A stretch of DNA of 64,000 nt, from the NCBI RefSeq assembly GCF_015097055.1, contig NZ_AP023366.1, forward strand, positions 2,879,001 through 2,943,000, given 5' to 3'. The position numbers were made by a program, and so were the translations under genes. The notes beneath the pieces are model-generated. The model had not been told where the DNA came from, made no database searches, and saw nothing but the letters and a program-made list of their open reading frames with translations. Origin of the DNA: Effusibacillus dendaii. Lineage in GTDB: Bacteria; Bacillota; Bacilli; Tumebacillales; Effusibacillaceae. How positions within the stretch are numbered: position 1 is the first letter of the stretch; the number at the start of each line of letters is the position of its first letter. This document shows positions 1-64,000 of this stretch, piece after piece.

Positions 1-1
1 G

Positions 2-2833
2 GAAGATCGGTTCCGGTATGTGCCGGAAGCGTTGGAGAACACATGGAAAATCGCGAAACGGTGTCAGGTCGATTTGCATCTCGGCGAAACGCATCTGCCG
101 CAGTTTGATCTGCCGGATGGGCATACTGCCGATTCGTATTTGACGCTGCTTTGTGAGCAGGGGCTGATCGAACGCTACGGAGCGGAAAATCTGGCCAGCG
201 CGATGCCGGACGCCTCTCTTTCGAACAGGGCGGCGTTCGGGAAGACCAAAGAGGCGGATGGCGACATTATGGAGCGCGCCAGACAGCGTCTCCACTACGA
301 GTTATCGGTGATTCGGCAAATGGGATTTGCCGGGTACTTTTTAATTGTTTGGGACTTTATGCGGTTTGCGCATGAGCGGGGAATCTCGACAGGGCCTGGA
401 AGAGGGTCGGCGGCAGGCAGTCTGGTTGCTTACGTGCTGCGGATTACCGATGTAGATCCGCTTGCCTACAATCTGCTGTTTGAACGATTTCTCAATCCGG
501 AACGGGTGTCATGGCCGGATATTGATATTGATTTCGATTACGAAAGGCGTTCCGAAGTGATCGACTATGTCACGGAAAAATACGGCGAAAACCGGGTGGC
601 GCAGATTGTCACGTACGGAACGATGGCTGCCCGCGCCGCCATTCGCGATGTGGGGCGGGTAATGGACGTTCCGTTGCCAGACGTGGACCGGGTCGCCAAA
701 CTGGTCCCCCATTCACTCAGCATGACAATTGAGAAAGCGCTGCAGATCGAACCGGCACTTGGCAAGCTGTATGAGGAAAACGAAATGGTCAGACGGCTGC
801 TCGATACGGCAAAAGCGATTGAAGGATTTCCCCGCCACACGTCGATCCATGCGGCAGGCGTCGTCATATCAAAAGAGCCGTTAACCCGCTATGTGCCGCT
901 GTCGCGAGGCGCCGAAGGCGGTGTATTGACACAGTACGCGATGGAAGATTTGGAAGCGGTCGGGCTTTTAAAAATGGATTTTCTCGGTCTCCGCAATTTG
1001 ACGATCATTGATCAGACGCTGGAAATGGTCCGGCTGGAACATGGAATCGAAATTGATTTTACAAGGATGGATATGAACGATCCGGCTACGTATCAATTGT
1101 TGGCCCGCGGCGATACAGATGGCTGTTTCCAGTTGGAATCGGACGGAGTCAAAAATGTGTTGCGGGAACTGAAACCGACGGAGTTTGAAGATATTGTGGC
1201 GGTCATCTCGCTTTATCGGCCAGGTCCGATGGAAAATATTCCGACCTATATTGCAGCCAAACACGGACGAATTCCGGTCAGTTCGCCGCATCCTGACCTG
1301 CATCCGATTTTGCAGGATACGTATGGGATTATCGTTTACCAGGAGCAGATTATGCAGATCGCGTCCCGGATGGCCGGATTTTCGTTAGGGCAGGCCGATC
1401 TGTTGCGGCGTGCGGTAGGCAAGAAAAAGCGGGATGTTCTGCAGCAGCAGCGGGAACTGTTTGTCACTGGTTGTGTGCAAAATGGGTATGCGGAATCGAT
1501 TGCAAACGATGTGTACGATTTGATCGTGCGGTTCGCCGATTACGGATTCAACCGGTCGCATGCGGTGGCCTATGCGGTGATTGCGTACCGGACCGCTTAT
1601 CTGAAAGCGAACTACCCGGCCGAATATATGGCAGCCCTGCTTACTTCCTGGCTGCATTCGAGCAACAAAGTGGCCCAGTATGTGGATGACTGCCGCCGCA
1701 TGGGGATTCAGGTGCTTCCGCCCGACGTTAACCAAAGCGAGTACCGGTTTGCGGTTCGCAATGGTCAAATCCGGTTTGCTCTGGCGGCTGTCAAAAATGT
1801 GGGAATCACCGCCATTCAATCGATCCTTCAAGCGCGGAAAAAGGGGCCGTTTGCTGACCTGCTCGATTTTTGCCGGCGAGTGGATTCGCGCGTTTGCAAC
1901 CGGCGGGTGATCGAAAGTTTGATCCGCAGCGGCGCGTTTGATTGGATGGGACACGGCCGTCGTTCGCTTTTGGTATCGCTGAATGATGCGATCGAGCGGG
2001 GCGGGCGGATGCAGAAAGAAATGGATGCTGCGCAAATTTCGTTGTTCGGTCTGATGGAAGACGCCGATCAGACGGAATCGATTGACTATCCGGAGATCGA
2101 GGATTTTTCGGAAGCGGAGCGGCTGGAAATGGAAAAGGAACTGCTGGGCCTTTATGTTTCCGGCCATCCCCTAGACCGGTACCGCGCAGCGATGGAACGG
2201 TCAGCCAAACACCGCATCTCTGAACTTGGCGAAGCGGAAGACGACCGGGTTGTACAGGTGGCCGGTCGAGTGCGGCAGATCCGCATGGTGCAAACCAAGA
2301 AAGGGCAAACAATGGCTTTTGTGGAATTGGAGGATCTGACCGGAACGGCTGAATTGGTCGTGTTTCCGATGGTGTTTGCCGAAGCCAGGCCGATTTTGGA
2401 AAACGAGCCGGTTATATGGGTGAAAGCGAAAGTGCAATGGCAGGAAGATGCGGTGAAACTGATTGCCGAGAAGATGGGTCCGTTGCTGGCAGGGGGTGAT
2501 ACGGATCGGGCGAGGGGAAGTGCAGGTGTTGGGCAGGGCGCTTCCGTGCGGAAAGAGGAATCTGACGATGGGCCGCAAACGCTTGCGAAGGATGGATCTC
2601 GCGGCGCAAAGCAGACTCTCTTTATTAAAATCGACCCTGACAAGGAGGACGCGGCCCGTCTGCGGACGCTGCAGGTTTGTTTAAGAAGGCATAACGGTTC
2701 GGTCCCCGTAGTGCTGTATTACGCAGGCAAGAAGACGAGTCGGCAGATCAAGGAACAGGTGGAACCGACGGAGGAACTGTTGGCTGAAATTGAGCGGTTG
2801 ATGGGGAGCGGGTCGGCGGTTTTGAAAAATTAG
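2..2833 (+). CDS. dnaE: DNA polymerase III alpha subunit DnaE, 5' partial
   Basis: Replicative-type DNA polymerase (DnaE/DnaE3 class). The frame is open from the window edge (Glu-Asp-Arg-Phe...), so the GTG at 20 is internal and the gene begins upstream; about 200 residues, most of the PHP domain, are missing compared with the usual 1,100-1,160. Visible features in order: the GPGRGSAAGS palm motif near residue 134, the PDIDIDFD catalytic aspartates near 173, a helix-hairpin-helix/finger region, and an OB-fold around VAGRVRQIRMVQTKKGQTM near 760. The C-terminal 100 residues look like the usual variable tail. Followed by malic enzyme and accDA, the B. subtilis order. Identification is secure. 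Confidence 0.97.
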   Translation, partial: EDRFRYVPEALENTWKIAKRCQVDLHLGETHLPQFDLPDGHTADSYLTLLCEQGLIERYGAENLASAMPDASLSNRAAFGKTKEADGDIMERARQRLHYELSVIRQMGFAGYFLIVWDFMRFAHERGISTGPGRGSAAGSLVAYVLRITDVDPLAYNLLFERFLNPERVSWPDIDIDFDYERRSEVIDYVTEKYGENRVAQIVTYGTMAARAAIRDVGRVMDVPLPDVDRVAKLVPHSLSMTIEKALQIEPALGKLYEENEMVRRLLDTAKAIEGFPRHTSIHAAGVVISKEPLTRYVPLSRGAEGGVLTQYAMEDLEAVGLLKMDFLGLRNLTIIDQTLEMVRLEHGIEIDFTRMDMNDPATYQLLARGDTDGCFQLESDGVKNVLRELKPTEFEDIVAVISLYRPGPMENIPTYIAAKHGRIPVSSPHPDLHPILQDTYGIIVYQEQIMQIASRMAGFSLGQADLLRRAVGKKKRDVLQQQRELFVTGCVQNGYAESIANDVYDLIVRFADYGFNRSHAVAYAVIAYRTAYLKANYPAEYMAALLTSWLHSSNKVAQYVDDCRRMGIQVLPPDVNQSEYRFAVRNGQIRFALAAVKNVGITAIQSILQARKKGPFADLLDFCRRVDSRVCNRRVIESLIRSGAFDWMGHGRRSLLVSLNDAIERGGRMQKEMDAAQISLFGLMEDADQTESIDYPEIEDFSEAERLEMEKELLGLYVSGHPLDRYRAAMERSAKHRISELGEAEDDRVVQVAGRVRQIRMVQTKKGQTMAFVELEDLTGTAELVVFPMVFAEARPILENEPVIWVKAKVQWQEDAVKLIAEKMGPLLAGGDTDRARGSAGVGQGASVRKEESDDGPQTLAKDGSRGAKQTLFIKIDPDKEDAARLRTLQVCLRRHNGSVPVVLYYAGKKTSRQIKEQVEPTEELLAEIERLMGSGSAVLKN

Positions 2834-2899
2834 TCGCAATTTCCGATCTTTTCCTACATAGCATGATATTATTTGATGCTTTGGGGGGAGGAGCCGGAC

Positions 2900-3370
2900 A
2901 TGAGCGAGAAGCTGATTACCCTGTTGGAACAACGCGGGGTGCAGATTGATGATATTGCTGAAGTGGTGTATTCGTTGCAAATGCATTATCACCCGGAATT
3001 GAAAAAGGAAGATTGTAAAATCAGTGTGTTGCGGGTTTTATCCAAGCGGGAAGTTCAACACGCTTTATATACAGGCATCGCGCTGGACATGTTGGCCGAA
3101 CAGAAACAATTGCCGGAGCCGCTGCAAACGATCATGGAAAACGATGAACAGCTATATGGCGTAGATGAAATTTTGGCGCTGGGAATTACCAATGTATACG
3201 GTTCGATCGGACTGACGTCCTTCGGCTACCTGGACAAAGAAAAACTGGGATTGATCGGTCGGTTGAACAACAAAGAAAATGGCATCCATGTGTTCCTGGA
3301 TGACCTGGTGTCTGGAGTGGCAGCCGCCGCAAGCGCCCGAATTGCACATCGTTATGGATCCAATCCGTGA
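2900..3370 (+). CDS. Phosphatidylglycerophosphatase A family protein (YutG-like)
   Basis: 156-residue protein of the PgpA family that would remove the phosphate from phosphatidylglycerophosphate in phospholipid synthesis. The C-terminal half carries the family pattern: an ITNVYGSIGLTSFGYLDKEK block, then FLDDLVSGVAAAASARIAHR with the paired aspartates typical of the putative metal site. Unlike proteobacterial PgpA it has no obvious chain of transmembrane helices, as in the Bacillus YutG group, so the in vivo substrate is less certain. ATG at 2900 is preceded by a strong GGGGGGAGGAG. It sits 66 bp after dnaE and ahead of malic enzyme. Confidence 0.75.
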   Translation: MSEKLITLLEQRGVQIDDIAEVVYSLQMHYHPELKKEDCKISVLRVLSKREVQHALYTGIALDMLAEQKQLPEPLQTIMENDEQLYGVDEILALGITNVYGSIGLTSFGYLDKEKLGLIGRLNNKENGIHVFLDDLVSGVAAAASARIAHRYGSNP

Positions 3371-3465
3371 TATTTAAATCCTTCAACTGCCGTGGTATAA
3401 TGTGGAACAATACCCAAGACAAGTTGAAATATTTCCACGGGATTTCATAAGGATGGTGTGCATGT

Positions 3466-4695
3466 ATGGCATTACGTGAGGATGCATTGGAATTGCATCG
3501 ATTACACAAAGGAAAGCTGAGTGTGGTTTCAAAAGTGGCAGTGGCAAACGCCCGTGATCTAAGCCTTGCCTATTCACCCGGGGTGGCGGAACCTTGCAAG
3601 GAAATTCACAGTCAGACAGATTTGGTTTACGAATATACCGGCAAGGGAAACCTGGTAGCCGTGGTCAGTGACGGAACGGCTGTATTAGGTTTGGGCAATA
3701 TCGGTCCGGAAGCGGCGATGCCGGTTATGGAGGGCAAGGCGGTTCTTTTTAAACAGTTTGCCGGTGTGGATGCAGTTCCTCTGTGCCTCAACACGACCGA
3801 TGTAGACAGAATTGTTGAAACGGTCAAACTGCTGGAACCGACGTTTGGCGGGGTCAACCTGGAAGATATCGCGGCTCCTGCCTGCTTTGAAATCGAAGAA
3901 CGTCTGAAAAAAGAAATGAAAATCCCGGTGTTTCACGACGACCAGCACGGCACGGCGATCGTAACGCTGGCCGGGTTGATCAACGCGCTGAAGGTGGTCG
4001 GCAAGCCGCTGCAGGACATCAAGGTGGTGGCCAACGGTGCAGGGGCGGCCGGCATTGCGATTGTCAAACTGCTTCTCTCGATGGGAGTCCGTCATATCAT
4101 TATGTGCGACACCAAAGGGGCCATTTATGAAGGACGGCAAGACGGGATGAACGCGATGAAAGCGGAAATCGCGAAAATTACGAATCCGGAAAGACAGGCA
4201 GGGACGCTGCAGGAAGTGCTGGCAGGTGCAGATGTGTTTGTCGGGGTGTCGGCCGCCGGATCGGTCACACAGGATATGGTTCGTTCCATGAATCGCGATC
4301 CGATTATTTTTGCTATGGCCAACCCGGATCCAGAGATTTTGCCGCAGGATGCGTTGGCGGCAGGAGCAAAAATAGTGGGGACGGGCAGATCCGATTTTCC
4401 GAACCAGATCAATAACGTATTGGCGTTTCCGGGGATTTTTCGAGGGGCGCTGGATGTGCGGGCGACTACTATCAATGAAGAAATGAAAATAGCAGCCGCT
4501 TACGCCATTGCAGAGTTAATTGCAGATGATGAATTGACGCCCGATTATGTAGTTCCAAGACCGTTTGATGCGCGCATAGCGCCAGCAGTGGCGGCTGCTG
4601 TGGCAAAAGCGGCGATGGATACGGGTGTTGCTCAAATCCATTTGGATGTGCAAGATGTAGAACGCAGGACGAAAAGTCTATCGGCAATCAAATAA
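3466..4695 (+). CDS. ytsJ: NAD(P)-dependent malic enzyme
   Basis: Oxidative decarboxylation of malate to pyruvate. The 409-residue length and sequence closely follow B. subtilis YtsJ. Visible: [12 protein letters not shown] (catalytic Tyr region), [20 protein letters not shown]-like block around residues 65-85, the [11 protein letters not shown] metal-binding motif near 150, the GAGAAGIAI Rossmann loop near 190, and the [20 protein letters not shown] signature near 300. ATG at 3466 follows AAGGATGGTG. In B. subtilis YtsJ is the main NADPH-producing malic enzyme; cofactor choice here cannot be read directly. A weak -10 (TATAAT, 3396-3401) lies upstream. Confidence 0.95.
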
Positions 4696-4721
4696 CGGTC
4701 CTGATAACAGGTTTTCGTTCC

Positions 4722-4751
4722 TTGCTTCTGTGAAAACGGCTGTGTTATGAT
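4722..4751 (+). promoter_or_regulatory. SigA-type promoter for the accDA region
   Basis: TTGCTT (4722-4727), an 18-bp spacer and TATGAT (4746-4751) lie just upstream of the small gene at 4789, separating accDA transcription from malic enzyme. Prediction by consensus only. Confidence 0.5.
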
Positions 4752-4788
4752 ATTTGCAGTTTTTCCAAAGTATAGGAGGAACTGTCAT

Positions 4789-4986
4789 ATGTGGACAGTG
4801 ATATATATCGCAACGGGTGAAAAAGTGGCCGACTCGATCCGACAGAGATTGACCCAGGAAGGGTTTCTTGTCAAACTCCGACAAACCAACATTGCGAAAC
4901 AGCAGATTGAAATTTTGGTGCCTGAGTCGGAACTGGATGAAGTGCAGGAAGTGTTGAAGGACATTTTGCATTCCTCTCATCTATAA
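4789..4986 (+). CDS. Small DUF2007-like protein
   Basis: 65-residue protein, no signal peptide or membrane segment. The N-terminus [19 protein letters not shown], followed by a second strand and a C-terminal [12 protein letters not shown] helix, gives a beta-alpha-beta-beta-alpha layout like DUF2007 'putative prokaryotic signal-transducing' ferredoxin-fold proteins. The longer frame from 4747 is rejected because AGGAGG (4775-4780) sits just upstream of ATG 4789. It directly precedes accD (17-bp gap), so it is probably co-transcribed. Function not recognised. Confidence 0.7.
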
Positions 4987-5003
4987 GGCAGAGAGGTGAC
5001 ATC

Positions 5004-5876
5004 GTGCTAAAAGATCTTTTTCAAAAGAAGCGAAAATACGCAACGATTCCAACAAAAGAATTAACAGATCGGCGAGACAACATTCCGGCGGGGATTATGA
5101 CCAAATGCAAACAGTGTTCCGAACTGTTGATCAGCCGGGAATTGGAAAAACATCTGAAAACTTGTCCGCGCTGCGGCTATCATTTTCCGATATCCGCGCC
5201 GGAGAGGATTTCTTTCACTTTGGATGAAGGCAGTTTTATTGAATATGACAAAGGACTGACTACCGCCGATCCGCTGCAGTTTGCGGATTATCCGGACAAA
5301 ATCCGGCAGGTGCAGGAAGCGACCGGACTGACGGAAGGTGTGTTGACCGGTCAGGGCACGATCGAAGGTCTGCCGCTTGTGATTGGTGTGATGGATTCCC
5401 GCTTTATTATGGGATCCATGGGCTCCGTTGTAGGAGAGAAGATTGCGCGTGCAATTGAACGGGCTATCGAACAGCGGTACCCGGTTGTTTTGTTTGCCGC
5501 TTCGGGTGGCGCCCGCATGCAGGAGGGGGTTTTTTCTCTCATGCAGATGGCCAAAACAAGTGCGGCGCTGAATAAACTGAGGCAGGCAGGATTGCTCTAC
5601 ATATCTGTTTTGACACATCCAACAACCGGTGGCGTCAGCGCATCGTTTGCCAGTCTGGGCGATTTGAACATCGCAGAACCGGGTGCGCTGATCGGTTTTG
5701 CCGGTCGGCGTGTAATTGAGCAGACGATCCGTCAACAGTTGCCGGAAGATTTTCAGACGGCGGAGTTTCTTTTAAAACATGGGATGTTGGATCTTGTAGT
5801 GCATCGTAAAGAAATGAAGCATACACTTGCCAAGATTTTGGACATCCACGCGGGAGGTGTTCGGCGTGGCGAATGA
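5004..5876 (+). CDS. accD: Acetyl-CoA carboxylase carboxyltransferase subunit beta
   Basis: Forms the carboxyltransferase of acetyl-CoA carboxylase with AccA, making malonyl-CoA for fatty-acid synthesis. 290 residues, the family norm. An N-terminal zinc ribbon is clear (CKQCSELL... and CPRCGYHF, residues about 33-55), followed by the crotonase-like carboxyltransferase core with the [11 protein letters not shown] oxyanion region and [15 protein letters not shown] start at 5004 after GAGAGGTG. The stop overlaps the start of accA by 11 bp, indicating translational coupling. Confidence 0.97.
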
Positions 5877-6867
5877 TCTGCAGTTCGAAAAGCCGTTGAC
5901 AGAGCTTCGTGGTAAAATTGAGGAATTACGCAGGTTTACGGAGGAGAAGGGGATCGATTTTTCGGAGGAGATCGCCAAGCTGGAACGGAAGGCGGTCGAA
6001 TTGGAACAGTCGATCTATGGTGAACTGACCCCGTGGCAGAAAGTGCAGATCGCCCGCCATTCGGAACGGCCGACAACGCTGGATTATATTCGCGGCATGT
6101 GCACCGATTTTATTGAGTTGCATGGCGATCGGACATTTGGCGATGATCCGGCGCTGGTAGGCGGCATTGCCAAGCTGAACGGCATGCCTGTCACCATCAT
6201 GGGCCATCAGAAAGGCCGTGACACAAAAGAAAATATTTATCGTCGGTTTGGCATGCCGGAGCCGGAAGGATACCGCAAAGCGCTTCGATTGATGAAGCAG
6301 GCGGAAAAATTCGGCCGTCCGGTTGTTTGTTTTATTGATACATCCGGAGCTTATCCGGGGGTGGCGGCAGAGGAACGGGGGCAAAGTGAAGCGATTGCCC
6401 GAAATTTGCTGGAAATGGCGGGGCTTACTGTGCCGATTGTGTGTGTTGTGACTGGGGAAGGCGGTTCAGGGGGCGCACTTGCTTTAGGAGTGGGTGACCG
6501 CATTTATATGCTTGAACATGCAGTCTATTCGGTCATTTCTCCGGAAGGAGCCGCCGCATTGCTCTGGAAAGACGCCACGCAAGCGCAGCGTGCAGCCGAA
6601 ACCATGCGGATTACGGCCCAGGATTTGCACCGGTTTGGAATTGCCGACGGCATTATTGAAGAACCGATGGGCGGCGCACAGAAAAACCCGTCTTTGATGA
6701 TCGACCGGGTAAAACAGCAAGTGGTGTCTGCGCTTGAAGAATTGGTCGGCATTCCGGCAGACCAGCTGGTGGAAGAGCGCTACAGGAAATACAAAATGAT
6801 CGGTCAGTATGGGGAGTCGGCACCGGAACCTGATCAAACGGAAGAAAAAGAAGGAATTACGAACTGA
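5866..6867 (+). CDS. accA: Acetyl-CoA carboxylase carboxyltransferase subunit alpha
   Basis: Alpha partner of AccD in the carboxyltransferase. 333 residues. The coiled N-terminal region (residues 1-60, rich in Glu/Lys/Leu) precedes the core with [37 protein letters not shown] and the [15 protein letters not shown] glycine-rich loop. GTG 5866 is chosen over the upstream in-frame start because GGGAGGTGT (5852-5860) precedes it and the family begins at this point. Overlaps accD by 11 bp. A rho-independent terminator follows, so accDA ends here. Confidence 0.96.
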
Positions 6868-6881
6868 AATCGGATTAGGGG

Positions 6882-6914
6882 GAAGTGTGCTCAAAGGAGG
6901 ACACTTCTTTTTTT
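6882..6914 (+). terminator. Rho-independent terminator after accA
   Basis: Inverted repeat GAAGTGT (6882-6888) / ACACTTC (6901-6907) followed by a run of T. It lies between accA and pfkA, so pfkA probably has its own promoter. Confidence 0.75.
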
Positions 6915-6930
6915 GAATAGGTTACAATAA

Positions 6931-7905
<975 letters not shown>

Positions 7906-7933
7906 GAACATCGCAAAATTACGGAGGTGCACA

Positions 7934-9688
7934 ATGAGACGTACGAAAATCGTCTGCACAATTGGTCCGGCCAGCGAGTCGGTCGAGGTACTCAGCCAAT
8001 TGATTCAAAACGGGATGAATGTGGCACGATTGAACTTTTCACACGGCAGCTATGAGGAGCATGCGGCCCGAATTCGAAACATTCGGGCGGCATCACAGGC
8101 GACCGGCCGAATGGTGGCCATTCTGCTCGACATTAAAGGACCCAAAATCCGTACCGGTATGATCGAAAACGACCAGGTGGAGCTAAAAACAGGCGATACG
8201 ATCACGCTCACAACGGAAGAAACATTGGGAAACGCAGAGCGCGTGTCGATTTCCTATCAAGGGCTGCCGGAGGATGTGTCGCCAGGATCCCGTTTGCTGA
8301 TCGATGATGGGTTGATCGGATTGGTCGTGGAGCAGGTGGAAGGCAACAACATCGTGTGTCGGATCACAAACGGGGGCATTTTGAAAAATCGGAAAGGCAT
8401 CAACGCACCTGGTGTTCGCTTGCGAATTCCAAGTGTCACTGAGAAAGACATTGCGGATATTAAATTTGGCATCGAACAGGGAGTGGATTTGATCGCCGCT
8501 TCGTTTGTCCGGAAAGCGGGCGATGTGTTGGACGTACGGCGGGTGCTGGAAGAAAACAACGGTAAAGCGGACGTGATTGCAAAAATCGAAGCGCAGGAAG
8601 CGCTCGATCAACTGGATGAAATTCTGAAAGTGGCGGACGGCTTGATGGTCGCACGGGGAGACTTGGGAGTCGAAATTGCGACAGAAGAAGTACCGCTCTG
8701 GCAGAAAATCATGATCGACAAATGCAACCAGGCGGGAAAACCGGTTATCACTGCCACGCAGATGCTTGACTCGATGGAGCGTAATCCACGTCCGACGCGG
8801 GCAGAAGCTAGCGATGTAGCGAATGCGATTTTTGACGGAACGGATGCGATCATGTTGTCGGGAGAGACGGCGGCTGGCAAATATCCGGTCCAGGCGGTGG
8901 AAACGATGGCCCGGATTGCAGAAAGGGCGGAACAGGCGATGCGTGATAAAATCGTCCCCGCTAAAGAGCGGAACTGGTCGGTGGAGCCAACGGTTACCGA
9001 TTCGATTTCACAAGCGGTTGCCACCATTGCGCAAAATTTGCAGGCAAAAGCGATTGTTACACCGACACACAGCGGACATACGGCCCGGATGGTGTCAAAA
9101 TACCGTCCCGACTGTTTGATTATCGCCGTTACGCCGAATCAGGATGTGGCGCGCCGCCTCTGCATTTCGAACGGTGTGTATCCTGTTGTGGTGAAAGAGA
9201 CAAAAACAACGGACGAGATGCTGGAAATGGCAGTTACGGGGGCCTTGCAGACAGAGTGGGTGAAACGGGGCGATCTGGTCGTGATTACAGCGGGAGTTCC
9301 GGTCGGACAGCCTGGCACGACCAATCTGGTCAAGGTTCACACCATTGGGGATGTACTGGCGCGCGGACAAGGAATCGGCAATCGGGCTGTGACAGGCCGC
9401 GTTTGTAAAGGAACTCATGTTGATGAACTGCTTGCAAAAATGGAGGCGGGCAGCATTTTGGTGGTTCGGTCAACCGATGCGGAATTGATGCCTGCGGTTG
9501 AAAAGGCAGCGGCTGTCGTATCGGAGGAAGGCGGGCTGACCTCTCATTCGGCAGTGGTTTGCCTGTCACTGGGTATTCCCGTGATCGTAGGTGTGGAAAG
9601 GGCTGTATCGATTCTGGCTGATGGAGACGTGGTGACGGTTGATGCGGTGCACGGACTTGTTTACAAAGGGCATGCACAGGTTCTGTAA
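7934..9688 (+). CDS. pyk: Pyruvate kinase with C-terminal PEP-utiliser domain
   Basis: Final ATP-generating step of glycolysis. 584 residues, with the catalytic barrel up to about residue 470: MNVARLNFSHGSYEEH, LLDIKGPKIRTG, the IAKIEAQEALDQL lysine and the VITATQMLDSM signature. The extra ~110-residue C-terminal domain with GGLTSHSAV and LGIPVIVG is a PEP-utilising mobile domain, standard in Bacillus and Geobacillus pyruvate kinases; its His is the equivalent of the phospho-His of PEP synthase. ATG 7934 follows GGAGGTG. Confidence 0.97.
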   Translation: MRRTKIVCTIGPASESVEVLSQLIQNGMNVARLNFSHGSYEEHAARIRNIRAASQATGRMVAILLDIKGPKIRTGMIENDQVELKTGDTITLTTEETLGNAERVSISYQGLPEDVSPGSRLLIDDGLIGLVVEQVEGNNIVCRITNGGILKNRKGINAPGVRLRIPSVTEKDIADIKFGIEQGVDLIAASFVRKAGDVLDVRRVLEENNGKADVIAKIEAQEALDQLDEILKVADGLMVARGDLGVEIATEEVPLWQKIMIDKCNQAGKPVITATQMLDSMERNPRPTRAEASDVANAIFDGTDAIMLSGETAAGKYPVQAVETMARIAERAEQAMRDKIVPAKERNWSVEPTVTDSISQAVATIAQNLQAKAIVTPTHSGHTARMVSKYRPDCLIIAVTPNQDVARRLCISNGVYPVVVKETKTTDEMLEMAVTGALQTEWVKRGDLVVITAGVPVGQPGTTNLVKVHTIGDVLARGQGIGNRAVTGRVCKGTHVDELLAKMEAGSILVVRSTDAELMPAVEKAAAVVSEEGGLTSHSAVVCLSLGIPVIVGVERAVSILADGDVVTVDAVHGLVYKGHAQVL

Positions 9689-9724
9689 GAGTTGCGAAAC
9701 CAGAACGATGGGGGGAGAGGGGAG

Positions 9725-10156
9725 ATGAAAGACGGCTGGCATGAAACGGAAGTGCGGGTGAGGTACGCGGATACGGATGCAATGCGAATTGCATACCATG
9801 CCAATTACCTGACGTGGTTTGAAATCGGTCGAACCGAATTGATGCGTGATAACGGAGTTCCCTACGGTGAACTGGAGACTCAGTTTGGCATTATGCTGCC
9901 GGTAATCGAAAGCCGGTTGTTTTATCACTTGCCGGCCCGGTATGATGATCTGTTGGTGATTCGTACACAGTTGCGGGAGGCAAGGGTCCGTGTTCATTTT
10001 GAATATCAAATCATACGACAATCGGATCGCCAGTTACTGGTTAGCGGATATACGATGCATGCTTGGGTAACGCGGGAAATGAAGCCGGTACAATTGCGCA
10101 AGGTAGCGCCGGAAATGTCCCGACTGTTCAACGAACTGGTACAAAATCCTGAGTAA
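9725..10156 (+). CDS. Acyl-CoA thioesterase, YbgC/4HBT family
   Basis: 143-residue hotdog-fold protein. The segment RYADTDAMRIAYHANYLTWF near residues 14-33 is the 4-hydroxybenzoyl-CoA thioesterase family active-site signature with the catalytic Asp. Likely cleaves short-chain or aromatic acyl-CoAs in the cytoplasm; the substrate cannot be read from sequence. ATG 9725 follows a purine-rich GGGGGAGAGGGG and is preferred over an in-frame ATG 33 bp upstream. It sits between pyk and fxsA and is probably co-transcribed with them. Confidence 0.85.
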   Translation: MKDGWHETEVRVRYADTDAMRIAYHANYLTWFEIGRTELMRDNGVPYGELETQFGIMLPVIESRLFYHLPARYDDLLVIRTQLREARVRVHFEYQIIRQSDRQLLVSGYTMHAWVTREMKPVQLRKVAPEMSRLFNELVQNPE

Positions 10157-10179
10157 TCCCGCCAAAAGAGGTGAATCGT

Positions 10180-10575
10180 TTGTTTCGGTTGCTGTTTCTT
10201 CTGTTTGTTATCGTCCCGACAATCGAGATTTTCGTGTTGATTCAGGTAGGGAAGGCGATCGGTGGTTGGCAGACCGTATTTTTGATCCTGTTGACGGCGG
10301 TTCTCGGTGCCTACTTGGCCAAATCGCAAGGCAGAGCGACACTTCGTCGACTGCAGATCGAAATGGCCAGCGGACAGCCTCCCGGCAACACGTTGTTGGA
10401 TGGAATTTGCATATTGGCAGGTGGCGTTCTGCTTCTGATGCCGGGTTTTGTAACCGATCTGATGGGAGTCGTGCTGCTTTTTCCGGTGACTCGGCAGCCG
10501 ATTAAACGATGGCTCCGTCGATGGCTGGGCGCTCAGTTTGAAAAAGGTACATGGGTCAGCTACCGCCGATTTTAA
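10180..10575 (+). CDS. fxsA: FxsA family membrane protein
   Basis: 131-residue inner-membrane protein of the FxsA (suppressor of F exclusion of phage T7) family. The N-terminal helix (LLFLLFVIVPTIEIFVLIQVG) runs into the family hallmark IGGWQTVFLILLTAVLGAYLA, then a third segment around residues 80-105 (LLLMPGFVTDLMGVVLLFP), and a basic C-terminus. TTG 10180 is chosen because AAAGAGGTG ends 6 bp before it; the GTG at 10171 lies inside that site. B. subtilis also has an fxsA homologue downstream of pyk. Physiological role unknown. Confidence 0.88.
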   Translation: MFRLLFLLFVIVPTIEIFVLIQVGKAIGGWQTVFLILLTAVLGAYLAKSQGRATLRRLQIEMASGQPPGNTLLDGICILAGGVLLLMPGFVTDLMGVVLLFPVTRQPIKRWLRRWLGAQFEKGTWVSYRRF

Positions 10576-10704
10576 CAGGGCGGTTTAACAGGATGGATTC
10601 TTGTTTTTTTGGCAAAATAGGGAAAGCGAAACCGATTCATTTATTCCTTCCTGTGCATTTGTTTCACAGTGTGAAACGTCGGTTCAGTAGACGGGAAAAT
10701 TTTC

Positions 10705-10734
10705 TTGTGACATAATTTAGACATATGGTATGAT
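10705..10734 (+). promoter_or_regulatory. Predicted promoter for icd-mdh
   Basis: TTGTGA (10705-10710), an 18-bp spacer and TATGAT (10729-10734), about 50 bp before the icd start. Consensus-based. Confidence 0.5.
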
Positions 10735-10785
10735 GATTGGCGGATAGCTGGATATTCGTCAATACATAAGAAGGGGGAACGCTCA

Positions 10786-12081
10786 ATGGCATCTTTTGAA
10801 AAGTTGGCATTACCCACGGATGGACAGAAAATTTCGGTAGAAAACGGTAAACTGCAAGTTCCCAACAACCCTATTATTCCATTTATTGAAGGGGACGGAA
10901 CGGGTCCCGACATTTGGGCGGCAGCTTCCCGCGTGTTGGATGCAGCAGTCGAGAAGGCGTATAAAGGCGACAAGAAAATTGCTTGGTTTGAAGTATACGC
11001 CGGTGAAAAAGCGTTTGACAAATTTGGCGAGTGGCTCCCAAACGATACACTGACAGCCCTCCGCGAATATATCGTAAGCATTAAAGGACCTTTAACAACG
11101 CCGGTTGGTGGCGGTATCCGATCTCTGAACGTGGCGCTTCGCCAGGAGTTGGATCTGTATGTCTGCCTGCGCCCCGTGCGTTATTTTAATGGTGTTCCGT
11201 CGCCGGTTAAACATCCGGAACTGGTGGACATGGTGATTTTCCGTGAAAACTCGGAAGATATCTACGCAGGGATTGAATGGCAGGAAGGAACCCCAGAAGT
11301 TAAGAAAGTGATTCAATTCCTGCAAAATGAGATGAACGTCAAGAAAATTCGCTTTCCGGAAACGTCCAGCATCGGCATCAAGCCGGTATCCAAAGAAGGT
11401 ACGGAACGTCTGGTGCGTGCCGCGATCGAGTATGCTCTCAAGCATAAACGTAAGAGCGTAACGATTGTTCATAAAGGAAATATCATGAAGTTTACGGAAG
11501 GCATGTTTAAGAATTGGGGCTACGAGTTGGCTGAACGCGAATACGGCGACCGCGTATTTACCTGGGCACAGTATGATCGCATTAAAGACGAAAAAGGTGC
11601 GGAAGCGGCAAACAAGGCGCAAGCGGATGCAGAAGCGGCAGGCAAGATTATCGTAAAAGACAGTATTGCAGACGCGTTCCTGCAGCAAATTTTGACCCGT
11701 CCGGCTGAATATGACGTGATTGCGACCTTGAACTTGAACGGGGACTACGTGTCTGACGCGCTGGCTGCACAAGTTGGTGGTATCGGTATTGCACCGGGTG
11801 CCAATATTAACTATGTGACGGGTCATGCGGTGTTTGAAGCTACACACGGAACGGCTCCCAAATATGCGGGCCAGGACAAGGTGAACCCGGGTTCCGTTTT
11901 ACTGTCTGGTGTGATGATGTTGGAACACCTCGGTTGGCAGGAAGCGGCTGACATGATTATCCGTTCGATGGAAAAAACGATCAACCAAAAAGTTGTTACC
12001 TACGATTTTGCCCGCCTGATGGAAGGTGCAAAAGAAGTCAAGTGTTCCGAGTTCGCAACTGCATTGATCAACAACCTGTAA
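10786..12081 (+). CDS. icd: NADP-dependent isocitrate dehydrogenase
   Basis: TCA-cycle oxidation of isocitrate to 2-oxoglutarate. 431 residues, of the E. coli/B. subtilis Icd type. Visible: [13 protein letters not shown] near residue 30, the isocitrate site [20 protein letters not shown] near 110 (with the Ser that is phosphorylated in E. coli), [13 protein letters not shown] near 225, and the dimetal Asp region [16 protein letters not shown] near 310. ATG 10786 follows AAGGGGG. It is followed by mdh; citZ, usually first in this operon in Bacillus, is about 30 kb away at 42.3 kb. Confidence 0.97.
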
Positions 12082-12153
12082 GAAACCACCTGTAAGGAAA
12101 ATCGGCGGTTTCTAACAAAGCCGCCGCCATACATAAAAAGGGGGAGACCTTTG

Positions 12154-13092
12154 ATGGCAATCAAACGCAGCAAGATTACAATAGTAGGGGCCGGTTTTAC
12201 GGGAGCTACGACCGCATTGTTTTTGGCTCAGAAAGAGCTGGGAGATGTGGTTCTGCTCGACATTCCGCAGTTGGAAAATCCGACAAAGGGGAAAGCGCTC
12301 GATATGTTGGAAGCGACCCCGGTGCTCGGCGTTGACGCAAACATTATGGGTACAAGCAACTATGAAGATACGAAGGATTCCGACATTGTCATCATTACTG
12401 CCGGCATCGCCAGAAAACCGGGCATGAGCCGCGACGATTTGGTTACGACAAACGCAGGAATCGTAAAATCGGTTACGGAGCAAGTGGTCAAATATTCGCC
12501 GAACTGCTTCATTATCGTGTTGTCCAATCCGGTTGACGCCATGACATATGTCGCTCACAAAGCATCCGGATTCCCGAAAAACCGTGTGATCGGACAGTCT
12601 GGTGTACTCGATACGGCGCGTTTCCGCACGTTCGTGGCACAAGAACTGAACGTTTCGGTTGAAGACGTCACCGGCTTTGTGCTCGGCGGCCACGGCGACG
12701 ATATGGTTCCGCTCATCCGTTACTCTTTTGCTGGCGGTATCCCGCTTGATAAGCTGATCCCCAAAGACCGCATTGACGCAATCGTAGAACGCACCCGTAA
12801 AGGCGGCGGCGAAATCGTGAATCTGCTCGGCAACGGCAGCGCGTATTATGCGCCTGCTGCATCACTGGCCCAAATGGCGGAAGCGATTTTGAAAGATAAG
12901 AAGCGGATTCTTCCTTCTATCGCCTTCTTGGAAGGAGAATATGGTTATCAAAATCTGTACATGGGTGTACCGACCCTGTTGGGTGCAAACGGCATCGAGA
13001 AAGTATACGAACTGGAACTGACTGCGGAAGAGAAAGCCGCACTCGACAAATCGGCCGAATCGGTCCGCAATGTCATGAAAGTAGTTGGCTAA
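12154..13092 (+). CDS. mdh: Malate dehydrogenase
   Basis: NAD-dependent oxidation of malate to oxaloacetate. 312 residues, LDH-like MDH type 3. Visible: the [20 protein letters not shown] Rossmann loop at the N-terminus, [15 protein letters not shown] (mobile loop arginines of an MDH rather than an LDH), [10 protein letters not shown]-like segment and the catalytic [10 protein letters not shown] His near residue 180. ATG 12154 follows GGGGGAGA; an overlapping TTG three bases upstream is less likely. Probably co-transcribed with icd (72-bp gap). Two hairpins follow. Confidence 0.97.
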
Positions 13093-13110
13093 AATTTCGA
13101 CCGAAATGAA

Positions 13111-13187
13111 ACTCTCTGGCGTAATAAACGTCAGAGAGTCAGGTTACAACAAACTCCCGAGTTTTCAAAAGAAACAAGGGAGTTTGT
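13111..13187 (+). terminator. Two tandem hairpins after mdh
   Basis: First stem ACTCTCTGGCG (13111-13121) / CGTCAGAGAGT (13129-13139), one G-T pair. Second stem ACAAACTCCC (13149-13158) / GGGAGTTTGT (13178-13187) followed by a short pyrimidine run. T tracts are weak. A third short hairpin GAGGGC-ATTC-GCCCTC lies at 13199-13214. Otherwise nothing is seen between mdh and the small gene at 13292. Confidence 0.5.
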
Positions 13188-13291
13188 CTTCAGTCTGAGA
13201 GGGCATTCGCCCTCCAATGAAATTTCAGTTCTCTACTCTACAAGGAATTATCTGACCTCTTATAGAAGATGTATGTACGTCCTCAAAAGGG

Positions 13292-13468
13292 GTGGGAGAC
13301 ACGCCGTTTGATATCCAAGTAGGATTCATCGACCTGAGAGATATACAATCCGACACGGACGCATATCGCAAAGCTGTTGAACAAATGCAAAGACTGAAGC
13401 AACAAGGACTAGAAGTAGCCCGCTATGACATCAACGTAAAAGACAGAGATGTGGTATGGGTAGCGTAG
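13292..13468 (+). CDS. Small hypothetical protein (58 aa)
   Basis: Translates as a charged soluble helix-rich protein containing DIQVGFIDLRDIQSDTDAYR and ending in KDRDVVWVA. Coding-like character (no rare stop pattern, amphipathic KAVEQMQRLKQQGLEV helix) supports a real gene. The start is uncertain: GTG 13292 has its purine-rich stretch AAAAGGGG partly overlapping it. A second frame with ATG 13273 runs for 12 codons into the same point, so a frameshifted longer ancestor is possible. A terminator lies downstream. No family recognised. Confidence 0.5.
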   Translation: MGDTPFDIQVGFIDLRDIQSDTDAYRKAVEQMQRLKQQGLEVARYDINVKDRDVVWVA

Positions 13469-13540
13469 AATCTCCGAGTGATGCTTGGGGATTTATTACA
13501 TATAAAGGCATTTCCTTTTAACAACAAACCCCTTTTAGTC

Positions 13541-13566
13541 TCCCGGTTAATACCGGGAATTTTTTG
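13541..13566 (+). terminator. Rho-independent terminator
   Basis: TCCCGGT (13541-13547) / ACCGGGA (13552-13558) with a TAAT loop and six T. The T run is on the + strand, so it ends the small gene at 13292, not the converging gene at 13580. Confidence 0.8.
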
Positions 13567-13579
13567 GGGGGAAGGAAGT

Positions 13580-14137
13580 TCATGTCCTTAATTCCTGAAT
13601 CCTTTTCTTAACGCCTTCTATGCTAAGTCCTTCAAAACTCGAAAATCCTTCTCTTTCTAAAGCACTGGTCTTATTGGTGAGTGGGTTAACCGGGTACAGA
13701 CCCTGCCACACACCTACGATACTATAAAAGTTTGTATTCGCAATGGGCTGCAGGAAGAAGATATAGTCTTGTTCTGCTAGCGGTCCTGGATAATTTTTGA
13801 TCAAGGGATCCGGAACTTTTGGCTCTGGTACAAGACCTTGCTGGACGAGTTGAATCGTATTGGGGGCTTTTCCTTTTAGTACGCTATTGACTCGTATTGC
13901 TTGCAGGTAATTTACGACTCTCCCTTGGGGTATTATCTGTCTTTTCGGGAAAGCCCGAACCTCTCCTCTAGGGGTCCCGTGAACTACAAGAGTAGCTCGC
14001 TTCACAAGATCACGATCAGTTGTAACCCGTGAGATATCGACTTTTAAATCGGATACCGGATTCTTTTCGGCTTTTGCAGGAATCACAAATCCTCCGAGTA
14101 AAACTATGACCATAAAAAATTGTATCAGCGTTTTCAT
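13580..14137 (-). CDS. Secreted hypothetical protein
   Basis: 185 residues with an N-terminal signal peptide (MKTLIQFFMVIVLLGGFVIP, then a likely Ala-Lys-Ala cleavage site near residue 23). The mature part has alternating hydrophobic residues and the segments LVKRATLVVHGTPRG and LAEQDYIFFLQPIANTNFYS, suggesting a beta-rich extracellular domain. ATG 14137 follows GAGGTG. No conserved family or catalytic motif recognised. It is isolated on the - strand, converging on the small gene at 13292. Confidence 0.75.
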   Translation of the reverse strand: MKTLIQFFMVIVLLGGFVIPAKAEKNPVSDLKVDISRVTTDRDLVKRATLVVHGTPRGEVRAFPKRQIIPQGRVVNYLQAIRVNSVLKGKAPNTIQLVQQGLVPEPKVPDPLIKNYPGPLAEQDYIFFLQPIANTNFYSIVGVWQGLYPVNPLTNKTSALEREGFSSFEGLSIEGVKKRIQELRT

Positions 14138-14469
14138 TTTCCACCTCAGACAATTGAATCTTCTTACAGAACACCTCTCCTAAATTTTGCAGAATATATG
14201 AATTTTATCCGCAATCTCGAAAATATTACGTGTTTCGCCAAAGGATTCGAACCACCAGTTACAGAAAATGAGCAGGACCCGGATGATTCTACGGCATTTT
14301 TCTGCAATCTGCTCTTTCACTAGAGTGTAATATTTAACAAATGGGGAACATTATATATGAGGACGTTGCTTTTCAATTTCCCTTCTCTTTCCCCGGATTG
14401 AGCCAAGGCGGAACCACCAGGTCTCGTAAAAGGGTTGCATTCCATCGTAAGATTAAGAGAGAGCTATAT
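14138..14469. other. Intergenic stretch, no gene seen
   Basis: About 330 bp between two - strand genes. It should contain the promoter of the secreted protein at 13580-14137. A 67-codon frame on the + strand (14120-14323) overlaps that gene's start and lacks coding character. No repeat or RNA gene recognised. Confidence 0.4.
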
Positions 14470-15075
14470 TTAAAACTTTGACCCATCATTTTCGTCGTCC
14501 TCGTCCTCTTCTTCATTTTTCGTTTCAAAACGAGGAATTGTTACCACTTGTGCTGGTTGTTTGCATCTGTCCTCGTTAACATCTCCCAAAATCTCAAGGT
14601 TTGCTTTCGCAATTCGCTCCCTAGTCACCGTAACCTGAGTTTTAAGTATAACTTTAAAAACTATAGCATCCTGCTGATCATCTCCATGTGGTATTCCAAG
14701 TGGAGGTAATATTCCTTGTACAACAGGTATTGTATTTCGAATATTGTCTTCTGGGCAAATTCCTTTACATTCAAATTCCGTTTGAAATGGCAATACGACA
14801 GGACATGAGATTCTGTTATTTATAACTACTATCCCTCGAATAAAACCGGATACAACTGCAATATCTTTCACTAAACTTAAATTAATACTTATGTCTGAAG
14901 ACTCTCCTGCAATTAATCGAATCGCCTGTTTAATTTCACCGGATGGATCAAGTTTTAATTGCAAGTGACAAGCAGGTATCTTGGCTTCTGCTGTTAAAAA
15001 CACCGCCCTGGAACATATGACTGACTGAACAAGAATGCACTCATTATAAGAGCCTGAACATGGATTCATCTTCAT
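14470..15075 (-). CDS. Spore-surface-like protein, SPOCS/DUF3794-like (paralogue 1)
   Basis: 201 residues, Cys-containing, no signal peptide. It aligns along most of its length with the neighbour at 15163: shared SVIC near the N-terminus, a middle LPFQTE..C.G.CP.DN...T.PV..G.L block, TFKV/VFKVI..TQVTV.RE, and GD(V/I)N.DRC near the C-terminus. The 'dkvv..G.v..v.v' strand followed by PFQTE resembles SPOCS-domain spore coat/exosporium proteins; this assignment is an inference from pattern. The acidic tail (EEEDEDDENDG) is specific to this copy. Function unknown. Confidence 0.65.
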   Translation of the reverse strand: MKMNPCSGSYNECILVQSVICSRAVFLTAEAKIPACHLQLKLDPSGEIKQAIRLIAGESSDISINLSLVKDIAVVSGFIRGIVVINNRISCPVVLPFQTEFECKGICPEDNIRNTIPVVQGILPPLGIPHGDDQQDAIVFKVILKTQVTVTRERIAKANLEILGDVNEDRCKQPAQVVTIPRFETKNEEEDEDDENDGSKF

Positions 15076-15162
15076 CTCTCCTTAATTAGGTGTCAGACTA
15101 TCCTATGATTCAGGCTTTATAATTGAAAGTTGTACTAAAGTTTTACTTTATTTAGAGACTTA

Positions 15163-15732
15163 TCAAAAGAAGCGGATTGTCCGTGAAGTGGGCGCAGTCG
15201 GTTGGACCGTTACACAACGATCGGGATTGATATCACCGATTACGGTAGCATTAATCCGAAGCAGTTGTTCACGGCTTACCGTTACCTGAGTACGGACAAT
15301 CACTTTAAAGGTGACTGTATCGACGGGAAGTCCTCCTACAATGGTTCCATTAGGCGTAATGATTGGTTTTAGTACCCCTTCTATAACAGGTGGAGTCTTT
15401 TGTAAGTTATCACCAGGACATGCACCAGGGCAGTCCGTCTCTGTCTGGAATGGAAGGTTAAAGGCTAAGGTTACAGGTGTTGGAAGCCCGACAGTTACCG
15501 TTACAGGAACATAACCTGTATCAACTACCTTATCCTGCAGTAAGGTCCCGTTTAGAACGATTCCAGATGAATTTGCTGTAACCGTGATCGGTACAGTCAC
15601 AGGTCCAGTGATTCCTAATGCCGTTGCTGGCACAGTTAATTCAGCGACTTCCTGTACTAATTTTGTACAAATGACAGAAAAAGCTTTCAAGCAGACTTCT
15701 TGTGTCTGAGGTGTGGGGCAAGTAAAATCCAT
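15163..15732 (-). CDS. Spore-surface-like protein, SPOCS/DUF3794-like (paralogue 2)
   Basis: 189 residues, Thr/Val-rich and predicted beta-rich, with an N-terminal MDFTCPTPQTQEVCLKAFSV segment carrying two Cys. Shares LPFQTETDCPGACPGDN, VDTVTFKVIVRTQVTVSRE and VIGDINPDRC with the downstream paralogue at 14470, which it precedes by 87 bp in the same direction, so they probably form a tandem duplication and an operon. ATG 15732 follows GGAGGTTATTTC. Likely a structural protein of the spore surface, but no experimental family anchor is visible. Confidence 0.68.
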   Translation of the reverse strand: MDFTCPTPQTQEVCLKAFSVICTKLVQEVAELTVPATALGITGPVTVPITVTANSSGIVLNGTLLQDKVVDTGYVPVTVTVGLPTPVTLAFNLPFQTETDCPGACPGDNLQKTPPVIEGVLKPIITPNGTIVGGLPVDTVTFKVIVRTQVTVSREQLLRINATVIGDINPDRCVTVQPTAPTSRTIRFF

Positions 15733-16209
15733 TTTGAAATAACCTCCAAGTTGTGATTTTTTCTTACGATTACAAAATATGCTTAACTTGCAGAAGATTA
15801 GATAGACGAGTTTATTAGTTAATGAAAAATAAGAAAAGAGCCTTTAGGTCCACTTTATGGCAAACAAGTACTTTCCTACCTTAGGTGTGGAGGCTTTTTT
15901 ATTTTAGGGAAAACTGAAACCAAAGGAACCAATAGAAAAACGGTTAAAGAAAAATCATCACTGGGTTAATATATACGAACAAATGCTCCTGTTATAGGTG
16001 AGGTTTTAATGCTTACCGATATTTCTCTCCATCAAAAGGAGTAATTGGTCGAACAGAAAAGGGAGTGCTTATGGTATTCCGATCCGCCACGCAAGAACCT
16101 GTCAAAACAAGCTCCCAAATATAAACATCATTCTTTTCATCCGGCTTCGTAAGACAGAAGGTGTCAATCAGTTGAGTGACGAACCTCGTGTTAATTGGAG
16201 AGTGATCTC
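15733..16209. other. Intergenic region with possible terminator
   Basis: Roughly 480 bp. At 15839-15900 AGCCT/AGGCT and CCAC/GTGG can pair across an internal bulge and are followed by a T-rich run, a weak + strand terminator. Nothing else is recognised. It leads into the decayed fragments at 16210-16597, so this may be an old insertion or deletion scar. Confidence 0.35.
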
Positions 16210-16304
16210 ATGATTGTCATCATGTGTTCAGAGTGCGGAAAAACCGATTTTTTAAAGGAAACGAAGAAAAGATTGTCTGTTCCGACTGCGGGGCAGAGTA
16301 CTGA
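16210..16304 (+). pseudogene. Short zinc-ribbon protein, needs a -1 frameshift
   Basis: ATG 16210 opens a frame containing C-S-E-C-G-K-T-D-F. Reading then has to shift to the -1 frame at 16248-16254 to continue K-G-N-E-E-K-I-V-C-S-D-C-G-A-E-Y and stop at 16302-16304, giving a complete 31-residue CxxC...CxxC zinc ribbon. The shift point is T TTT TTA in the zero frame, a perfect slippery heptamer. The simplest reading is a one-base loss from a T run; programmed frameshifting is the alternative. GGAGAGTGAT precedes the ATG. Confidence 0.5.
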
Positions 16305-16448
16305 ACGGATACGTTCGATTTTCTGCTGGAGGAATTTCAGGTTTTGCAATAATAACATGTCCCATGAGAATAATAGAAAAGGGACCGGCAAAGGGACCCT
16401 TTGTTTGACCACATGCCCACACGATGACCACGCAATTAATTCTTGCGG

Positions 16449-16597
16449 ACCAAGTTTCATTAGCGGGTAATCCAATGGATCGTCAAGGCCAACCGTTTGA
16501 ACTTGCCCCTACCTATGTTTATCTCGCATCCGATGATTCACGTTTCGTGACCGGTCAAACCCTTCATGTTAACGGAGGTCAGGTAATGTCCTCCTGA
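16449..16597 (+). pseudogene. C-terminal remnant of a short-chain dehydrogenase (SDR)
   Basis: Translation gives GQPFELAPTYVYLASDDSRF then VTGQT, followed after a one-base deletion near 16560 by LHVNGGQVMSS and a stop. This is the conserved C-terminal end of YhdF/YhxC-type SDR oxidoreductases (cofactor-binding and catalytic parts absent). No upstream SDR sequence is detectable. It is a dead fragment. Confidence 0.75.
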
Positions 16598-16689
16598 CAA
16601 CTATCCGACAAGCAGATGGAGTCTATTCGTAAGTATGGTAAAATAACATCATACAGGAACTATCATTCTTGCGAATCGGAGTGACTACA

Positions 16690-19332
16690 TTGAGCGATGC
16701 CAAAAAGCTGATCCTGATTGACGGGAACAGTATCACATACCGTGCTTTTTTCGCGCTGCCGCTGTTGACGACGGCCAGCGGCCGTCATACCAATGCGGCA
16801 TACGGATTTACCATGATGCTGATGCGGCTGTTGCAGGACGAGCGGCCGACGCATGTGGCGGTCGCCTTTGACAAAGGCAAAACTACGTTTCGTCATGAGT
16901 TTTTTACAGAGTATAAAGGAACGCGGGACAAAACGCCGAATGAACTTTCCGAACAGTTTCCCATCGTGCGGGAAGTGCTGGATGCGTTTGGCATCACCCA
17001 TCTGGAAAAAGAAGGGTATGAGGCGGACGACATTATCGGCACGTTAGCCCGGCAGGCAGAGGCTGCCGGTTACGAAACATTGGTCGTATCGGGTGACAAG
17101 GACCTGCTGCAGCTTGTGTCCGACCGGGTGCATGCGATTTTAACGCGCAAAGGAATCACCGAGACGGAACTGTACGACATCGCAAAGGTGCAGGAACGGT
17201 ATGGATTGACACCGCAGCAGATTATCGACCTGAAAGGTCTGATGGGTGACACATCGGACAATATCCCGGGGATTCCCGGTGTCGGTGAAAAGACAGCATT
17301 AAAACTGTTGCACGAGTTTGGTTCTGTGGAATCGGTGCTTGCTAATGTGGACAAGGTATCGGGCAAGAAACTGCAGGAAAAAATAATAGAACATCGCGAC
17401 AAAGCTCTCCTCTCGAAAAAATTGGCCACCATCTTCCGCGAGGTTCCTGTCGACAGCGATCTGGACCGGTTGGCATATGAAGGTTTTCAGGCTTCCCGCC
17501 TGCGGGAAACGTTCCGCCAATATGAGTTCAAATCGCTGTTAAACAAGCTGGAAGAGGAACCGGGCGCGGAAATGGCGGTTGATACTCCATCATACGAACT
17601 GCCTGTCCGGTTGATTTCCACAGACGAACTGACCGGCGTGCTGGCAGAACTTCCGACGAAGACAGGTGTGTATCTCGATTTCAGCGGCAATTACCAGCAG
17701 GCTACTCTGTTGGGCGTTGCGGTGGCGGAAGAAGACCGGGCTTGGTATCTGCCGCTTCCTGATGGCCAGCTGCCGGATGCGTTCAAAACGTTTTTTTCAG
17801 ATGACAGCAAGGAAAAAATCTTCTTTGATGTAAAATCGGCCGATTATCTGCTGCGTGATTTTGGTGTGGTGTTGAACCGTCGCACGTTTGACGCTTTGCT
17901 CGCCGTTTATTTGTTAAACCCGCAGGATGGTACGCCTAAACTGGAAGATGTGATCCGGCGCGAATTAAATTGGGCGTTGCCGTCGTTTGCCAAACCGGAC
18001 AAGAAGGGCAGCATGCCAACGGTCGAAGAGCGGGCCGGTTTTTGCGGGAAAATTGCGGCGGCGTTAGCCCGTATGCAGTCGAAACTGGCTGCTGAATTGC
18101 AGAAACAGGAGCTGTACGATCTGTATCAGGATCTGGAACTTCCGCTTGCCTATGTGCTGGCTGATATGGAGCGACACGGTGTAAAAGTCGATACGGATCG
18201 GCTGCGCCAGATCGGCAGTGAATTGAGCGGTAAAATAGAAAGTCTGACGAAAGAAATTTACGAGTTGGCAGGTACCGAGTTTAATATCAATTCCCCGAAA
18301 CAGTTGGGCGAGATTTTGTTCGACAAAATGGGCTTGCCTACCCAGAAGAAGACGAAAACAGGGTATTCGACCTCGGCTGACGTTTTGGAAAAATTGGCCC
18401 CTTACTCCGAGATCGTTCAGAAGATCCTTGATTTTCGACAACTCGGCAAACTGCAGTCGACTTACGTGGAAGGTCTTCTGAAAGTGGTGCGGGAAGATCA
18501 GCTTGTCCACACCAGTTTCAATCAGGCTACGACAGCGACCGGACGGCTGTCTTCCACCGAACCGAACCTGCAAAACATCCCGATCCGCATGGAAGAAGGA
18601 AGACGCCTGCGGCAGGCGTTTGTGCCGAGCCAACCGGGATGGACCATACTGGCAGCCGACTATTCGCAGATTGAATTGCGGATTTTGGCCCATATTTCGC
18701 AGGACCGCACTTTAATTGACGCGTTTGTCAATGGTATGGACATCCATGCCCGCACTGCCAGCGACGTGTTTGAAGTGCCGATTGAGCAGGTCACTTCTGA
18801 TATGAGGAGAGCGGCGAAAGCGGTCAATTTTGGGATTGTATACGGCATATCCGATTACGGACTGTCACAAAACCTGAACATACCGCGCAAGCAGGCAGCC
18901 GAATTTATTGAAAACTATTTCTTGAAATTTCCCGGCGTCAAGCGGTATATGGAAGAAGTGGTGGCACAGGCGCGGAAAGACGGGTATGTGACAACACTGC
19001 TCCACCGTCGGCGCTACTTGCCAGATCTGCATGCGTCAAACTTCAATATCCGCAGCTTTGCGGAACGGGCGGCGCAAAACACGAGAGTGCAAGGATCGGC
19101 TGCCGACATCATCAAATTGGCGATGATGCAAGTCGCTCGTACGATTGCGGAAAAAGAGCTGAAAAGCTGTATGCTGCTGCAGGTGCATGACGAGTTGGTG
19201 TTCGAAGTGCCGGATGATGAGTTGGAGTTGATGAAGCAGTTGGTTCCTGACATTATGGAACATGCGGTCAAGTTGGATGTGCCGCTGAAAGCGGATGTGG
19301 CGTACGGCCCGACGTGGTATGATGCGAAGTAG
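16690..19332 (+). CDS. polA: DNA polymerase I
   Basis: Repair and Okazaki-fragment polymerase. 880 residues. 5' nuclease domain about 1-300 (LILIDGNSITYRAFF, YEADDIIGTLA, GDKDLLQLV, GLMGDTSDNIPGIPGVGEKT). The 3'-5' exonuclease domain (about 300-470) looks inactive: the DxE motif is replaced by YLDFSGN, as in Bacillus/Geobacillus Pol I. Polymerase motifs are intact: A DYSQIELRILAHISQD, B RRAAKAVNFGIVYGISDYG, C QVHDELVFEVP. TTG 16690 is chosen because GGAGTG lies 6 bp upstream. First gene of the polA-mutM-ytaF-coaE block. Confidence 0.97.
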   Translation: MSDAKKLILIDGNSITYRAFFALPLLTTASGRHTNAAYGFTMMLMRLLQDERPTHVAVAFDKGKTTFRHEFFTEYKGTRDKTPNELSEQFPIVREVLDAFGITHLEKEGYEADDIIGTLARQAEAAGYETLVVSGDKDLLQLVSDRVHAILTRKGITETELYDIAKVQERYGLTPQQIIDLKGLMGDTSDNIPGIPGVGEKTALKLLHEFGSVESVLANVDKVSGKKLQEKIIEHRDKALLSKKLATIFREVPVDSDLDRLAYEGFQASRLRETFRQYEFKSLLNKLEEEPGAEMAVDTPSYELPVRLISTDELTGVLAELPTKTGVYLDFSGNYQQATLLGVAVAEEDRAWYLPLPDGQLPDAFKTFFSDDSKEKIFFDVKSADYLLRDFGVVLNRRTFDALLAVYLLNPQDGTPKLEDVIRRELNWALPSFAKPDKKGSMPTVEERAGFCGKIAAALARMQSKLAAELQKQELYDLYQDLELPLAYVLADMERHGVKVDTDRLRQIGSELSGKIESLTKEIYELAGTEFNINSPKQLGEILFDKMGLPTQKKTKTGYSTSADVLEKLAPYSEIVQKILDFRQLGKLQSTYVEGLLKVVREDQLVHTSFNQATTATGRLSSTEPNLQNIPIRMEEGRRLRQAFVPSQPGWTILAADYSQIELRILAHISQDRTLIDAFVNGMDIHARTASDVFEVPIEQVTSDMRRAAKAVNFGIVYGISDYGLSQNLNIPRKQAAEFIENYFLKFPGVKRYMEEVVAQARKDGYVTTLLHRRRYLPDLHASNFNIRSFAERAAQNTRVQGSAADIIKLAMMQVARTIAEKELKSCMLLQVHDELVFEVPDDELELMKQLVPDIMEHAVKLDVPLKADVAYGPTWYDAK

Positions 19333-19410
19333 GTCCGTACGGTATCTGCCACGCAGACAAGATGAACGGGACACGTATGCCGAACCGTCCGCATACTCGT
19401 GCGAATGACA

Positions 19411-19454
19411 ACGAAAGCCGTTAAACTCACTTCGTTCGGACAAACGGCTTTCGT
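19411..19454. repeat. Perfect 12-bp inverted repeat downstream of polA
   Basis: ACGAAAGCCGTT (19411-19422) and AACGGCTTTCGT (19443-19454) with a 20-bp loop. Outside it CGAATG (19402-19407) and CATTCG (19459-19464) extend the stem after an unequal internal loop. No T tract follows, so it is not a classic terminator. Lies in the unusually long 408-bp polA-mutM gap. Confidence 0.6.
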
Positions 19455-19599
19455 AAGCCATTCGACTCGTTCGCTCGGCCGCACGTTCATAAATGTCTGC
19501 TTTGTCAGGTACTGTCCGGCCCGCATCGTGGTCTCTAAACGCGTCTTCCGTTTAACACGGAATGCCCAGCCTGCTATAAGGCATCGCCCACCGTTCGAT

Positions 19600-19690
19600 T
19601 CTGATAGCAGATGCTGTTGGCGAGTGAGCTGGATAATTTTATCGTCTTGGTGAGAGTTTGATAGTGCTTAAAACGGTGTCTGCTATCAGA
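19600..19690. repeat. Perfect 12-bp inverted repeat upstream of mutM
   Basis: TCTGATAGCAGA (19600-19611) and TCTGCTATCAGA (19679-19690), separated by 67 bp. The right arm lies about 50 bp before the mutM start, a position suited to an operator pair, but no regulator is identified. Confidence 0.5.
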
Positions 19691-19740
19691 GCCGATTATT
19701 TGGGGCAACGTTAAACTTTTACCTGAAAGGAGCGATCCGT

Positions 19741-20589
19741 TTGCCCGAACTGCCGGAAGTGGAAACCATTAGACGAAGTCTGGAAGCGCTTGTGGTACAT
19801 AAGACAATCGGCGACGTGACGGTCAATCTGCCCCGTCTGATTCGAACACCGGACGATGTGGAACAGTTCAAAATCATGCTGCGGCAGCAAACCATTCGCG
19901 GCGTTCGCAGACGCGGCAAGTTTTTGCTGTTGGACATCGGTCCGTACACGTTGGTGTCCCATCTGCGCATGGAAGGGCGCTACGGATTGTATCAGACAGG
20001 AGAACCGATCGCCAAACATACACATCTGATTTTTCATTTTACGGATGGTACGGAACTGCGCTATCAGGACGTAAGGCAGTTTGGCACGTTCGATTTGCTC
20101 CCCGAAAATAACTTGTCAGCCGTACCCGGACTTCGGAAAATGGGGCCGGAGCCGCTGTCAGGCGAATTCACGCCCACCGTCTTGCAGCAGAAATTAAAAA
20201 ATCGGACCGGCAAGATCAAATCGCTTCTGTTGGATCAAAATTTGGTCGCCGGCATCGGCAACATCTACGCCGACGAAGCTCTGTTCAGGGCGGGTGTTCA
20301 TCCCGAACGGGAAGCTGGATTGCTCACCAAAGCCCAGATTGAACGGGTATACCGGGCGGTGGTTGATGTTCTTTCCGAATCGGTCAAGTTGGGCGGTTCC
20401 TCCGTCAAATCATACGTTAACGGATTTGGCAGTACAGGAAGTTACCAATACCATTTGAACGTGTATGGCCGAAAAGACGAACCCTGTCCAAATTGCGGTA
20501 CACCCATCAAAAAAAACCGTGTCGGCGGGCGGGGAACCCATTTTTGTCCGAAATGTCAACCGGCCCCCCGCAGCAGACGGTCCCGCTAA
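19741..20589 (+). CDS. mutM: Formamidopyrimidine-DNA glycosylase (Fpg)
   Basis: Base-excision repair enzyme that removes 8-oxoguanine and formamidopyrimidines. 282 residues. The N-terminus reads P-E-L-P-E-V-E-T-I after the initiator, giving the catalytic Pro and Glu. RRRGKFLLLDIG near 57 holds the conserved Lys. GIGNIYADEALFRAGVHP near 170 is the H2TH region. The C-terminal zinc finger is CPNCGT...CPKCQ (about 250-272). TTG 19741 is fixed by the requirement for Pro2 and by GAAAGGAG upstream. Follows polA. Confidence 0.96.
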   Translation: MPELPEVETIRRSLEALVVHKTIGDVTVNLPRLIRTPDDVEQFKIMLRQQTIRGVRRRGKFLLLDIGPYTLVSHLRMEGRYGLYQTGEPIAKHTHLIFHFTDGTELRYQDVRQFGTFDLLPENNLSAVPGLRKMGPEPLSGEFTPTVLQQKLKNRTGKIKSLLLDQNLVAGIGNIYADEALFRAGVHPEREAGLLTKAQIERVYRAVVDVLSESVKLGGSSVKSYVNGFGSTGSYQYHLNVYGRKDEPCPNCGTPIKKNRVGGRGTHFCPKCQPAPRSRRSR

Positions 20590-20685
20590 CGAATTTCCGG
20601 TTGTGCCGCACAGGACATTCCCTTTCCTCATAGACTTAGTTAGGCAGCTAGGTAGGATCCACATAGTGGGGGAGGGAAAGCCGGT

Positions 20686-21405
20686 TTGGTGGCGTTCTTG
20701 TCGTTGTTGTTGCTTGCTTTTGCCGTCAGTCTTGATAGCCTGGGGGTAGGCTTTACGTACGGCCTGCGAAAAATCAGGTTTCCCTGGTGGTCGCTCGCCG
20801 TAGTGACAATGTTATCCGCCTCGACCATCTTGTTGGCGATGGGGCTGGGTCATTTGCTAATCCAACTGTTCTCGCCGGAAGCGGCCAAACGAGTGGGCGC
20901 GGTGATCCTGATCCTGGTCGGCATATGGGCGGTTTACCAGATGTTTAGCCGGAAATCTGACAATACCGATGAACCGAAAAACGTCTCGCCATTGGAACCG
21001 CCGGCCGGTACGGAAACCGAGTGGTCGGCCAATCCGTCACCCGGTTCCGGCGCAACCGTTTCGTACGTGTTCCAATTGGAACTGAAAAAAGTGGGGTTGG
21101 TCATCCAAATTTTAAAAACGCCTTCCATTGCCGACATGGACCGTTCCGGTTCGATCAGCAGCAGTGAAGCGATTGTACTAGGAATTGCACTGTCGATGGA
21201 CGGTTTTGGCGCCGGTATAGGAGCGTCTTTGGTTGGATACCCGCCTGTTTTGACAGCGACCACGATTTCACTCATGAGCTTGCTTTTTATTGGTCTGGGA
21301 TTGAAAATCGGACATATATATGCAGAAACACCATTTGTCCGGAAACTGGCAATTTTGCCGGGAATCCTTTTAATTATGATCGGTATATCTAAACTGTTTT
21401 CGTAA
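20686..21405 (+). CDS. ytaF: Sporulation membrane protein YtaF
   Basis: 239-residue integral membrane protein, two blocks of three predicted helices separated by a hydrophilic stretch (residues about 85-145). Each block has the family's Asp motif: AVSLDSLGVGFTYG near 15 and ALSMDGFGAGIGASLVGYP near 170, as in the MntP/YtaF cation-exporter-like superfamily. In B. subtilis ytaF is sporulation-associated and lies in the same polA-mutM-ytaF-coaE order. TTG 20686 follows GGGGGAGGG. Confidence 0.9.
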   Translation: MVAFLSLLLLAFAVSLDSLGVGFTYGLRKIRFPWWSLAVVTMLSASTILLAMGLGHLLIQLFSPEAAKRVGAVILILVGIWAVYQMFSRKSDNTDEPKNVSPLEPPAGTETEWSANPSPGSGATVSYVFQLELKKVGLVIQILKTPSIADMDRSGSISSSEAIVLGIALSMDGFGAGIGASLVGYPPVLTATTISLMSLLFIGLGLKIGHIYAETPFVRKLAILPGILLIMIGISKLFS

Positions 21406-21416
21406 GGAGAATTGTT

Positions 21417-22016
21417 ATGATCGCAGGGTTAACAGGCGGCATCGCCAGCGGGAAAAGCACGGTTTCCAAAATGTTCCGGGAACTAGGGGCCCCAATCGTG
21501 GATGCCGACATTATCGCCCGTTTAGTGGTGGAACCGGATCGTCCGGCGTGGCAGGGTATCGTGGAAGAATTCGGAACTGAGATTTTGCTGTCAGATCGCA
21601 CGATTGACCGTACAAAACTGGGAAGCATCATATTTGCAGATGCTTCCCGCCGGGACAAGCTAAACCGGATCGTCCACCCGCGTGTGCGCGAGGAGGCGGC
21701 CCGGCAGGTAGAACAATTTTTGCGAGAAGATCCGAAACGCCCGATTCTGCAGGACGTTCCGTTGTTGATTGAGACAGGCCTATACAAACAAATGGACAAA
21801 GTGATCGTCGTGTATGTGAATGAGGAGACACAGTTACAGCGCCTGATGCAGCGGGACGGTTCGACGAAAGCGGAGGCCATGCAACGGATTCGGGCCCAGA
21901 TGCCGATTGAAGAGAAAAAAAAGTTTGCCGATTTTCTGATCGACAACAGCGGTTCCTTGGAAGGAACCCGACAGCAGGTCGAACAAATCTGGGAGGAGTT
22001 GAACCGGCTGGCGTGA
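21417..22016 (+). CDS. coaE: Dephospho-CoA kinase
   Basis: Last step of coenzyme A synthesis, phosphorylating the ribose 3'-OH of dephospho-CoA. 199 residues with the P-loop TGGIASGKST at residue 6, the VDADIIARLVV Asp near 30, and VHPRVREEA and DVPLLIETGLY segments typical of CoaE. ATG 21417 follows AAGGAGA, 11 bp after ytaF. Its stop overlaps the next start by 4 bp (GTGA). Confidence 0.96.
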   Translation: MIAGLTGGIASGKSTVSKMFRELGAPIVDADIIARLVVEPDRPAWQGIVEEFGTEILLSDRTIDRTKLGSIIFADASRRDKLNRIVHPRVREEAARQVEQFLREDPKRPILQDVPLLIETGLYKQMDKVIVVYVNEETQLQRLMQRDGSTKAEAMQRIRAQMPIEEKKKFADFLIDNSGSLEGTRQQVEQIWEELNRLA

Positions 22017-22558
22017 AAAAAAGGTATCTGCTGGTTGCCGTAATTCTGATTACACTGCTTACCATGTTGGCCTCCAAGCCGATTTTAAAATGGATGTATC
22101 CGCTCTACCATTACGATGTGATCCGGGAAAACGGACTGGCGTATAACGTCGATCCGTTGCTGATCGCCGCGATTGTCCATGTCGAGAGCAAATTTCAGGA
22201 AACGAACGTATCACGCGCAGGAGCGGTCGGTCTTATGCAGCTGATGCCTGACACGGCGGAATGGATATCCCAACAGTCGGGTATTTTATACCAATCGCAG
22301 ACCGATTTGGCCCAGCCAGGAGTGAATATCAAGTTGGGAAGCTGGTATGTCGCCTACTTGGAAAAACGTTTCAACGGAAACCGTGTGGCAGCCATTGCGG
22401 CGTACAATTCCGGTCCAAACCGAGTCGATAACTGGCTGAAAAGCGGCACGTGGGACGGTACGCTTGAACACCTCGACCAAATTCCGGTTGGCGAAACGCG
22501 TCACTACGTACAGCGGGTTCTTTATAATTACGAACGATACAAAGAAATTTACACATAA
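22013..22558 (+). CDS. Membrane-anchored lytic transglycosylase (SLT)
   Basis: 181 residues. A single N-terminal membrane helix (residues about 5-22) is followed by a lysozyme-like SLT domain that would cleave peptidoglycan glycan strands outside the cell. Visible: AAIVHVESKFQE with the catalytic Glu near 60, AGAVGLMQLMPDTAEW, and the AAYNSGPNRVDNW motif near 125. GTG 22013 overlaps the coaE stop (GTGA), indicating coupling. Equivalent genes after coaE occur in other Bacillales (B. subtilis YjbJ is a relative by domain). A terminator follows. Confidence 0.92.
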   Translation: MKKRYLLVAVILITLLTMLASKPILKWMYPLYHYDVIRENGLAYNVDPLLIAAIVHVESKFQETNVSRAGAVGLMQLMPDTAEWISQQSGILYQSQTDLAQPGVNIKLGSWYVAYLEKRFNGNRVAAIAAYNSGPNRVDNWLKSGTWDGTLEHLDQIPVGETRHYVQRVLYNYERYKEIYT

Positions 22559-22560
22559 AG

Positions 22561-22600
22561 AACCGTCTCCGCGCGATCGTCTTGCGGGAGACGGTTTATT
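22561..22600 (+). terminator. Terminator after the transglycosylase gene
   Basis: AACCGTCTCCGC (22561-22572) / GCGGGAGACGGTT (22584-22596), one bulged base, followed by TTATTT. It closes the polA-coaE block and abuts the truncated end of the pseudogene on the other strand. Confidence 0.75.
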
Positions 22601-22607
22601 TACTGAT

Positions 22608-23145
22608 TCACTCGCGCATTACCTGTCGTTCTTGCAGGACGCGCAACAGTGTTGGTTGGATACTAAGAGGTGCATCATCAATTTCATCCAGAAAAAAGGT
22701 TCTGTTATGTGCCAATTCAAACAGTCTTATTTTGCCCCCCTTCTTTCGCTCCCGTAAAGGAGCCTTCTTCGTATCCAGACAATTCACTTTCGGCCAGGCT
22801 CTCGGTTAAACCAGCAAAGTTTACAGGCACAAACGGTTCATTCCGTCGGGGGGAATGTTGATGAATCGCCTGGGCAAATACTTCCTTACCCGTACCGTTT
22901 TCTCCCGTAATCAATACAGTAAAATCGCTTTCTGCTAATTTGGCGGCCACATGTTTGGCGAAGGTTATGGATTGACTCACACCGATAATGTTTTGAAAAG
23001 TGTACTTTGTAGTTGAACCCAGATGGGCGCTCTTTTTGCGGATTTCCTGTTCGATTCGTTGTACCTTAGTCACGTCCTGAAATGTCACAACCACTCCCAG
23101 GAACAGTCCGTCTATCCTGAAAATATCGCTCATTGTAAGACCTTA
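22608..23145 (-). pseudogene. Sigma-54-dependent activator, PAS + truncated AAA+ part
   Basis: Central fragment of an enhancer-binding protein. A PAS-like end ([16 protein letters not shown]) leads into the AAA+ domain: Walker [17 protein letters not shown] and the sigma-54 contact loop as GSFTGA. A one-base gain in a G run near 22735 shifts the frame. In the corrected frame [20 protein letters not shown] gives Walker B, then VLQERQVMRE and a stop at 22608-22610. The remaining AAA+ part and the HTH are gone. The N-terminal part lies beyond the IS110 element at 24763-25284. Confidence 0.85.
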
Positions 23146-23230
23146 AAAAGGCAATAAGAAAGTGACCCTTGAGCCGACAAAAAATGGCCAGAGCAGATGA
23201 CAACCTATTGTTTGAAATAAACAGTAACAA

Positions 23231-24451
23231 TCAGGAGACAGCTGTATTAATCGTAACCGATACGCCTAATGACTCGAGTTTCTTTATAGAGTGCTTAATG
23301 ATCACGTCGCGTTTTTGTTCCTCATAATAGGTCGGACCAAGTTCGATGTAGGGTTGTTTCCGCTTAAGGATATAGTAGGCCATAGACAATATACTGTGAG
23401 CTACAGCAACCGTCGCTCGATTAGCTCCCCGGCGTGTCGCAATTCGGTGATATTGGCTGGATAAGTATGTTCCTTTCGTTCTAGCCGCAGCCTTTGCGGC
23501 TTCGACGAGCGTACTTCGAAGCTTCTTGTTCCCTTTGCGCGTTTTTCCTGAAATTCGTTTGCCGGCGCTTTCGTTCTGACCCGGACACAGCCCTGCCCAA
23601 GAGCATAAGTGAGCAGCAGAGGGATACTGATCCATGTTCGTACCAATTTCAGCCAATATTGTCTCTGCTGTCCGTATCGCCACGCCGGGGATCGTGTCCA
23701 GCAGTGCCAGGTCTTCCTCAAAAGGGAGCATGCGCTCCTTGATTTCTTCATCTAACCTGCCAATCTCTTCGTCCAAATAATCGATGTGCCGGAGCTGGGC
23801 ACCCAGCATGAGTTTCTGATGCGGTCCCATTAAGCCGTTCAAAGCTCGTTTCAAATCCTCTTTCTTACTTTTCAACTTCCGCTTTGCCAGTTCAGACAAA
23901 GTATCCGGATCCGTTTCACCGGCAATCATCGCTTCGATCATGGCGCGTCCGGACTTCCCAAGCACGTTGCTGGCAACCGCGGCAAGCTTGATGTTGGCAC
24001 CTTCCAATACTTTTTGAATGCGGCTGACCTCTCGAGCACGTTCTTCAATGAGGCTACGGCGATACCGGATCAATTCTCTGAGTTCGCGTTGCTCTCGGTT
24101 TGGGATATAGCTGCCTTTTAGGAGGCCGTGCCGGAGTAATCCGGCAATCCATTCCGCATCTTTGACGTCGGTCTTGCGACCAGGAACATTCTTGATGTGT
24201 TGAGCGTTCACAACAAGCGCCTCAATATCCTCAAGCTCCAACAAATTGTAGATCGGTTTCCAGAACGGTCCTGTGCTTTCCATAGCGACGTGAGTGCACC
24301 CTTTGACCTTGATCCAATCAACGAGCAAGATTAAATCATCGGTCATGGTACCAAACGTTTGGATTTCTTTCCCTTCGGGTGTGATGGTGCAGGCCACAAT
24401 GTTCTTTTTATGAACGTCAAGTCCGCACACATGGCTATAAACGACGTCCAT
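23231..24451 (-). CDS. IS110-family transposase
   Basis: 406 residues, intact. N-terminal RuvC-like DEDD domain: [14 protein letters not shown] (first Asp), [13 protein letters not shown] (Glu) and [19 protein letters not shown] (two Asp). Coiled region in the middle, then the C-terminal Tnp_20 domain with [19 protein letters not shown] and [15 protein letters not shown], including a conserved Ser environment. ATG 24451 is chosen over an in-frame start 27 bp upstream because AAGGAG lies 10-11 bp before it. These enzymes are recombinases guided by a bridge RNA. Different subgroup from the remnant at 61.6 kb. Confidence 0.95.
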
Positions 24452-24760
24452 TCGTAGAATTCTCCTTACGGCGTGCAAGATTGAAGGGCTGGTGCAACAA
24501 CCACCAAATGGTTATTCTATCCTGCGTGCTTCCAAAATGGAGCAACAATCTGTGGTGCACCTGGTCGTTGGGGTCTGTCTAAAACTCGGGCTCGAAGCAC
24601 CATTGACTGCCGACCTCCCTTCGCCAGCCGTAAGTAAATGATATCGCATGTGTACCATTTTCATCATCTGATGGTGCCGCGTTAGCGGCATGGAGGTCTA
24701 ATATGATCGGAACTTTCGAAACAAGCGGAACCAAGTTTCTTATCTATTGGCTAACTCTCG
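24452..24760 (-). ncRNA. Candidate bridge-RNA region of the IS110 element
   Basis: Non-coding end upstream of the transposase, where IS110 elements of this layout encode a structured bridge RNA pairing with target and donor DNA. Seen: a long non-coding stretch with local complementarity (for example CACCAAATGG and CCAAAATGG/GGTGC segments). The RNA itself is inferred from family knowledge, not from a structural match. Confidence 0.35.
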
Positions 24761-24762
24761 AC

Positions 24763-25284
24763 CTAATCTGACGAAGTCCCGGAAAAATTCGGCAGAATAT
24801 AAGTGTGCTTTTCCATTGGCAGTTTTAACAGTCGAGCAATGTCAAAAATTGTGGTAAGGTCTAACGGACGCGTTTCCAAATCGATTATTTTTTCTATAGC
24901 GGCAGGCACCAACTCTTTCAGTCCGTGAGTGATCGCTACATCGATCTGGTCTTTTTCCGGCAGTTGAATATCGGAGTTTGGTACATAAGGAATGAAATGC
25001 AAATGATCAAATCCGAGACGATTCAATAGTTCAACCGTATCATTCACCGTATGAATGCTGTTTGAAACAAAAAGGCATCTTGTCCCCGGTGCAAGATCCA
25101 TGATTTGCTCCAATTTCGATAATTGAACGGTCCTTCTTGCGAGTAGTACCGGAACTTCGTTTGATAGTTCCGGCAAACTCTCCAACAGACTTTTGGTGGT
25201 AACCAGAACCAGTTTGCATGCATTCAAAACTTCCTCACGAAGTTGTTTATGTTCATGGGCGGTATAAATTTGAATTGTTGACTT
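24763..25284 (-). pseudogene. Sigma-54-dependent activator, N-terminal sensory part
   Basis: About 155-174 residues resembling a PrpR_N-type sensory domain, with alternating hydrophobic strands (ACKLVLVTTKSLLESL, GTRCLFVSNSIHTVNDTVEL, DVAITHGLKELVPAAIEKI) and no catalytic motif. It points toward the PAS/AAA+ fragment at 22608-23145, from which it is separated by the IS110 element, so both are parts of one broken gene. The frame is open up to 25284 but lacks a good start; TTG 25227 follows GAGGAAG. Identification as N-terminal half rests on position and pattern. Confidence 0.6.
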
Positions 25285-25425
25285 AAAACAATCCTAAAAC
25301 TACACCTATAAAGAGTGAAAACCACTTTTTCAACAGATTGATTAAACATACGTTCTGGTTACTTTCGTAGGCTGTATTTGCTATAAAAAATGCAGGCTCC
25401 AAAGACGCTTGCATTGTTCCGGTTA

Positions 25426-26546
25426 TTAAAGTTTGGTCAAAAGGCATGCAAAAAGTGCCGCTCTGACAGGAAGCTGATCAATTTCAATATGCTCATTTCC
25501 GGCGTGAATGCCTTCACCTGCAGCGCCCAAGCCATCCAGCGTCGGAATTCCTGATGCAGAAGTGAAATTACCGTCACTGCCCCCACCTACTGATTCCTCA
25601 GTCAGATGAATACCTAGCTCGGATGCACAAGATTTTGCCAAAATGAACAGCTGCGCGGTCTTGTCTGTCCTTTCCATTGGGGGACGATTGATTCCGCCCG
25701 AAATTTGCAAGGAAATCCCTTCAAGATGTGGCTGAATTCCATGAATAACTTCAGTAATCCGATGCCCTTGTTCGATTTGTGATATACGAAGATCCACACC
25801 TGGTTCGGCGTGCTCGGCTACCACATTCTCAGTACTTCCGCCCTTTACCACTCCTACGTTAAGGGTTGTTCCTTTTTCATAGTCGGTCAATGAATGCAGG
25901 AATAAAATTTGATGAGCCAATTCCTGTATCGCACTGATCCCTTCTTGGTGGTGGTTGCCCGAATGTGCCGCTTTTCCCTTTATTGTGATATGGAACCTGC
26001 CCATCCCTTTGCGCGCGGTTTTTAAAGCTCCGCTGCGTGCGGCGGATGGTTCAGGTACAAGTACAGCGGTACTTTTTCAGCTTCCTGCTCAATGAGGGAT
26101 CGGGACGAGGTGCTGCCAATTTCTTCATCGCTGGTGCATAAGAAAACGATGCGTTTGTTTATAGGGATTCCCAATTCACCGCAAGCTTTTATTGCCCAAA
26201 GGGATTGTACGATGCCACCCTTCATATCTAAGATGCCGGGACCAAACGCTTTATTCCCTTCTACTGTATGAGAGCCGACCAACATCCCAAACTGTAACAA
26301 AATGAGTAGTAATTAAGATTTGTGAATCGTCAGTCCCATCGCAGAAACGCGGGTGATTCCCGGAATCGCTCTGAGGAATAATTTCAGCTTCAATGTTTAG
26401 ATGCTTCTTAAACAGTTTTTGAATTTCTTCCCCGCAACGATCTACATTGCTTTTGAATTGGAAGGTGATTCGGCTGCTACGAGCGTATGAAGGTCGTTTA
26501 GAATGTCTTGTTGATGTTGTTGTAAATAATTCAATACTTTTTCCAT
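25426..26546 (-). pseudogene. M20-family peptidase (carboxypeptidase G2-like), frameshifted
   Basis: Zinc-dependent aminoacylase/carboxypeptidase type protein, broken. It starts at ATG 26546 (LNDLHTLVAAESPSNSKA), loses frame near 26450, continues as CGEEIQKLFKKHLNIEAEII, shifts again near 26300 to give the GILDMKGGIVQSLWAIKA metal region and LCTSDEEIGSTSSRS catalytic Glu pair, then shifts at about 26020 (one extra T) into GRFHITIKGKAAHSGNH and ends at 25426 with ASGIPTLDGLGAAGEGIHAG. At least three frameshifts. Lies between the broken transporter and broken regulator. Confidence 0.88.
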
Positions 26547-26583
26547 CTGTTGAAGCCCCTTTCTTATGACTGAATGCGGGAGT

Positions 26584-28004
26584 TTAGAATGGTCCCCAGT
26601 GAATCAAAACACCGATGATTATGAATATAAATCCGAGGACAAACCAAATCGCAGTTAATGGAAGCATGAATTCAACCATTTACCGTATGAAATCCCGCTG
26701 GAAGCGAGAACGCCCATTAATACGCCGGATGTCGGGTTAATGGTGTTGACAAATCCTTCACCAAACATTACGGCTTGTACAGCAACCTGACGGGTGATAT
26801 GCAGCAAATCAGACAAAGGAACAAGAATTGGCATCAACACAGTGGATTCTCCGGAACCGGAAGAAATCAAAAACTGCAGAGCCACACTTCCAATAACCAT
26901 ACTGATCGCTCCTCCAACGGGAGGTAACGGTGCCAGAAGAGATGCTAGCGCATTCACGATGGTATCTAAGATCTTTCCATCATCCAGAATGAGGCCTACG
27001 GCTCTCGCCATACCTACAATTAACGCTCCATATACCATCTGTTGACAGCCCTTAATGAATGTCTTTGCAATGTCATGCGCACTCATCCGGGCAATTAAAC
27101 CGGAAACTATTGCGATAAAAATAAACAGTCCTGCCATTTCGTTTTCTGACCATTTGTACTTCTGCGAGAATATGATAAATGCCAATAAAGCGAGACCGGA
27201 AAAGCCAGGATTCGTTTCTGACGTAATGTCATAGAAGCCGCATGGTCTGCTTCCGTTTGGTTTTCATTCACAGAATTGGGGAACGGATCCGACCCAAGTA
27301 TGCTTTTGCCAGGGTCCTTTTTTATTTTACGCGCGTACCAGTAAATGTAAGCTATTGTTACAATAAGAACTGTCAGATACATCACAATACGATAGCCGAT
27401 TCCGGAGAATAGCGGCAGTTCCGCAATACGCTGCGACAAACCAAGTGTTTGCGGGGCAATCACCGGCATATTCCATCCTGTATATGTGCCTAAGTAGATA
27501 AGTGCGGCACCAAAAACAGCATCTAGTTTCAATCCTCTTGCGAGTATGATCCCTAATGGTATTAAAGCAATCACAGAGTTAACTACAATCCCGGTTGTCC
27601 CTAGAACAGAAAACACCAAGGCTATCGGAATGATGAATAGAAGTAATCGATTTCGAAACTTATGCAGAGTGGTTTTTAAAAATGCATCGATTGCACCGGT
27701 TTTTTCAATAACCGCTAAAGCCCCGCTCGTAAAGAGAATAAGGAAAATAAGAGGCGCCGCTTTCACCATTCCTGTATGAATTAGGGTGAAGAAATCAACG
27801 AACCCAGTCGGATTAGACGCAACCGTATGATAGCTTCCTGGTACCGTAACTGTGATATCGCCTTTTTTACAGTTTTAAACACGCCCGCCGGAATTACATA
27901 GGTGGCAATAGCACAGACGATACAAATATAAAATAAAAGAATGTATGCATCAGGTTTTGGAAATCTTCTTTTCGTCTGTTTTTTACTAAGTCGGTTTCTT
28001 GCAT
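26584..28004 (-). pseudogene. YfcC/DcuC-type membrane transporter, frameshifted
   Basis: Amino-acid/peptide or C4-dicarboxylate-type carrier of the YfcC group. From ATG 28004 (AGGAGG upstream) the reading frame must shift near 27960 to give ATYVIPAGVFKTVKKGDITV, continues through LFTSGALAVIEKTGAIDAF and LIYLGTYTGWNMPVIAPQ, shifts near 27190 into a second hydrophobic part with [20 protein letters not shown] and [16 protein letters not shown], and shifts once more near 26680 before ending as [11 protein letters not shown] at 26584. Several single-base lesions, no insertion. First gene of the dead unit downstream of a sigma-54 promoter. Confidence 0.88.
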
Positions 28005-28158
28005 GAGAGTGTATCCTCCTCTGCCGTGTTGTGTTTGCTTGGCCTATTTGATTGACATCAGGACCCGGTCTTATGGACCGAATTTTATGACAATTTGCTT
28101 CGTATCATATTGAACCCTCCCCCATTTTTTGTGTTATCCATGCACGTAATACTTCTAT

Positions 28159-28175
28159 AGCAAAAAACATGCCAA
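28159..28175 (-). promoter_or_regulatory. Sigma-54 (-24/-12) promoter
   Basis: On the - strand TTGGCATGTTTTTTGCT: GG and GC are exactly 10 nt apart and every constrained position of YTGGCAYGNNNNTTGCW is met. It lies about 155 bp before the transporter start at 28004, and the linked pseudogene at 22.6-25.3 kb is a sigma-54 activator. Confidence 0.8.
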
Positions 28176-28321
28176 ATGGAATTTCCGCTGAAAGTACAAG
28201 TGTTTCGAATGTTTTTTTGACTTATAGATATTTTGTTGGAGATTCAACAGCCTAAAAAAGGCCTAAAAACAAACCAATAAATTCAATTATTCAATTTCAA
28301 ATGTCATACATATCAGTGTAA

Positions 28322-28361
28322 CTTGGCTTACGCCCGCGCCAAAGGCTTGGCATAAGCCAAG
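28322..28361. repeat. Inverted repeat ahead of the MFS gene
   Basis: CTTGGCTTA (28322-28330) / TAAGCCAAG (28353-28361). No T tract. It may be a terminator remnant or an operator for the MFS gene at 28418. The rest of 28005-28417 holds the sigma-54 promoter and AT-rich sequence without genes. Confidence 0.45.
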
Positions 28362-28417
28362 CTTCACTAATGAAAAAAAGGAAAGAGGGAATACCATACG
28401 GGAAAGGGGGATTTTGC

Positions 28418-29599
28418 TTGTCTTTCCGAGCTTGGACGAAACAGATGCGAACTCTCCTCTGGACCGGTTTCCTGTTTACTTTGGCGTATGCGCTGTCAGC
28501 CGCCTTTATCAATGTGTACCTGTGGAACCAAACCAAAAGTTTTATCCCGCTTGCGGTATTCAATGGATTGCAGTTTGCCATGATGCCTGTGATTTTTTTC
28601 CTGGCAAGTCGGCTTTGGCGGGTTGCCATTGGCACTTTTTTGCGGACGGGTATCTTTTTGCACGGCGTTTTTTATGGACTCATCCTTTTGCTGGATAACC
28701 GTCTGCCGGTGTCCGTCATGGGGATTTTACTCGGTATGGGAGCCGGTTTTTATTGGTATGCGTACAACCTGCTGGCGCTTCGTGTTACGGAACGGCATCT
28801 GCGCGGCAAATTCCAAAGCGGGGTGGGCACCAGCAATTCAATCGCGCTGGTGACCGCTCCTTTGCTGTCCGGATTCATCATCATGATGGCAAAAGAAGTA
28901 GGGTATACGTTGGTATTTGGTTTGTCATTGCTGTTTTTTGGTTTGTCGTTCTGGACCAGCCTGCGCCTGCAAAAAACGAACGAACAAGACAGGCCAATGC
29001 GGCTGTTCCGCCGTCGCCATCCCAATTGGAACCGCGTGTTGACAGGAAACTTTTTTCAGGGGTTGCGGGAGGGCGTATTCGTTTTCATTTTGTCGATCAT
29101 GGTGATTATCGTAACGGGCAGCGCATGGGTGTTGGGCAAATATGTGGCGCTGACCGCCGGATTGTCGGCTGTCTCTTATTTTTTGGTCGGCCGAATGTTG
29201 AGTTGGAATCGATACAATGAATTTATGCTGATCGGATCCCTGGCTTCCAGTATAGCCCTTGTTTTGTTTCTGTTTGAGCCGAATTATTGGATTCTGCTCG
29301 TATACGGCGTAATTTCCGCTCTGTTTGCCCCGTTTTTTTTGGTGCCGTTTGGAACCAGGGTGTTTCAGGTAATTGACGAGGCGCATGAACGGTTTGAGCG
29401 GGAATATATGGTGGAACGGGAGATTGTAATAAATAGCGGTCGGGTCCTGAGTATCGCTGTGTTTGCCATCACCTATCATTATCTGCCGGAAAATACACTG
29501 CCTCTCTACCTGCTGATCGCCGGTTCCATGCAAATTCTGGCTGTTTTGTGCCTGCGAAGAGTCGGATTCCGGTTAAACGGGATGTGGGAAGATGCTTGA
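28418..29599 (+). CDS. MFS transporter
   Basis: 393-residue polytopic membrane protein with about 11-12 hydrophobic helices and a central basic loop (LFRRRHPNWNRV near 205), the usual major-facilitator layout. The segment GMGAGFYWYAYNLLALRVTE near helix 4 is recognisable in YqgE/YttB-like Bacillus MFS proteins of unknown substrate. TTG 28418 is chosen because GGAAAGGGGG ends 7 bp upstream; the ATG at 28370 has no ribosome site. It ends 45 bp before pncB, but no functional link is evident. Confidence 0.8.
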   Translation: MSFRAWTKQMRTLLWTGFLFTLAYALSAAFINVYLWNQTKSFIPLAVFNGLQFAMMPVIFFLASRLWRVAIGTFLRTGIFLHGVFYGLILLLDNRLPVSVMGILLGMGAGFYWYAYNLLALRVTERHLRGKFQSGVGTSNSIALVTAPLLSGFIIMMAKEVGYTLVFGLSLLFFGLSFWTSLRLQKTNEQDRPMRLFRRRHPNWNRVLTGNFFQGLREGVFVFILSIMVIIVTGSAWVLGKYVALTAGLSAVSYFLVGRMLSWNRYNEFMLIGSLASSIALVLFLFEPNYWILLVYGVISALFAPFFLVPFGTRVFQVIDEAHERFEREYMVEREIVINSGRVLSIAVFAITYHYLPENTLPLYLLIAGSMQILAVLCLRRVGFRLNGMWEDA

Positions 29600-29644
29600 C
29601 ATTTCATGTACAATGGAGAAAAAAGAGATGAGAAGGTGACCGGC

Positions 29645-31159
29645 ATGAGTTTCACTGCGGCAATCGAAAAATTGGACGCCGTCCGGCAAAAAGGGGTGTA
29701 CCGACATTCATACTCCGCTCTCTTAACCGATCTGTACCAATTAACGATGATGTATGGCTACTATAAATCAGGCAGAATGAATCAGAAGGCCGTTTTTGAG
29801 CTGTTTTACCGCAAAAACCCGTGTGGAAACGGATTTGCGATAGCAGCCGGTCTTGAACAGGTAGTTGTATTTCTGACAGGCTTACAATTTACAGCGGAAG
29901 ATATCGACTACCTGCGGTCAATTCAACTGTTTGACGAAGGGTTTCTGGAGGAATTACGCCGGTTTCGATTTACGGGAACGGTGTATGCGGTAGAAGAAGG
30001 CACTGTCGTATTTCCCTCCGTTCCACTACTCCGATTTGAAGGACGGATTTTCGAGTTGCAGTTGATCGAATCGGCTTGTCTGTCGTTTATAAACCACCAG
30101 ACTCTGATTGCCACGAAAGCGGCCCGCATTGTGCAGGCAACACGCGGAGACATGTACGATCATTTGCATCAGTCGGTCGAATTTGGCTTGCGGCGAGCGC
30201 AGAATGCGGATGCGGCAACATTCGGTTCGCGTGCCGCCTTTATTGGCGGGTTTGCGGGTACAAGCAACGTGTATGCGGGACAGAATTTTGGCATTCCGGT
30301 GGTCGGCACACATTCGCACAGTTGGATTCAAAGTTTCCCCAGCGAGTTGGAAGCGTTTCGCGCTTATGCGGCCACCTATCCGGACCGGACCACACTTTTG
30401 GTGGATACATACGATACATTAAAAAGCGGCGTTCCGAATGCGATAACGGTCGCACGGGAACTGCGTGAAAAAGGGCGTGAACTGCTGGGAGTTCGCCTCG
30501 ACTCGGGCGACGTGGCCTGGCTGTCGAAAGAGGTTCGTCGGATGCTGGATGCAGCCGGGTTTCCGGATGTGAAGATTTTAGCGTCAGGTGATCTGAACGA
30601 GTATGTAGTAAGAGACATGATGCTGCAAGGAGCGCGCGTCGACATATGGTGTTTTGGCACGGCCTTGATCACGGGTGATGATTGCCCGGCGCTAGGCGGT
30701 GTCTACAAACTGGTGGCAAAAGAAGAGGACGGTATGATGATTCCGAAGATCAAAGTATCGGAAAACCCTGAGAAAATCACAAATCCCGGTTATAAACGAA
30801 CCGTTCGGTTGTATCTGGAAGATGGCACGGCAACCGCCGATCTCATCATGCTGGCCGATGAAAAATTGGATCCTTCTCAGCCGCTGACCTTGTTTCATCC
30901 TATCCATACATATAAACGGAAAACGATCCGAAATTTCAAAGTGGAAGAACTGCTGGTTCCCATTTTGCAAAATGGTGAAATTGTTTATGAACTGCCTGAT
31001 CTGGAGCAGATCAAAAAACGCGCCGAATCCCAATTGGATAGCATGCCGCGTGAAATCAAACGACCGATCAATCCCCATTCCTATCATGTAGACCTGTCAG
31101 AAAAACTGTGGGAGCTCAAACAGCGTTTGCTGAAGGAAGCGCGCAACGGATCGATTTAA
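29645..31159 (+). CDS. pncB: Nicotinate phosphoribosyltransferase
   Basis: Salvages nicotinate to nicotinate mononucleotide in the Preiss-Handler route to NAD. 504 residues, type 1/3 NAPRTase. Visible: LLTDLYQLTMMYGYYKSG at the N-terminus, FELFYRKNPCGNGFAIAAGL, the GTHSHSWIQSFPSELEAF segment with the active-site His, VDTYDTLKSGVPNAI, and LLGVRLDSGDVAWLSKEVRR near 290. The C-terminus carries the longer extension typical of Firmicutes PncB. ATG 29645 is favoured because GAAGGTGA precedes it. Confidence 0.95.
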   Translation: MSFTAAIEKLDAVRQKGVYRHSYSALLTDLYQLTMMYGYYKSGRMNQKAVFELFYRKNPCGNGFAIAAGLEQVVVFLTGLQFTAEDIDYLRSIQLFDEGFLEELRRFRFTGTVYAVEEGTVVFPSVPLLRFEGRIFELQLIESACLSFINHQTLIATKAARIVQATRGDMYDHLHQSVEFGLRRAQNADAATFGSRAAFIGGFAGTSNVYAGQNFGIPVVGTHSHSWIQSFPSELEAFRAYAATYPDRTTLLVDTYDTLKSGVPNAITVARELREKGRELLGVRLDSGDVAWLSKEVRRMLDAAGFPDVKILASGDLNEYVVRDMMLQGARVDIWCFGTALITGDDCPALGGVYKLVAKEEDGMMIPKIKVSENPEKITNPGYKRTVRLYLEDGTATADLIMLADEKLDPSQPLTLFHPIHTYKRKTIRNFKVEELLVPILQNGEIVYELPDLEQIKKRAESQLDSMPREIKRPINPHSYHVDLSEKLWELKQRLLKEARNGSI

Positions 31160-31180
31160 AAGATTGGGAGGGGTTCTCAA

Positions 31181-32311
31181 ATGAAAATTGTGTTGGCGCC
31201 CGACTCTTTTAAAGGAAGCCTGACAGCAAAAGAAGTTTGCGACGCGATGGAGGAAGGGATACGGAGAGTGATTCCGGCGGCCGATATCGTCAAGATTCCG
31301 ATGGCGGACGGCGGCGAGGGGACGGTACAAAGTTTGGTTGATACGACAGGCGGACAGATTTTGACCGAAGTAGTAACAGGTCCGATTGGGCAGAAGGTAA
31401 CAGCGAAATACGGAATTCTTGGCGACGGACAAACGGCTGTGATTGAAATGGCGGAAGCATCCGGACTTTATTTGGTGCCTGCAGACAAACGAAACCCATT
31501 GTTGACCAGTACATACGGAACCGGTGAATTGATCCGTGCAGCGTTGGATCGGGGCTGCCGCAAGTTTATTTTGGGAATCGGCGGCAGCGCGACCAATGAC
31601 GGGGGGGCCGGGATGGCGCAAGCGCTGGGTGTAAGGTTTATCGACTCGAATAATCAGGAGCTGCCTTTTGGCGGCGGCAGTTTGGATAAGCTGGAGCGAC
31701 TTGACCTGTCCGCTGTCGATTCTCGTTTGGCAGAATGCTCCTTTACAGTCGCGTGTGATGTAGATAATCCGCTGACTGGACCGCAGGGGGCAAGTCATAT
31801 ATTCGGCCCGCAAAAAGGGGCCACACCAGAAATGATTCGTCTGTTGGACGCTAACTTAAGCCATTATGCCGCAGTTGTAGAAAAACAGTTGAACCGCTCC
31901 ATTCAAAATCTGCCAGGTGCAGGAGCGGCGGGTGGACTTGGGTTTGCGATGGTTGCGTTCTTGAATGCAGTTTTAAAAAGAGGGATCGACATCGTGATCG
32001 AGGCAACCGATTTGCCCCGACAGGTAATGGGAGCCGATTTGGTACTGTCCGGGGAAGGCCAATGCGACGGGCAAACGGTGCGGGGAAAAACGCCGTTTGG
32101 CGTGGCAAAAACGGCACAAACGGCAGGCGTGCCAGTAATTCTAATTGCCGGATCAATCGGGCAGGGAGTGGAAGAACTTTACTCGCACGGGGTATGCAGT
32201 GTGTTTTCGATCGTGGATCGCCCAATGTCTCTGCAGGAGGCAATGGAAAGGGCGGTGGAGCTGATCGCCAACACTGTGGAACGTGTCATGCGAACCAGAT
32301 TTTTGGCCTGA
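31181..32311 (+). CDS. glxK: Glycerate kinase (type I)
   Basis: Phosphorylates D-glycerate, normally to 2-phosphoglycerate in this family. 376 residues with the family signature MKIVLAPDSFKGSLTAKEV at the start, PMADGGEGTVQSLVD near 45, GTGELIRAALDRGCRKFILG near 108, and the GIGGSATNDGGAGMAQALG glycine loop. ATG 31181 follows GGGAGGGG, 21 bp after pncB, so co-transcription with pncB is likely. The lactate permease downstream has its own promoter. Confidence 0.93.
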   Translation: MKIVLAPDSFKGSLTAKEVCDAMEEGIRRVIPAADIVKIPMADGGEGTVQSLVDTTGGQILTEVVTGPIGQKVTAKYGILGDGQTAVIEMAEASGLYLVPADKRNPLLTSTYGTGELIRAALDRGCRKFILGIGGSATNDGGAGMAQALGVRFIDSNNQELPFGGGSLDKLERLDLSAVDSRLAECSFTVACDVDNPLTGPQGASHIFGPQKGATPEMIRLLDANLSHYAAVVEKQLNRSIQNLPGAGAAGGLGFAMVAFLNAVLKRGIDIVIEATDLPRQVMGADLVLSGEGQCDGQTVRGKTPFGVAKTAQTAGVPVILIAGSIGQGVEELYSHGVCSVFSIVDRPMSLQEAMERAVELIANTVERVMRTRFLA

Positions 32312-32360
32312 TTTCATAGATAGAATATTCAAATGATTAGATACAATCAATTTTTTGAGT

Positions 32361-32388
32361 TTGCAAGCGCTTTCATTCATGGTATAGT
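32361..32388 (+). promoter_or_regulatory. lldP promoter overlapped by a CcpA cre site
   Basis: TTGCAA (32361-32366), 16-bp spacer, TATAGT (32383-32388). TTGCAAGCGCTTTCA (32361-32375) matches the cre consensus WTGNAANCGNWNNCW at every position and covers the -35, so CcpA would repress transcription when preferred sugars are present. Confidence 0.8.
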
Positions 32389-32393
32389 ATTTC

Positions 32394-32414
32394 TATGATG
32401 ATCGTGTCATCATA
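32394..32414 (+). promoter_or_regulatory. Palindromic operator over the lldP transcription start
   Basis: TATGATGA (32394-32401) and TCATCATA (32407-32414), perfect 8-bp arms with a 5-bp spacer, just downstream of the -10. Size and position fit a GntR-family (LldR/LutR-like) repressor site for lactate induction. The regulator is not in the window; the assignment is inference. Confidence 0.55.
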
Positions 32415-32443
32415 TCACTATATCAACTAGGAGGTCTAACACA

Positions 32444-34087
32444 ATGCCCACATGGTCTTTTAATGCGGACCCGGCGGGAAATCTGTGGATATCCGCGCTC
32501 GTGGCTGCACTGCCGATTATTTTTCTCGGCATCGCATTGGCAGTCCTTAAAATGAAGGGTTATATTGCCGCCATTCTTACCATCATATTTGCTTCTCTGA
32601 TTGCTGTCTTTTTCTATGGGATTCCTGCAAGCATTGTAGTTTCCACCGACATCCTGGGGGCCGTTACCGGGCTCGCGCCAATTGGCTACGTCGTTTTGAT
32701 GGGGGTATTTCTGTACAACCTCACGGTTGAAGCCGGGCAATTTGAAATTATCAAATATTCAATTTCCAAAGTTTCTGATGACCAACGAATTCAGGCTTTA
32801 TTGGTTGCGTTTTCATTCAGCGCATTTATGGAGGGAGCAGCCGGTTTCGGAACGCCTGTAGCGATTGCGGCTGCCATGTTGATTGGTATTGGCTTTCCTC
32901 CCCTGTATGCAGCGGGGCTCGCGCTGGTTGCCAACTCGATTCCGGTTGCGTTCGGTTCGATCGGGATTCCGATCACTACGGCTGGCCAAGTATCCGGAAT
33001 TCACGCGGACTTGATCGGTGCGATGGTGGGAAGACAATTGCCGATTCTGACATTGATTATTCCGTTTTGGGTGGTCATGATCATGGGTGGATGGAAAGCG
33101 GCCAAAGGTGTTATACCGGCGCTGGCTGTCTCCGGAATCTCTTTCGCATTGGCACAGTTTATTGCATCCAACTATATGGGGTATCAGTCGACTGACTTAA
33201 TCGCTTCCATGTTCTCGATTGTCGCATTGGTTGTTCTGATGATGTTCTGGAAACCGAAGGACAAATGGTCGTTTGAAGGGACCACGGCTGCTGCGGCAGT
33301 CAGTGACAAACACTATACAGGCGGACAGATTCTGCGCGCATGGTCCCCCTATATCATCACTTCCATCGTGATCTTGATCTGGGGCCGTGATTGGTTTAAA
33401 AATCTTTTTCCCGCTTCGAAAGCAAATGCGCCTGGCAACTGGTGGGAAATCAAGTTTAATATGGCAGGAGTCCACAACGCGATTCTGGTGGATGGGAAGG
33501 CGCAAGCAGCAACTTATGTGCTGAACTGGGTGACAGCATCTGGTACGGCTATTTTCGTTGCTTGTGTACTCGCTGCAATCGTGCTTGCGATGGGCCCGCA
33601 GCGTTTCCTGGGTGTGCTTGGCAGAACGTTCAAACAGTTGGCGCTGCCGCTTCTTTCCATCGCATGCTTCCTGGCTTATGCGGAATTGAGCAGACGTTCC
33701 GGCATGGGGAACTCGATGGGGAATGCATTGGCAAAAACCGGCGTATTGTTTGCTTTCTTCGCTCCGTTTATCGGTTATATCGGGGTGTTCCTGACTGGTT
33801 CCGATACCTCGACAAACGCATTGTTCGCAAAACTGCAGGCGTTTACAGCCAAACAGGTTCATATCAGCGACGTATTGGCGGTAGCGGCAAACTCTTCTGG
33901 CGGTTGTGCGGCGAAGATGATTTCACCGCAGTCAATTGCGGTCGGCGCAGGCGCCACCAACATGGCGGGCCAGGAAGGAAACATTCTGCGGTTTACACTG
34001 AAGCACAGCTTGATTTTCGTAACATTGATCGGTGTAATCACTTGGCTGCAGGCGTATGTGTTTACCGGAATGATTCCACATTCGTAA
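32444..34087 (+). CDS. lldP: L-lactate permease
   Basis: Imports L-lactate (and glycolate) with protons. 547-residue integral membrane protein with about 12-14 helices, length typical of LldP/LctP. Recognisable blocks: FSFSAFMEGAAGFGTPVAIAAAML-type loop near residues 120-140, SIPVAFGSIGIPITTAGQVSG near 165, TGSDTSTNALFAKLQ near 455 and ANSSGGCAAKMISPQSIAVG near 485. ATG 32444 follows GGAGGTC. Single-gene transcript between its own cre-controlled promoter and a terminator. Confidence 0.95.
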   Translation: MPTWSFNADPAGNLWISALVAALPIIFLGIALAVLKMKGYIAAILTIIFASLIAVFFYGIPASIVVSTDILGAVTGLAPIGYVVLMGVFLYNLTVEAGQFEIIKYSISKVSDDQRIQALLVAFSFSAFMEGAAGFGTPVAIAAAMLIGIGFPPLYAAGLALVANSIPVAFGSIGIPITTAGQVSGIHADLIGAMVGRQLPILTLIIPFWVVMIMGGWKAAKGVIPALAVSGISFALAQFIASNYMGYQSTDLIASMFSIVALVVLMMFWKPKDKWSFEGTTAAAAVSDKHYTGGQILRAWSPYIITSIVILIWGRDWFKNLFPASKANAPGNWWEIKFNMAGVHNAILVDGKAQAATYVLNWVTASGTAIFVACVLAAIVLAMGPQRFLGVLGRTFKQLALPLLSIACFLAYAELSRRSGMGNSMGNALAKTGVLFAFFAPFIGYIGVFLTGSDTSTNALFAKLQAFTAKQVHISDVLAVAANSSGGCAAKMISPQSIAVGAGATNMAGQEGNILRFTLKHSLIFVTLIGVITWLQAYVFTGMIPHS

Positions 34088-34110
34088 GAAATTAAGACTC
34101 TGCCCTGAAA

Positions 34111-34143
34111 GCTGCCGGATTTATCCGGCAGCACCCTCTTTTC
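34111..34143 (+). terminator. Terminator after lldP
   Basis: GCTGCCGGAT (34111-34120) / ATCCGGCAGC (34123-34132), loop of two, followed by CCCTCTTTT. Strong stem, modest T tract. Confidence 0.75.
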
Positions 34144-34230
34144 TGCCTGCTGAGAAACATCTAATTTTAAAACATCGGGCGATGAATCGATCAGACGTTC
34201 CACCGTTAGAGAAAACGGTCATGATGAAGG

Positions 34231-34437
34231 TCAGTGGCGATCCCGATATTTTTTCTTATAAGTGCGGGCAGCCGTATCAATCATCCAGAATCCGACAAAC
34301 GTCCAACCGTAAGCGAGTAATCCCATCGCGTAGTAGGGAAGCGATTGGCCGGATCGTTTGGCCGAAACGTATAAAATTGTCCCCGTTACCGCAAGTATCA
34401 GGGAAAAAATGAATAGCAGGGTTCTCCGCAAATCCAA
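34231..34437 (-). CDS. Small two-helix membrane protein
   Basis: 68 residues: a hydrophobic segment (TLLFIFSLILAVTGTILYVS), a short polar turn, a second segment (YYAMGLLAYGWTFVGFWMI) and a basic Lys/Arg tail (YKKKYRDRH), inside-positive. TTG 34437 is chosen because AGAGGAGTG lies 6 bp upstream; the earlier ATG would place that site inside the gene. Runs opposite to lldP. Family not recognised. Confidence 0.65.
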   Translation of the reverse strand: MDLRRTLLFIFSLILAVTGTILYVSAKRSGQSLPYYAMGLLAYGWTFVGFWMIDTAARTYKKKYRDRH

Positions 34438-34634
34438 TTTTGACACTCCTCTCTTTCTCATCATACTGAAGTTTCCATCTGCACTCCATTAATTTTTCAT
34501 TAATACAGAAGGAAAATGACAAATAATGACGAATATTGTCTTTTAAAAGCTCGACATTTCTCGTTTTTTGAAAGTGCTTCAAGCAGAAGCAATGGGGTGA
34601 TGGGGTCAGTGTAAACTGAGAGGAGGAAGAGTTC

Positions 34635-35873
34635 TTGCAAAACCGTACGTTTTCAGACCGCTATCAACTGGTGGAGCGTCTGGAAGCTTCGGATGGGGTT
34701 GATCTCTATCGAGCTCTTGACAATTCGTTTCCCCGCAATGTATTTATCACCGTGTTTTCCGATTGTGACAGTTCAACTGCAGACTTCTTTCGTTCTCGGG
34801 CGCAATCGCTCGCCAGCCTGACACATCACCATATTATGAGCATTTTTGATATGCAATGTACGGGAGATACATGCTTTTTAATTTCCGAATATCGGGAAGG
34901 ACTGACATTGCGGGAAACGATCCACCGCGGAGAAAGGTTTGCCCTGGAAGATGCGATTTTTATGGCCATGCATATTGCAAAGGCGGTGTCTTTCGCACAC
35001 CAGAAGCAAGTCGTGCATGGGAATCTGTCTTCCGAAATGATATGGGTGCAGGGGCGCGATATCAAGGTTTCATTTGTATGCCCTCGAACTGCCTATACTT
35101 CCGTTGAAAGTACTGAAAAATCGGATTTGGCTTCGTTAGGGACTATATTCAAAGAGTTGTTCTCAGCGACGCCGCCGTTATACAAACCGGAACTGCATAA
35201 CAAGATTTCGGAAATTATAGATCGTCTGACGGGTCAAAGGCTCCCTGTCTATGAAGATGCTTCAGATTTGGCCCATGACCTTGAGATGCTGCTTCGCAAG
35301 GATGCCAACCCCCTGTATCGTAATTTTGTGCAGGAGGAAGCGGAACAAACTCGTCCTTATTACATTACCCGCCAAGAGATGGAGGCGCTTCTGTCAGGAA
35401 AGAAGCGCGCGTTGTTTCCTCATTCATTCTACAAATTTCGATCGATCTTGAAATCGTACTTTGCTATTTTCACTGGCATTCTAACATTTATCGTTTTGAC
35501 GGCCGTTCTGTCAGGATCTGAATTGGCATCTGCACCAAACGGTTCTGCGGAAAAGCAAATCATGCCTTTGTTGGAAACGGTGCCGATTACGCTGACATCA
35601 ACTGCAAAAGCAACCGAAGCAACTCATTCTACTATTACGATCTCACCAAAAGAGCCGGTTTCAAAAGCGGGCAAGCCGATGAACGTGCCTGATCTGTCCG
35701 GCATGCAGATCGACGAGGCGGAAAACGTACTGCTCTCTTACAACATGCGGTACGTCTATTATGTTGTTTCTTCCGACGAGCTGCCTGGACGAGTAGTGAA
35801 GCAGGTGCAACAACCGGATTCTCTTTATAAACCGGGTGAGCGGATTATTTTTTATGTGAGCGGCGGAAAATAA
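34635..35873 (+). CDS. Membrane PASTA pseudokinase (PrkC-like, inactive)
   Basis: 412 residues: kinase-like domain (about 1-225), juxtamembrane part, one membrane helix (about 275-297), Thr/Ser-rich linker and one extracellular PASTA repeat (MNVPDLSGMQIDEAENVLLS onward). Key kinase residues are absent. The VAIK strand reads NVFITVF without Lys, the HRD loop is VVHGNLSSEM (no catalytic Asp), and no DFG is seen (IKVSFVCPRT). So ATP-dependent phosphotransfer is unlikely; a sensing or scaffold role at the cell wall is inferred. TTG 34635 follows GGAGGAAG. True PrkC has several PASTA repeats. Confidence 0.85.
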   Translation: MQNRTFSDRYQLVERLEASDGVDLYRALDNSFPRNVFITVFSDCDSSTADFFRSRAQSLASLTHHHIMSIFDMQCTGDTCFLISEYREGLTLRETIHRGERFALEDAIFMAMHIAKAVSFAHQKQVVHGNLSSEMIWVQGRDIKVSFVCPRTAYTSVESTEKSDLASLGTIFKELFSATPPLYKPELHNKISEIIDRLTGQRLPVYEDASDLAHDLEMLLRKDANPLYRNFVQEEAEQTRPYYITRQEMEALLSGKKRALFPHSFYKFRSILKSYFAIFTGILTFIVLTAVLSGSELASAPNGSAEKQIMPLLETVPITLTSTAKATEATHSTITISPKEPVSKAGKPMNVPDLSGMQIDEAENVLLSYNMRYVYYVVSSDELPGRVVKQVQQPDSLYKPGERIIFYVSGGK

Positions 35874-35960
35874 CGGTAAATTGTAATGCAGCATACGGTA
35901 AGAAATCGATACGATGGTTACAATGAAGAACCGATATTGACATAGAAAGGGGAATGTAAT

Positions 35961-36206
35961 ATGGATCAACGCGTTATAATTTCGATCGAATATTGTACAG
36001 CCTGAGGTTTTTTGCCCAAAACCGTCAGTGTGACGGAAGAGCTGCTTAGCAATTACACGAACAAAATTTCCGAATTAAGATTGATTCCATCCAGCGGGGG
36101 CGTATTCGAGATCAAGATCGGTGACAAATTGATCTTCTCGAAAAAAGAGTCGAACCGTTTCCCGGAACCAGGAGAAATCCTGAATTTGTCAGCGGGGCTC
36201 ATCTGA
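35961..36206 (+). CDS. SelW/Rdx-family selenoprotein (in-frame TGA as Sec)
   Basis: Translating through TGA 36003-36005 gives an 81-residue Rdx-family thioredoxin-like protein: IEYCTA-Sec-GF near residues 9-17 (CxxU redox motif), VTEELLSNYTNKISELRLIP, SSGGVFEIKIGDKLIFSKK and RFPEPGEI, all matching bacterial SelW/Rdx proteins, which have CxxC or CxxU here. ATG 35961 has AAAGGGG 8 bp upstream. The stretch after TGA has no comparable start of its own that would retain the redox motif. A SECIS-like hairpin follows the TGA. Needs selA/B/C/D elsewhere in the genome. Likely a small thiol/seleno redox protein; substrate unknown. Confidence 0.85.
36003..36036 (+). promoter_or_regulatory. Candidate bacterial SECIS element
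   Basis: UGA at 36003-36005, then stem CCGTCA (36022-36027), loop GTG (36028-36030) and TGACGG (36031-36036). The loop begins 22 nt after the UGA and its first base is G, within the usual bacterial SECIS limits (about 16-37 nt, G in the first two loop positions). An alternative stem GGTTTT/AAAACC overlaps it. Confidence 0.65.
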
Positions 36207-36220
36207 ATTCGATTAAATTA

Positions 36221-36258
36221 AAACCTTCTTCTGCCTTGTGGCGAAGAAGGTTTTTTTT
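36221..36258 (+). terminator. Terminator after the selenoprotein gene
   Basis: AAACCTTCTTC (36221-36231) / GAAGAAGGTTT (36243-36253) followed by T8. Classic rho-independent terminator 15 bp after the stop, showing that the gene is an independent transcription unit end. Confidence 0.9.
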
Positions 36259-36260
36259 AA

Positions 36261-36316
36261 CAGCTTAGAAAGTATAAAAATGTGATATTCCATCACCATT
36301 TTTATACTTTCGGCTG
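36261..36316. repeat. Long AT-rich inverted repeat
   Basis: GAAAGTATAAAAATG (36268-36282) and CATTTTTATACTTTC (36297-36311), 15 bp perfect with a 14-bp loop, extended outside by CAGC (36261-36264) / GCTG (36313-36316). Lies between two terminators, no T tract; function unknown. Confidence 0.6.
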
Positions 36317-36319
36317 TCG

Positions 36320-36382
36320 AAAAAGGCTTCCTCTATTAGACGCTGCTTTTTCTTGAATATGCTTCGGTAGAAGCCTTTTTTA
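36320..36382 (-). terminator. Bidirectional terminator for the GDSL gene
   Basis: AAAAAGGCTTC (36320-36330) / GAAGCCTTTTT (36370-36380) with an internal GCTTC/GAAGC option. T-rich on both strands; it ends the - strand GDSL gene, whose stop is at 36391. Confidence 0.7.
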
Positions 36383-36390
36383 ATGATAAA

Positions 36391-37257
36391 TTAAAGTATA
36401 TCCTGTAAAATACGGTCAGCGATCCATTTGTATCCTTTGGCGTTCGGATGGAACATATCGGCTGATAAGAGCCGGGTGCCGTCCCAGGCAAACAGATCTT
36501 CTGTCGGAACAAACAGCGTATTCGGGTATTTACCCAACGCATGGACCGTTTGTTGATTCCAATCCTGCAGGATTTGTGTAGCGGTTTCGGCAGCGCTGCC
36601 CTGCAGAAGAAAAGGATTGTACAAGCCGATAAACAGTATGGCCGAGTTCGGATTCAACGACCGAATGGTAGCGACCGTTTGATCCAGAGATGCCAGATAT
36701 GTATCCCTCGTCTTCTTCGCAACCTGCGGATCGGGAGATGTCACGGAGCCGACTCCCTGTGACAGATCATTGCCGCCAATCGTGATGGTGATCAGATTCG
36801 CCGAACGGATATCCTGCTGTACCTCGGGAGAGTTGACATACTGAAGTAACTCCGGTGATTTCATGCCGTTGACTCCCAGATTGGATACAATAATTTTATT
36901 TTTGGTCAATTTCTGAAGCTCGGTCGTCACATTTCCTACATATCCGAGGCCCGTTTCATCGCCTGTACCGCGTGTTAAAGAATCTCCCAGCGCAAGCAGC
37001 CGATAATCTCCGTTTACAGCGGCAGGTGAGGTTACGGGTGACTTCGTGACAGGTGTTGTCGGTTGTTTTGGTTGACCTGTCGGCGGTGTTTGTGTATTGG
37101 GCAAATTTGTTTGGGGCTGCGGCGGTGAAGACGGTTGTTTCTGAACAACGGTTCCTGTCGTGCTGGAATAGGCCATAACAGCGCCTGTACCAAGCAGGAG
37201 GATGCTGCCCAAAGAAACAGAGAAAATTGCGTACCAACCTGATTTTTTGCTTTGCAC
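36391..37257 (-). CDS. SGNH/GDSL hydrolase, membrane-anchored
   Basis: 288 residues. N-terminal membrane anchor or uncleaved signal (residues 8-30), a Pro/Thr/Gln-rich linker (35-80), then an SGNH esterase domain like B. subtilis YpmR. Block I ALGDSLTRGTGDE holds the nucleophilic Ser; block II Gly is in NLGVNGMKS; block III ITIGGNDLSQG holds the Asn; block V DMFHPNAKGY has Asp and His. Extracellular esterase or lipase; substrate not predictable. GTG 37257 follows GGAGG. Divergent from the ABC operon at 37348. Confidence 0.92.
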   Translation of the reverse strand: MQSKKSGWYAIFSVSLGSILLLGTGAVMAYSSTTGTVVQKQPSSPPQPQTNLPNTQTPPTGQPKQPTTPVTKSPVTSPAAVNGDYRLLALGDSLTRGTGDETGLGYVGNVTTELQKLTKNKIIVSNLGVNGMKSPELLQYVNSPEVQQDIRSANLITITIGGNDLSQGVGSVTSPDPQVAKKTRDTYLASLDQTVATIRSLNPNSAILFIGLYNPFLLQGSAAETATQILQDWNQQTVHALGKYPNTLFVPTEDLFAWDGTRLLSADMFHPNAKGYKWIADRILQDIL

Positions 37258-37347
37258 GGGTACAACCTCCAGAAGATTTGTATATCTGCAAAACTTGTAA
37301 TCTGCTGCTCATTATTATATCAGAAAATCGGAAGGAGCATTTGCGGA

Positions 37348-38274
37348 ATGGCAGAAAAGCCGGTAGTTCTGTCGGTGCAGAATCTGAAAAAGACCATTGG
37401 CGGGAAACAACTGATTCACGATATTTCGTTTGACGTACGAGCGGGGGAAGTATTCGGCTTTTTGGGACCGAATGGAGCGGGCAAAACGACCACGATTCGA
37501 ATGCTGGTCGGACTGATTGCACCGACAGCCGGAACGATTCGAATATGTGATTTTGACATTCAAAAACAGTTTGTCAGTGCGATGAAGCATGTCGGCTGTA
37601 TTGTGGAGAATCCGGAACTGTACGGTTTTCTATCCGGATGGGAAAATCTTGAACAGTTCGCCCGCATGACAGAAGGGGTCACCCCAGAGCGGATCAAAGA
37701 GGTGGTCAGGCAGGTACGGCTGGAGGAGCGCATTCATGACAGGGTCAAAACGTATTCGTTAGGGATGCGGCAGCGCCTCGGAATTGCACAGGCACTTCTG
37801 GCCAGACCTCAACTGCTGATTCTGGACGAGCCGACAAACGGTCTTGATCCGGTAGGAATCCGGGAACTTCGCGAGTTTGTCAGACAGTTGGTGGAAGAAG
37901 AAGGACTCAGCGTATTTATATCCAGCCATCTGCTAAGTGAAATCGAAATGATGTGCGATCGGGTGGCGATTATTCATGAAGGCCGTTCCTTATATGCGGG
38001 CACGGTGAATGGACTGACAGAGAAAAAAAACAACCAAACGGTCTGGAGGGTAAACCCTGTGGAGGCGGCGTTTGCTGTTTTAACGAGTGACCCAGAGGTG
38101 CAGGATGCCGTACTCAGGGAGGACAGCATTCGCTGTCATGTTACATCGGAGCGTATTCCCCAACTGAACGCGAAACTCGTGGAACGGGGTATAGACGTGT
38201 TCGCAATTGAACCGGTTTCCCCTTCCCTGGAAGATTTGTTCTTGGAGATTACCGGAGGTGACCGGCGTGCGTAG
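37348..38274 (+). CDS. ABC transporter ATP-binding protein
   Basis: 308 residues, exporter-type ATPase. Walker A GPNGAGKTTTIRML near 45, Q-loop VGCIVENPELYGFLSG, signature YSLGMRQRLGIAQALL near 140, Walker B LLILDEPTNGLDP, and switch His in ISSHLLSEIE. The C-terminal 80 residues form the extra domain seen in bacitracin/multidrug ABC-2 ATPases (BcrA-like). ATG 37348 has GGAG 10 bp upstream; the family starts here rather than at the earlier in-frame ATG 37252. Overlaps the permease gene by 8 bp. Confidence 0.94.
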   Translation: MAEKPVVLSVQNLKKTIGGKQLIHDISFDVRAGEVFGFLGPNGAGKTTTIRMLVGLIAPTAGTIRICDFDIQKQFVSAMKHVGCIVENPELYGFLSGWENLEQFARMTEGVTPERIKEVVRQVRLEERIHDRVKTYSLGMRQRLGIAQALLARPQLLILDEPTNGLDPVGIRELREFVRQLVEEEGLSVFISSHLLSEIEMMCDRVAIIHEGRSLYAGTVNGLTEKKNNQTVWRVNPVEAAFAVLTSDPEVQDAVLREDSIRCHVTSERIPQLNAKLVERGIDVFAIEPVSPSLEDLFLEITGGDRRA

Positions 38275-39259
38275 TTTTTTTGATTTGATGCAAAATGAAA
38301 CGATCAAGCTGATCCGACGCAGGCGGTTTGTGCTGGTGATTCTGATTTTGGCGATTCTGGTTTCCTTGTTCGCATATGCCCAGCAGTTGAACCAGCAGCG
38401 TACGCTGCAACGGGTGGGGACACTCGACTGGCGCCCTGTGTTGCAGCAGCAGATAGCCGACTATGAGAGCCGCATGAAAAATGCGTTTGTGCCGGAAGAT
38501 CGCAAGAAAATGTACCAACAGCGGATCGAACAGGCCCGCTATTATCTGGAGAAAAATATAAATCCGGCCGCACCGGGAACGGCTACATTTGTCAGAACGT
38601 TTATGGATTTGAGCGTATCGCTGCTGCTTCCCTTGTTGGTTGTTACATTATCGGCTGATCTTGTCTCTTCTGAATGGGGACAGGGGACCATCAAACTATT
38701 GTTGACCCGACCTGTCAGGCGATGGAAAGTGCTCGCCGCCAAATATGCGGTTTTGGTCATGTTTGTATCGCTCACGATATTGGCCGCCTTTGTGACAGCA
38801 ACTCTGATCGGTGGATTTTTCTTTGGTTGGGGGGGCTGGACGATGCCGGTGGCGACCGGCTTTTCGATCGTGAACAGCCAATTGGATGCTTCCACCGCAT
38901 ATAATGTGCCGCAGTGGCAGTATATTTTTCGATCCTACGGATTGGGATGGTTCACCTGTCTGGTGGTTGCCACAGTGGCATTTACCATTTCGATACTGGT
39001 AAGGCAGGCTGCTGCCGCTATGGGGATCATGTTGGCAGCGTTAATCGGAGGCAATATTTTGTATGATCTGGCCAGTTCCTGGACCGGCGTCAAATATCTG
39101 TTTGTCGTAAATTTACGTATTACCGGATATCTGTCCGGTGCAGTACCGCCGATTGAAGGAATGACACTGCCTTTTTCGCTTGCTGTGCTTTTGATTTGGG
39201 GAATTGCGGCGCTTGTGATCGGTTTTGCGGTGTTTAGCAAACGGGACGTGTTGGCCTAG
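38267..39259 (+). CDS. ABC-2 type permease
   Basis: 330 residues with six predicted helices. An N-terminal cytoplasmic basic stretch (ETIKLIRRRRF) precedes helix 1, then a large extracytoplasmic loop (about residues 45-110), then five helices. The LVSSEWGQGTIKLLLTRPVRRWKVL motif (residues about 125-150, coupling region) is typical of ABC-2 permeases that partner BcrA-like ATPases. GTG 38267 follows GGAGGTG and overlaps the ATPase gene. The pair probably exports a lipid, peptide or drug; no substrate clue nearby. Confidence 0.92.
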   Translation: MRSFFDLMQNETIKLIRRRRFVLVILILAILVSLFAYAQQLNQQRTLQRVGTLDWRPVLQQQIADYESRMKNAFVPEDRKKMYQQRIEQARYYLEKNINPAAPGTATFVRTFMDLSVSLLLPLLVVTLSADLVSSEWGQGTIKLLLTRPVRRWKVLAAKYAVLVMFVSLTILAAFVTATLIGGFFFGWGGWTMPVATGFSIVNSQLDASTAYNVPQWQYIFRSYGLGWFTCLVVATVAFTISILVRQAAAAMGIMLAALIGGNILYDLASSWTGVKYLFVVNLRITGYLSGAVPPIEGMTLPFSLAVLLIWGIAALVIGFAVFSKRDVLA

Positions 39260-39334
39260 GAAATATTACCCTTACAAACAGATCGATTTGCTTGGTAGAA
39301 TAAAGGGAGAACGATACCGGGAGGCAAATAGTGC

Positions 39335-41239
39335 ATGGAAGCGGAGAACCAACCACAAAGCGGGAGCCGTCTGCAGTTTCTTTTTTTGATACTGTTCCTT
39401 GCCTTGGTGATACTTCTATTGCGGCTGAGTTTTATTCAACTTGGCAAAGGGGCAGAGTATCAGCAGCTGGCAGAAGAGAACCGTTACGCTCAACAGGTTT
39501 TACCCGCGCCAAGGGGACGTTTTATTGATCGGAACGGGGAAGTATTAGTGGCAAATAAGCCCTCTTTTACAATTCAATATACCGATCCGTATACGATTCA
39601 CGAAAAGGAGAAGGCGCAGCAAAACATTGAAACGGTCGCTGAAAAACTGGTGCCTTTGTTAAAAGATCCGACGGAGAAGGAAAACTTGTCGAAAGAGCAG
39701 ATCATTTCGATTATGAAGGGCGAAAAAGATAATTTGCCAAGGTCGGCTCCGCGCAAAATCAAGCAAAGTGCAACCGATCAACAGGTAGCGAGAATCCGGG
39801 AGCATTTGAACGAGCTGCCGGGAATTGCCGTTATTCCGGAGGCAATTCGTGACTATCGATTGAAAACGTTTGCTTCCAATGTGATTGGGTATTTGCATTC
39901 GATTCGACCTGAAAAATGGCCTGAATACAGAGATAAAGGGTATCAAATGAGTGATCTGGTCGGCAGTGACGGACTGGAACAACAGTATGAACAATACCTG
40001 AAAGGCGTTGATGGGGCTACCCGGGTGGAAGTCAATATCAATGGCGATCGTGTCGATAAAAACGCCGACTATATTGAGAAAAAGCCAATCCCTGGCAATG
40101 ACGTGATTCTTACGATCGATAAAAAACTGCAGCAGGCGACCGAACAGGCTCTGGCAGAACGGGTCACAGCATTGCAAAAAGAAGGGGGCGGCAGAGTCCA
40201 GAATGCGGCTGCCGTTGCAATGGATCCGAACACCGGAGAGGTGCTCGCGATGGCGAGCTATCCGCCATACGATCCAAATGACTGGGTAGACGGGGTTATG
40301 ACAAATGAAGAATACGCTAGGTACAGTCCGGGCGCCATTAACCGGGCGGTCTATCCGTTTGCTCCCGGTTCTACCGTTAAGATGCTGACGACGATGATCG
40401 GTCTGCGGGAAGGGGTAATCAAACCTGACGAGAAAATATTGTGTACGGGCGGCCTGGATCTTTCCGGCTACTATGCACTCGACTGGCTGCCGCAGGGGCA
40501 CGGCTGGATAAACGGCAAAGAGGCGATCGCCGGTTCGTGCAACGTATACATGTATACGGTAGGGAAACGATTGGGCAAGCATGATTTGCTGGCGCAATAC
40601 GGTGTAAAAAGCTGGATGGAAAAATATGATTACCCGGCGTTTGAAAAATTTAAAAAGTACCAGAACGAATTTGGACTGGGCGTTGAAACGGGAATCGACT
40701 TGCCGTATGAATGGGTGGGCCAATATAATTATCAACCGGAAGTGACAACCAATATGCCGTTTCTTGCGATCGGCCAAAATGTCACGTTTACTCCGATCCA
40801 GTTGGCTCAATATGTCAGCACAATCGCCAATGGCGGAAAACGGATGCAGCCTTTTTTGGCAAAAGAAATTGTAGATCCGAACGGCAATGTGATTAAAAAG
40901 ACAGAACCAAAAGTATTGAATCAGGTGACATTTAGTCAGGACCTGTTGAATTACGTAAAAGACGGTATGTGGCAGGTCACACATGAACCATATGGGACCG
41001 CCTCTTATATGTTCAAGAATAAACCTTATAATGTGGCAGGCAAGACGGGAACGGCGCAAACAGGAGTCGCAGAGAATTACTGGTTTGTCGGGTATGCCCC
41101 CTATGACAATCCGAAAATTGCCATCGCAGTTGTGGTACCAGACGGACGAATTGGCGCCCACTCCTATGAGATGGCGGGACCGATTGCAGAGACAATGTTG
41201 GATACGTACTTCAATGTACCACCCAAATCGAAGCCCTAA
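39335..41239 (+). CDS. Class B penicillin-binding protein (PBP2/MrdA-like)
   Basis: 634-residue bitopic transpeptidase that cross-links peptidoglycan. One N-terminal helix (residues about 14-32), the dimerisation domain starting RGRFIDRNGEVLVANKPSF, then the transpeptidase: SxxK as PGSTVK near 347, SxN as AGSCN near 400, KTG as AGKTGTAQT near 570. No PASTA domains, which fits the elongation-type PBP2A/PbpH/MrdA group rather than SpoVD or PBP2B. ATG 39335 follows GGGAGG. Confidence 0.93.
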   Translation: MEAENQPQSGSRLQFLFLILFLALVILLLRLSFIQLGKGAEYQQLAEENRYAQQVLPAPRGRFIDRNGEVLVANKPSFTIQYTDPYTIHEKEKAQQNIETVAEKLVPLLKDPTEKENLSKEQIISIMKGEKDNLPRSAPRKIKQSATDQQVARIREHLNELPGIAVIPEAIRDYRLKTFASNVIGYLHSIRPEKWPEYRDKGYQMSDLVGSDGLEQQYEQYLKGVDGATRVEVNINGDRVDKNADYIEKKPIPGNDVILTIDKKLQQATEQALAERVTALQKEGGGRVQNAAAVAMDPNTGEVLAMASYPPYDPNDWVDGVMTNEEYARYSPGAINRAVYPFAPGSTVKMLTTMIGLREGVIKPDEKILCTGGLDLSGYYALDWLPQGHGWINGKEAIAGSCNVYMYTVGKRLGKHDLLAQYGVKSWMEKYDYPAFEKFKKYQNEFGLGVETGIDLPYEWVGQYNYQPEVTTNMPFLAIGQNVTFTPIQLAQYVSTIANGGKRMQPFLAKEIVDPNGNVIKKTEPKVLNQVTFSQDLLNYVKDGMWQVTHEPYGTASYMFKNKPYNVAGKTGTAQTGVAENYWFVGYAPYDNPKIAIAVVVPDGRIGAHSYEMAGPIAETMLDTYFNVPPKSKP

Positions 41240-41373
41240 CAAAAAAATGAGAAGCCAACGACGTTCGGTTATTTGTCGTTGCAGGCGGTGCTGCATGTGG
41301 CGTGCAGCGCCGTTTTTTGCATATTACAGGATATGGTAGAATAGGTAAGACGAAGCAGGGCGGAGGTGATCGT

Positions 41374-41751
41374 ATGCCACTAATCGGTGTCGATCTGGTA
41401 GAAATAAGAAGAATTGCCGAATCTTCGAAACGGGACTCGTTTCTGAAAAGAATTTACACGGAAAATGAGCTGCTGCTGCTGCAAGGAGTGTCAGATAGCC
41501 GCAGGCTGGAACTGCTGGCCGGCAGATTTGCCGCTAAAGAGGCAGTTTCTAAAGCGCTTGGTACGGGTATTGCAGAGCAAATCTCGTTCCGTGACATTGA
41601 AACCCTGCATGGCAGCGGTGGTGAGCCAATAGTACTCTTGTATGGGGCCGCTAAACAGAGGGCAGACCTGCTCGGAGTGACAGATGTTAAAGTAAGCATT
41701 TCGCATACCGCTGAACTGGCCATTGCATACATCTGGATGGAAACGGCTTAA
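41374..41751 (+). CDS. acpS: Holo-[acyl-carrier-protein] synthase
   Basis: Transfers 4'-phosphopantetheine from CoA to acyl carrier protein. 125 residues, normal length. GVDLVEIRRIAE at the N-terminus holds the Mg-binding Asp; RFAAKEAVSKALGTGI near 50 holds the conserved Glu and Lys; VSISHTAELAIAY is at the C-terminus. ATG 41374 follows GGAGGTGAT. Its stop overlaps the converging sda stop by 3 bp (41749-41751), which is unusually tight. Confidence 0.96.
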   Translation: MPLIGVDLVEIRRIAESSKRDSFLKRIYTENELLLLQGVSDSRRLELLAGRFAAKEAVSKALGTGIAEQISFRDIETLHGSGGEPIVLLYGAAKQRADLLGVTDVKVSISHTAELAIAYIWMETA

Positions 41752-41891
41752 GCCGAATTGCAGTTTATGTTGAAGTCGAGTTTCCGCCGTTTGATTTCCT
41801 GCATAAGCAATTCTATAAAATGCGGATCAAGTTTTAGCTCCACAGCAGTTTTATACGCTTCAATCAAATTTTCATCGGTTAAAATACGCAT
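41748..41891 (-). CDS. sda: Sporulation checkpoint inhibitor Sda
   Basis: 47 residues, the size and pattern of Sda: MRILTDENLIEAYKTAVELK, then LDPHFIELLMQEIKRRKL forming the two-helix hairpin that binds the KinA/KinB dimerisation domain and blocks autophosphorylation when replication is disturbed. ATG 41891 follows AAAGGGGATG. DnaA boxes upstream (41993-42101) mirror the known DnaA control of B. subtilis sda. The gene overlaps the acpS stop. Confidence 0.9.
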   Translation of the reverse strand: MRILTDENLIEAYKTAVELKLDPHFIELLMQEIKRRKLDFNINCNSA

Positions 41892-41992
41892 GAATTCATC
41901 CCCTTTATCAGATTCTATTGATGAGTCAGGTCTGACGAAGCGGGTAGTGAACTTAGAGTACCATCAGTCGGCGCGTGGAACAAGTGTTCCTG

Positions 41993-42101
41993 TTATCCAC
42001 AAAAACGTGTGGATAATATGTAGGTGATTTGTGGATAATGTGAACACCTGTTGAAGTACAGACATCAACTTAATGTGCATAATGAGGATAAGTTATCCAC
42101 A
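41993..42101. promoter_or_regulatory. Cluster of DnaA boxes between sda and citZ
   Basis: Four perfect TTATCCACA boxes: 41993-42001 (+), 42008-42016 (-), 42030-42038 (-), 42093-42101 (+). Two one-mismatch boxes occur at 42074-42082 and 42083-42091. No AT-rich unwinding element or dnaA gene is present, so this is a DnaA-regulated promoter region rather than oriC. Confidence 0.88.
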
Positions 42102-42342
42102 AATGCGGTATTTTGTCGCATCTTGCCGGAAAATTTCCTGTTTTTACGGAGAAAACGCCATGTCTATTCATCTTTATGCAGTGGAGGGAGCACACCAGAC
42201 CAATCTTTTACAGCTTTTTTTTGCAACCTATTTTTGGTTTAGTAAAAATGTGATATGATTGTTACAAACAAATGAAATGTGTTACATAACAAATCCTAGA
42301 AGCATTTTAAGGTGTTGCTTATTTTTCAGGGGGTGGAAGAAC

Positions 42343-43491
42343 ATGAGTACAGAAGTTAAAGCAGGTTTGGAAGATGTCGTAGCTGGAACATCAGATATTT
42401 GTTTAGTGGACGGGGAAAAGGGCCGATTAGTGTATCACGGTTATGACATTAATGAGTTGTCCGGGAAAGCGTCTTTTGAAGAAGTCGTTTTTCTTTTGTG
42501 GCATGGCAAGCTTCCGAATTTGAATGAACTGAACGAATTGAACAAGGAGTTACAGAAAAATCGGGACATTCCTGCGGATGTTTTGGAACTGGTTCGTTCC
42601 TTGGCGAAAAACCCTGCCAATCCCACAGGAATGGAAATCTTGAGAACGGCGGTCAGTTATATTGGGGCTGTTGATCCCAATAAGGCGATGACTCGCGAAG
42701 CTCATTTGGCGCAAGCTGCCAAATTGATTTCTCTCTCCGCATCGTTAACCGCAGCTATTGGCCGCTTCAAGCAAGGGTTGGACTATGTTCCGCCACGCTC
42801 CGACTTGGGTCATGCAGCCAATTTCCTTTATATGTTGACTGGAAATGAACCTGATGCATTATCTGTCGAGGCGTTCGACGTTGCCCTTATTCTCCACGCT
42901 GACCACGAGTTAAACGCTTCCACATTTGCAGGACGCGTAACAGTTGCCACGTTGAGCGATCTGTATTCCGGTGTTACCTCAGCAATCGGTGCGTTAAAAG
43001 GTCCTTTGCATGGAGGAGCCAACGAAGATGTAATGCGTACGTTGATGGAAATCGACTCTGTTGAACAAACAGCCGATGCCATTAACAAAAAGCTCGAAGC
43101 AGGTGTTAAGGTTCCTGGATTTGGGCATCGCGTATACCGCAATTATGACCCGCGCGGCTTGATTTTGAAGCGATATGCAAAACAGTTGACGGAAAAAACG
43201 GGCAATACGAAATGGTTCCAAATGACGGAAATTATGGAAGATGTGGTTTTGAAATATTTCGCGGCCAAAGGGAAAGATCTTAAGTATAACGTGGATCTGT
43301 ACTCTGGCAGTCTGTATAATGCGATGGGAATATCGGTCGATTTGTTTACACCGATTTTTGTGGTTAGCCGGATGTCCGGATGGACGGCTCACTTCCTGGA
43401 ACAGTATGAAAACAATCGGATTATTCGTCCTCGTGCTGATTATACAGGTCCAGTCGATCTGCAATTTGTCCCTGTTGCCGACCGCAAGTAA
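42343..43491 (+). CDS. citZ: Citrate synthase
   Basis: Condenses acetyl-CoA and oxaloacetate to citrate. 382 residues. Visible: DGEKGRLVYHGYDINELS near residue 25, the HADHELNASTFAGRV segment with a catalytic His near 190, GALKGPLHGGANEDVM (second His) near 225, and PGFGHRVYRNYDPRG near 265; the catalytic Asp lies in YNVDLYSGSLYNAMG near 320. ATG 42343 follows AGGGGGTGG. A -10 (TATGAT, 42254-42259) lies upstream. Separate from icd-mdh, unlike B. subtilis citZ-icd-mdh. Divergent from sda across the DnaA boxes. Confidence 0.96.
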   Translation: MSTEVKAGLEDVVAGTSDICLVDGEKGRLVYHGYDINELSGKASFEEVVFLLWHGKLPNLNELNELNKELQKNRDIPADVLELVRSLAKNPANPTGMEILRTAVSYIGAVDPNKAMTREAHLAQAAKLISLSASLTAAIGRFKQGLDYVPPRSDLGHAANFLYMLTGNEPDALSVEAFDVALILHADHELNASTFAGRVTVATLSDLYSGVTSAIGALKGPLHGGANEDVMRTLMEIDSVEQTADAINKKLEAGVKVPGFGHRVYRNYDPRGLILKRYAKQLTEKTGNTKWFQMTEIMEDVVLKYFAAKGKDLKYNVDLYSGSLYNAMGISVDLFTPIFVVSRMSGWTAHFLEQYENNRIIRPRADYTGPVDLQFVPVADRK

Positions 43492-43530
43492 TCCGAACCG
43501 AAACCGAATAGCAAACATGATAGCTTAATC

Positions 43531-43575
43531 AGGCATATCATATTGGCGTAGTTTCCAGTGTGATATGCCTTTTTC
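43531..43575 (+). terminator. Terminator after citZ
   Basis: AGGCATATCA (43531-43540) / TGATATGCCT (43561-43570), 20-bp loop, followed by TTTTTC. Confidence 0.85.
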
Positions 43576-43725
43576 ACTTTTTGGCGCACCCATCAAAGGA
43601 AAGTTGTTAGCAGGTAAGTCATGTATGCCCTTGGCCGGGGCAAAATTTGAATGGAAGCATACTCTAACGATAGGAAAACCGGGTTTTTCATCAGTTGATA
43701 CCATCAGGTCGGGAGGGATGAAAAA

Positions 43726-44520
43726 ATGCCTTTAGTAGTCGTGGATCCCGGTCACGGAGGGACAGATCCAGGTGCGACGGGTAACGGATTGCAGGAAAAA
43801 GATATAAATCTGGCGGCCGGTTTGCAGCTTCGGGATGCGTTGCAGCGCTGCGGAATTCAGGTTATCATGACCCGAACAGAGGATGTACTTCCTTTAACGG
43901 GGGGTACAATTGCAGCGGATTTGACATATAGAGCAAGTCTCGCGAATCAGAATCGCTCAGATTTGTTTGTTTCGTGGCATGTCAATTCTTACAGTGATCC
44001 GAGCGTCAGCGGAGTTTCCGTTTATATCTATCCATCCACCCGGGGCACAACAACGGAAACAGTGGCGACAGCTATCGTGAATGCAATTGCGCAAGCGACA
44101 GGACAAAAAAATCGTGGCGTTTATGTAGAAGATTTTGCTGTGCTGCGGGAAACGAGTATGACGGCGGTACTAGTCGAATCCGGTTTCATAACAAACCCGC
44201 AGGAAGCGGCCCAGTTAGCATCCGCTGCTTTTCGCGCGGAACAGGCAGAGGCTGCCGCTCAAGCAATATGCCAGTTTTTTGATTTGCCGTATGTAGCGCC
44301 TGCTGCCAGTCCTGTAAGCAATCCATCGCCGTCGACAGGCGAAACGGGGGAGCAGATTCCCGATTTTGCTCAAAGTGCGGTGAATCGTGTCGTACAGGCA
44401 GGGTTGCTGGTCGGGTACCCGGACGGCACGTTTCGACCGAACCAGCCTGTCACGCGAGCGGAATTGGCAATCGTATTAACCCGTTTCTACGATTTTCTGC
44501 AATCTGGACGAACTCTTTGA
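43726..44520 (+). CDS. N-acetylmuramoyl-L-alanine amidase (Amidase_3) with one SLH motif
   Basis: 264 residues. Residues 1-185 form a zinc amidase: VVDPGHGGTDPG (His), LQEKDINLAAGLQL (Glu), LFVSWHVNSY (His) and the catalytic VESGFITNPQEA. The short Pro/Ser linker leads to a single S-layer-homology motif (VVQAGLLVGYPDGTFRPNQP, then VTRAELAIVLTR). No signal peptide is visible at the N-terminus, so it may act in the mother cell or be released by lysis, like spore CwlC-type amidases; inference. ATG 43726 follows GGGAGGG. Overlaps the converging VanZ gene by 34 bp. Confidence 0.9.
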   Translation: MPLVVVDPGHGGTDPGATGNGLQEKDINLAAGLQLRDALQRCGIQVIMTRTEDVLPLTGGTIAADLTYRASLANQNRSDLFVSWHVNSYSDPSVSGVSVYIYPSTRGTTTETVATAIVNAIAQATGQKNRGVYVEDFAVLRETSMTAVLVESGFITNPQEAAQLASAAFRAEQAEAAAQAICQFFDLPYVAPAASPVSNPSPSTGETGEQIPDFAQSAVNRVVQAGLLVGYPDGTFRPNQPVTRAELAIVLTRFYDFLQSGRTL

Positions 44521-44984
44521 AAGATCCAGTATATGATTGTCGCCAGTAAAATTCCGATGCTGTCTACTGCGACGTCAATCGGATGGCCCGTTCGGCCGGG
44601 CACAAACGTTTGATGCCATTCGTCAGAGGACGCATACAAAAGGCAAATCAACACCGTCCACAGATAGATTTTTCCGCGTGACAGACGAGTATGACGTAAC
44701 GTTTGCTGCCAGAGAAAAGCGAGAATCGCGTATTCAGTCACATGGCCGAGTTTCCGGATGAAAAACTCCAGCATGTCGTACGGAGTCTGCCAGCTGTACC
44801 GGGCGCCGTCATAAACAAAAGCAATGTGCGGAAGCCACAGCATCAAACTTTGGGAGGAAAACCAAACCGCCAGTTGCGGCCGAAGATCTTGTTGCTGATA
44901 CGTTTCGGCCGATTTTGCAAAGATTAACAGCATAAACAAAATGGATGCGATGAACCAAAGATTTCGTTTTACGTTTTTTTGCAT
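44487..44984 (-). CDS. VanZ-family membrane protein
   Basis: 165 residues, four predicted helices. The segment KLGHVTEYAILAFLWQQTL and the later YASSDEWHQTFVPGRTGHPIDV are the VanZ-like signature (HxxEY, DExHQ, R-x9-D). These proteins are associated with teicoplanin resistance or cell-envelope homeostasis in some organisms, but the biochemical role is unclear. ATG 44984 has GGAAG 8 bp upstream. Ends inside the 3' end of the amidase gene on the other strand. Confidence 0.88.
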   Translation of the reverse strand: MQKNVKRNLWFIASILFMLLIFAKSAETYQQQDLRPQLAVWFSSQSLMLWLPHIAFVYDGARYSWQTPYDMLEFFIRKLGHVTEYAILAFLWQQTLRHTRLSRGKIYLWTVLICLLYASSDEWHQTFVPGRTGHPIDVAVDSIGILLATIIYWIFQRVRPDCRKS

Positions 44985-45016
44985 AAGACCCACTTCCTTG
45001 GGTTCATCATATCAAA

Positions 45017-45042
45017 AAAAGGACAGGAGCACCTGTCCTTTT
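45017..45042 (-). terminator. Terminator for the CBS-domain gene
   Basis: AAAAGGACAGG (45017-45027) / CCTGTCCTTTT (45032-45042) with an AGCA loop. The T run is longest on the - strand, after the CBS gene ending at 45058. Confidence 0.85.
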
Positions 45043-45057
45043 GCAATTTGAAAAGAA

Positions 45058-45486
45058 TTAATGTTGCGGCTGGCTCGGTTCCGAAATTTCGGAGAGCGCA
45101 TAACCGGCTTCATTTTCATGAATATTGATGGTGGCCAAGTCACCAATTGCCACGATACCGACCAACGTTCCGTTGTCTATGATCGGTAAACGGCGAATTT
45201 GGTGCTCGGCCATCAAATCGGCCGCTTCATGGGCATCCATGTCAGGGGTACCTGTAATAACTGCACTGGTCATGCAGCTTTGGACGCGGGTGGTGTTGAC
45301 ATCTTTGCCCTCTGCCACAACATTCAGACAGATGTCGCGGTCAGTCACCACACCAACCAGTTTATCCCCTTGAGTTACCGGGACGATTCCGACATCAATG
45401 TTGCGCATCAACTTGGCCGCATCCAACACTGTATCCTGAGGGTCACATGTACGTACGTTTTTCGTCATAATTTCATGCAACTTCAT
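45058..45486 (-). CDS. Tandem CBS-domain protein
   Basis: 142 residues made almost wholly of two CBS motifs (MTKNVRTCDPQDTVLDAAKL, then VTDRDICLNVV; second SCMTSAVITGTPDMDAHEA, then RRLPIIDNGTLVGIVAIGDL). Likely a cytoplasmic adenine-nucleotide sensor, similar to Bacillus YhcV. ATG 45486 follows GAGGAGG. Target protein unknown. Confidence 0.9.
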   Translation of the reverse strand: MKLHEIMTKNVRTCDPQDTVLDAAKLMRNIDVGIVPVTQGDKLVGVVTDRDICLNVVAEGKDVNTTRVQSCMTSAVITGTPDMDAHEAADLMAEHQIRRLPIIDNGTLVGIVAIGDLATINIHENEAGYALSEISEPSQPQH

Positions 45487-45556
45487 CGAATCGCCTCCTC
45501 ATAAGATGTGAAACGAAACGTGATTGACGAATTCATTCGTCGATAAGTAGGATAAG

Positions 45557-45889
45557 CTATTCCGCCTTTTTATATACGCCGGTAAAAACTCCCCAGCCGC
45601 CAACCGTGAGAAACAGGACGATTTCAATCGTTTCCAGGCGAATTCCCAATAACGCAGGCTGAAAGATGCTGAACAAACCGAACAGCAAGCTTAGCATGCC
45701 GATACAAATGGCGTACAGATCGTTTTTTTGGTTGGCGACCGCTGCCAGCCCAAGGATTCCCAACATCAGATATATGATATTTTGGATACGGTCGAATTGG
45801 ATCAGACCAAGCAATTCCTGTTTAAAAAATCCGATTGTGCCAAGCACTACAAACAGCCACCCGACCACCCGCGCATAGGTTACAGTCAT
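45557..45889 (-). CDS. Four-helix membrane protein, DUF4383-like
   Basis: 110 residues with four hydrophobic segments (RVVGWLFVVLGTIGFF, NIIYLMLGILGLAAVA, AICIGMLSLLFGLFSI, IEIVLFLTVGGWGVFTGVY). The YLMLGILGLAAV pattern resembles DUF4383-type membrane proteins. ATG 45889 follows GAGAGGAG. No catalytic residues; function unknown. Confidence 0.75.
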   Translation of the reverse strand: MTVTYARVVGWLFVVLGTIGFFKQELLGLIQFDRIQNIIYLMLGILGLAAVANQKNDLYAICIGMLSLLFGLFSIFQPALLGIRLETIEIVLFLTVGGWGVFTGVYKKAE

Positions 45890-46003
45890 TTACAACACTC
45901 CTCTCTCTACTGCATACATACGCCGATTCGGTCAAGCACATTCCGGTTGCTTCTGAATTCACTTTTCCGAACAGGGAAGAATAGTGAGTGGAGGTGAGGA
46001 ATC

Positions 46004-46240
46004 ATGACTGATGTAAATCCCCCGTTGCGCGAGAAAGATGCTCCCTGGCGTGACACACCGCTTGATCACTGGAGCACGGATGTGGATCCGGCCATCATGT
46101 CGGGTGATGAGTGGGTAGATAATGAACATGATCCCGGATCGGAGAGAATGGAAAATCAGCACTTGCTGTCAGGTGAAGTGAAGTCGCCGATGGCTCCGTT
46201 TATGCATCCCACACATGATGTAACATACGGGAATGACTAA
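46004..46240 (+). CDS. DUF3905-like protein
   Basis: 78 residues, acidic, no hydrophobic segment. DTPLDHWSTDVDPAIMSGDE and the C-terminal PFMHPTHDVTYGND resemble the DUF3905 family found in spore-forming Bacillales. ATG 46004 follows GGAGGTGAGG. A terminator shared with the converging M23 gene follows. Role unknown. Confidence 0.8.
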   Translation: MTDVNPPLREKDAPWRDTPLDHWSTDVDPAIMSGDEWVDNEHDPGSERMENQHLLSGEVKSPMAPFMHPTHDVTYGND

Positions 46241-46271
46241 AATGCCAGATGACAACAAACGGAAGCAGATA

Positions 46272-46293
46272 AAAGCCCGCATTCGCGGGCTTT
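46272..46293. terminator. Bidirectional terminator
   Basis: AAAGCCCGC (46272-46280) / GCGGGCTTT (46285-46293), ATTC loop, T/A-rich flanks on both sides. Serves the converging genes ending at 46240 and 46305. Confidence 0.85.
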
Positions 46294-46304
46294 ATTTCAT
46301 TTCC

Positions 46305-47282
46305 TCATTTTCGCCTGGATTGCAGTTCCCATCGCCGCAAATGGGGAGCCGGGTCGACCGCATAGCTCCTTGTTCCATTATCAAAATACATGCCATAGTG
46401 CAAATGGGGAGCAAATTTTCCCGATGTTCCCGGTTTCCCGTAACCGGAAGAGCCAACATAGCCGATCACTTGACCGGGCGTTACGATGCTTCGTGTCTGA
46501 ATCCCTTTGGCGTAAGCGGATAAATGCGCGTAGTAATGATACACATTGTTCAGATCACGAATGCCGATTCGCCACCCGCCAAATTTGTTCCATCCTTTCA
46601 TTTCGACATACCCGTAACTGGTAGCCACTACAGGAGTTCCGTAATCGGCGAATATGTCGGTGCCTTCGTGCATCCGGCGGCCACCCCAACCGCGTTTGTC
46701 GCCCCATGTGCTGCGGTAACTGTAATTGTACCGGTTGGGAATCGGGAACGCCTTTTGGCTTAAATCGGCCGTGGAAAATTGGTTGTAAATACGGGCGAAT
46801 GCGACCACCCGATCAACAACCATCGTATCTTCATACCGATTCCATAAAGAGATTTGAATGTCATCTTCTGTCAGTCCATTGGATCGCAAAAGATTGGCCA
46901 GTGAATAAATCACATCGGTTTGATTGGTTGGATCCGCGATTCCATCCTTGTTGCCATCCCGCCCGATGCCGTGAAAAACACGGATGGTACCCTCGTCCCG
47001 ATCCAATTGATTCGGGTTCATGGGGCCGCACCAATCCTGCGCGGGAATCTGCACGGCTGACTGCCCGGATGTCAGTTTCTTTTTGTTGTGAATGCTTGAT
47101 TCGTATTGATAGATGGCGGCAATATAGAACCATGGGATATTTGTTTGGGCAGCCACTTTACGAAATTCCTGAGCCGGGTCAGTCAGCTGCGGTACTTCCC
47201 CTGTTTCCGCCGCCTGAAGAGGCAATACGGTGAACCCTAACACACAGCACATGCAAAGGAATAAAAATCGAGCAGTCCTCAT
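46305..47282 (-). CDS. Secreted M23 peptidase with lysozyme-like N-terminal domain
   Basis: 325 residues. Signal peptide (FLFLCMCCVLGFTVLPLQAA) with cleavage near residue 27. Residues about 40-175 resemble a lytic-transglycosylase-like domain (WFYIAAIYQYESSIHNKK; GIGRDGNKDGIADPTNQTDV). Then a LytM/M23 metalloendopeptidase: MHEGTDIFADYGTPV (His, Asp) and APHLHYGMYFDNG (HxH). It would cut peptidoglycan peptides; similar two-domain proteins occur in Bacillales. ATG 47282 follows AAGGGGATG, preferred over upstream in-frame starts that would precede the signal peptide. Confidence 0.9.
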   Translation of the reverse strand: MRTARFLFLCMCCVLGFTVLPLQAAETGEVPQLTDPAQEFRKVAAQTNIPWFYIAAIYQYESSIHNKKKLTSGQSAVQIPAQDWCGPMNPNQLDRDEGTIRVFHGIGRDGNKDGIADPTNQTDVIYSLANLLRSNGLTEDDIQISLWNRYEDTMVVDRVVAFARIYNQFSTADLSQKAFPIPNRYNYSYRSTWGDKRGWGGRRMHEGTDIFADYGTPVVATSYGYVEMKGWNKFGGWRIGIRDLNNVYHYYAHLSAYAKGIQTRSIVTPGQVIGYVGSSGYGKPGTSGKFAPHLHYGMYFDNGTRSYAVDPAPHLRRWELQSRRK

Positions 47283-47402
47283 CCGGTACATCCCCTTACG
47301 CATAAGACTTGGTTTTCGCAATGACTGGAAACGAAAACAGGAGAATGATAGAATCAGGAATAGCGTCCATTTTAACCATACTTTAGGGAGTGTCATCAAA
47401 CG

Positions 47403-47663
47403 ATGGAATACAGTGCACAATCGAAACAATTGTTGGAAGAACTGCTGTCGCCTATCCCTTTCTTTGTCCGTCCGATGGCAAAGAAAATGATCGAAAAAAA
47501 AGTAAATGAGATTGCCGCCGAACGAGGACATAGTGAAATCGAACAGGATGATGTAATCTGCGGCTATATTTTAGCTGGCGAAAATAAAGACAAAGACAAA
47601 ATCAAACAATTTCTGGCCAGTAAAGGAATTGACGTAAGCCTTTACCAAGAACTGTTCGACTAG
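47403..47663 (+). CDS. PCP_red-domain-like small protein
   Basis: 86 residues. SPIPFFVRPMAKKMIEKKVN followed by EIAAERGHSEIEQDDV resembles the small PCP_red domain first described in light-independent protochlorophyllide reductase but common as a stand-alone protein in Firmicutes. No photosynthetic link implied. Mostly helical and charged. ATG 47403 has AGGGAGTG upstream. Divergent from the M23 gene. Confidence 0.65.
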   Translation: MEYSAQSKQLLEELLSPIPFFVRPMAKKMIEKKVNEIAAERGHSEIEQDDVICGYILAGENKDKDKIKQFLASKGIDVSLYQELFD

Positions 47664-47675
47664 AATACATTCTCG

Positions 47676-48278
47676 TTAACGAGAGTCGCTTGTCCACCAC
47701 AAGCCGCCTTCGCCGATCGCATTGATCTGTACAAATCGGGTGTCGGTGCCCGGACGGACAATGATAAAACCGCGGGACTGTTTTACATCCACCTTGACTT
47801 TCGTTGTGTCCCGAAAATACGCTTCGATTCCGGTGATGTAAGGATTGTATACCATGCCAAACAGTACGCCGTTATCAGGGTCCCAACGGTTTCCCGCGAT
47901 GATCGTATTATAGGACACCAAGTTTGTCTTAGGGTCGCCAGAAACAATAGGGAGCCGTTCCAAAATGCGGACCGATCCTCCTTGTTTGGTGACGACAGCC
48001 AATCCGTCATTGTTTGGCATGCTGAACAACACATAGGATACTTTTTTCGTGTGCGCGGTCTGTGTGATTTTAAGAGGTCTTTCATCCAATGTTTTAATTT
48101 TAATGTCGTTTCGCAACTGCTGTTCGACTGCTGGAATATCCGAATCGCTGATGGGTCCTTGTTCACCTACCGCCTGTATATTGAGGCCTTTTGCTTTTGG
48201 TGCCGTTTGATTGGGAGTGCCGCAGCCTGTCAACATAACCATCGCGAGTCCGATTAATAATGATGGAACGTAACGCAA
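47676..48278 (-). CDS. Putative lipoprotein
   Basis: 200 residues. A lipoprotein signal peptide ends in MLTGC (lipobox, Cys near residue 19). The mature part has no recognised domain; it contains ISDSDIPAVEQQLRNDIKIK and a beta-rich C-terminus. TTG 48278 is supported by GGGGGG upstream, which is also the 3' arm of a strong hairpin (48283-48330). Follows the aminotransferase gene on the same strand. Confidence 0.8.
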   Translation of the reverse strand: MRYVPSLLIGLAMVMLTGCGTPNQTAPKAKGLNIQAVGEQGPISDSDIPAVEQQLRNDIKIKTLDERPLKITQTAHTKKVSYVLFSMPNNDGLAVVTKQGGSVRILERLPIVSGDPKTNLVSYNTIIAGNRWDPDNGVLFGMVYNPYITGIEAYFRDTTKVKVDVKQSRGFIIVRPGTDTRFVQINAIGEGGLWWTSDSR

Positions 48279-48282
48279 AATA

Positions 48283-48330
48283 AGCCCCCCTAGGAGTTTC
48301 TTACCAGTTAGAATCTCCGAAAGGGGGGCT
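48283..48330 (-). terminator. Hairpin after the aminotransferase gene, covering the next SD
   Basis: On the - strand AGCCCCCC pairs with GGGGGGCT (48323-48330 and 48283-48290), with an inner GGAG/CTCC stem, followed by TTATTTT. It looks like a terminator for the aminotransferase, but its 3' arm is the Shine-Dalgarno of the lipoprotein gene. Confidence 0.7.
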
Positions 48331-48336
48331 GCTGAT

Positions 48337-49515
48337 TCAGTTTTTTTTCAGGATACCGCTTTTTTCAATACGGGCAACCACTTCTTGCAGTTTTTCCTCC
48401 GGCTGTACTAGCGCGATTCGTACATATCCTTCACCCTGTTCGCCAAATCCCACACCCGGTACGACTGCCACGCCTGTTTGGGCAAGCAGTTCCTTTGTGA
48501 ATTTACGAGATGTCATTGGAATGGGGATTTTTGCCCATACAAACATAGTGGCTTGCGGTTTTGGAATGTCCCAGCCGATTCGTTTCAGTCCGTCCAGCAA
48601 TACGTCACGTCTTTTGCGATACGTTTCGGACATATGCGCTGTATGCGACGGGTCGCCGGTCAAGGCAGCCGCTCCCGCTTTTTGAACAGCGGTAAATACG
48701 CCGTAATCGATGTTTGATTTTACAACTGCCAGTGCTTGTAATGCTTCCCGATTTCCTGCTGCATATCCGATTCGGCAGCCTGCCATGTTAAAGCTTTTGG
48801 AAAGGGAGTGGAATTCCACCGCCACATCTTTCGCTCCGTCAATCTGCAGAATGCTGATCGGTTTGAATCCGTCAAACGCCAGTTCCGAATACGCAATATC
48901 GCTCACAATCAAAATGTCATACAGTTTAGCGAAAGAGACCGCCTGTTCGTAAAAAGACCGTTCGGCCACAGCGGTGACCGGATTGTTCGGATAGTTCAAA
49001 ATCATATATTTGGCCCGCTGAGCCACTTCTGGTGGAATTTTTGAAAAGTCCGGAAGAAAATCATTCGTTTCCAAAAGCGGCATCAGATAGGGACGTCCAT
49101 CAGCCAAGTGAATGCTGACTTCGTAGATCGGATAGCCTGGGTCAGGGACCAGTACATAGTCGCCCGGGTCGACCAGAGTAAGCGACAGATGGGACAGTCC
49201 GTCTTGCGAACCCATTAAAGCCATACATTCGGTGGAGGGGTCTAACTCGACGTCAAATCGTTTTTTATACCAGTCGGCTACCGCCTGACGAAAGAACGGG
49301 CTTCCTTCTGAAGTGGGGTACCCATAAACAGAAGGATCACAAACCGCTTCCGTTAACGCTTCGATTACATGCGGCGGCGGCGGCAAATCGGGGGACCCGA
49401 TCCCCAAATCAATCACTTCCGTTCCGTTTGCACGCAATTGTTGTTTTAACTGATTCAACTCAAAAAACATGGCGGAACTAAATCGTTCCAGCCGTCGAGA
49501 AACCTGCATATTCAT
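48337..49515 (-). CDS. PLP-dependent aminotransferase, class I/II
   Basis: 392 residues, fold type I. Visible: IDLGIGSPDLPPPPHVIEAL near 37, YGYPTSEGSPFFRQAVADWY near 70, NYPNNPVTAVA near 172, VSDIAYSELAFDG near 205, and the PLP-Lys region HSLSKSFNMAGCRIGYAAG near 235; the substrate Arg is in EGYVRIAL near 370. Closest in pattern to the LL-diaminopimelate/alanine aminotransferase-like (PatA/DapL-related) group. The specific substrate is uncertain. Confidence 0.9.
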   Translation of the reverse strand: MNMQVSRRLERFSSAMFFELNQLKQQLRANGTEVIDLGIGSPDLPPPPHVIEALTEAVCDPSVYGYPTSEGSPFFRQAVADWYKKRFDVELDPSTECMALMGSQDGLSHLSLTLVDPGDYVLVPDPGYPIYEVSIHLADGRPYLMPLLETNDFLPDFSKIPPEVAQRAKYMILNYPNNPVTAVAERSFYEQAVSFAKLYDILIVSDIAYSELAFDGFKPISILQIDGAKDVAVEFHSLSKSFNMAGCRIGYAAGNREALQALAVVKSNIDYGVFTAVQKAGAAALTGDPSHTAHMSETYRKRRDVLLDGLKRIGWDIPKPQATMFVWAKIPIPMTSRKFTKELLAQTGVAVVPGVGFGEQGEGYVRIALVQPEEKLQEVVARIEKSGILKKN

Positions 49516-49543
49516 TTTTACCCCCGCTCATTTCGTAAGAAGC

Positions 49544-50263
49544 TTACGACCACATCGATTTGAGCTGACCGTATTTGCTCATGATTTTTTCGAATAGTTC
49601 AGGATCGTCTTTCTTCAACCGATTGCGTGCTTTTTCCCATGCAATCGCTTCCGGTCCATAAATATCTTTCGCCAGATCCCATAATTCCGTGTCACACTCA
49701 CGAACCTGTTCCCACATTAAATTGACCACTTCAAATGTATCCGGTTGTGCGCCTGGTTCCCAGATTCGCTGTGGAAAAATCGCTTCCATCAGCGTCAGGA
49801 AGTTGAACTGGAGAATGTAATGCAATTCGACGCTTACGGGTGCTACAGAACGTGCCGTTTGCAGGCGCATGCGTTCTGTCGGGTCGTTCGTTTCCGGATC
49901 GATGCCGTGTACCAGCATTTTGTAGGTGTCCAAATGGCGTTGACCAATTTCCTGAAGTTCAGGCGCATCAATGGGCGGTATAAAGTAATGGGCTTCGTTC
50001 GCCCGCAGACCGCCGCATGCCCTCACTTCCGCAGTCGTATAGGTAATCAGATGGTCATACACCACTTTCGTTGTCCGGAATTCAAATTTGACATGCTCGC
50101 CGCGAAATACGGACGTATGCCCCATTTTTAGCATATTCAAAGGCCTTTTCACGTTCTCCTCATCCATTTTACCCAAAAAAACGGCCGCATTCTTGGCGAG
50201 AGAAAGGCGATCCGGGTCGGTATAGCGCAAAATTTTTACTTGCGGTTTTCTCCGTTTATCCAT
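49544..50263 (-). CDS. thyX: Putative flavin-dependent thymidylate synthase, divergent
   Basis: 239 residues, no signal or membrane segment. Layout and helical blocks (NMLKMGHTSVFRGEHVKFEF, then VVYDHLITYTTAEVRACGG, RANEAHYF, QFNFLTLMEAIFPQRI) resemble ThyX. The canonical RHRxxSxxxxSxR signature is not conserved: the equivalent stretch reads LITYTTAEVRACGGLRANE. It would make dTMP from dUMP using methylene-THF and FAD if active. ATG 50263 follows GGAGGT. Named with reservation. Confidence 0.6.
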   Translation of the reverse strand: MDKRRKPQVKILRYTDPDRLSLAKNAAVFLGKMDEENVKRPLNMLKMGHTSVFRGEHVKFEFRTTKVVYDHLITYTTAEVRACGGLRANEAHYFIPPIDAPELQEIGQRHLDTYKMLVHGIDPETNDPTERMRLQTARSVAPVSVELHYILQFNFLTLMEAIFPQRIWEPGAQPDTFEVVNLMWEQVRECDTELWDLAKDIYGPEAIAWEKARNRLKKDDPELFEKIMSKYGQLKSMWS

Positions 50264-50401
50264 CGTTGTACCTCCAGTTAAAGATGCTCTACCTAAAATT
50301 CGATACCGCTCGACAGATTCCTTTCTCATTTCCGAATGGAAACATAAGGTCTTTTCTATTTGTCCAACATGTGAAATACTACTCGCAGGGAGGCGAGTCA
50401 T

Positions 50402-51091
50402 GTGGTACTGGTTTTTTTGGCAAGTTTATTAAAAATTATTATCATAAATTTGGTGCTTAGCGGAGATAACGCCATTGTGATCGCGCTCGCATGCCGAAAC
50501 CTGCAGGAGGACCAGCGGAAGAAAGCGGTTTGGTATGGGACGCTAGGGGCGGTCATATTACGTATATTGTTGACATTTGTAGTTGTGGAGATTTTGAAAA
50601 TCCCGTTCCTGATGGTGATCGGGGGAGCGCTCTTAATCTGGATTGCGTTTAAACTGCTTCTCAGTAAAGAGGAAGAGCAGGAAGTCAAGGCGAGGGATAA
50701 TTTATGGGGAGCCGTGCGTACCGTTATCATGGCCGACCTGATTATGAGTTTGGACAATGTGTTGGCAGTAGCGGCAGCTGCAGAAGGCAGCGTTTTGCTG
50801 CTGGCGATCGGGATTGCGATCAGTATTCCGCTGATCGTATGGGGAAGTACGCTGATTTTGAAAATGATGGACCGTTTCCCCTTTATTCTTTATATTGGCG
50901 CAGGAATTCTTGCCTACACGGCGGGGCAAATGATTCTGGATGATCATTGGGTGTATCGTGCGGTGAAGGAAATACCGGGTATTCATTATATACTGCCTGC
51001 CGTAACTGCCGTTTTGGTTCTGCTACTGGCCTATGCGCTGAATAAGCGGCAGGTGGACGGTGTGAAACAAAAGCAAGCGGAGAATATCTAA
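50402..51091 (+). CDS. TerC/YjbE-family integral membrane protein
   Basis: 229 residues, seven predicted helices. Family motifs: NLVLSGDNAIVIALACR near residue 16 and ADLIMSLDNVLAVAAAAEG near 110, each with the SxDN pattern thought to coordinate metal. Bacillus relatives (YjbE, YkoY) help Mn efflux and metalation of exported enzymes, some under a Mn riboswitch; none is evident here. GTG 50402 follows GGGAGG. Confidence 0.92.
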   Translation: MVLVFLASLLKIIIINLVLSGDNAIVIALACRNLQEDQRKKAVWYGTLGAVILRILLTFVVVEILKIPFLMVIGGALLIWIAFKLLLSKEEEQEVKARDNLWGAVRTVIMADLIMSLDNVLAVAAAAEGSVLLLAIGIAISIPLIVWGSTLILKMMDRFPFILYIGAGILAYTAGQMILDDHWVYRAVKEIPGIHYILPAVTAVLVLLLAYALNKRQVDGVKQKQAENI

Positions 51092-51115
51092 AAGTCGGAA
51101 GAGGGGTTTCTTGGG

Positions 51116-51880
51116 ATGTCAGAAATTGTATATGAAACAAGCAATCAGGTTGCCGTCATTCGTATAAATCGTCCGGAAGCCAGCAATGCAGTCAACTCGC
51201 AAGTAATGGCGGAATTGCCGGAAGCGCTTGAACGTGCGGCGAATGACGCCAGTGTGCGTGCCGTTTTGATTACCGGCACCGGAGATCGTTCGTTTGTAGC
51301 GGGCGGAGATTTGAAGGAATTTCATGATACCCTGCACAGCGCCGAAGATGTCTACAAAAAATGGTCGGTCATGCGGCAGATTTTATACCGGATCGCCACA
51401 TTCAACAAACCCGTGGTTGCTGGATTAAACGGAGCGGTTCGCGGTGGTGGCGCGGAATTGGCGATGGCCTGCCATTTTCGGGTGGCATCCTCGAAAGCTT
51501 CAATTGGGTTTGTGCAGGTTAAATTGGGAATCTCACCCGGTTGGGGCGGGGCCGCGTTACTTGCGAGAACAGTCGGCATGCAGCGGGCGCGCTGGTTATT
51601 GCTGAGCGGTCAAGTACTTGAGGCGGCGGAGGCAGAAGGATTGGGACTTGTGGATCGGGTGGTTTCGTCTCTCACATTTATGCCGGATGCGTTGCAGTTT
51701 GCCGGCGAGTTGGCCGCCAATCCACCTGATGCCGTACAGGGGATTTTGGAAATGATGCGTACCGCTGAAAAATTGGACTTGGCTGCCTCAATGGAACTGG
51801 AAAGCCGATTGTGTGCGTCTCTCTGGAATTCGGAGCCTCATCAGGCGGCGATCGACAGATTTTTGAAAAAGAGGAAATAA
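51116..51880 (+). CDS. Enoyl-CoA hydratase/isomerase family protein
   Basis: 254-residue crotonase-fold protein. ITGTGDRSFVAGGDLKEF near residue 55 and the oxyanion stretch NGAVRGGGAELAMACHFRVA near 105 are typical, as is LGISPGWGGAALLARTVG near 140. The catalytic Glu pair of true enoyl-CoA hydratases is not clearly present: the second position reads PGWGGA. A different crotonase activity is therefore possible. ATG 51116 follows GGAAGAGGGG. Confidence 0.88.
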   Translation: MSEIVYETSNQVAVIRINRPEASNAVNSQVMAELPEALERAANDASVRAVLITGTGDRSFVAGGDLKEFHDTLHSAEDVYKKWSVMRQILYRIATFNKPVVAGLNGAVRGGGAELAMACHFRVASSKASIGFVQVKLGISPGWGGAALLARTVGMQRARWLLLSGQVLEAAEAEGLGLVDRVVSSLTFMPDALQFAGELAANPPDAVQGILEMMRTAEKLDLAASMELESRLCASLWNSEPHQAAIDRFLKKRK

Positions 51881-51904
51881 CATTCCATACAGGGAGGGAT
51901 TGGG

Positions 51905-52312
51905 ATGGAAACCATGGGACGGCATGTGATCGCGGAGCTTTGGGGATGCGATCCGAAAAAGCTGAATAACATCAAGTTGGTGGAACAGATCATGGTGGAG
52001 GCAGCACTGGAAGCAGGAGCAGAAGTGCGGGAAGTGACTTTTCATAAATTTTCACCGCTTGGAGTCAGCGGTGTAGTGATCATTTCGGAGTCCCATTTGA
52101 CGATTCACAGTTTTCCGGAACACGGATATGCCAGTGTAGATGTGTATACTTGCGGTGACCGGATTGATCCCAAAGTGGCATGCGACGTCATTACTGACGC
52201 TTTGGGCTGTCACAGACGAGAGTGGATCCAGATTGAACGCGGGGAAGGTTTTACGGGCGCTTTTCAAGAACATGTTGAAATTCTGCCCGCCGTTGTCCAC
52301 TCAAATGACTAG
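51905..52312 (+). CDS. speD: S-adenosylmethionine decarboxylase proenzyme
   Basis: Provides decarboxylated AdoMet for spermidine synthesis. 135 residues, class 1B bacterial type. [20 protein letters not shown] contains the Glu-Ser self-cleavage site producing the pyruvoyl group, with the nearby catalytic His; DVYTCGD follows with the conserved Cys. ATG 51905 follows GGGAGGG. No speE in the window. Confidence 0.95.
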
Positions 52313-52333
52313 ATTTTTGGCTTGTTTCTCCTC

Positions 52334-52362
52334 TTGCAGTCTTGTGGAAAGCCGGGTATAAT
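52334..52362 (+). promoter_or_regulatory. tRNA cluster promoter
   Basis: TTGCAG (52334-52339), 17-bp spacer, TATAAT (52357-52362), about 75 bp before the first tRNA. Near-consensus vegetative promoter. Confidence 0.75.
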
Positions 52363-52437
52363 AAAGCTTGTTTTCGTGGTGTCGCACCAATGGAATCGCA
52401 ATGGCAGCGACTATAAAAGCGAATGTGTAAGGAATAT

Positions 52438-52513
52438 GGGGCGTTAGCGCAGTTGGTAGCGCGTCACACTGGCAGTGTGAAGGTCAGGGGTTCGAATCCC
52501 CTACGCTCCACCA
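52438..52513 (+). tRNA. tRNA-Ala (GGC)
   Basis: Cloverleaf with acceptor GGGGCGT/ACGCTCC (one G-T), anticodon loop CTGGCAG giving GGC, T-loop GTTCGAATC, encoded CCA at 52511-52513. Confidence 0.96.
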
Positions 52514-52556
52514 CACAGGCCCGTCCGGTATATCCGTTACGGGCTATCCTTAATAA

Positions 52557-52631
<75 letters not shown>

Positions 52632-52671
52632 AGTAAAAACGCAACGTAGGCATTTGAACGTCCTGTTCTTC

Positions 52672-52758
52672 GCCGGAGTGGTGGAATGGCAGACACAAGG
52701 GACTTAAAATCCCTCGGGTGTATAACCCGTACCGGTTCGAGTCCGGTCTCCGGCACCA
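52672..52758 (+). tRNA. tRNA-Leu (TAA)
   Basis: Acceptor GCCGGAG/CTCCGGC, anticodon loop CTTAAAA giving TAA, long variable arm, T-loop GTTCGAGTC, encoded CCA at 52756-52758. A short TTGCAG/CTGCAA hairpin at 52775-52795 may end the transcript. Confidence 0.96.
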
Positions 52759-52930
52759 ACTAGACCATGCGATTTTGCAGTCGTATTGGCTGCAACCCTT
52801 CTTTATTGAAGTAAAGAGTATGGATATTTAAGTTGTATTAACGAGCTAAAACGAATATTTTTTAGACGAGCACCGGCATCAGGAATAGTATATCGATGCA
52901 ACTGCTTTTGCACCACAATCACGTTAAATT

Positions 52931-52956
52931 GAAAGCCCCCGGACTGTTCCGAGGGC
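52931..52956 (-). terminator. Terminator after hsp20
   Basis: On the - strand GCCCTCGGA / TCCGGGGGC with one U-G pair, loop ACAG, followed by TTTC. Stem pairs fully only in the - strand RNA. Confidence 0.7.
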
Positions 52957-52979
52957 ATAGATAAACATAAAACGGCCAT

Positions 52980-53393
52980 TCAGTGAAAGTCGACGTCGAT
53001 TCGTTTCCCAATTTCTTTCTGTGCTTTTGGCAATCTGACTTCTAAGATGCCATTCTTATAGGATGCTTTGCTTCCTGTCTCTTCGACATTGCTTGGCAAT
53101 GCAATTGTGCGGGAAAATTTACCATAATATCTTTCCGTTCGATGAACGTTCTCCCCTTTTTCTTCACTACTCCGTTCGATTTTGCCGCTTAAGTGAAGAT
53201 GGTTGTCATGTACGGTGATATTCACATCTTCCTTCTTCTGAAGTCCTGGGATTTCGGCTGTTACAACTACTTCAGTCGGATTTTCTCTTACATCAACACG
53301 AACTCTTGCCATATTCGCAAAACGAGTATCAAACCAATTTTCATCAAACAGCCCTCTGATCATGTTGAATGGGTCATAAGGTACTATTGGCAT
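52980..53393 (-). CDS. Hsp20/alpha-crystallin small heat-shock protein
   Basis: 137 residues. Alpha-crystallin domain from about residue 30: VRVDVRENPTEVVVTAEIPG at its start, AEIPGLQKKEDVNITVHDNH, YYGKFSRTIALPSNV, and the conserved YKNGILEVRLPKA near the C-terminus. An ATP-independent holdase chaperone. ATG 53393 is chosen because AGGAGG is 9 bp upstream; the earlier TTG overlaps that site. No CIRCE repeat is seen upstream. Confidence 0.93.
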   Translation of the reverse strand: MPIVPYDPFNMIRGLFDENWFDTRFANMARVRVDVRENPTEVVVTAEIPGLQKKEDVNITVHDNHLHLSGKIERSSEEKGENVHRTERYYGKFSRTIALPSNVEETGSKASYKNGILEVRLPKAQKEIGKRIDVDFH

Positions 53394-53848
53394 CAAATCA
53401 AACCTCCTCAAATTGTCTGTTTTTATAATCCCATTAAGAAAACAAATTATGTGTATTACCCATATAGCCCAACATTTTTATGCTTAGTCTAGAAATCGAA
53501 TTACGACATAAGGGCTTTTCCACAATTTTGCAAGGTTCACCAGTAGACTTTTTTGTTTACAACGGAATTAAATTTCGGTAGATAAAGATAATACCAGCAA
53601 CTTGCTGAATGGAAAGAAACTAGGAGGCAGGGTGAAAGTCTCTTAGTTTTTCTTTTGTACACAAAGCGGGAACATATAAACCTTTCCGGTTCGCCAAACA
53701 CAATTCTTGCACTTATCTGGCAGAATTTTGGGATGTCGGCAAACGATTGCGCCTTAATTCCATCCATGTCTTTCGTCGATTTCTGTAGAACCAAGGACAT
53801 TCCTTTTACCATAAGGTATAAAAAACCGATATTATTAGGGGGATAAGT
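53394..53848. other. Intergenic stretch, no gene seen
   Basis: AT-rich, about 450 bp between hsp20 and the deacetylase. A 167-codon - strand frame (53537-54040) overlaps the deacetylase and has no recognisable protein pattern. GGAGGCAGGG near 53622 is not followed by a plausible gene. Possibly a decayed gene; nothing identifiable. Confidence 0.4.
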
Positions 53849-54448
53849 GTGTTCTACCCATCTTTCTTTTATCCGCGGACAGTGCCAACGGTTTATCCAG
53901 TACCTACTTACACGTTCTATCCGACACCCATACAATACACCGGCATTCATGAAGTCCAACGGGAGGACTGGATGAGACAGGTAGCACCTTTCAAACATGG
54001 ACCCGAACGAATCGAAGAACGACATCCACATGTTAAACATATAGATTGGGCTTCCATGTTTCCAACTGAAGTGATTTTACATGGTCCTCCTCGTAAGGAA
54101 GTAGCCCTGACTTTTGACGATGGACCGGATGATGTCTGGACGCCTCGAATTCTGGATGTCTTGGCCCAACATGATGTAATTCGTGAAATCATGGCACTTG
54201 ATTATAAGATTATTTTTTGGAACGTTGATAGTCTGGATTGGGCAGGTCTCACTGCTCCACAAGTAGCAGCCAATATATTGGCCCACGCTGGGCCCGGATC
54301 AATCGTGTTGCTGCACAGTGCCGGTGGTCGTGGGGAAAGCCTGGAGGACACAGTTGAGGCATTGCCTTATGTCATTCGTACTCTTCGTGAAGAAGGGTAT
54401 AAGTTAGTCACTGTTTCAGATTTGCTAAACATACCGGCTTATAAATGA
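53849..54448 (+). pseudogene. Polysaccharide deacetylase with in-frame core deletion
   Basis: 199 residues. A Tyr/Pro-rich N-terminus (FYPSFFYPRTVPTVYPVP) precedes a NodB domain starting VALTFDDGPDDVWTPRILDV, but the frame jumps from LAQHDV straight to IREIMALDYKIIFWNVDSLD near 54178. About 80 residues normally lie there, including the metal-binding HxxxH motif and the RPP motif. The C-terminal part (HAGPGSIVLLHSAGG) is intact. The frame is preserved, so a product could be made, but deacetylase activity should be lost. GTG 53849 follows TAGGGGG. Confidence 0.8.
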
Positions 54449-54607
54449 AATGGTAATATGGGCGTGGATGCAAGGTTCAACAGTACAAGGAGATTAAGAG
54501 ATACGCCTACTCCCATATTGGAGAAAACGAACCATAATAGGTTTTGTTATTTGATCCTTGATATCCATTACAAAAAAGATTAATATAATATTGACAAAAA
54601 AATAAAT

Positions 54608-54765
54608 ATTTTGGTGCCACGAGAGTGGAGAATAGGGAAGTAAATCACACGATGTGTCCATCGCTGTATAAAGTGAGTGCATTTACATTAAAGCCACTGG
54701 TTTTACCGGGAAGGCGTAACATGCATGATGAACTTTGAGTCAGAAGACCTGCCAAAATGTGGTCC
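54608..54765 (+). promoter_or_regulatory. Cobalamin (B12) riboswitch
   Basis: Conserved elements in order: TTTTGGTGCC, GAATAGGGAAGT, a CCACTGG..CCGGGAAGG block near 54696-54715, GATGA at 54728-54732, and AGTCAGAAGACCTGCC near 54739-54754 (B12 box, consensus AGUCAGGAGACCUGCC). Lies upstream of bluB, a cobalamin lower-ligand gene. Confidence 0.85.
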
Positions 54766-54785
54766 ATACGAGAAATGACACGTTC

Positions 54786-54820
54786 TCAGTCTTATTAAGG
54801 CTGAGGATTTTTTATTTTTA
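54786..54820 (+). terminator. Riboswitch expression-platform terminator
   Basis: CTCAGTCTT / AAGGCTGAG (54786-54794 and 54798-54806), tight loop, followed by GATTTTTTATTTTT. Directly between the B12 aptamer and bluB, so AdoCbl binding would be expected to stop transcription. Confidence 0.8.
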
Positions 54821-54848
54821 TGGAGTGCTACCAATCGAAGGAGGGCGA

Positions 54849-55508
54849 ATGGAATTGTTAAACGGGCAACAGCAGGAAGGCGTTTTTAAGGCAATATTTG
54901 AACGAAGGGATATCAGGCAGTTTAATTCCAAACCTATACCCAAGGAGAAATTAAAGAAAATTTTACTGGCGGGTCATCATGCCCCTTCGGTCGGATTTAT
55001 GCAACCTTGGGATTTTATAATTGTTGAATCACACCAAATAAAAGAGAAACTATCTGAAATATGTAAAAAAGAAGTAGAAGCACTGGCGATTCATTATGAG
55101 GATGAGCGAAAAGCAAAGTTTCTTTCTTTAAAGGTAGAGGGTATTAAAGAGGCGCCTATTACGATATGTGTAACATGTGATCCGACCCGGGGAGGAGGTC
55201 ATGTATTAGGACGTAATTCAATTCCTGAAACGGACATACTTTCCGTTGCATGTTGTATCCAAAATATGTGGTTGGCAGCTTATGCTGAAGGTATTGCAAT
55301 GGGGTGGGTAAGTTTTTATAAAAAGCATGATGTGCGCCAGATTCTTAATATTCCACCGCATGTTGACCCCGTGGCACTTTTATCTTTAGGATTTACTGAC
55401 AACTATCCAGATGCACCCATCTTAGAAAAAGTAAATTGGGAAAAAAGATTACATCTGAGTAATCTAATCCATCTTGATAAATGGGATAACATGTCTAATT
55501 CACTGTGA
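54849..55508 (+). CDS. bluB: 5,6-Dimethylbenzimidazole synthase (BluB)
   Basis: Oxygen-dependent conversion of FMNH2 to the B12 lower ligand DMB. 219-residue nitroreductase-fold protein: IFERRDIRQFNSKPIPKEKL, then LAGHHAPSVGFMQPWDFIIV (BluB has APSVGxMQPWxF), GRNSIPETDILSVACCIQNM, and EGIAMGWVSFYKKHDV, all BluB-like. ATG 54849 with GGAGGG just upstream is the likely start; the longer frame would run through the terminator. The riboswitch upstream independently supports a cobalamin role. Confidence 0.9.
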   Translation: MELLNGQQQEGVFKAIFERRDIRQFNSKPIPKEKLKKILLAGHHAPSVGFMQPWDFIIVESHQIKEKLSEICKKEVEALAIHYEDERKAKFLSLKVEGIKEAPITICVTCDPTRGGGHVLGRNSIPETDILSVACCIQNMWLAAYAEGIAMGWVSFYKKHDVRQILNIPPHVDPVALLSLGFTDNYPDAPILEKVNWEKRLHLSNLIHLDKWDNMSNSL

Positions 55509-55548
55509 GGTATATGGTCGTCAGCAATCAATATGCGAAATGGGGGCT

Positions 55549-56277
55549 TCATGAGTGACTTTCCTTTCCAATTTCAATTCGAGTTCGACCATTAAAGCGT
55601 TCAATTTTAAACTTCCATCCCATTTCTTCGGCTCGTTCCCTCATCATTCGAAGTTCGTAACGAGAGGGATCACTAAAAGGATCTCCTGTAAAACCTTGTC
55701 CATCATCTTCGATTATCAGGTACCAACCTGATTTTTCTCTTAGAAAAAAATGCATACATGATGAGCGTTAGCATGTTTACGAACATTCATCAAAGCCTCA
55801 CGAAGACATGAGGAAACCTCTACCTTTTCCCTTGATGAAAAAAGTTCTTCTTCAAAATCCCGTTTAACGGATACGGGTAAACCCGTCTCTTTTTCAAGGT
55901 CTTGTATCATGTCTTCTACGGTTTTGGTCCACGGCAAGGAATCACAAGATGGCGGAAAACGCAAATTGGTTATAGCTTGCCTTACGTCGTCATGCACACG
56001 CCGGACAGTATCTCGAAGCCCTTGATAACGATCTCCGATAGGAGGGAGTTCGCTCTGCTCAAGTAGATGCATTTTTACAGATAGCAAAAATAAAGATTGG
56101 GCGATACCATCCTGCAGTTCTCTCGCAATTCTCTCCCTTTCGAGCAATCTGGTTTTATCCGCGCGCTCCCGATTCAATTCCTCCTGCATATATTCCATTT
56201 TCGAAAAAAAGCTTTATGGTTAATAACAGGGTGACTGCTAATACGATAAGGGCGGATAACCAGTTCCCGGTATCCAT
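55549..56277 (-). pseudogene. DesK/NarX-type sensor histidine kinase, degenerate
   Basis: Starts at ATG 56277 with a membrane helix (LSALIVLAVTLLLTIKLF), shifts frame in a T run near 56210, continues as a HisKA_3 region and CLREALMNVRKHANAHH (N box), shifts again near 55750, then IEDDGQGFTGDPFSDPS (G box) to 55549. Besides two frameshifts, the phospho-accepting His is replaced: IARELQDGIAQSLF, where the family has RELHDG. No response regulator gene is adjacent. Confidence 0.85.
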
Positions 56278-56517
56278 GGAGATATAAGGATATAAATATT
56301 CATGCCTGACAAATTCCCATATTTAATCAATCTGTATGACATACTTTTTCCTCCCTATTCACATTCTCATACAAAGAAGCATCACAAATATAGCTCAGAT
56401 AGGCCATTTTCAATCACAATTAAATTTTGATAACCTGAAAGGGTCGATCAAATCGAAACAGGGGAACTTATAAGAAGACATTGATACTACATACTTTTAC
56501 AGCAAAGGGGAATTAAA

Positions 56518-56916
56518 ATGAGAACATTCCAACGCTCACTGATTGCCATTTTGGTTTTATCTGCACTGCTGGCAACAAACGGCTGCAGCACGAATCAGCA
56601 GCCAAAGTCAGCCACTCCCATTCAAGTCACGTTTCAACCGCAACCTGCTTCACCCGTAAAAGCCGGGCAACCGGTTACATTGTCCGTTTTTGTGAAACAG
56701 GATGAAAAAGCGGTTACAGACGCATCCGATGTGAAATTTGAAATCTGGAAAGAACATCGCGAAGAAAGTCAAATGCTCGATGCAACAAAAGGATCATCCG
56801 GCGAATATTACGTGAAACATGTGTTTTCCGATGCAGGTACTTACCATGTGATGTATCACGTCACGGCAAGAGACCAACATTCTATGAAGGACATGAAGAT
56901 TGACGTTGTAAAGTAG
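56518..56916 (+). CDS. YtkA-like lipoprotein
   Basis: 132 residues. Lipoprotein signal with lipobox LLATNGC, Cys near residue 23, then a beta-sandwich YtkA-like domain (PIQVTFQPQPASPVKAGQPV, FEIWKEHREESQM, GTYHVMYHVTARDQHSM). Such proteins accompany Sco1 and copper genes, as here, where Sco1 and CopD-like pseudogenes follow within 35 bp. ATG 56518 follows AAAGGGG. The only intact member of this unit. Confidence 0.82.
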   Translation: MRTFQRSLIAILVLSALLATNGCSTNQQPKSATPIQVTFQPQPASPVKAGQPVTLSVFVKQDEKAVTDASDVKFEIWKEHREESQMLDATKGSSGEYYVKHVFSDAGTYHVMYHVTARDQHSMKDMKIDVVK

Positions 56917-56949
56917 GACCATCTTCAGGGGAAAGGAGTTCGTTTTTTA

Positions 56950-57373
56950 ATGCGGGGAAACCATGCACGAATTGCGAACAAACGAATTTTGACCCTCATC
57001 ATTGTTATTCTTAGCCTCGCATTTGCAGGCGGCCTGGCTTATTGGATTGCGTGGGGATTCACGCGGCTGCCCGTGGTCAACGCGGCGCCCAACTGGACGT
57101 TGCAAAATATTAACGGACAGCGGCAATCGTTTCAGGATCTCGCGCCAAAAGTCAAACTGGTGGAGTTTATCTACCTGAACTGTCCGGATATTTGCCCGAC
57201 TACCACGATCAATATGGTATCGATCTAGGAACAGTTGAAAAAACGCCACCTGTTCGGAAACAAAACGGAATTTGTCACCATTACGTTTGACCCAACACGG
57301 GATACACCGGCCAATCTGAAAAATTACGGCAACAAGCTGAAGGTCGATTGGAGCGGATGTGGAGAGGTTTTTT
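56950..57373 (+). pseudogene. Sco1/SenC copper-chaperone protein, nonsense mutation
   Basis: N-terminal membrane anchor (LTLIIVILSLAFAGGLAYWI), then NWTLQNINGQRQSFQDL and the copper-binding CPDICP motif. An in-frame TAG at 57226-57228 interrupts; reading on gives EQLKKRHLFGNKTEFVTITF, DPTRDTPANLKNYGNKL and then garbled sequence to TAG 57371-57373, so the C-terminal His region is missing. Sco1 helps assemble the CuA site of cytochrome oxidase. Confidence 0.88.
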
Positions 57374-57801
57374 AGAACAGCTGCCACTGCAAATGGGTCA
57401 CAAGTAAGAGTGGAACGGATGATCTTTACGGGTGGGGCTGTCCTCTTTCTTGTTTTGGATGCTACGCAAATCTATTTGTTGGCACAAAAACTGAGCGGCA
57501 ACTCATCTGAACTCGCAGGAATAGGAATGCAGATTTTCTCAAGCACTTTACTGGGAACCATCAGCTGGATGCGTCCTGTGATTGTAGCAGGGCTGTTGAT
57601 TCTCACTTTGTTACCGCGACAACAAAGCGTGTTAATAAGGGGAGCAAACTGGTTCTGACTTTTGGATTGCTCCTTACCTTCCCGTTGACTGGACACGCCA
57701 TTTGCGGCAACCAGGAGCTTGTTGTCCCGATATTGTCCGATAAATCACATGGACTAACTTTTACCAAGCTAGGCACAACTTGCCGGTGCAAGCCCGCTTG
57801 A
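57359..57801 (+). pseudogene. CopD-like copper-resistance membrane protein fragment
   Basis: Hydrophobic helices RMIFTGGAVLFLVLDATQIY and GTISWMRPVIVAGLLILTLL, frameshift near 57640, then KLVLTFGLLLTFPLTGHAI and NQELVVPILSDKSHGL before a stop at 57799-57801. Pattern resembles the C-terminal half of CopD/YcnJ-type proteins. Both ends are truncated. Completes a decayed copper-related unit after YtkA and Sco1. Confidence 0.7.
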
Positions 57802-57809
57802 CAAAAGGA

Positions 57810-57852
57810 CAACCCTTCTCCAATTTAACATCAGAGAAGGGTTGCATTGGTT
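57810..57852. terminator. Bidirectional terminator
   Basis: CAACCCTTCTC (57810-57820) / GAGAAGGGTTG (57834-57844), followed by GGTTTTTT on the + strand and TCCTTTT on the - strand. Separates the copper pseudogenes from hxlB. Confidence 0.8.
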
Positions 57853-57866
57853 TTTTACTATTTACT

Positions 57867-58424
57867 CTATTCAAGATTGGCATGTCTGCCAAACATGGTG
57901 TTGGAGTCCAATCCCTTTTTCTCCATAAACCTTAATATCACAGCATCGTAGAATAATAATAGGGTTTGTTCAAACAAGGAACCCATTGGTTGTATGGTTT
58001 TGTGCACGCTATCCGCCTGATCTTTTGGTGAACCGGGCAATTTAATTGTGAAATCCGCCAATTTGCCAATCGTCGATTCAGGAAAAATCGTTACAGCCGC
58101 CACAGTTCCACCTAAGCTTTTGGCTTTTTCAGCCATGGAAACCAGACTTTTCGTTTCTCCTGAACCCGATCCAATGATCAAAATGTCACCTTTTTCGAAG
58201 TTTGGGGTAATGGTTTCTCCAATTACATACGAATCCAGGCCCATATGCATCATTCTCATCGCGAAGGACTTGGCCATAAACCCGGAGCGACCTGCGCCAG
58301 CCACAAAGATTTTCTTTGCTTGAAGAATCCCATCTGCCAGTTTTTCAGCTTCGTCATCTGCCAGTAAGTCAATTGCCCGACTCAACTCTTTTATGATTTC
58401 AGCAAAGTAGTGAGTAGTCTGCAT
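57867..58424 (-). CDS. hxlB: 6-Phospho-3-hexuloisomerase
   Basis: Second RuMP-pathway enzyme: converts D-arabino-3-hexulose 6-phosphate to fructose 6-phosphate. 185-residue SIS-domain protein: FVAGAGRSGFMAKSFAMRMM near 36, SGSGETKSLVSMAEKAKSLG near 80, and KQPD-like KDQADSVHKTIQPMGSLFEQ near 130, which is characteristic of PHI. The C-terminus ends N-T-M-F-G-R-H-A-N-L-E as in Bacillus HxlB. Lies 9 bp after hxlA on the same strand. Confidence 0.96.
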   Translation of the reverse strand: MQTTHYFAEIIKELSRAIDLLADDEAEKLADGILQAKKIFVAGAGRSGFMAKSFAMRMMHMGLDSYVIGETITPNFEKGDILIIGSGSGETKSLVSMAEKAKSLGGTVAAVTIFPESTIGKLADFTIKLPGSPKDQADSVHKTIQPMGSLFEQTLLLFYDAVILRFMEKKGLDSNTMFGRHANLE

Positions 58425-58433
58425 AATTGTCGT

Positions 58434-59066
58434 TTACCCTTGTTTGATCAATTTTTGCATTTCAGCAGCTGCGGCTCTTCTATCTTGTTGAGCGGTTATA
58501 CCGCCGCCTACAATCACCAGATCGGGTTGTGCATTAACAACTTCTGGCAATGTATCCAATTTAATGCCGCCTGCAATTGCAGTTTTAGCATTTTTTACAA
58601 TACGTTTAATAGTTTGGAGGTCTTCAAAAGAATTTTTTCCAACTGCTTGCAGGTCGTAGCCCGTATGCACACAGATGTAGTCTACACCTAACTCATCGAC
58701 TTCTTTAGCTCGTTGTTCCAAATTCTTAACAGCGATCATGTCAACTAGGATTTTCTTGCCTTGTTTTTTAGCTTCTTCCACTGCCCCTTTGATGGTCATG
58801 TCTTCAGCCGCACCAAGGATCGTAATGATATCTGCGCCAGCCTCAGACGCTTTCATTACTTCATATCCAGCCGCATCCATTACTTTCAGGTCTGCGAGTA
58901 CTTTCAAGTTCGGAAATGCTGCCTTCATTTCTTTAACGGCTTTAAGCCCTTCGTTAATAACAACCGGGGTACCGATTTCTACGATATCGATATACGGTTC
59001 AACTTCTTTCACCAGTGCAATGCCTTCCGGAATGTTAACGAGGTCTAACGCTAATTGAAGTTCCAC
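58434..59066 (-). CDS. hxlA: 3-Hexulose-6-phosphate synthase
   Basis: Fixes formaldehyde onto ribulose 5-phosphate. 210 residues, OMP-decarboxylase superfamily barrel: MELQLALDLVNIPEGIAL at the start, VLADLKVMDAAGYEVMKASE near 55 with the D-x-K-x-x-D catalytic motif, ICVHTGYDLQAVGKNSFEDL near 130 and AIAGGIKLDTLPEV near 165. First gene of hxlAB; the operator-like sequence at 59214-59257 lies 148 bp upstream, and hxlR is divergent. Confidence 0.97.
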   Translation of the reverse strand: MELQLALDLVNIPEGIALVKEVEPYIDIVEIGTPVVINEGLKAVKEMKAAFPNLKVLADLKVMDAAGYEVMKASEAGADIITILGAAEDMTIKGAVEEAKKQGKKILVDMIAVKNLEQRAKEVDELGVDYICVHTGYDLQAVGKNSFEDLQTIKRIVKNAKTAIAGGIKLDTLPEVVNAQPDLVIVGGGITAQQDRRAAAAEMQKLIKQG

Positions 59067-59213
59067 GAATTCTCCGCCCCTTTTTAACTATTTTATACAA
59101 ACGTAGTTCTTTTTTCGGTGAGTCCATTTAGTATTATGATGAACTTGTCCAAAAAATTCTTTGTTTGTATTGGTCTATCACATCGGTTATTTTAGATGCA
59201 AACTCCCGAGATT

Positions 59214-59257
59214 AGAAGTACGAACTTTTTTGTAAGGTAGTAACAAAAAGTATACTT
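59214..59257 (-). promoter_or_regulatory. Candidate HxlR operator upstream of hxlAB
   Basis: Reads AAGTATACTTTTTGTTACTA then CCTTACAAAAAAGTTCGTAC then TTCT toward hxlA. It matches the sequence at 59848-59891 upstream of zwf at 33 of 44 positions with no gap. Two palindrome-like subsites: AAGTATACTT and AAGTTCGTACTT. Confidence 0.75.
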
Positions 59258-59376
59258 AGAAGAAAGATTCATCTATAATCTAATAAGGATATGAACAAGA
59301 GTTTGGAAGGGGGTGATGTTTTGTAAGATAGTGAAAAAGATACCATAGGTTTTAATTAGACATGGAGGTGAAACGA

Positions 59377-59739
59377 GTGGGACGTTTTCATGATAAAAGA
59401 TTTAACTGTGAAAAAGAATTGACTCTTTCTGTAATTGGCGGAAAGTGGAAGATGATTATTTTGTGGCATTTAGGAAAAAGTGGCACAAAGCGATTTAGTG
59501 AATTGAAAGCCCTCCTTCCGGGTATTACACAGAAAATGCTTATTAACCAGTTGCGGGAATTGGAAGAAGACCTTATTGTACATCGCGAAGTTTATCCCGT
59601 TGTTCCGCCTAAAGTTGAATATTCATTGACAGAACAAGGGAAAACCCTGATGCCGATTCTCGATTCGATGTATGAATGGGGTAAAAACTATATGACAACA
59701 GTCATGCAGGACGAGGATAAAAGAATAAAGACCATATAA
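59377..59739 (+). CDS. hxlR: Formaldehyde-responsive transcriptional activator HxlR
   Basis: 120-residue winged-helix (HxlR/MarR-like) regulator: [40 protein letters not shown] (recognition helix region), [20 protein letters not shown] (wing). GTG 59377, 6 bp after GGAGGTG, places Cys and Lys at residues 11 and 13, exactly the pair that formaldehyde links in B. subtilis HxlR; the ATG at 59362 lies too close to the ribosome site. Divergent from hxlAB with operators on both sides. Confidence 0.95.
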
Positions 59740-59792
59740 ACATGTATGGAAATTAAAACAAGCACCGGTAATACTTGGCCACATATTTTAGA

Positions 59793-59835
59793 AACAACGT
59801 GCGGAACCTTAGAAGAAGAGCACGTTGTTTTTTTC
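59793..59835 (+). terminator. Terminator after hxlR
   Basis: AACAACGTGC (59793-59802) / GCACGTTGTT (59820-59829), followed by TTTTT. Isolates hxlR from zwf, so zwf needs its own promoter. Confidence 0.9.
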
Positions 59836-59845
59836 GTTTGTCCCT

Positions 59846-59904
59846 CATAGTATACTTTTTTATACTATGTAACATAAAAGTACATACTTGCTCCTTGTTA
59901 TAAT
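59846..59904 (+). promoter_or_regulatory. zwf promoter with candidate HxlR operator
   Basis: CATAGTATA (59846-59854) / TATACTATG (59861-59869) palindrome plus AAAGTACATACTT (59877-59889) form the same 44-bp pattern (59848-59891) as upstream of hxlA. A perfect -10 TATAAT follows at 59899-59904 with no good -35, fitting an activator-dependent promoter. Confidence 0.75.
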
Positions 59905-60062
59905 ATGTCTAATAATATCCCCATCAACGCTAACCATAGATTTGGCGGATTGCATTAAAGAAGATAAAGGAAGTCAATCCATACAAGTGTTAAGGTTAGC
60001 CGATCAATTTCTCACATTTTTGTGCTTTTGAAAAAATGTTTGAATAAATGGAGGGGTTAAAA

Positions 60063-61550
60063 ATGGAATCTATGACCTTTGTGTTATTTGGAGCAACCGG
60101 TGACCTAGCAAAAAGAAAAATATTCCCAGCACTATACAATCTATTTTCCGATGACAAATTACCTCCTGTATACTCAGTTGTTGGTATAGGGAGAAAAGAA
60201 TTCACAGATGTTGAATTCAAAACATTTATAGAACAATCTTTACAAACCTTTTCCAGACGCAAACCGGAAGACAATTCGAAGTTGGAATCTTTTCTTCGTA
60301 CCTTCCGTTATTGTCGCTTAGATGTAACAGAAAAAGAAGGGTACCAATCTTTGTTGAAAAAAATACAAGAGCGAGAACAGGAATTCGGTATCCCTGAAAA
60401 TCGAATGTTTTATCTCTCTGTTGCACCGGAGTTCTTTGATGTGATTGCTTTGAATATCAAGGAGAGCGGATTAGGTGCAACCAAGGGATGGAAACGTCTG
60501 ATTATCGAAAAACCGTTTGGCCATGATTTGAAGTCAGCTCAGGATTTAAATAATAAACTAAGCCAAGCATTTGAGGAAAATGAAATTTATCGGATTGACC
60601 ATTACCTTGGTAAACCAATGGTACAAAACCTGGAAGCATTAGGATTTGCGAATCCTGTTCTCCGGACTTTGTGGAACAACCAACACATTGCGAATGTCCA
60701 AATAACCGCTAGTGAAACGGTTGGAGTGGAAGAAAGAGCCAGTTATTATGACCACGCAGGAGCGATTCGAGATATGGTGCAAAATCATATGCTGCAAATG
60801 TTGATGATGACTGCCATGCATTTACCAAAACAAATCACTGCCCAGGATATTCGTCATGAAAAGAGAAAAGTGATGGAATCTCTCCGTCCTTTGCAAAAAG
60901 CCGATGTAGGTAACCATGTGGTTCGTGGTCAGTATGGCCCAGGGAAAATTAATGACTATACAGTAATCGGATATAGGGAAGAGCCTGGCGTTGATGTTTC
61001 TTCAATGACAGATACATTTGTTGCTGCCCGTTTATGGATTGATGATCCTTCTTGGGAAGGCGTTCCCTTTTATATCCGTACAGGGAAAAGGATGAGGGAA
61101 AAGTCCACGCGTATTGTCATTGAATTTAAAAATACGGTAAAGGATTTGTATATCGCTCAAAACGAAAGTCCGGTCCCAAATCTTTTGATTATCCAGGTGA
61201 ATCCGCACGAAGGTGTATCTTTGCAATTAAACCGTAAAAACCCTTTAAAAAGTGGGCATATTGAGCCTGTCACTGTCGATTTTACATCTAATACGAAAGA
61301 TGTGCCGGAAGCTTATGAACTGTTACTATTTGATGCTGTGCGGGGAGACTCCACTTTCTTCGCCCATTGGAAGGAAGTTGAATTATCCTGGAAGTGGGTA
61401 CAGCCCGTTTTAGAGGCATTTGAAGAAAACCTCTTACCTCTGCATCAATATCCGGCAGGATCGGATGGTCCGGAAGCGTCACGTCAATTATTGGAAGAGG
61501 ATGGGTTTCAGTGGTGGTTAGATAAAGGCCCTGTTAAGGTTTTGACATAA
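60063..61550 (+). CDS. zwf: Glucose-6-phosphate 1-dehydrogenase
   Basis: Oxidises glucose 6-phosphate to 6-phosphogluconolactone, here the first oxidative step of the dissimilatory RuMP cycle. 495 residues. VLFGATGDLAKRKIFPALYN at the N-terminus (cofactor loop), IIEKPFGHDL near 148, the active-site YRIDHYLGKPMVQNL near 178 with Asp-His, and NHMLQMLMMTAMHLP near 240. ATG 60063 follows GGAGGGG. The base composition is visibly more AT-rich than the 1-13 kb core. Confidence 0.96.
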   Translation: MESMTFVLFGATGDLAKRKIFPALYNLFSDDKLPPVYSVVGIGRKEFTDVEFKTFIEQSLQTFSRRKPEDNSKLESFLRTFRYCRLDVTEKEGYQSLLKKIQEREQEFGIPENRMFYLSVAPEFFDVIALNIKESGLGATKGWKRLIIEKPFGHDLKSAQDLNNKLSQAFEENEIYRIDHYLGKPMVQNLEALGFANPVLRTLWNNQHIANVQITASETVGVEERASYYDHAGAIRDMVQNHMLQMLMMTAMHLPKQITAQDIRHEKRKVMESLRPLQKADVGNHVVRGQYGPGKINDYTVIGYREEPGVDVSSMTDTFVAARLWIDDPSWEGVPFYIRTGKRMREKSTRIVIEFKNTVKDLYIAQNESPVPNLLIIQVNPHEGVSLQLNRKNPLKSGHIEPVTVDFTSNTKDVPEAYELLLFDAVRGDSTFFAHWKEVELSWKWVQPVLEAFEENLLPLHQYPAGSDGPEASRQLLEEDGFQWWLDKGPVKVLT

Positions 61551-61630
61551 CAACAGAAACGTGCTTTAACTGATTTATTTTACGAAAACACGTTCAGAGC
61601 AGCGGTGCGATGTCAAGCCCCCAACTTAAC

Positions 61631-62194
61631 CTAATATTTGTCGTACCCATGCTTTTGGGGGAGGTGCAGCGAAAGAAGGCAACACCAAACTAAGCCCACC
61701 CTGCCTTGAATTCCAGTTATTGCCATTCGGCCACTATTCCGGAAGCAAAGATGGGAGCGATTGCCGGGAATGGAATCCAGCGTTTGCGGCAATCGATACG
61801 AAGAGCGCGCAGCCTTTTGCAAGGAACGGGCGACCGCCTCAGGATCGTCGAACCGGTTCTTGCCGTGCTTCACAAGGAAGTCGACGATAAGACTGGGATT
61901 GAAGAGGTACACGTTCTTACGGCGGACGCCGAAATCAAAGTGACGTTGGATGTACATGGCGGCATGGGTCGAAAAACAGCCCGTGTGCTCAAGGCCGAAG
62001 AGAACTTCTTGCGCGTGGTGTTTCTGCACCAGCTTGGTGATGCGATCCTGAAACTCCAGGATTCCAGGGCGATTGTTGGTGACGGTGAAACGGCTAACAG
62101 GTCGTTTCTCATCGTCCCGGGTCAAACAGCAAACCGAATTGGCTTGGTTGCCTACATCAATTCCGACAAACAGGGGAGAGGGCATGGCAATCAC
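61631..62194 (-). pseudogene. Truncated IS110-family transposase remnant
   Basis: N-terminal part of a RuvC-like transposase: LFVGIDVGNQANSVCCLTRD (first Asp), VLFGLEHTGCFSTHAAMYIQ (Glu), VKHGKNRFDDPEAVARSLQK (Asp region), then unrelated or frameshifted residues to 61631. The C-terminal Tnp_20 half is missing, so it is inactive. The non-coding piece 62195-62530, between this and gnd, may be the element's former end including bridge-RNA sequence. Different subgroup from the element at 23.2-24.5 kb. Confidence 0.85.
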
Positions 62195-62569
62195 CTCCTT
62201 CGGTTGGAATGAAGATGCCTACGACCTTGGGATGTCCCTGGGAAACCCATGAACGACGGCCTTGCGAGCTATTGGAATACACCGGGGGCCATCGGTGCAC
62301 ATGCCTCCCTCTGCGGGAGGTAACGGAACATTCCCTTGGTAGACACCTGCGGCTATTTTCCCAAAGACACCCAAGGTCCTAAACATCTCTAACTGCATTC
62401 AATTGCTAAAGCGATCGCTAGGAAAATGCTCCCGCGCTTCGCTTGGGCTACATCCAGCATGATCAAAATTACTCTATTTAATTTTCAAAGAACAATTTAA
62501 AAGAGCAACTACGTCATGGTTATGTAAACCAAATCGGTGGCTGCTCTTAATATACAAGGAGGCAATACT

Positions 62570-63463
62570 ATGAAAGTCGGATTAATTGGTTTAGGAAAAA
62601 TGGGTTTGAACTTGGGACGGAACTTAATCGATAACCAACACGATGTTGTGGCGTTTGATCTGAATACAGATGCAGTTGAAGAGATGAGAAGATACGGGGC
62701 TACAGGAACATCAAGCTTGCAAGAACTCGTTGAATCTTTGCAAACGCCAAGAATCCTTTGGATTATGGTTCCGCACTCGGTCGTTGATTCAGTTATCCAT
62801 GAGATTACTCCTTTTTTGACCAAAGGAGATATTGTGATTGAAGCTGGGAATTCACACTATAAGGAATCCATTCGTCGTTACAACCAACTACAGGAAGTTG
62901 GAGTGAGCTTTATGGATGTAGGAACCTCTGGCGGGGTGGAAGGTGCCCGAAACGGCGCTTGTTACATGATTGGGGGAGACATCGAAGCTTGGAGTATTGT
63001 GGAGCCAATTTTCCGCGACACATCTGTAGAAAACGGGTATTTATATGCGGGAAAGGCAGGGAGTGGACACTTCTTAAAAATGGTTCATAACGGGATCGAA
63101 TACGGTATGATGGCCGCCATTGGCGAAGGATTTGAAGTGCTAGAAAAAAGCGAGTTTGATTATGACTATGAAAAAGTAGCAAGAGTGTGGAATAACGGTT
63201 CGGTGATTCGGTCATGGCTCATGGACCTGACCGAGCGTGCGTTTTCTAAAGATGCGAAATTGGATGAAATCAAAGGGATAATGCATTCTTCCGGTGAAGG
63301 CAAATGGACGGTTGAGACTGCCTTGGATTTGCAAACGGCTACTCCTGTGATTGCCATGTCCTTATTGATGCGTTATCGTTCCTTAGAAAACGACACCTTC
63401 ACAGGGAAAGTGGTAGCAGCTCTACGCAACGAATTTGGCGGACATGCAGTAGAAAAAAAGTAA
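62570..63463 (+). CDS. gnd: 6-Phosphogluconate dehydrogenase (decarboxylating), short form
   Basis: Converts 6-phosphogluconate to ribulose 5-phosphate and CO2, regenerating the formaldehyde acceptor. 297 residues, the short YqeC/GntZ-like type. KVGLIGLGKMGLNLGRNLID Rossmann loop, VIEAGNSHYKESIRR near 97, MDVGTSGGVEGARNGACYMI near 120, and FLKMVHNGIEYGMMAAIGEG near 172 with the catalytic Lys. Short-form enzymes often prefer NAD. ATG 62570 has AAGGAGG 7 bp upstream. Separated from zwf by the IS110 remnant. Confidence 0.95.
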   Translation: MKVGLIGLGKMGLNLGRNLIDNQHDVVAFDLNTDAVEEMRRYGATGTSSLQELVESLQTPRILWIMVPHSVVDSVIHEITPFLTKGDIVIEAGNSHYKESIRRYNQLQEVGVSFMDVGTSGGVEGARNGACYMIGGDIEAWSIVEPIFRDTSVENGYLYAGKAGSGHFLKMVHNGIEYGMMAAIGEGFEVLEKSEFDYDYEKVARVWNNGSVIRSWLMDLTERAFSKDAKLDEIKGIMHSSGEGKWTVETALDLQTATPVIAMSLLMRYRSLENDTFTGKVVAALRNEFGGHAVEKK

Positions 63464-63519
63464 TGCCAAAAAGATTACACGAATGAATCACGAAAGATTG
63501 AGCGCAGGGAGGAATTTGC

Positions 63520-64000
63520 GTGACCATTTCTTTTAATTTTGCCAACGCTTTATCATTCATGAAGAAGAGTGAAGTAGAAAATCTGAGTGAATCGGTGAAA
63601 GTGGCACATAGCTTTCTTCATGAAAAGAAGGGGCCAGGATCCGATTATCTGGGTTGGGTTGATCTACCGCTCACCTATGATAAAGATGAGTTTTTGCGAA
63701 TTAAGCAAGCGGCCGAGAGGATTCGAAAGAATTCAGATGCTCTTGTTGTTATCGGTATAGGCGGGTCATATTTAGGAGCAAGGGCGGCTATTGAAGCGTT
63801 GTCCCACACCTTTCATAACCAATTGGCCAATACTACACAGATTTATTTTGCAGGACAAAATATCAGCTCTACCTATATCTCCCATCTCCTCGAACTGTTA
63901 GAGGGTAAGGACATCTCAGTTAACGTGGTTTCTAAATCGGGGACCACTACGGAACCAGCTATTGCCTTCCGTATATTCCGTGATTTGATGGAAAGGAAAT
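63520..64000 (+). CDS. pgi: Glucose-6-phosphate isomerase, 3' partial
   Basis: Converts the fructose 6-phosphate made by HxlB into glucose 6-phosphate for Zwf. First 160 residues present; runs off the window. SIS fold: [40 protein letters not shown] near 75, [19 protein letters not shown], and [19 protein letters not shown] near 138, all PGI signatures. GTG 63520 follows GGGAGG, 56 bp after gnd. Probably same transcript as zwf-gnd. Confidence 0.93.

Follow-up and report, generated by a model that had tools for sequence, protein, structure and literature searches.

A SelW-like gene with an in-frame UGA codon in Effusibacillus dendaii: sequence evidence for selenocysteine decoding

The selW-like gene and its surroundings

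The window analysed here is a stretch of 64,000 nucleotides from the genome of Effusibacillus dendaii, a soil bacterium that forms spores (contig NZ_AP023366.1, positions 2,879,001 to 2,943,000). On its forward strand, at 35961-36206, lies a selW-like gene whose frame runs from ATG 35961 to the stop codon TGA 36204-36206, its sole interruption being another TGA, at 36003-36005, which corresponds to codon 15. When this codon is read as selenocysteine (Sec), an 81-residue product is obtained, MDQRVIISIEYCTAUGFLPKTVSVTEELLSNYTNKISELRLIPSSGGVFEIKIGDKLIFSKKESNRFPEPGEILNLSAGLI, in which the TGA occupies the second position of a CxxU motif (Cys12, Sec15), and this translation agrees with the frame that had been described in a first-pass annotation of the same DNA. 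That annotation had also assigned a ribosome site to the ATG preceding the TGA and a terminator to the region following the true stop, and both can be recognised by eye on the forward strand: AAAGGGG at 35946-35952, serving ATG 35961, and an inverted repeat with a T run, resembling an intrinsic terminator, at 36220-36258. Purine-rich sites are likewise visible 5' of the ATG in the 14 SelW copies of the order, and repeats resembling a terminator appear 3' of selW in two congeners.

The gene located upstream of selW (34635-35873, forward strand) encodes a short kinase-like domain and a PASTA domain. The usual kinase motifs are HRD and DFG; since these are not evident in its sequence (HGNLSSEMIW), it may be a pseudokinase. 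A PASTA-like end also precedes selW in two congeners, as judged by eye. Elsewhere in the window, a cobalamin riboswitch (Rfam RF00174, 78.5 bits) is found at 54595-54770 of the forward strand.

Family, predicted fold and selection

The SelW-like product matches three family models above their cut-offs: Pfam Rdx (PF10262; 79.2 bits, cut-off 22.6), NCBIfam TIGR02174 (68.9 bits, cut-off 34.2) and NF041051 (93.3 bits, cut-off 88), the last being its best NCBIfam match. All of them span both sides of the in-frame TGA, which bears out the family likeness initially perceived around that codon. The name of NF041051 (SelTWH_Campy, SelT/SelW/SelH family (seleno)protein) refers to proteins of the Campylobacter type, whereas the host here belongs to the Bacilli.

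An AlphaFold2 model, in which Cys was substituted for Sec, was obtained with a mean pLDDT of 86.4 from a protein alignment of 36 sequences (the window gene and 35 of 74 distant loci described below). It contains a strand at residues 5-12 and a helix at 18-32, and thus position 15 would be in a loop, with Cys12 at the end of the strand. The predicted location of CxxU, after the first strand of a thioredoxin-like fold and before its first helix, is that which defines the SelW-like family. In Foldseek comparisons, the same predicted fold is shared with the solved Rdx proteins 2fa8, 2obk, 3dex and 2p0g (TM about 0.8-0.9, reaching about 0.9 for 2fa8), and the sequence profile matches as well. According to the alignment, 2fa8 reads CTQC, with Cys where the E. 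dendaii protein has Sec, and 2obk, 3dex and 2p0g presumably have Cys likewise. Mouse selenoprotein W (2npb) belongs to the same family and has the same fold, with 23% identity and a TM of 0.70; eukaryotic Sec insertion relies on a different SECIS.

It could be argued that the real gene is a 64-residue frame starting downstream of the TGA, with the upstream part not translated together with it: the open reading frame listing gives such a frame from TTG 36012 to 36206, and automatic annotation might call it. However, the ribosome site stands before ATG 35961, the part containing Cys12 is conserved among relatives, and the shorter product would lack the strand with which the fold begins, all of which makes a TTG start hardly credible beside the complete 81-residue frame.

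The comparison of the window gene with two congeners gave pN/pS values of about 0.29-0.30 for codons 16-81 and of 0.33-0.43 for codons 1-14, ratios that are rough because synonymous sites are near saturation and only about eight of them exist in codons 1-14. Judged from these values, the gene is under purifying selection, its frame being maintained on either side of the TGA.

Selenocysteine machinery in the genome

The first-pass annotation had proposed a search for the Sec genes in the genome, and its selenoprotein reading came through it: selA (609.9 bits), selB (400.9 bits, over the cut-off), selD (421.6 bits; L020:9644-10699, reverse strand) and the tRNA-Sec gene selC (66.4 bits, over the gathering score; anticodon tca) were all found in E. 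dendaii, and together they constitute the bacterial Sec-decoding trait. The genes selA and selD are adjoining, and selB overlaps the last part of another frame, whose product resembles a thioredoxin reductase. An in-frame TGA is also present in selD, within AGUGCKI, and SelD itself is thus a likely selenoprotein. SelW and SelD make up a minimum list of the selenoproteins encoded in this genome. The search for the alpha subunit of formate dehydrogenase as a further Sec client gave two strong matches in the E. dendaii genome, neither of them with an internal stop.

The UGA codon in relatives

In the order to which E. dendaii belongs, 14 SelW copies were found in 13 of 14 genomes, each of them with exactly one TGA, and selA was found in all 14. 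One congener (G003), represented by an assembly of 420 contigs that is 95% complete, has selA and gave no SelW match. In a wider sample of the class (398 genomes), there are 60 SelW matches in 56 genomes, 54 of which contain one TGA, two contain two TGAs and four contain none. The 56 TGA-bearing copies sit in 53 genomes and selA is over the cut-off in every one of these, the corresponding figure for the whole sample being 85 of 398; this co-occurrence has a hypergeometric P of 6e-44, calculated with a formula that ignores shared descent. A TGA-bearing SelW is absent from 32 of the 85 selA genomes, one of which (G288) has a Cys form.

Among the matches devoid of TGA, G147 supplied a fragment that scores under the cut-off and leaves the site uncovered. 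G130, with Cys at the site, is the sole genome in which an over-cut-off SelW is accompanied by no selA match; G288 combines the Cys form with selA; and in G014 a second SelW copy, with Cys, exists alongside the TGA copy. A second SelW copy has also been observed in another genome, G005 (L110), with one codon inserted after the Sec position and a possible hairpin placed differently.

In addition, 74 distant loci belonging to many phyla were examined, with CxxU in 70 of them and CxxC in two (a Psychrilyobacter metagenome-assembled genome and Caldivirga), the motif pattern leaving two others unscored: L049, with SxxU, and the fragmentary L096, where the site is lacking. Varied stop codons and frameshifts, which the first-pass annotation had considered to be the mark of a nonsense pseudogene, were sought in relatives, and what was found instead was a constant TGA in the order and a predominant CxxU beyond it.

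The conservation of the codon also bears on how the UGA could be read. Readthrough with another amino acid (e.g., Trp, through a near-cognate tRNA), or a selenium-dependent switch in which a 14-residue product would be common, are conceivable, given that UGA can in general be read through and that, in other systems, selenium supply limits the insertion of Sec. However, every relative read has TGA or Cys at the site and none has Trp, and both a SECIS element and the Sec machinery are present, so that such mechanisms are very unlikely to account for this gene in place of Sec decoding.

The statement in the first-pass annotation that selenoproteins are uncommon in aerobic Bacillales has fared less well. 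Rarity is not upheld by the frequency of selA in the class sample, and the word aerobic is only partly apt, since E. dendaii is described as a facultative anaerobe whose anaerobic growth is weak (PMC8502169, accessible text). As far as the accessible texts go, published estimates disagree about this rarity: according to PMC13188914 aerobes rarely use Sec, whereas in PMC5029168 the aerobic share of Sec users is 40.4%.

The SECIS hairpin

Downstream of the in-frame TGA, on the forward strand, there is a hairpin at 36022-36036 with the sequence CCGTCA-GTG-TGACGG, in which the stem is formed by 36022-36027 with 36031-36036 and the loop is the GTG at 36028-36030. The limits used by bSECISearch reportedly include a hairpin directly 3' of the UGA, a G early in the apical loop and a distance of about 16-37 nt from the UGA. 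The hairpin conforms to the bacterial SECIS in position, in loop G and in spacing, which is 22 nt from TGA to loop. The folding of this single hairpin (43 nt) is not significant (z = -1.06; an equal or better fold is obtained in 27 of 200 shuffles), and the weight was therefore placed on covariation among homologues. An alternative pairing right after the TGA (GGTTTT/AAAACC), noticed by eye, is missing in both congeners and was dropped.

The alignment used for this purpose comprises 41 Bacilli homologues. Of the 56 TGA-bearing SelW copies of the class sample, 42 were submitted to the hairpin analysis, and 41 of these were aligned after L110, with its one-codon insertion, had been filtered out; the L154 copy (G388) and 13 others stayed outside the set. 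Across the 41 homologues, 98.0% of cells are paired and 37 cells show two-sided changes, against shuffled means of 82.6% and 9.2, respectively; the covariation score of 0.485 compares with a mean of 0.186 in the shuffles. None of these values was reached in 500 shuffles, with the proviso that kinship among the 41 sequences can inflate all three. Two-sided change is seen in five of the six pairs, which 13 of 500 shuffles also reach, and there are 10 further pair types, a number reached by 116 of 500. Sliding the stem partner lowers pairing to 23-51%. Compensatory stems in the homologues include CCGCGA/TCGCGG, CCGCAA/TTGCGG, CCATCA/TGATGG and CTGCCC/GGGCAG, and all 41 have G at the start of the loop. 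In L105, L132 and L159, all six pairs are formed at the fixed SECIS columns, although the greedy hairpin finder favoured another helix.

Outside this set, at least five of the six pairs are formed at the same columns in 62 of the 71 distant Sec forms (the 70 CxxU loci plus L049, which reads SxxU), while five pairs are attained in 221 of 8200 shuffles made from the 41 Bacilli sequences. With a looser search, a SECIS-like hairpin appears in 60 of these 71 loci and in 966 of 7100 plain shuffles, which means that hairpins of this kind are fairly common by chance when so sought. As for the Cys forms of the Bacilli, two pairs are left at the SECIS columns in G130, three in G288 and none in the second copy of G014. 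Among the distant ones, L033 and L039 (two of the five Cys forms examined) still have five of the six pairs, with the loop G replaced by A; this pairing could be a remnant or a coding constraint, and the result of the comparison is mixed.

In its comparative behaviour, the hairpin at 36022-36036 is that of a bacterial SECIS, the function that the first-pass annotation had attributed to a 6-bp stem with a GTG loop. This has consequences for the possibility of a pseudogene, in which the TGA would be a genuine nonsense mutation. In one genome, an in-frame TGA would look alike in either case, and the hairpin by itself falls short of significance. Among relatives, however, the internal stop is TGA, never TAA or TAG, in the 14 copies of the order, TGA-bearing SelW always coincides with selA in the class sample, the hairpin covaries, and purifying selection is apparent on either side of the TGA. 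The conserved TGA, the co-occurrence with selA and the covarying SECIS argue for Sec rather than for a pseudogene, the latter being extremely improbable.

Proposed mechanism

Thus, 35961-36206 almost certainly encodes an 81-residue SelW-like (Rdx) selenoprotein in which UGA would be decoded as Sec by means of the SECIS hairpin; the sequence evidence in its favour comprises the family, the predicted fold, the conserved UGA, the covarying hairpin and the full machinery. In bacteria, Sec insertion follows the SelA/SelB/SelC/SelD pathway (PMC1794560, PMC9312934, accessible texts). In E. dendaii, we infer that the Sec-tRNA-Sec would be made by SelA and SelD, that SelB would bind the hairpin located 3' of the UGA and bring this tRNA, and that the ribosome would then place Sec at codon 15 rather than stopping.

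The CxxU motif and the fold suggest a role as a small thiol/selenol oxidoreductase, which is the most likely activity of the protein. With Cys12-x-x-Sec15 predicted to lie where the first strand of the thioredoxin-like fold leads into the first helix, Sec15 would attack an oxidised substrate, Cys12 would resolve the Sec15 adduct as a selenenylsulfide, and thioredoxin or another thiol system of the cell may re-reduce the protein.

Relationship with known selenoproteins

SelW-like proteins with CxxU are listed among the bacterial selenoproteins in PMC9312934 and PMC13188914, and in the latter PF10262 is given as CxxU with one Sec (accessible texts). Since they are already catalogued in bacteria, the E. 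dendaii gene is to be considered a further member of a known family: it shares with those proteins the family, the CxxU motif, the single Sec and the downstream SECIS, and differs only in the host lineage (Effusibacillus, class Bacilli). As judged from accessible text, 10 SelW-like proteins were counted in 2006, with Cys homologues absent or very scarce among the organisms that use Sec, and three selenoproteins of three families were recorded for the Bacillales (PMC1794560); many more SelW genes than this Bacillales count are present in our class sample. In the accessible parts of later works, SelW-like proteins are reported in 35 organisms (PMC5029168), and SelW-like and SelD are the most widespread in ocean samples (PMC2398784).

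The double UGA form and the association with selA

Two of the SelW copies in the class sample contain two in-frame TGAs (UxxU): L160 (G152, C30:823-1035, reverse strand) and L161 (G171, C12:8288-8500, reverse strand). They belong to two species of one genus, and both genomes also have a SelW copy with one TGA. The UxxU copies read EYUTGUGFLPKAVS, with the TGAs 12 nt apart and one SECIS, at a distance of 34 nt from the first TGA and 22 nt from the second. Between L160 and L161, dS is 1.6 and dN 0.14 (dN/dS about 0.09), and the maintenance of both TGAs at such divergence argues against decay. A double-Sec SelW could form a diselenide. A precedent for two Sec residues in one motif is provided by the UxxU Prx-like bacterial selenoproteins (documented in PMC9312934, PMC13188914 and PMC2398784), which are peroxiredoxin-like and not SelW. 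In the accessible text of the reviews (PMC9312934, PMC13188914), UxxU is given for other families, and SelW-like proteins only as CxxU with one Sec. In a literature search that covered subscription journals thinly, and which is therefore weak evidence of absence, no report on E. dendaii selW or on a UxxU SelW was recognised.

Among the 53 genomes with TGA-bearing SelW, at least 13 have selW and selA on one strand, with selW 49-689 bases upstream (e.g., L154-L157), an arrangement that is absent from the E. dendaii genome. The count was made with 20 of the 86 over-cut-off selA matches, picked by eye as possible neighbours, so that 13 is a minimum; the distances were taken between matched stretches, not between gene ends. 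This arrangement and the UxxU form are possibly the newer points of the present analysis.

Matches to formate dehydrogenase alpha with a TGA (E <= 1e-120) were found in only eight of the 53 genomes (G001, G006, G014, G032, G046, G103, G152 and G254), a one-sided comparison, as this enzyme was sought in the 53 genomes selected by SelW plus G003; 17 of the 23 first-look candidates were scored in G006, and 17 of 21 in G171. The presence of TGA-bearing SelW in 53 of the 85 selA genomes, the few formate dehydrogenases with TGA, the proximity of selW to selA and the UxxU form suggest that SelW is an important Sec client in the Bacilli. That it might be a main reason why many Bacilli keep Sec decoding is a tentative and rather doubtful proposal, to be taken as a lead, not as a result.

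Taken together, an apparent pseudogene of E. dendaii becomes a selenoprotein gene, in an order of the Bacilli where all the genomes examined carry selA, and the comparative set yields a clean SECIS with compensatory changes. In the Bacilli, selW appears as a frequent partner of selA and includes an unusual double-Sec form. According to the accessible text of the reviews, the function of most predicted selenoproteins of this kind is unclear, and a culturable facultative anaerobe would be convenient for its study.
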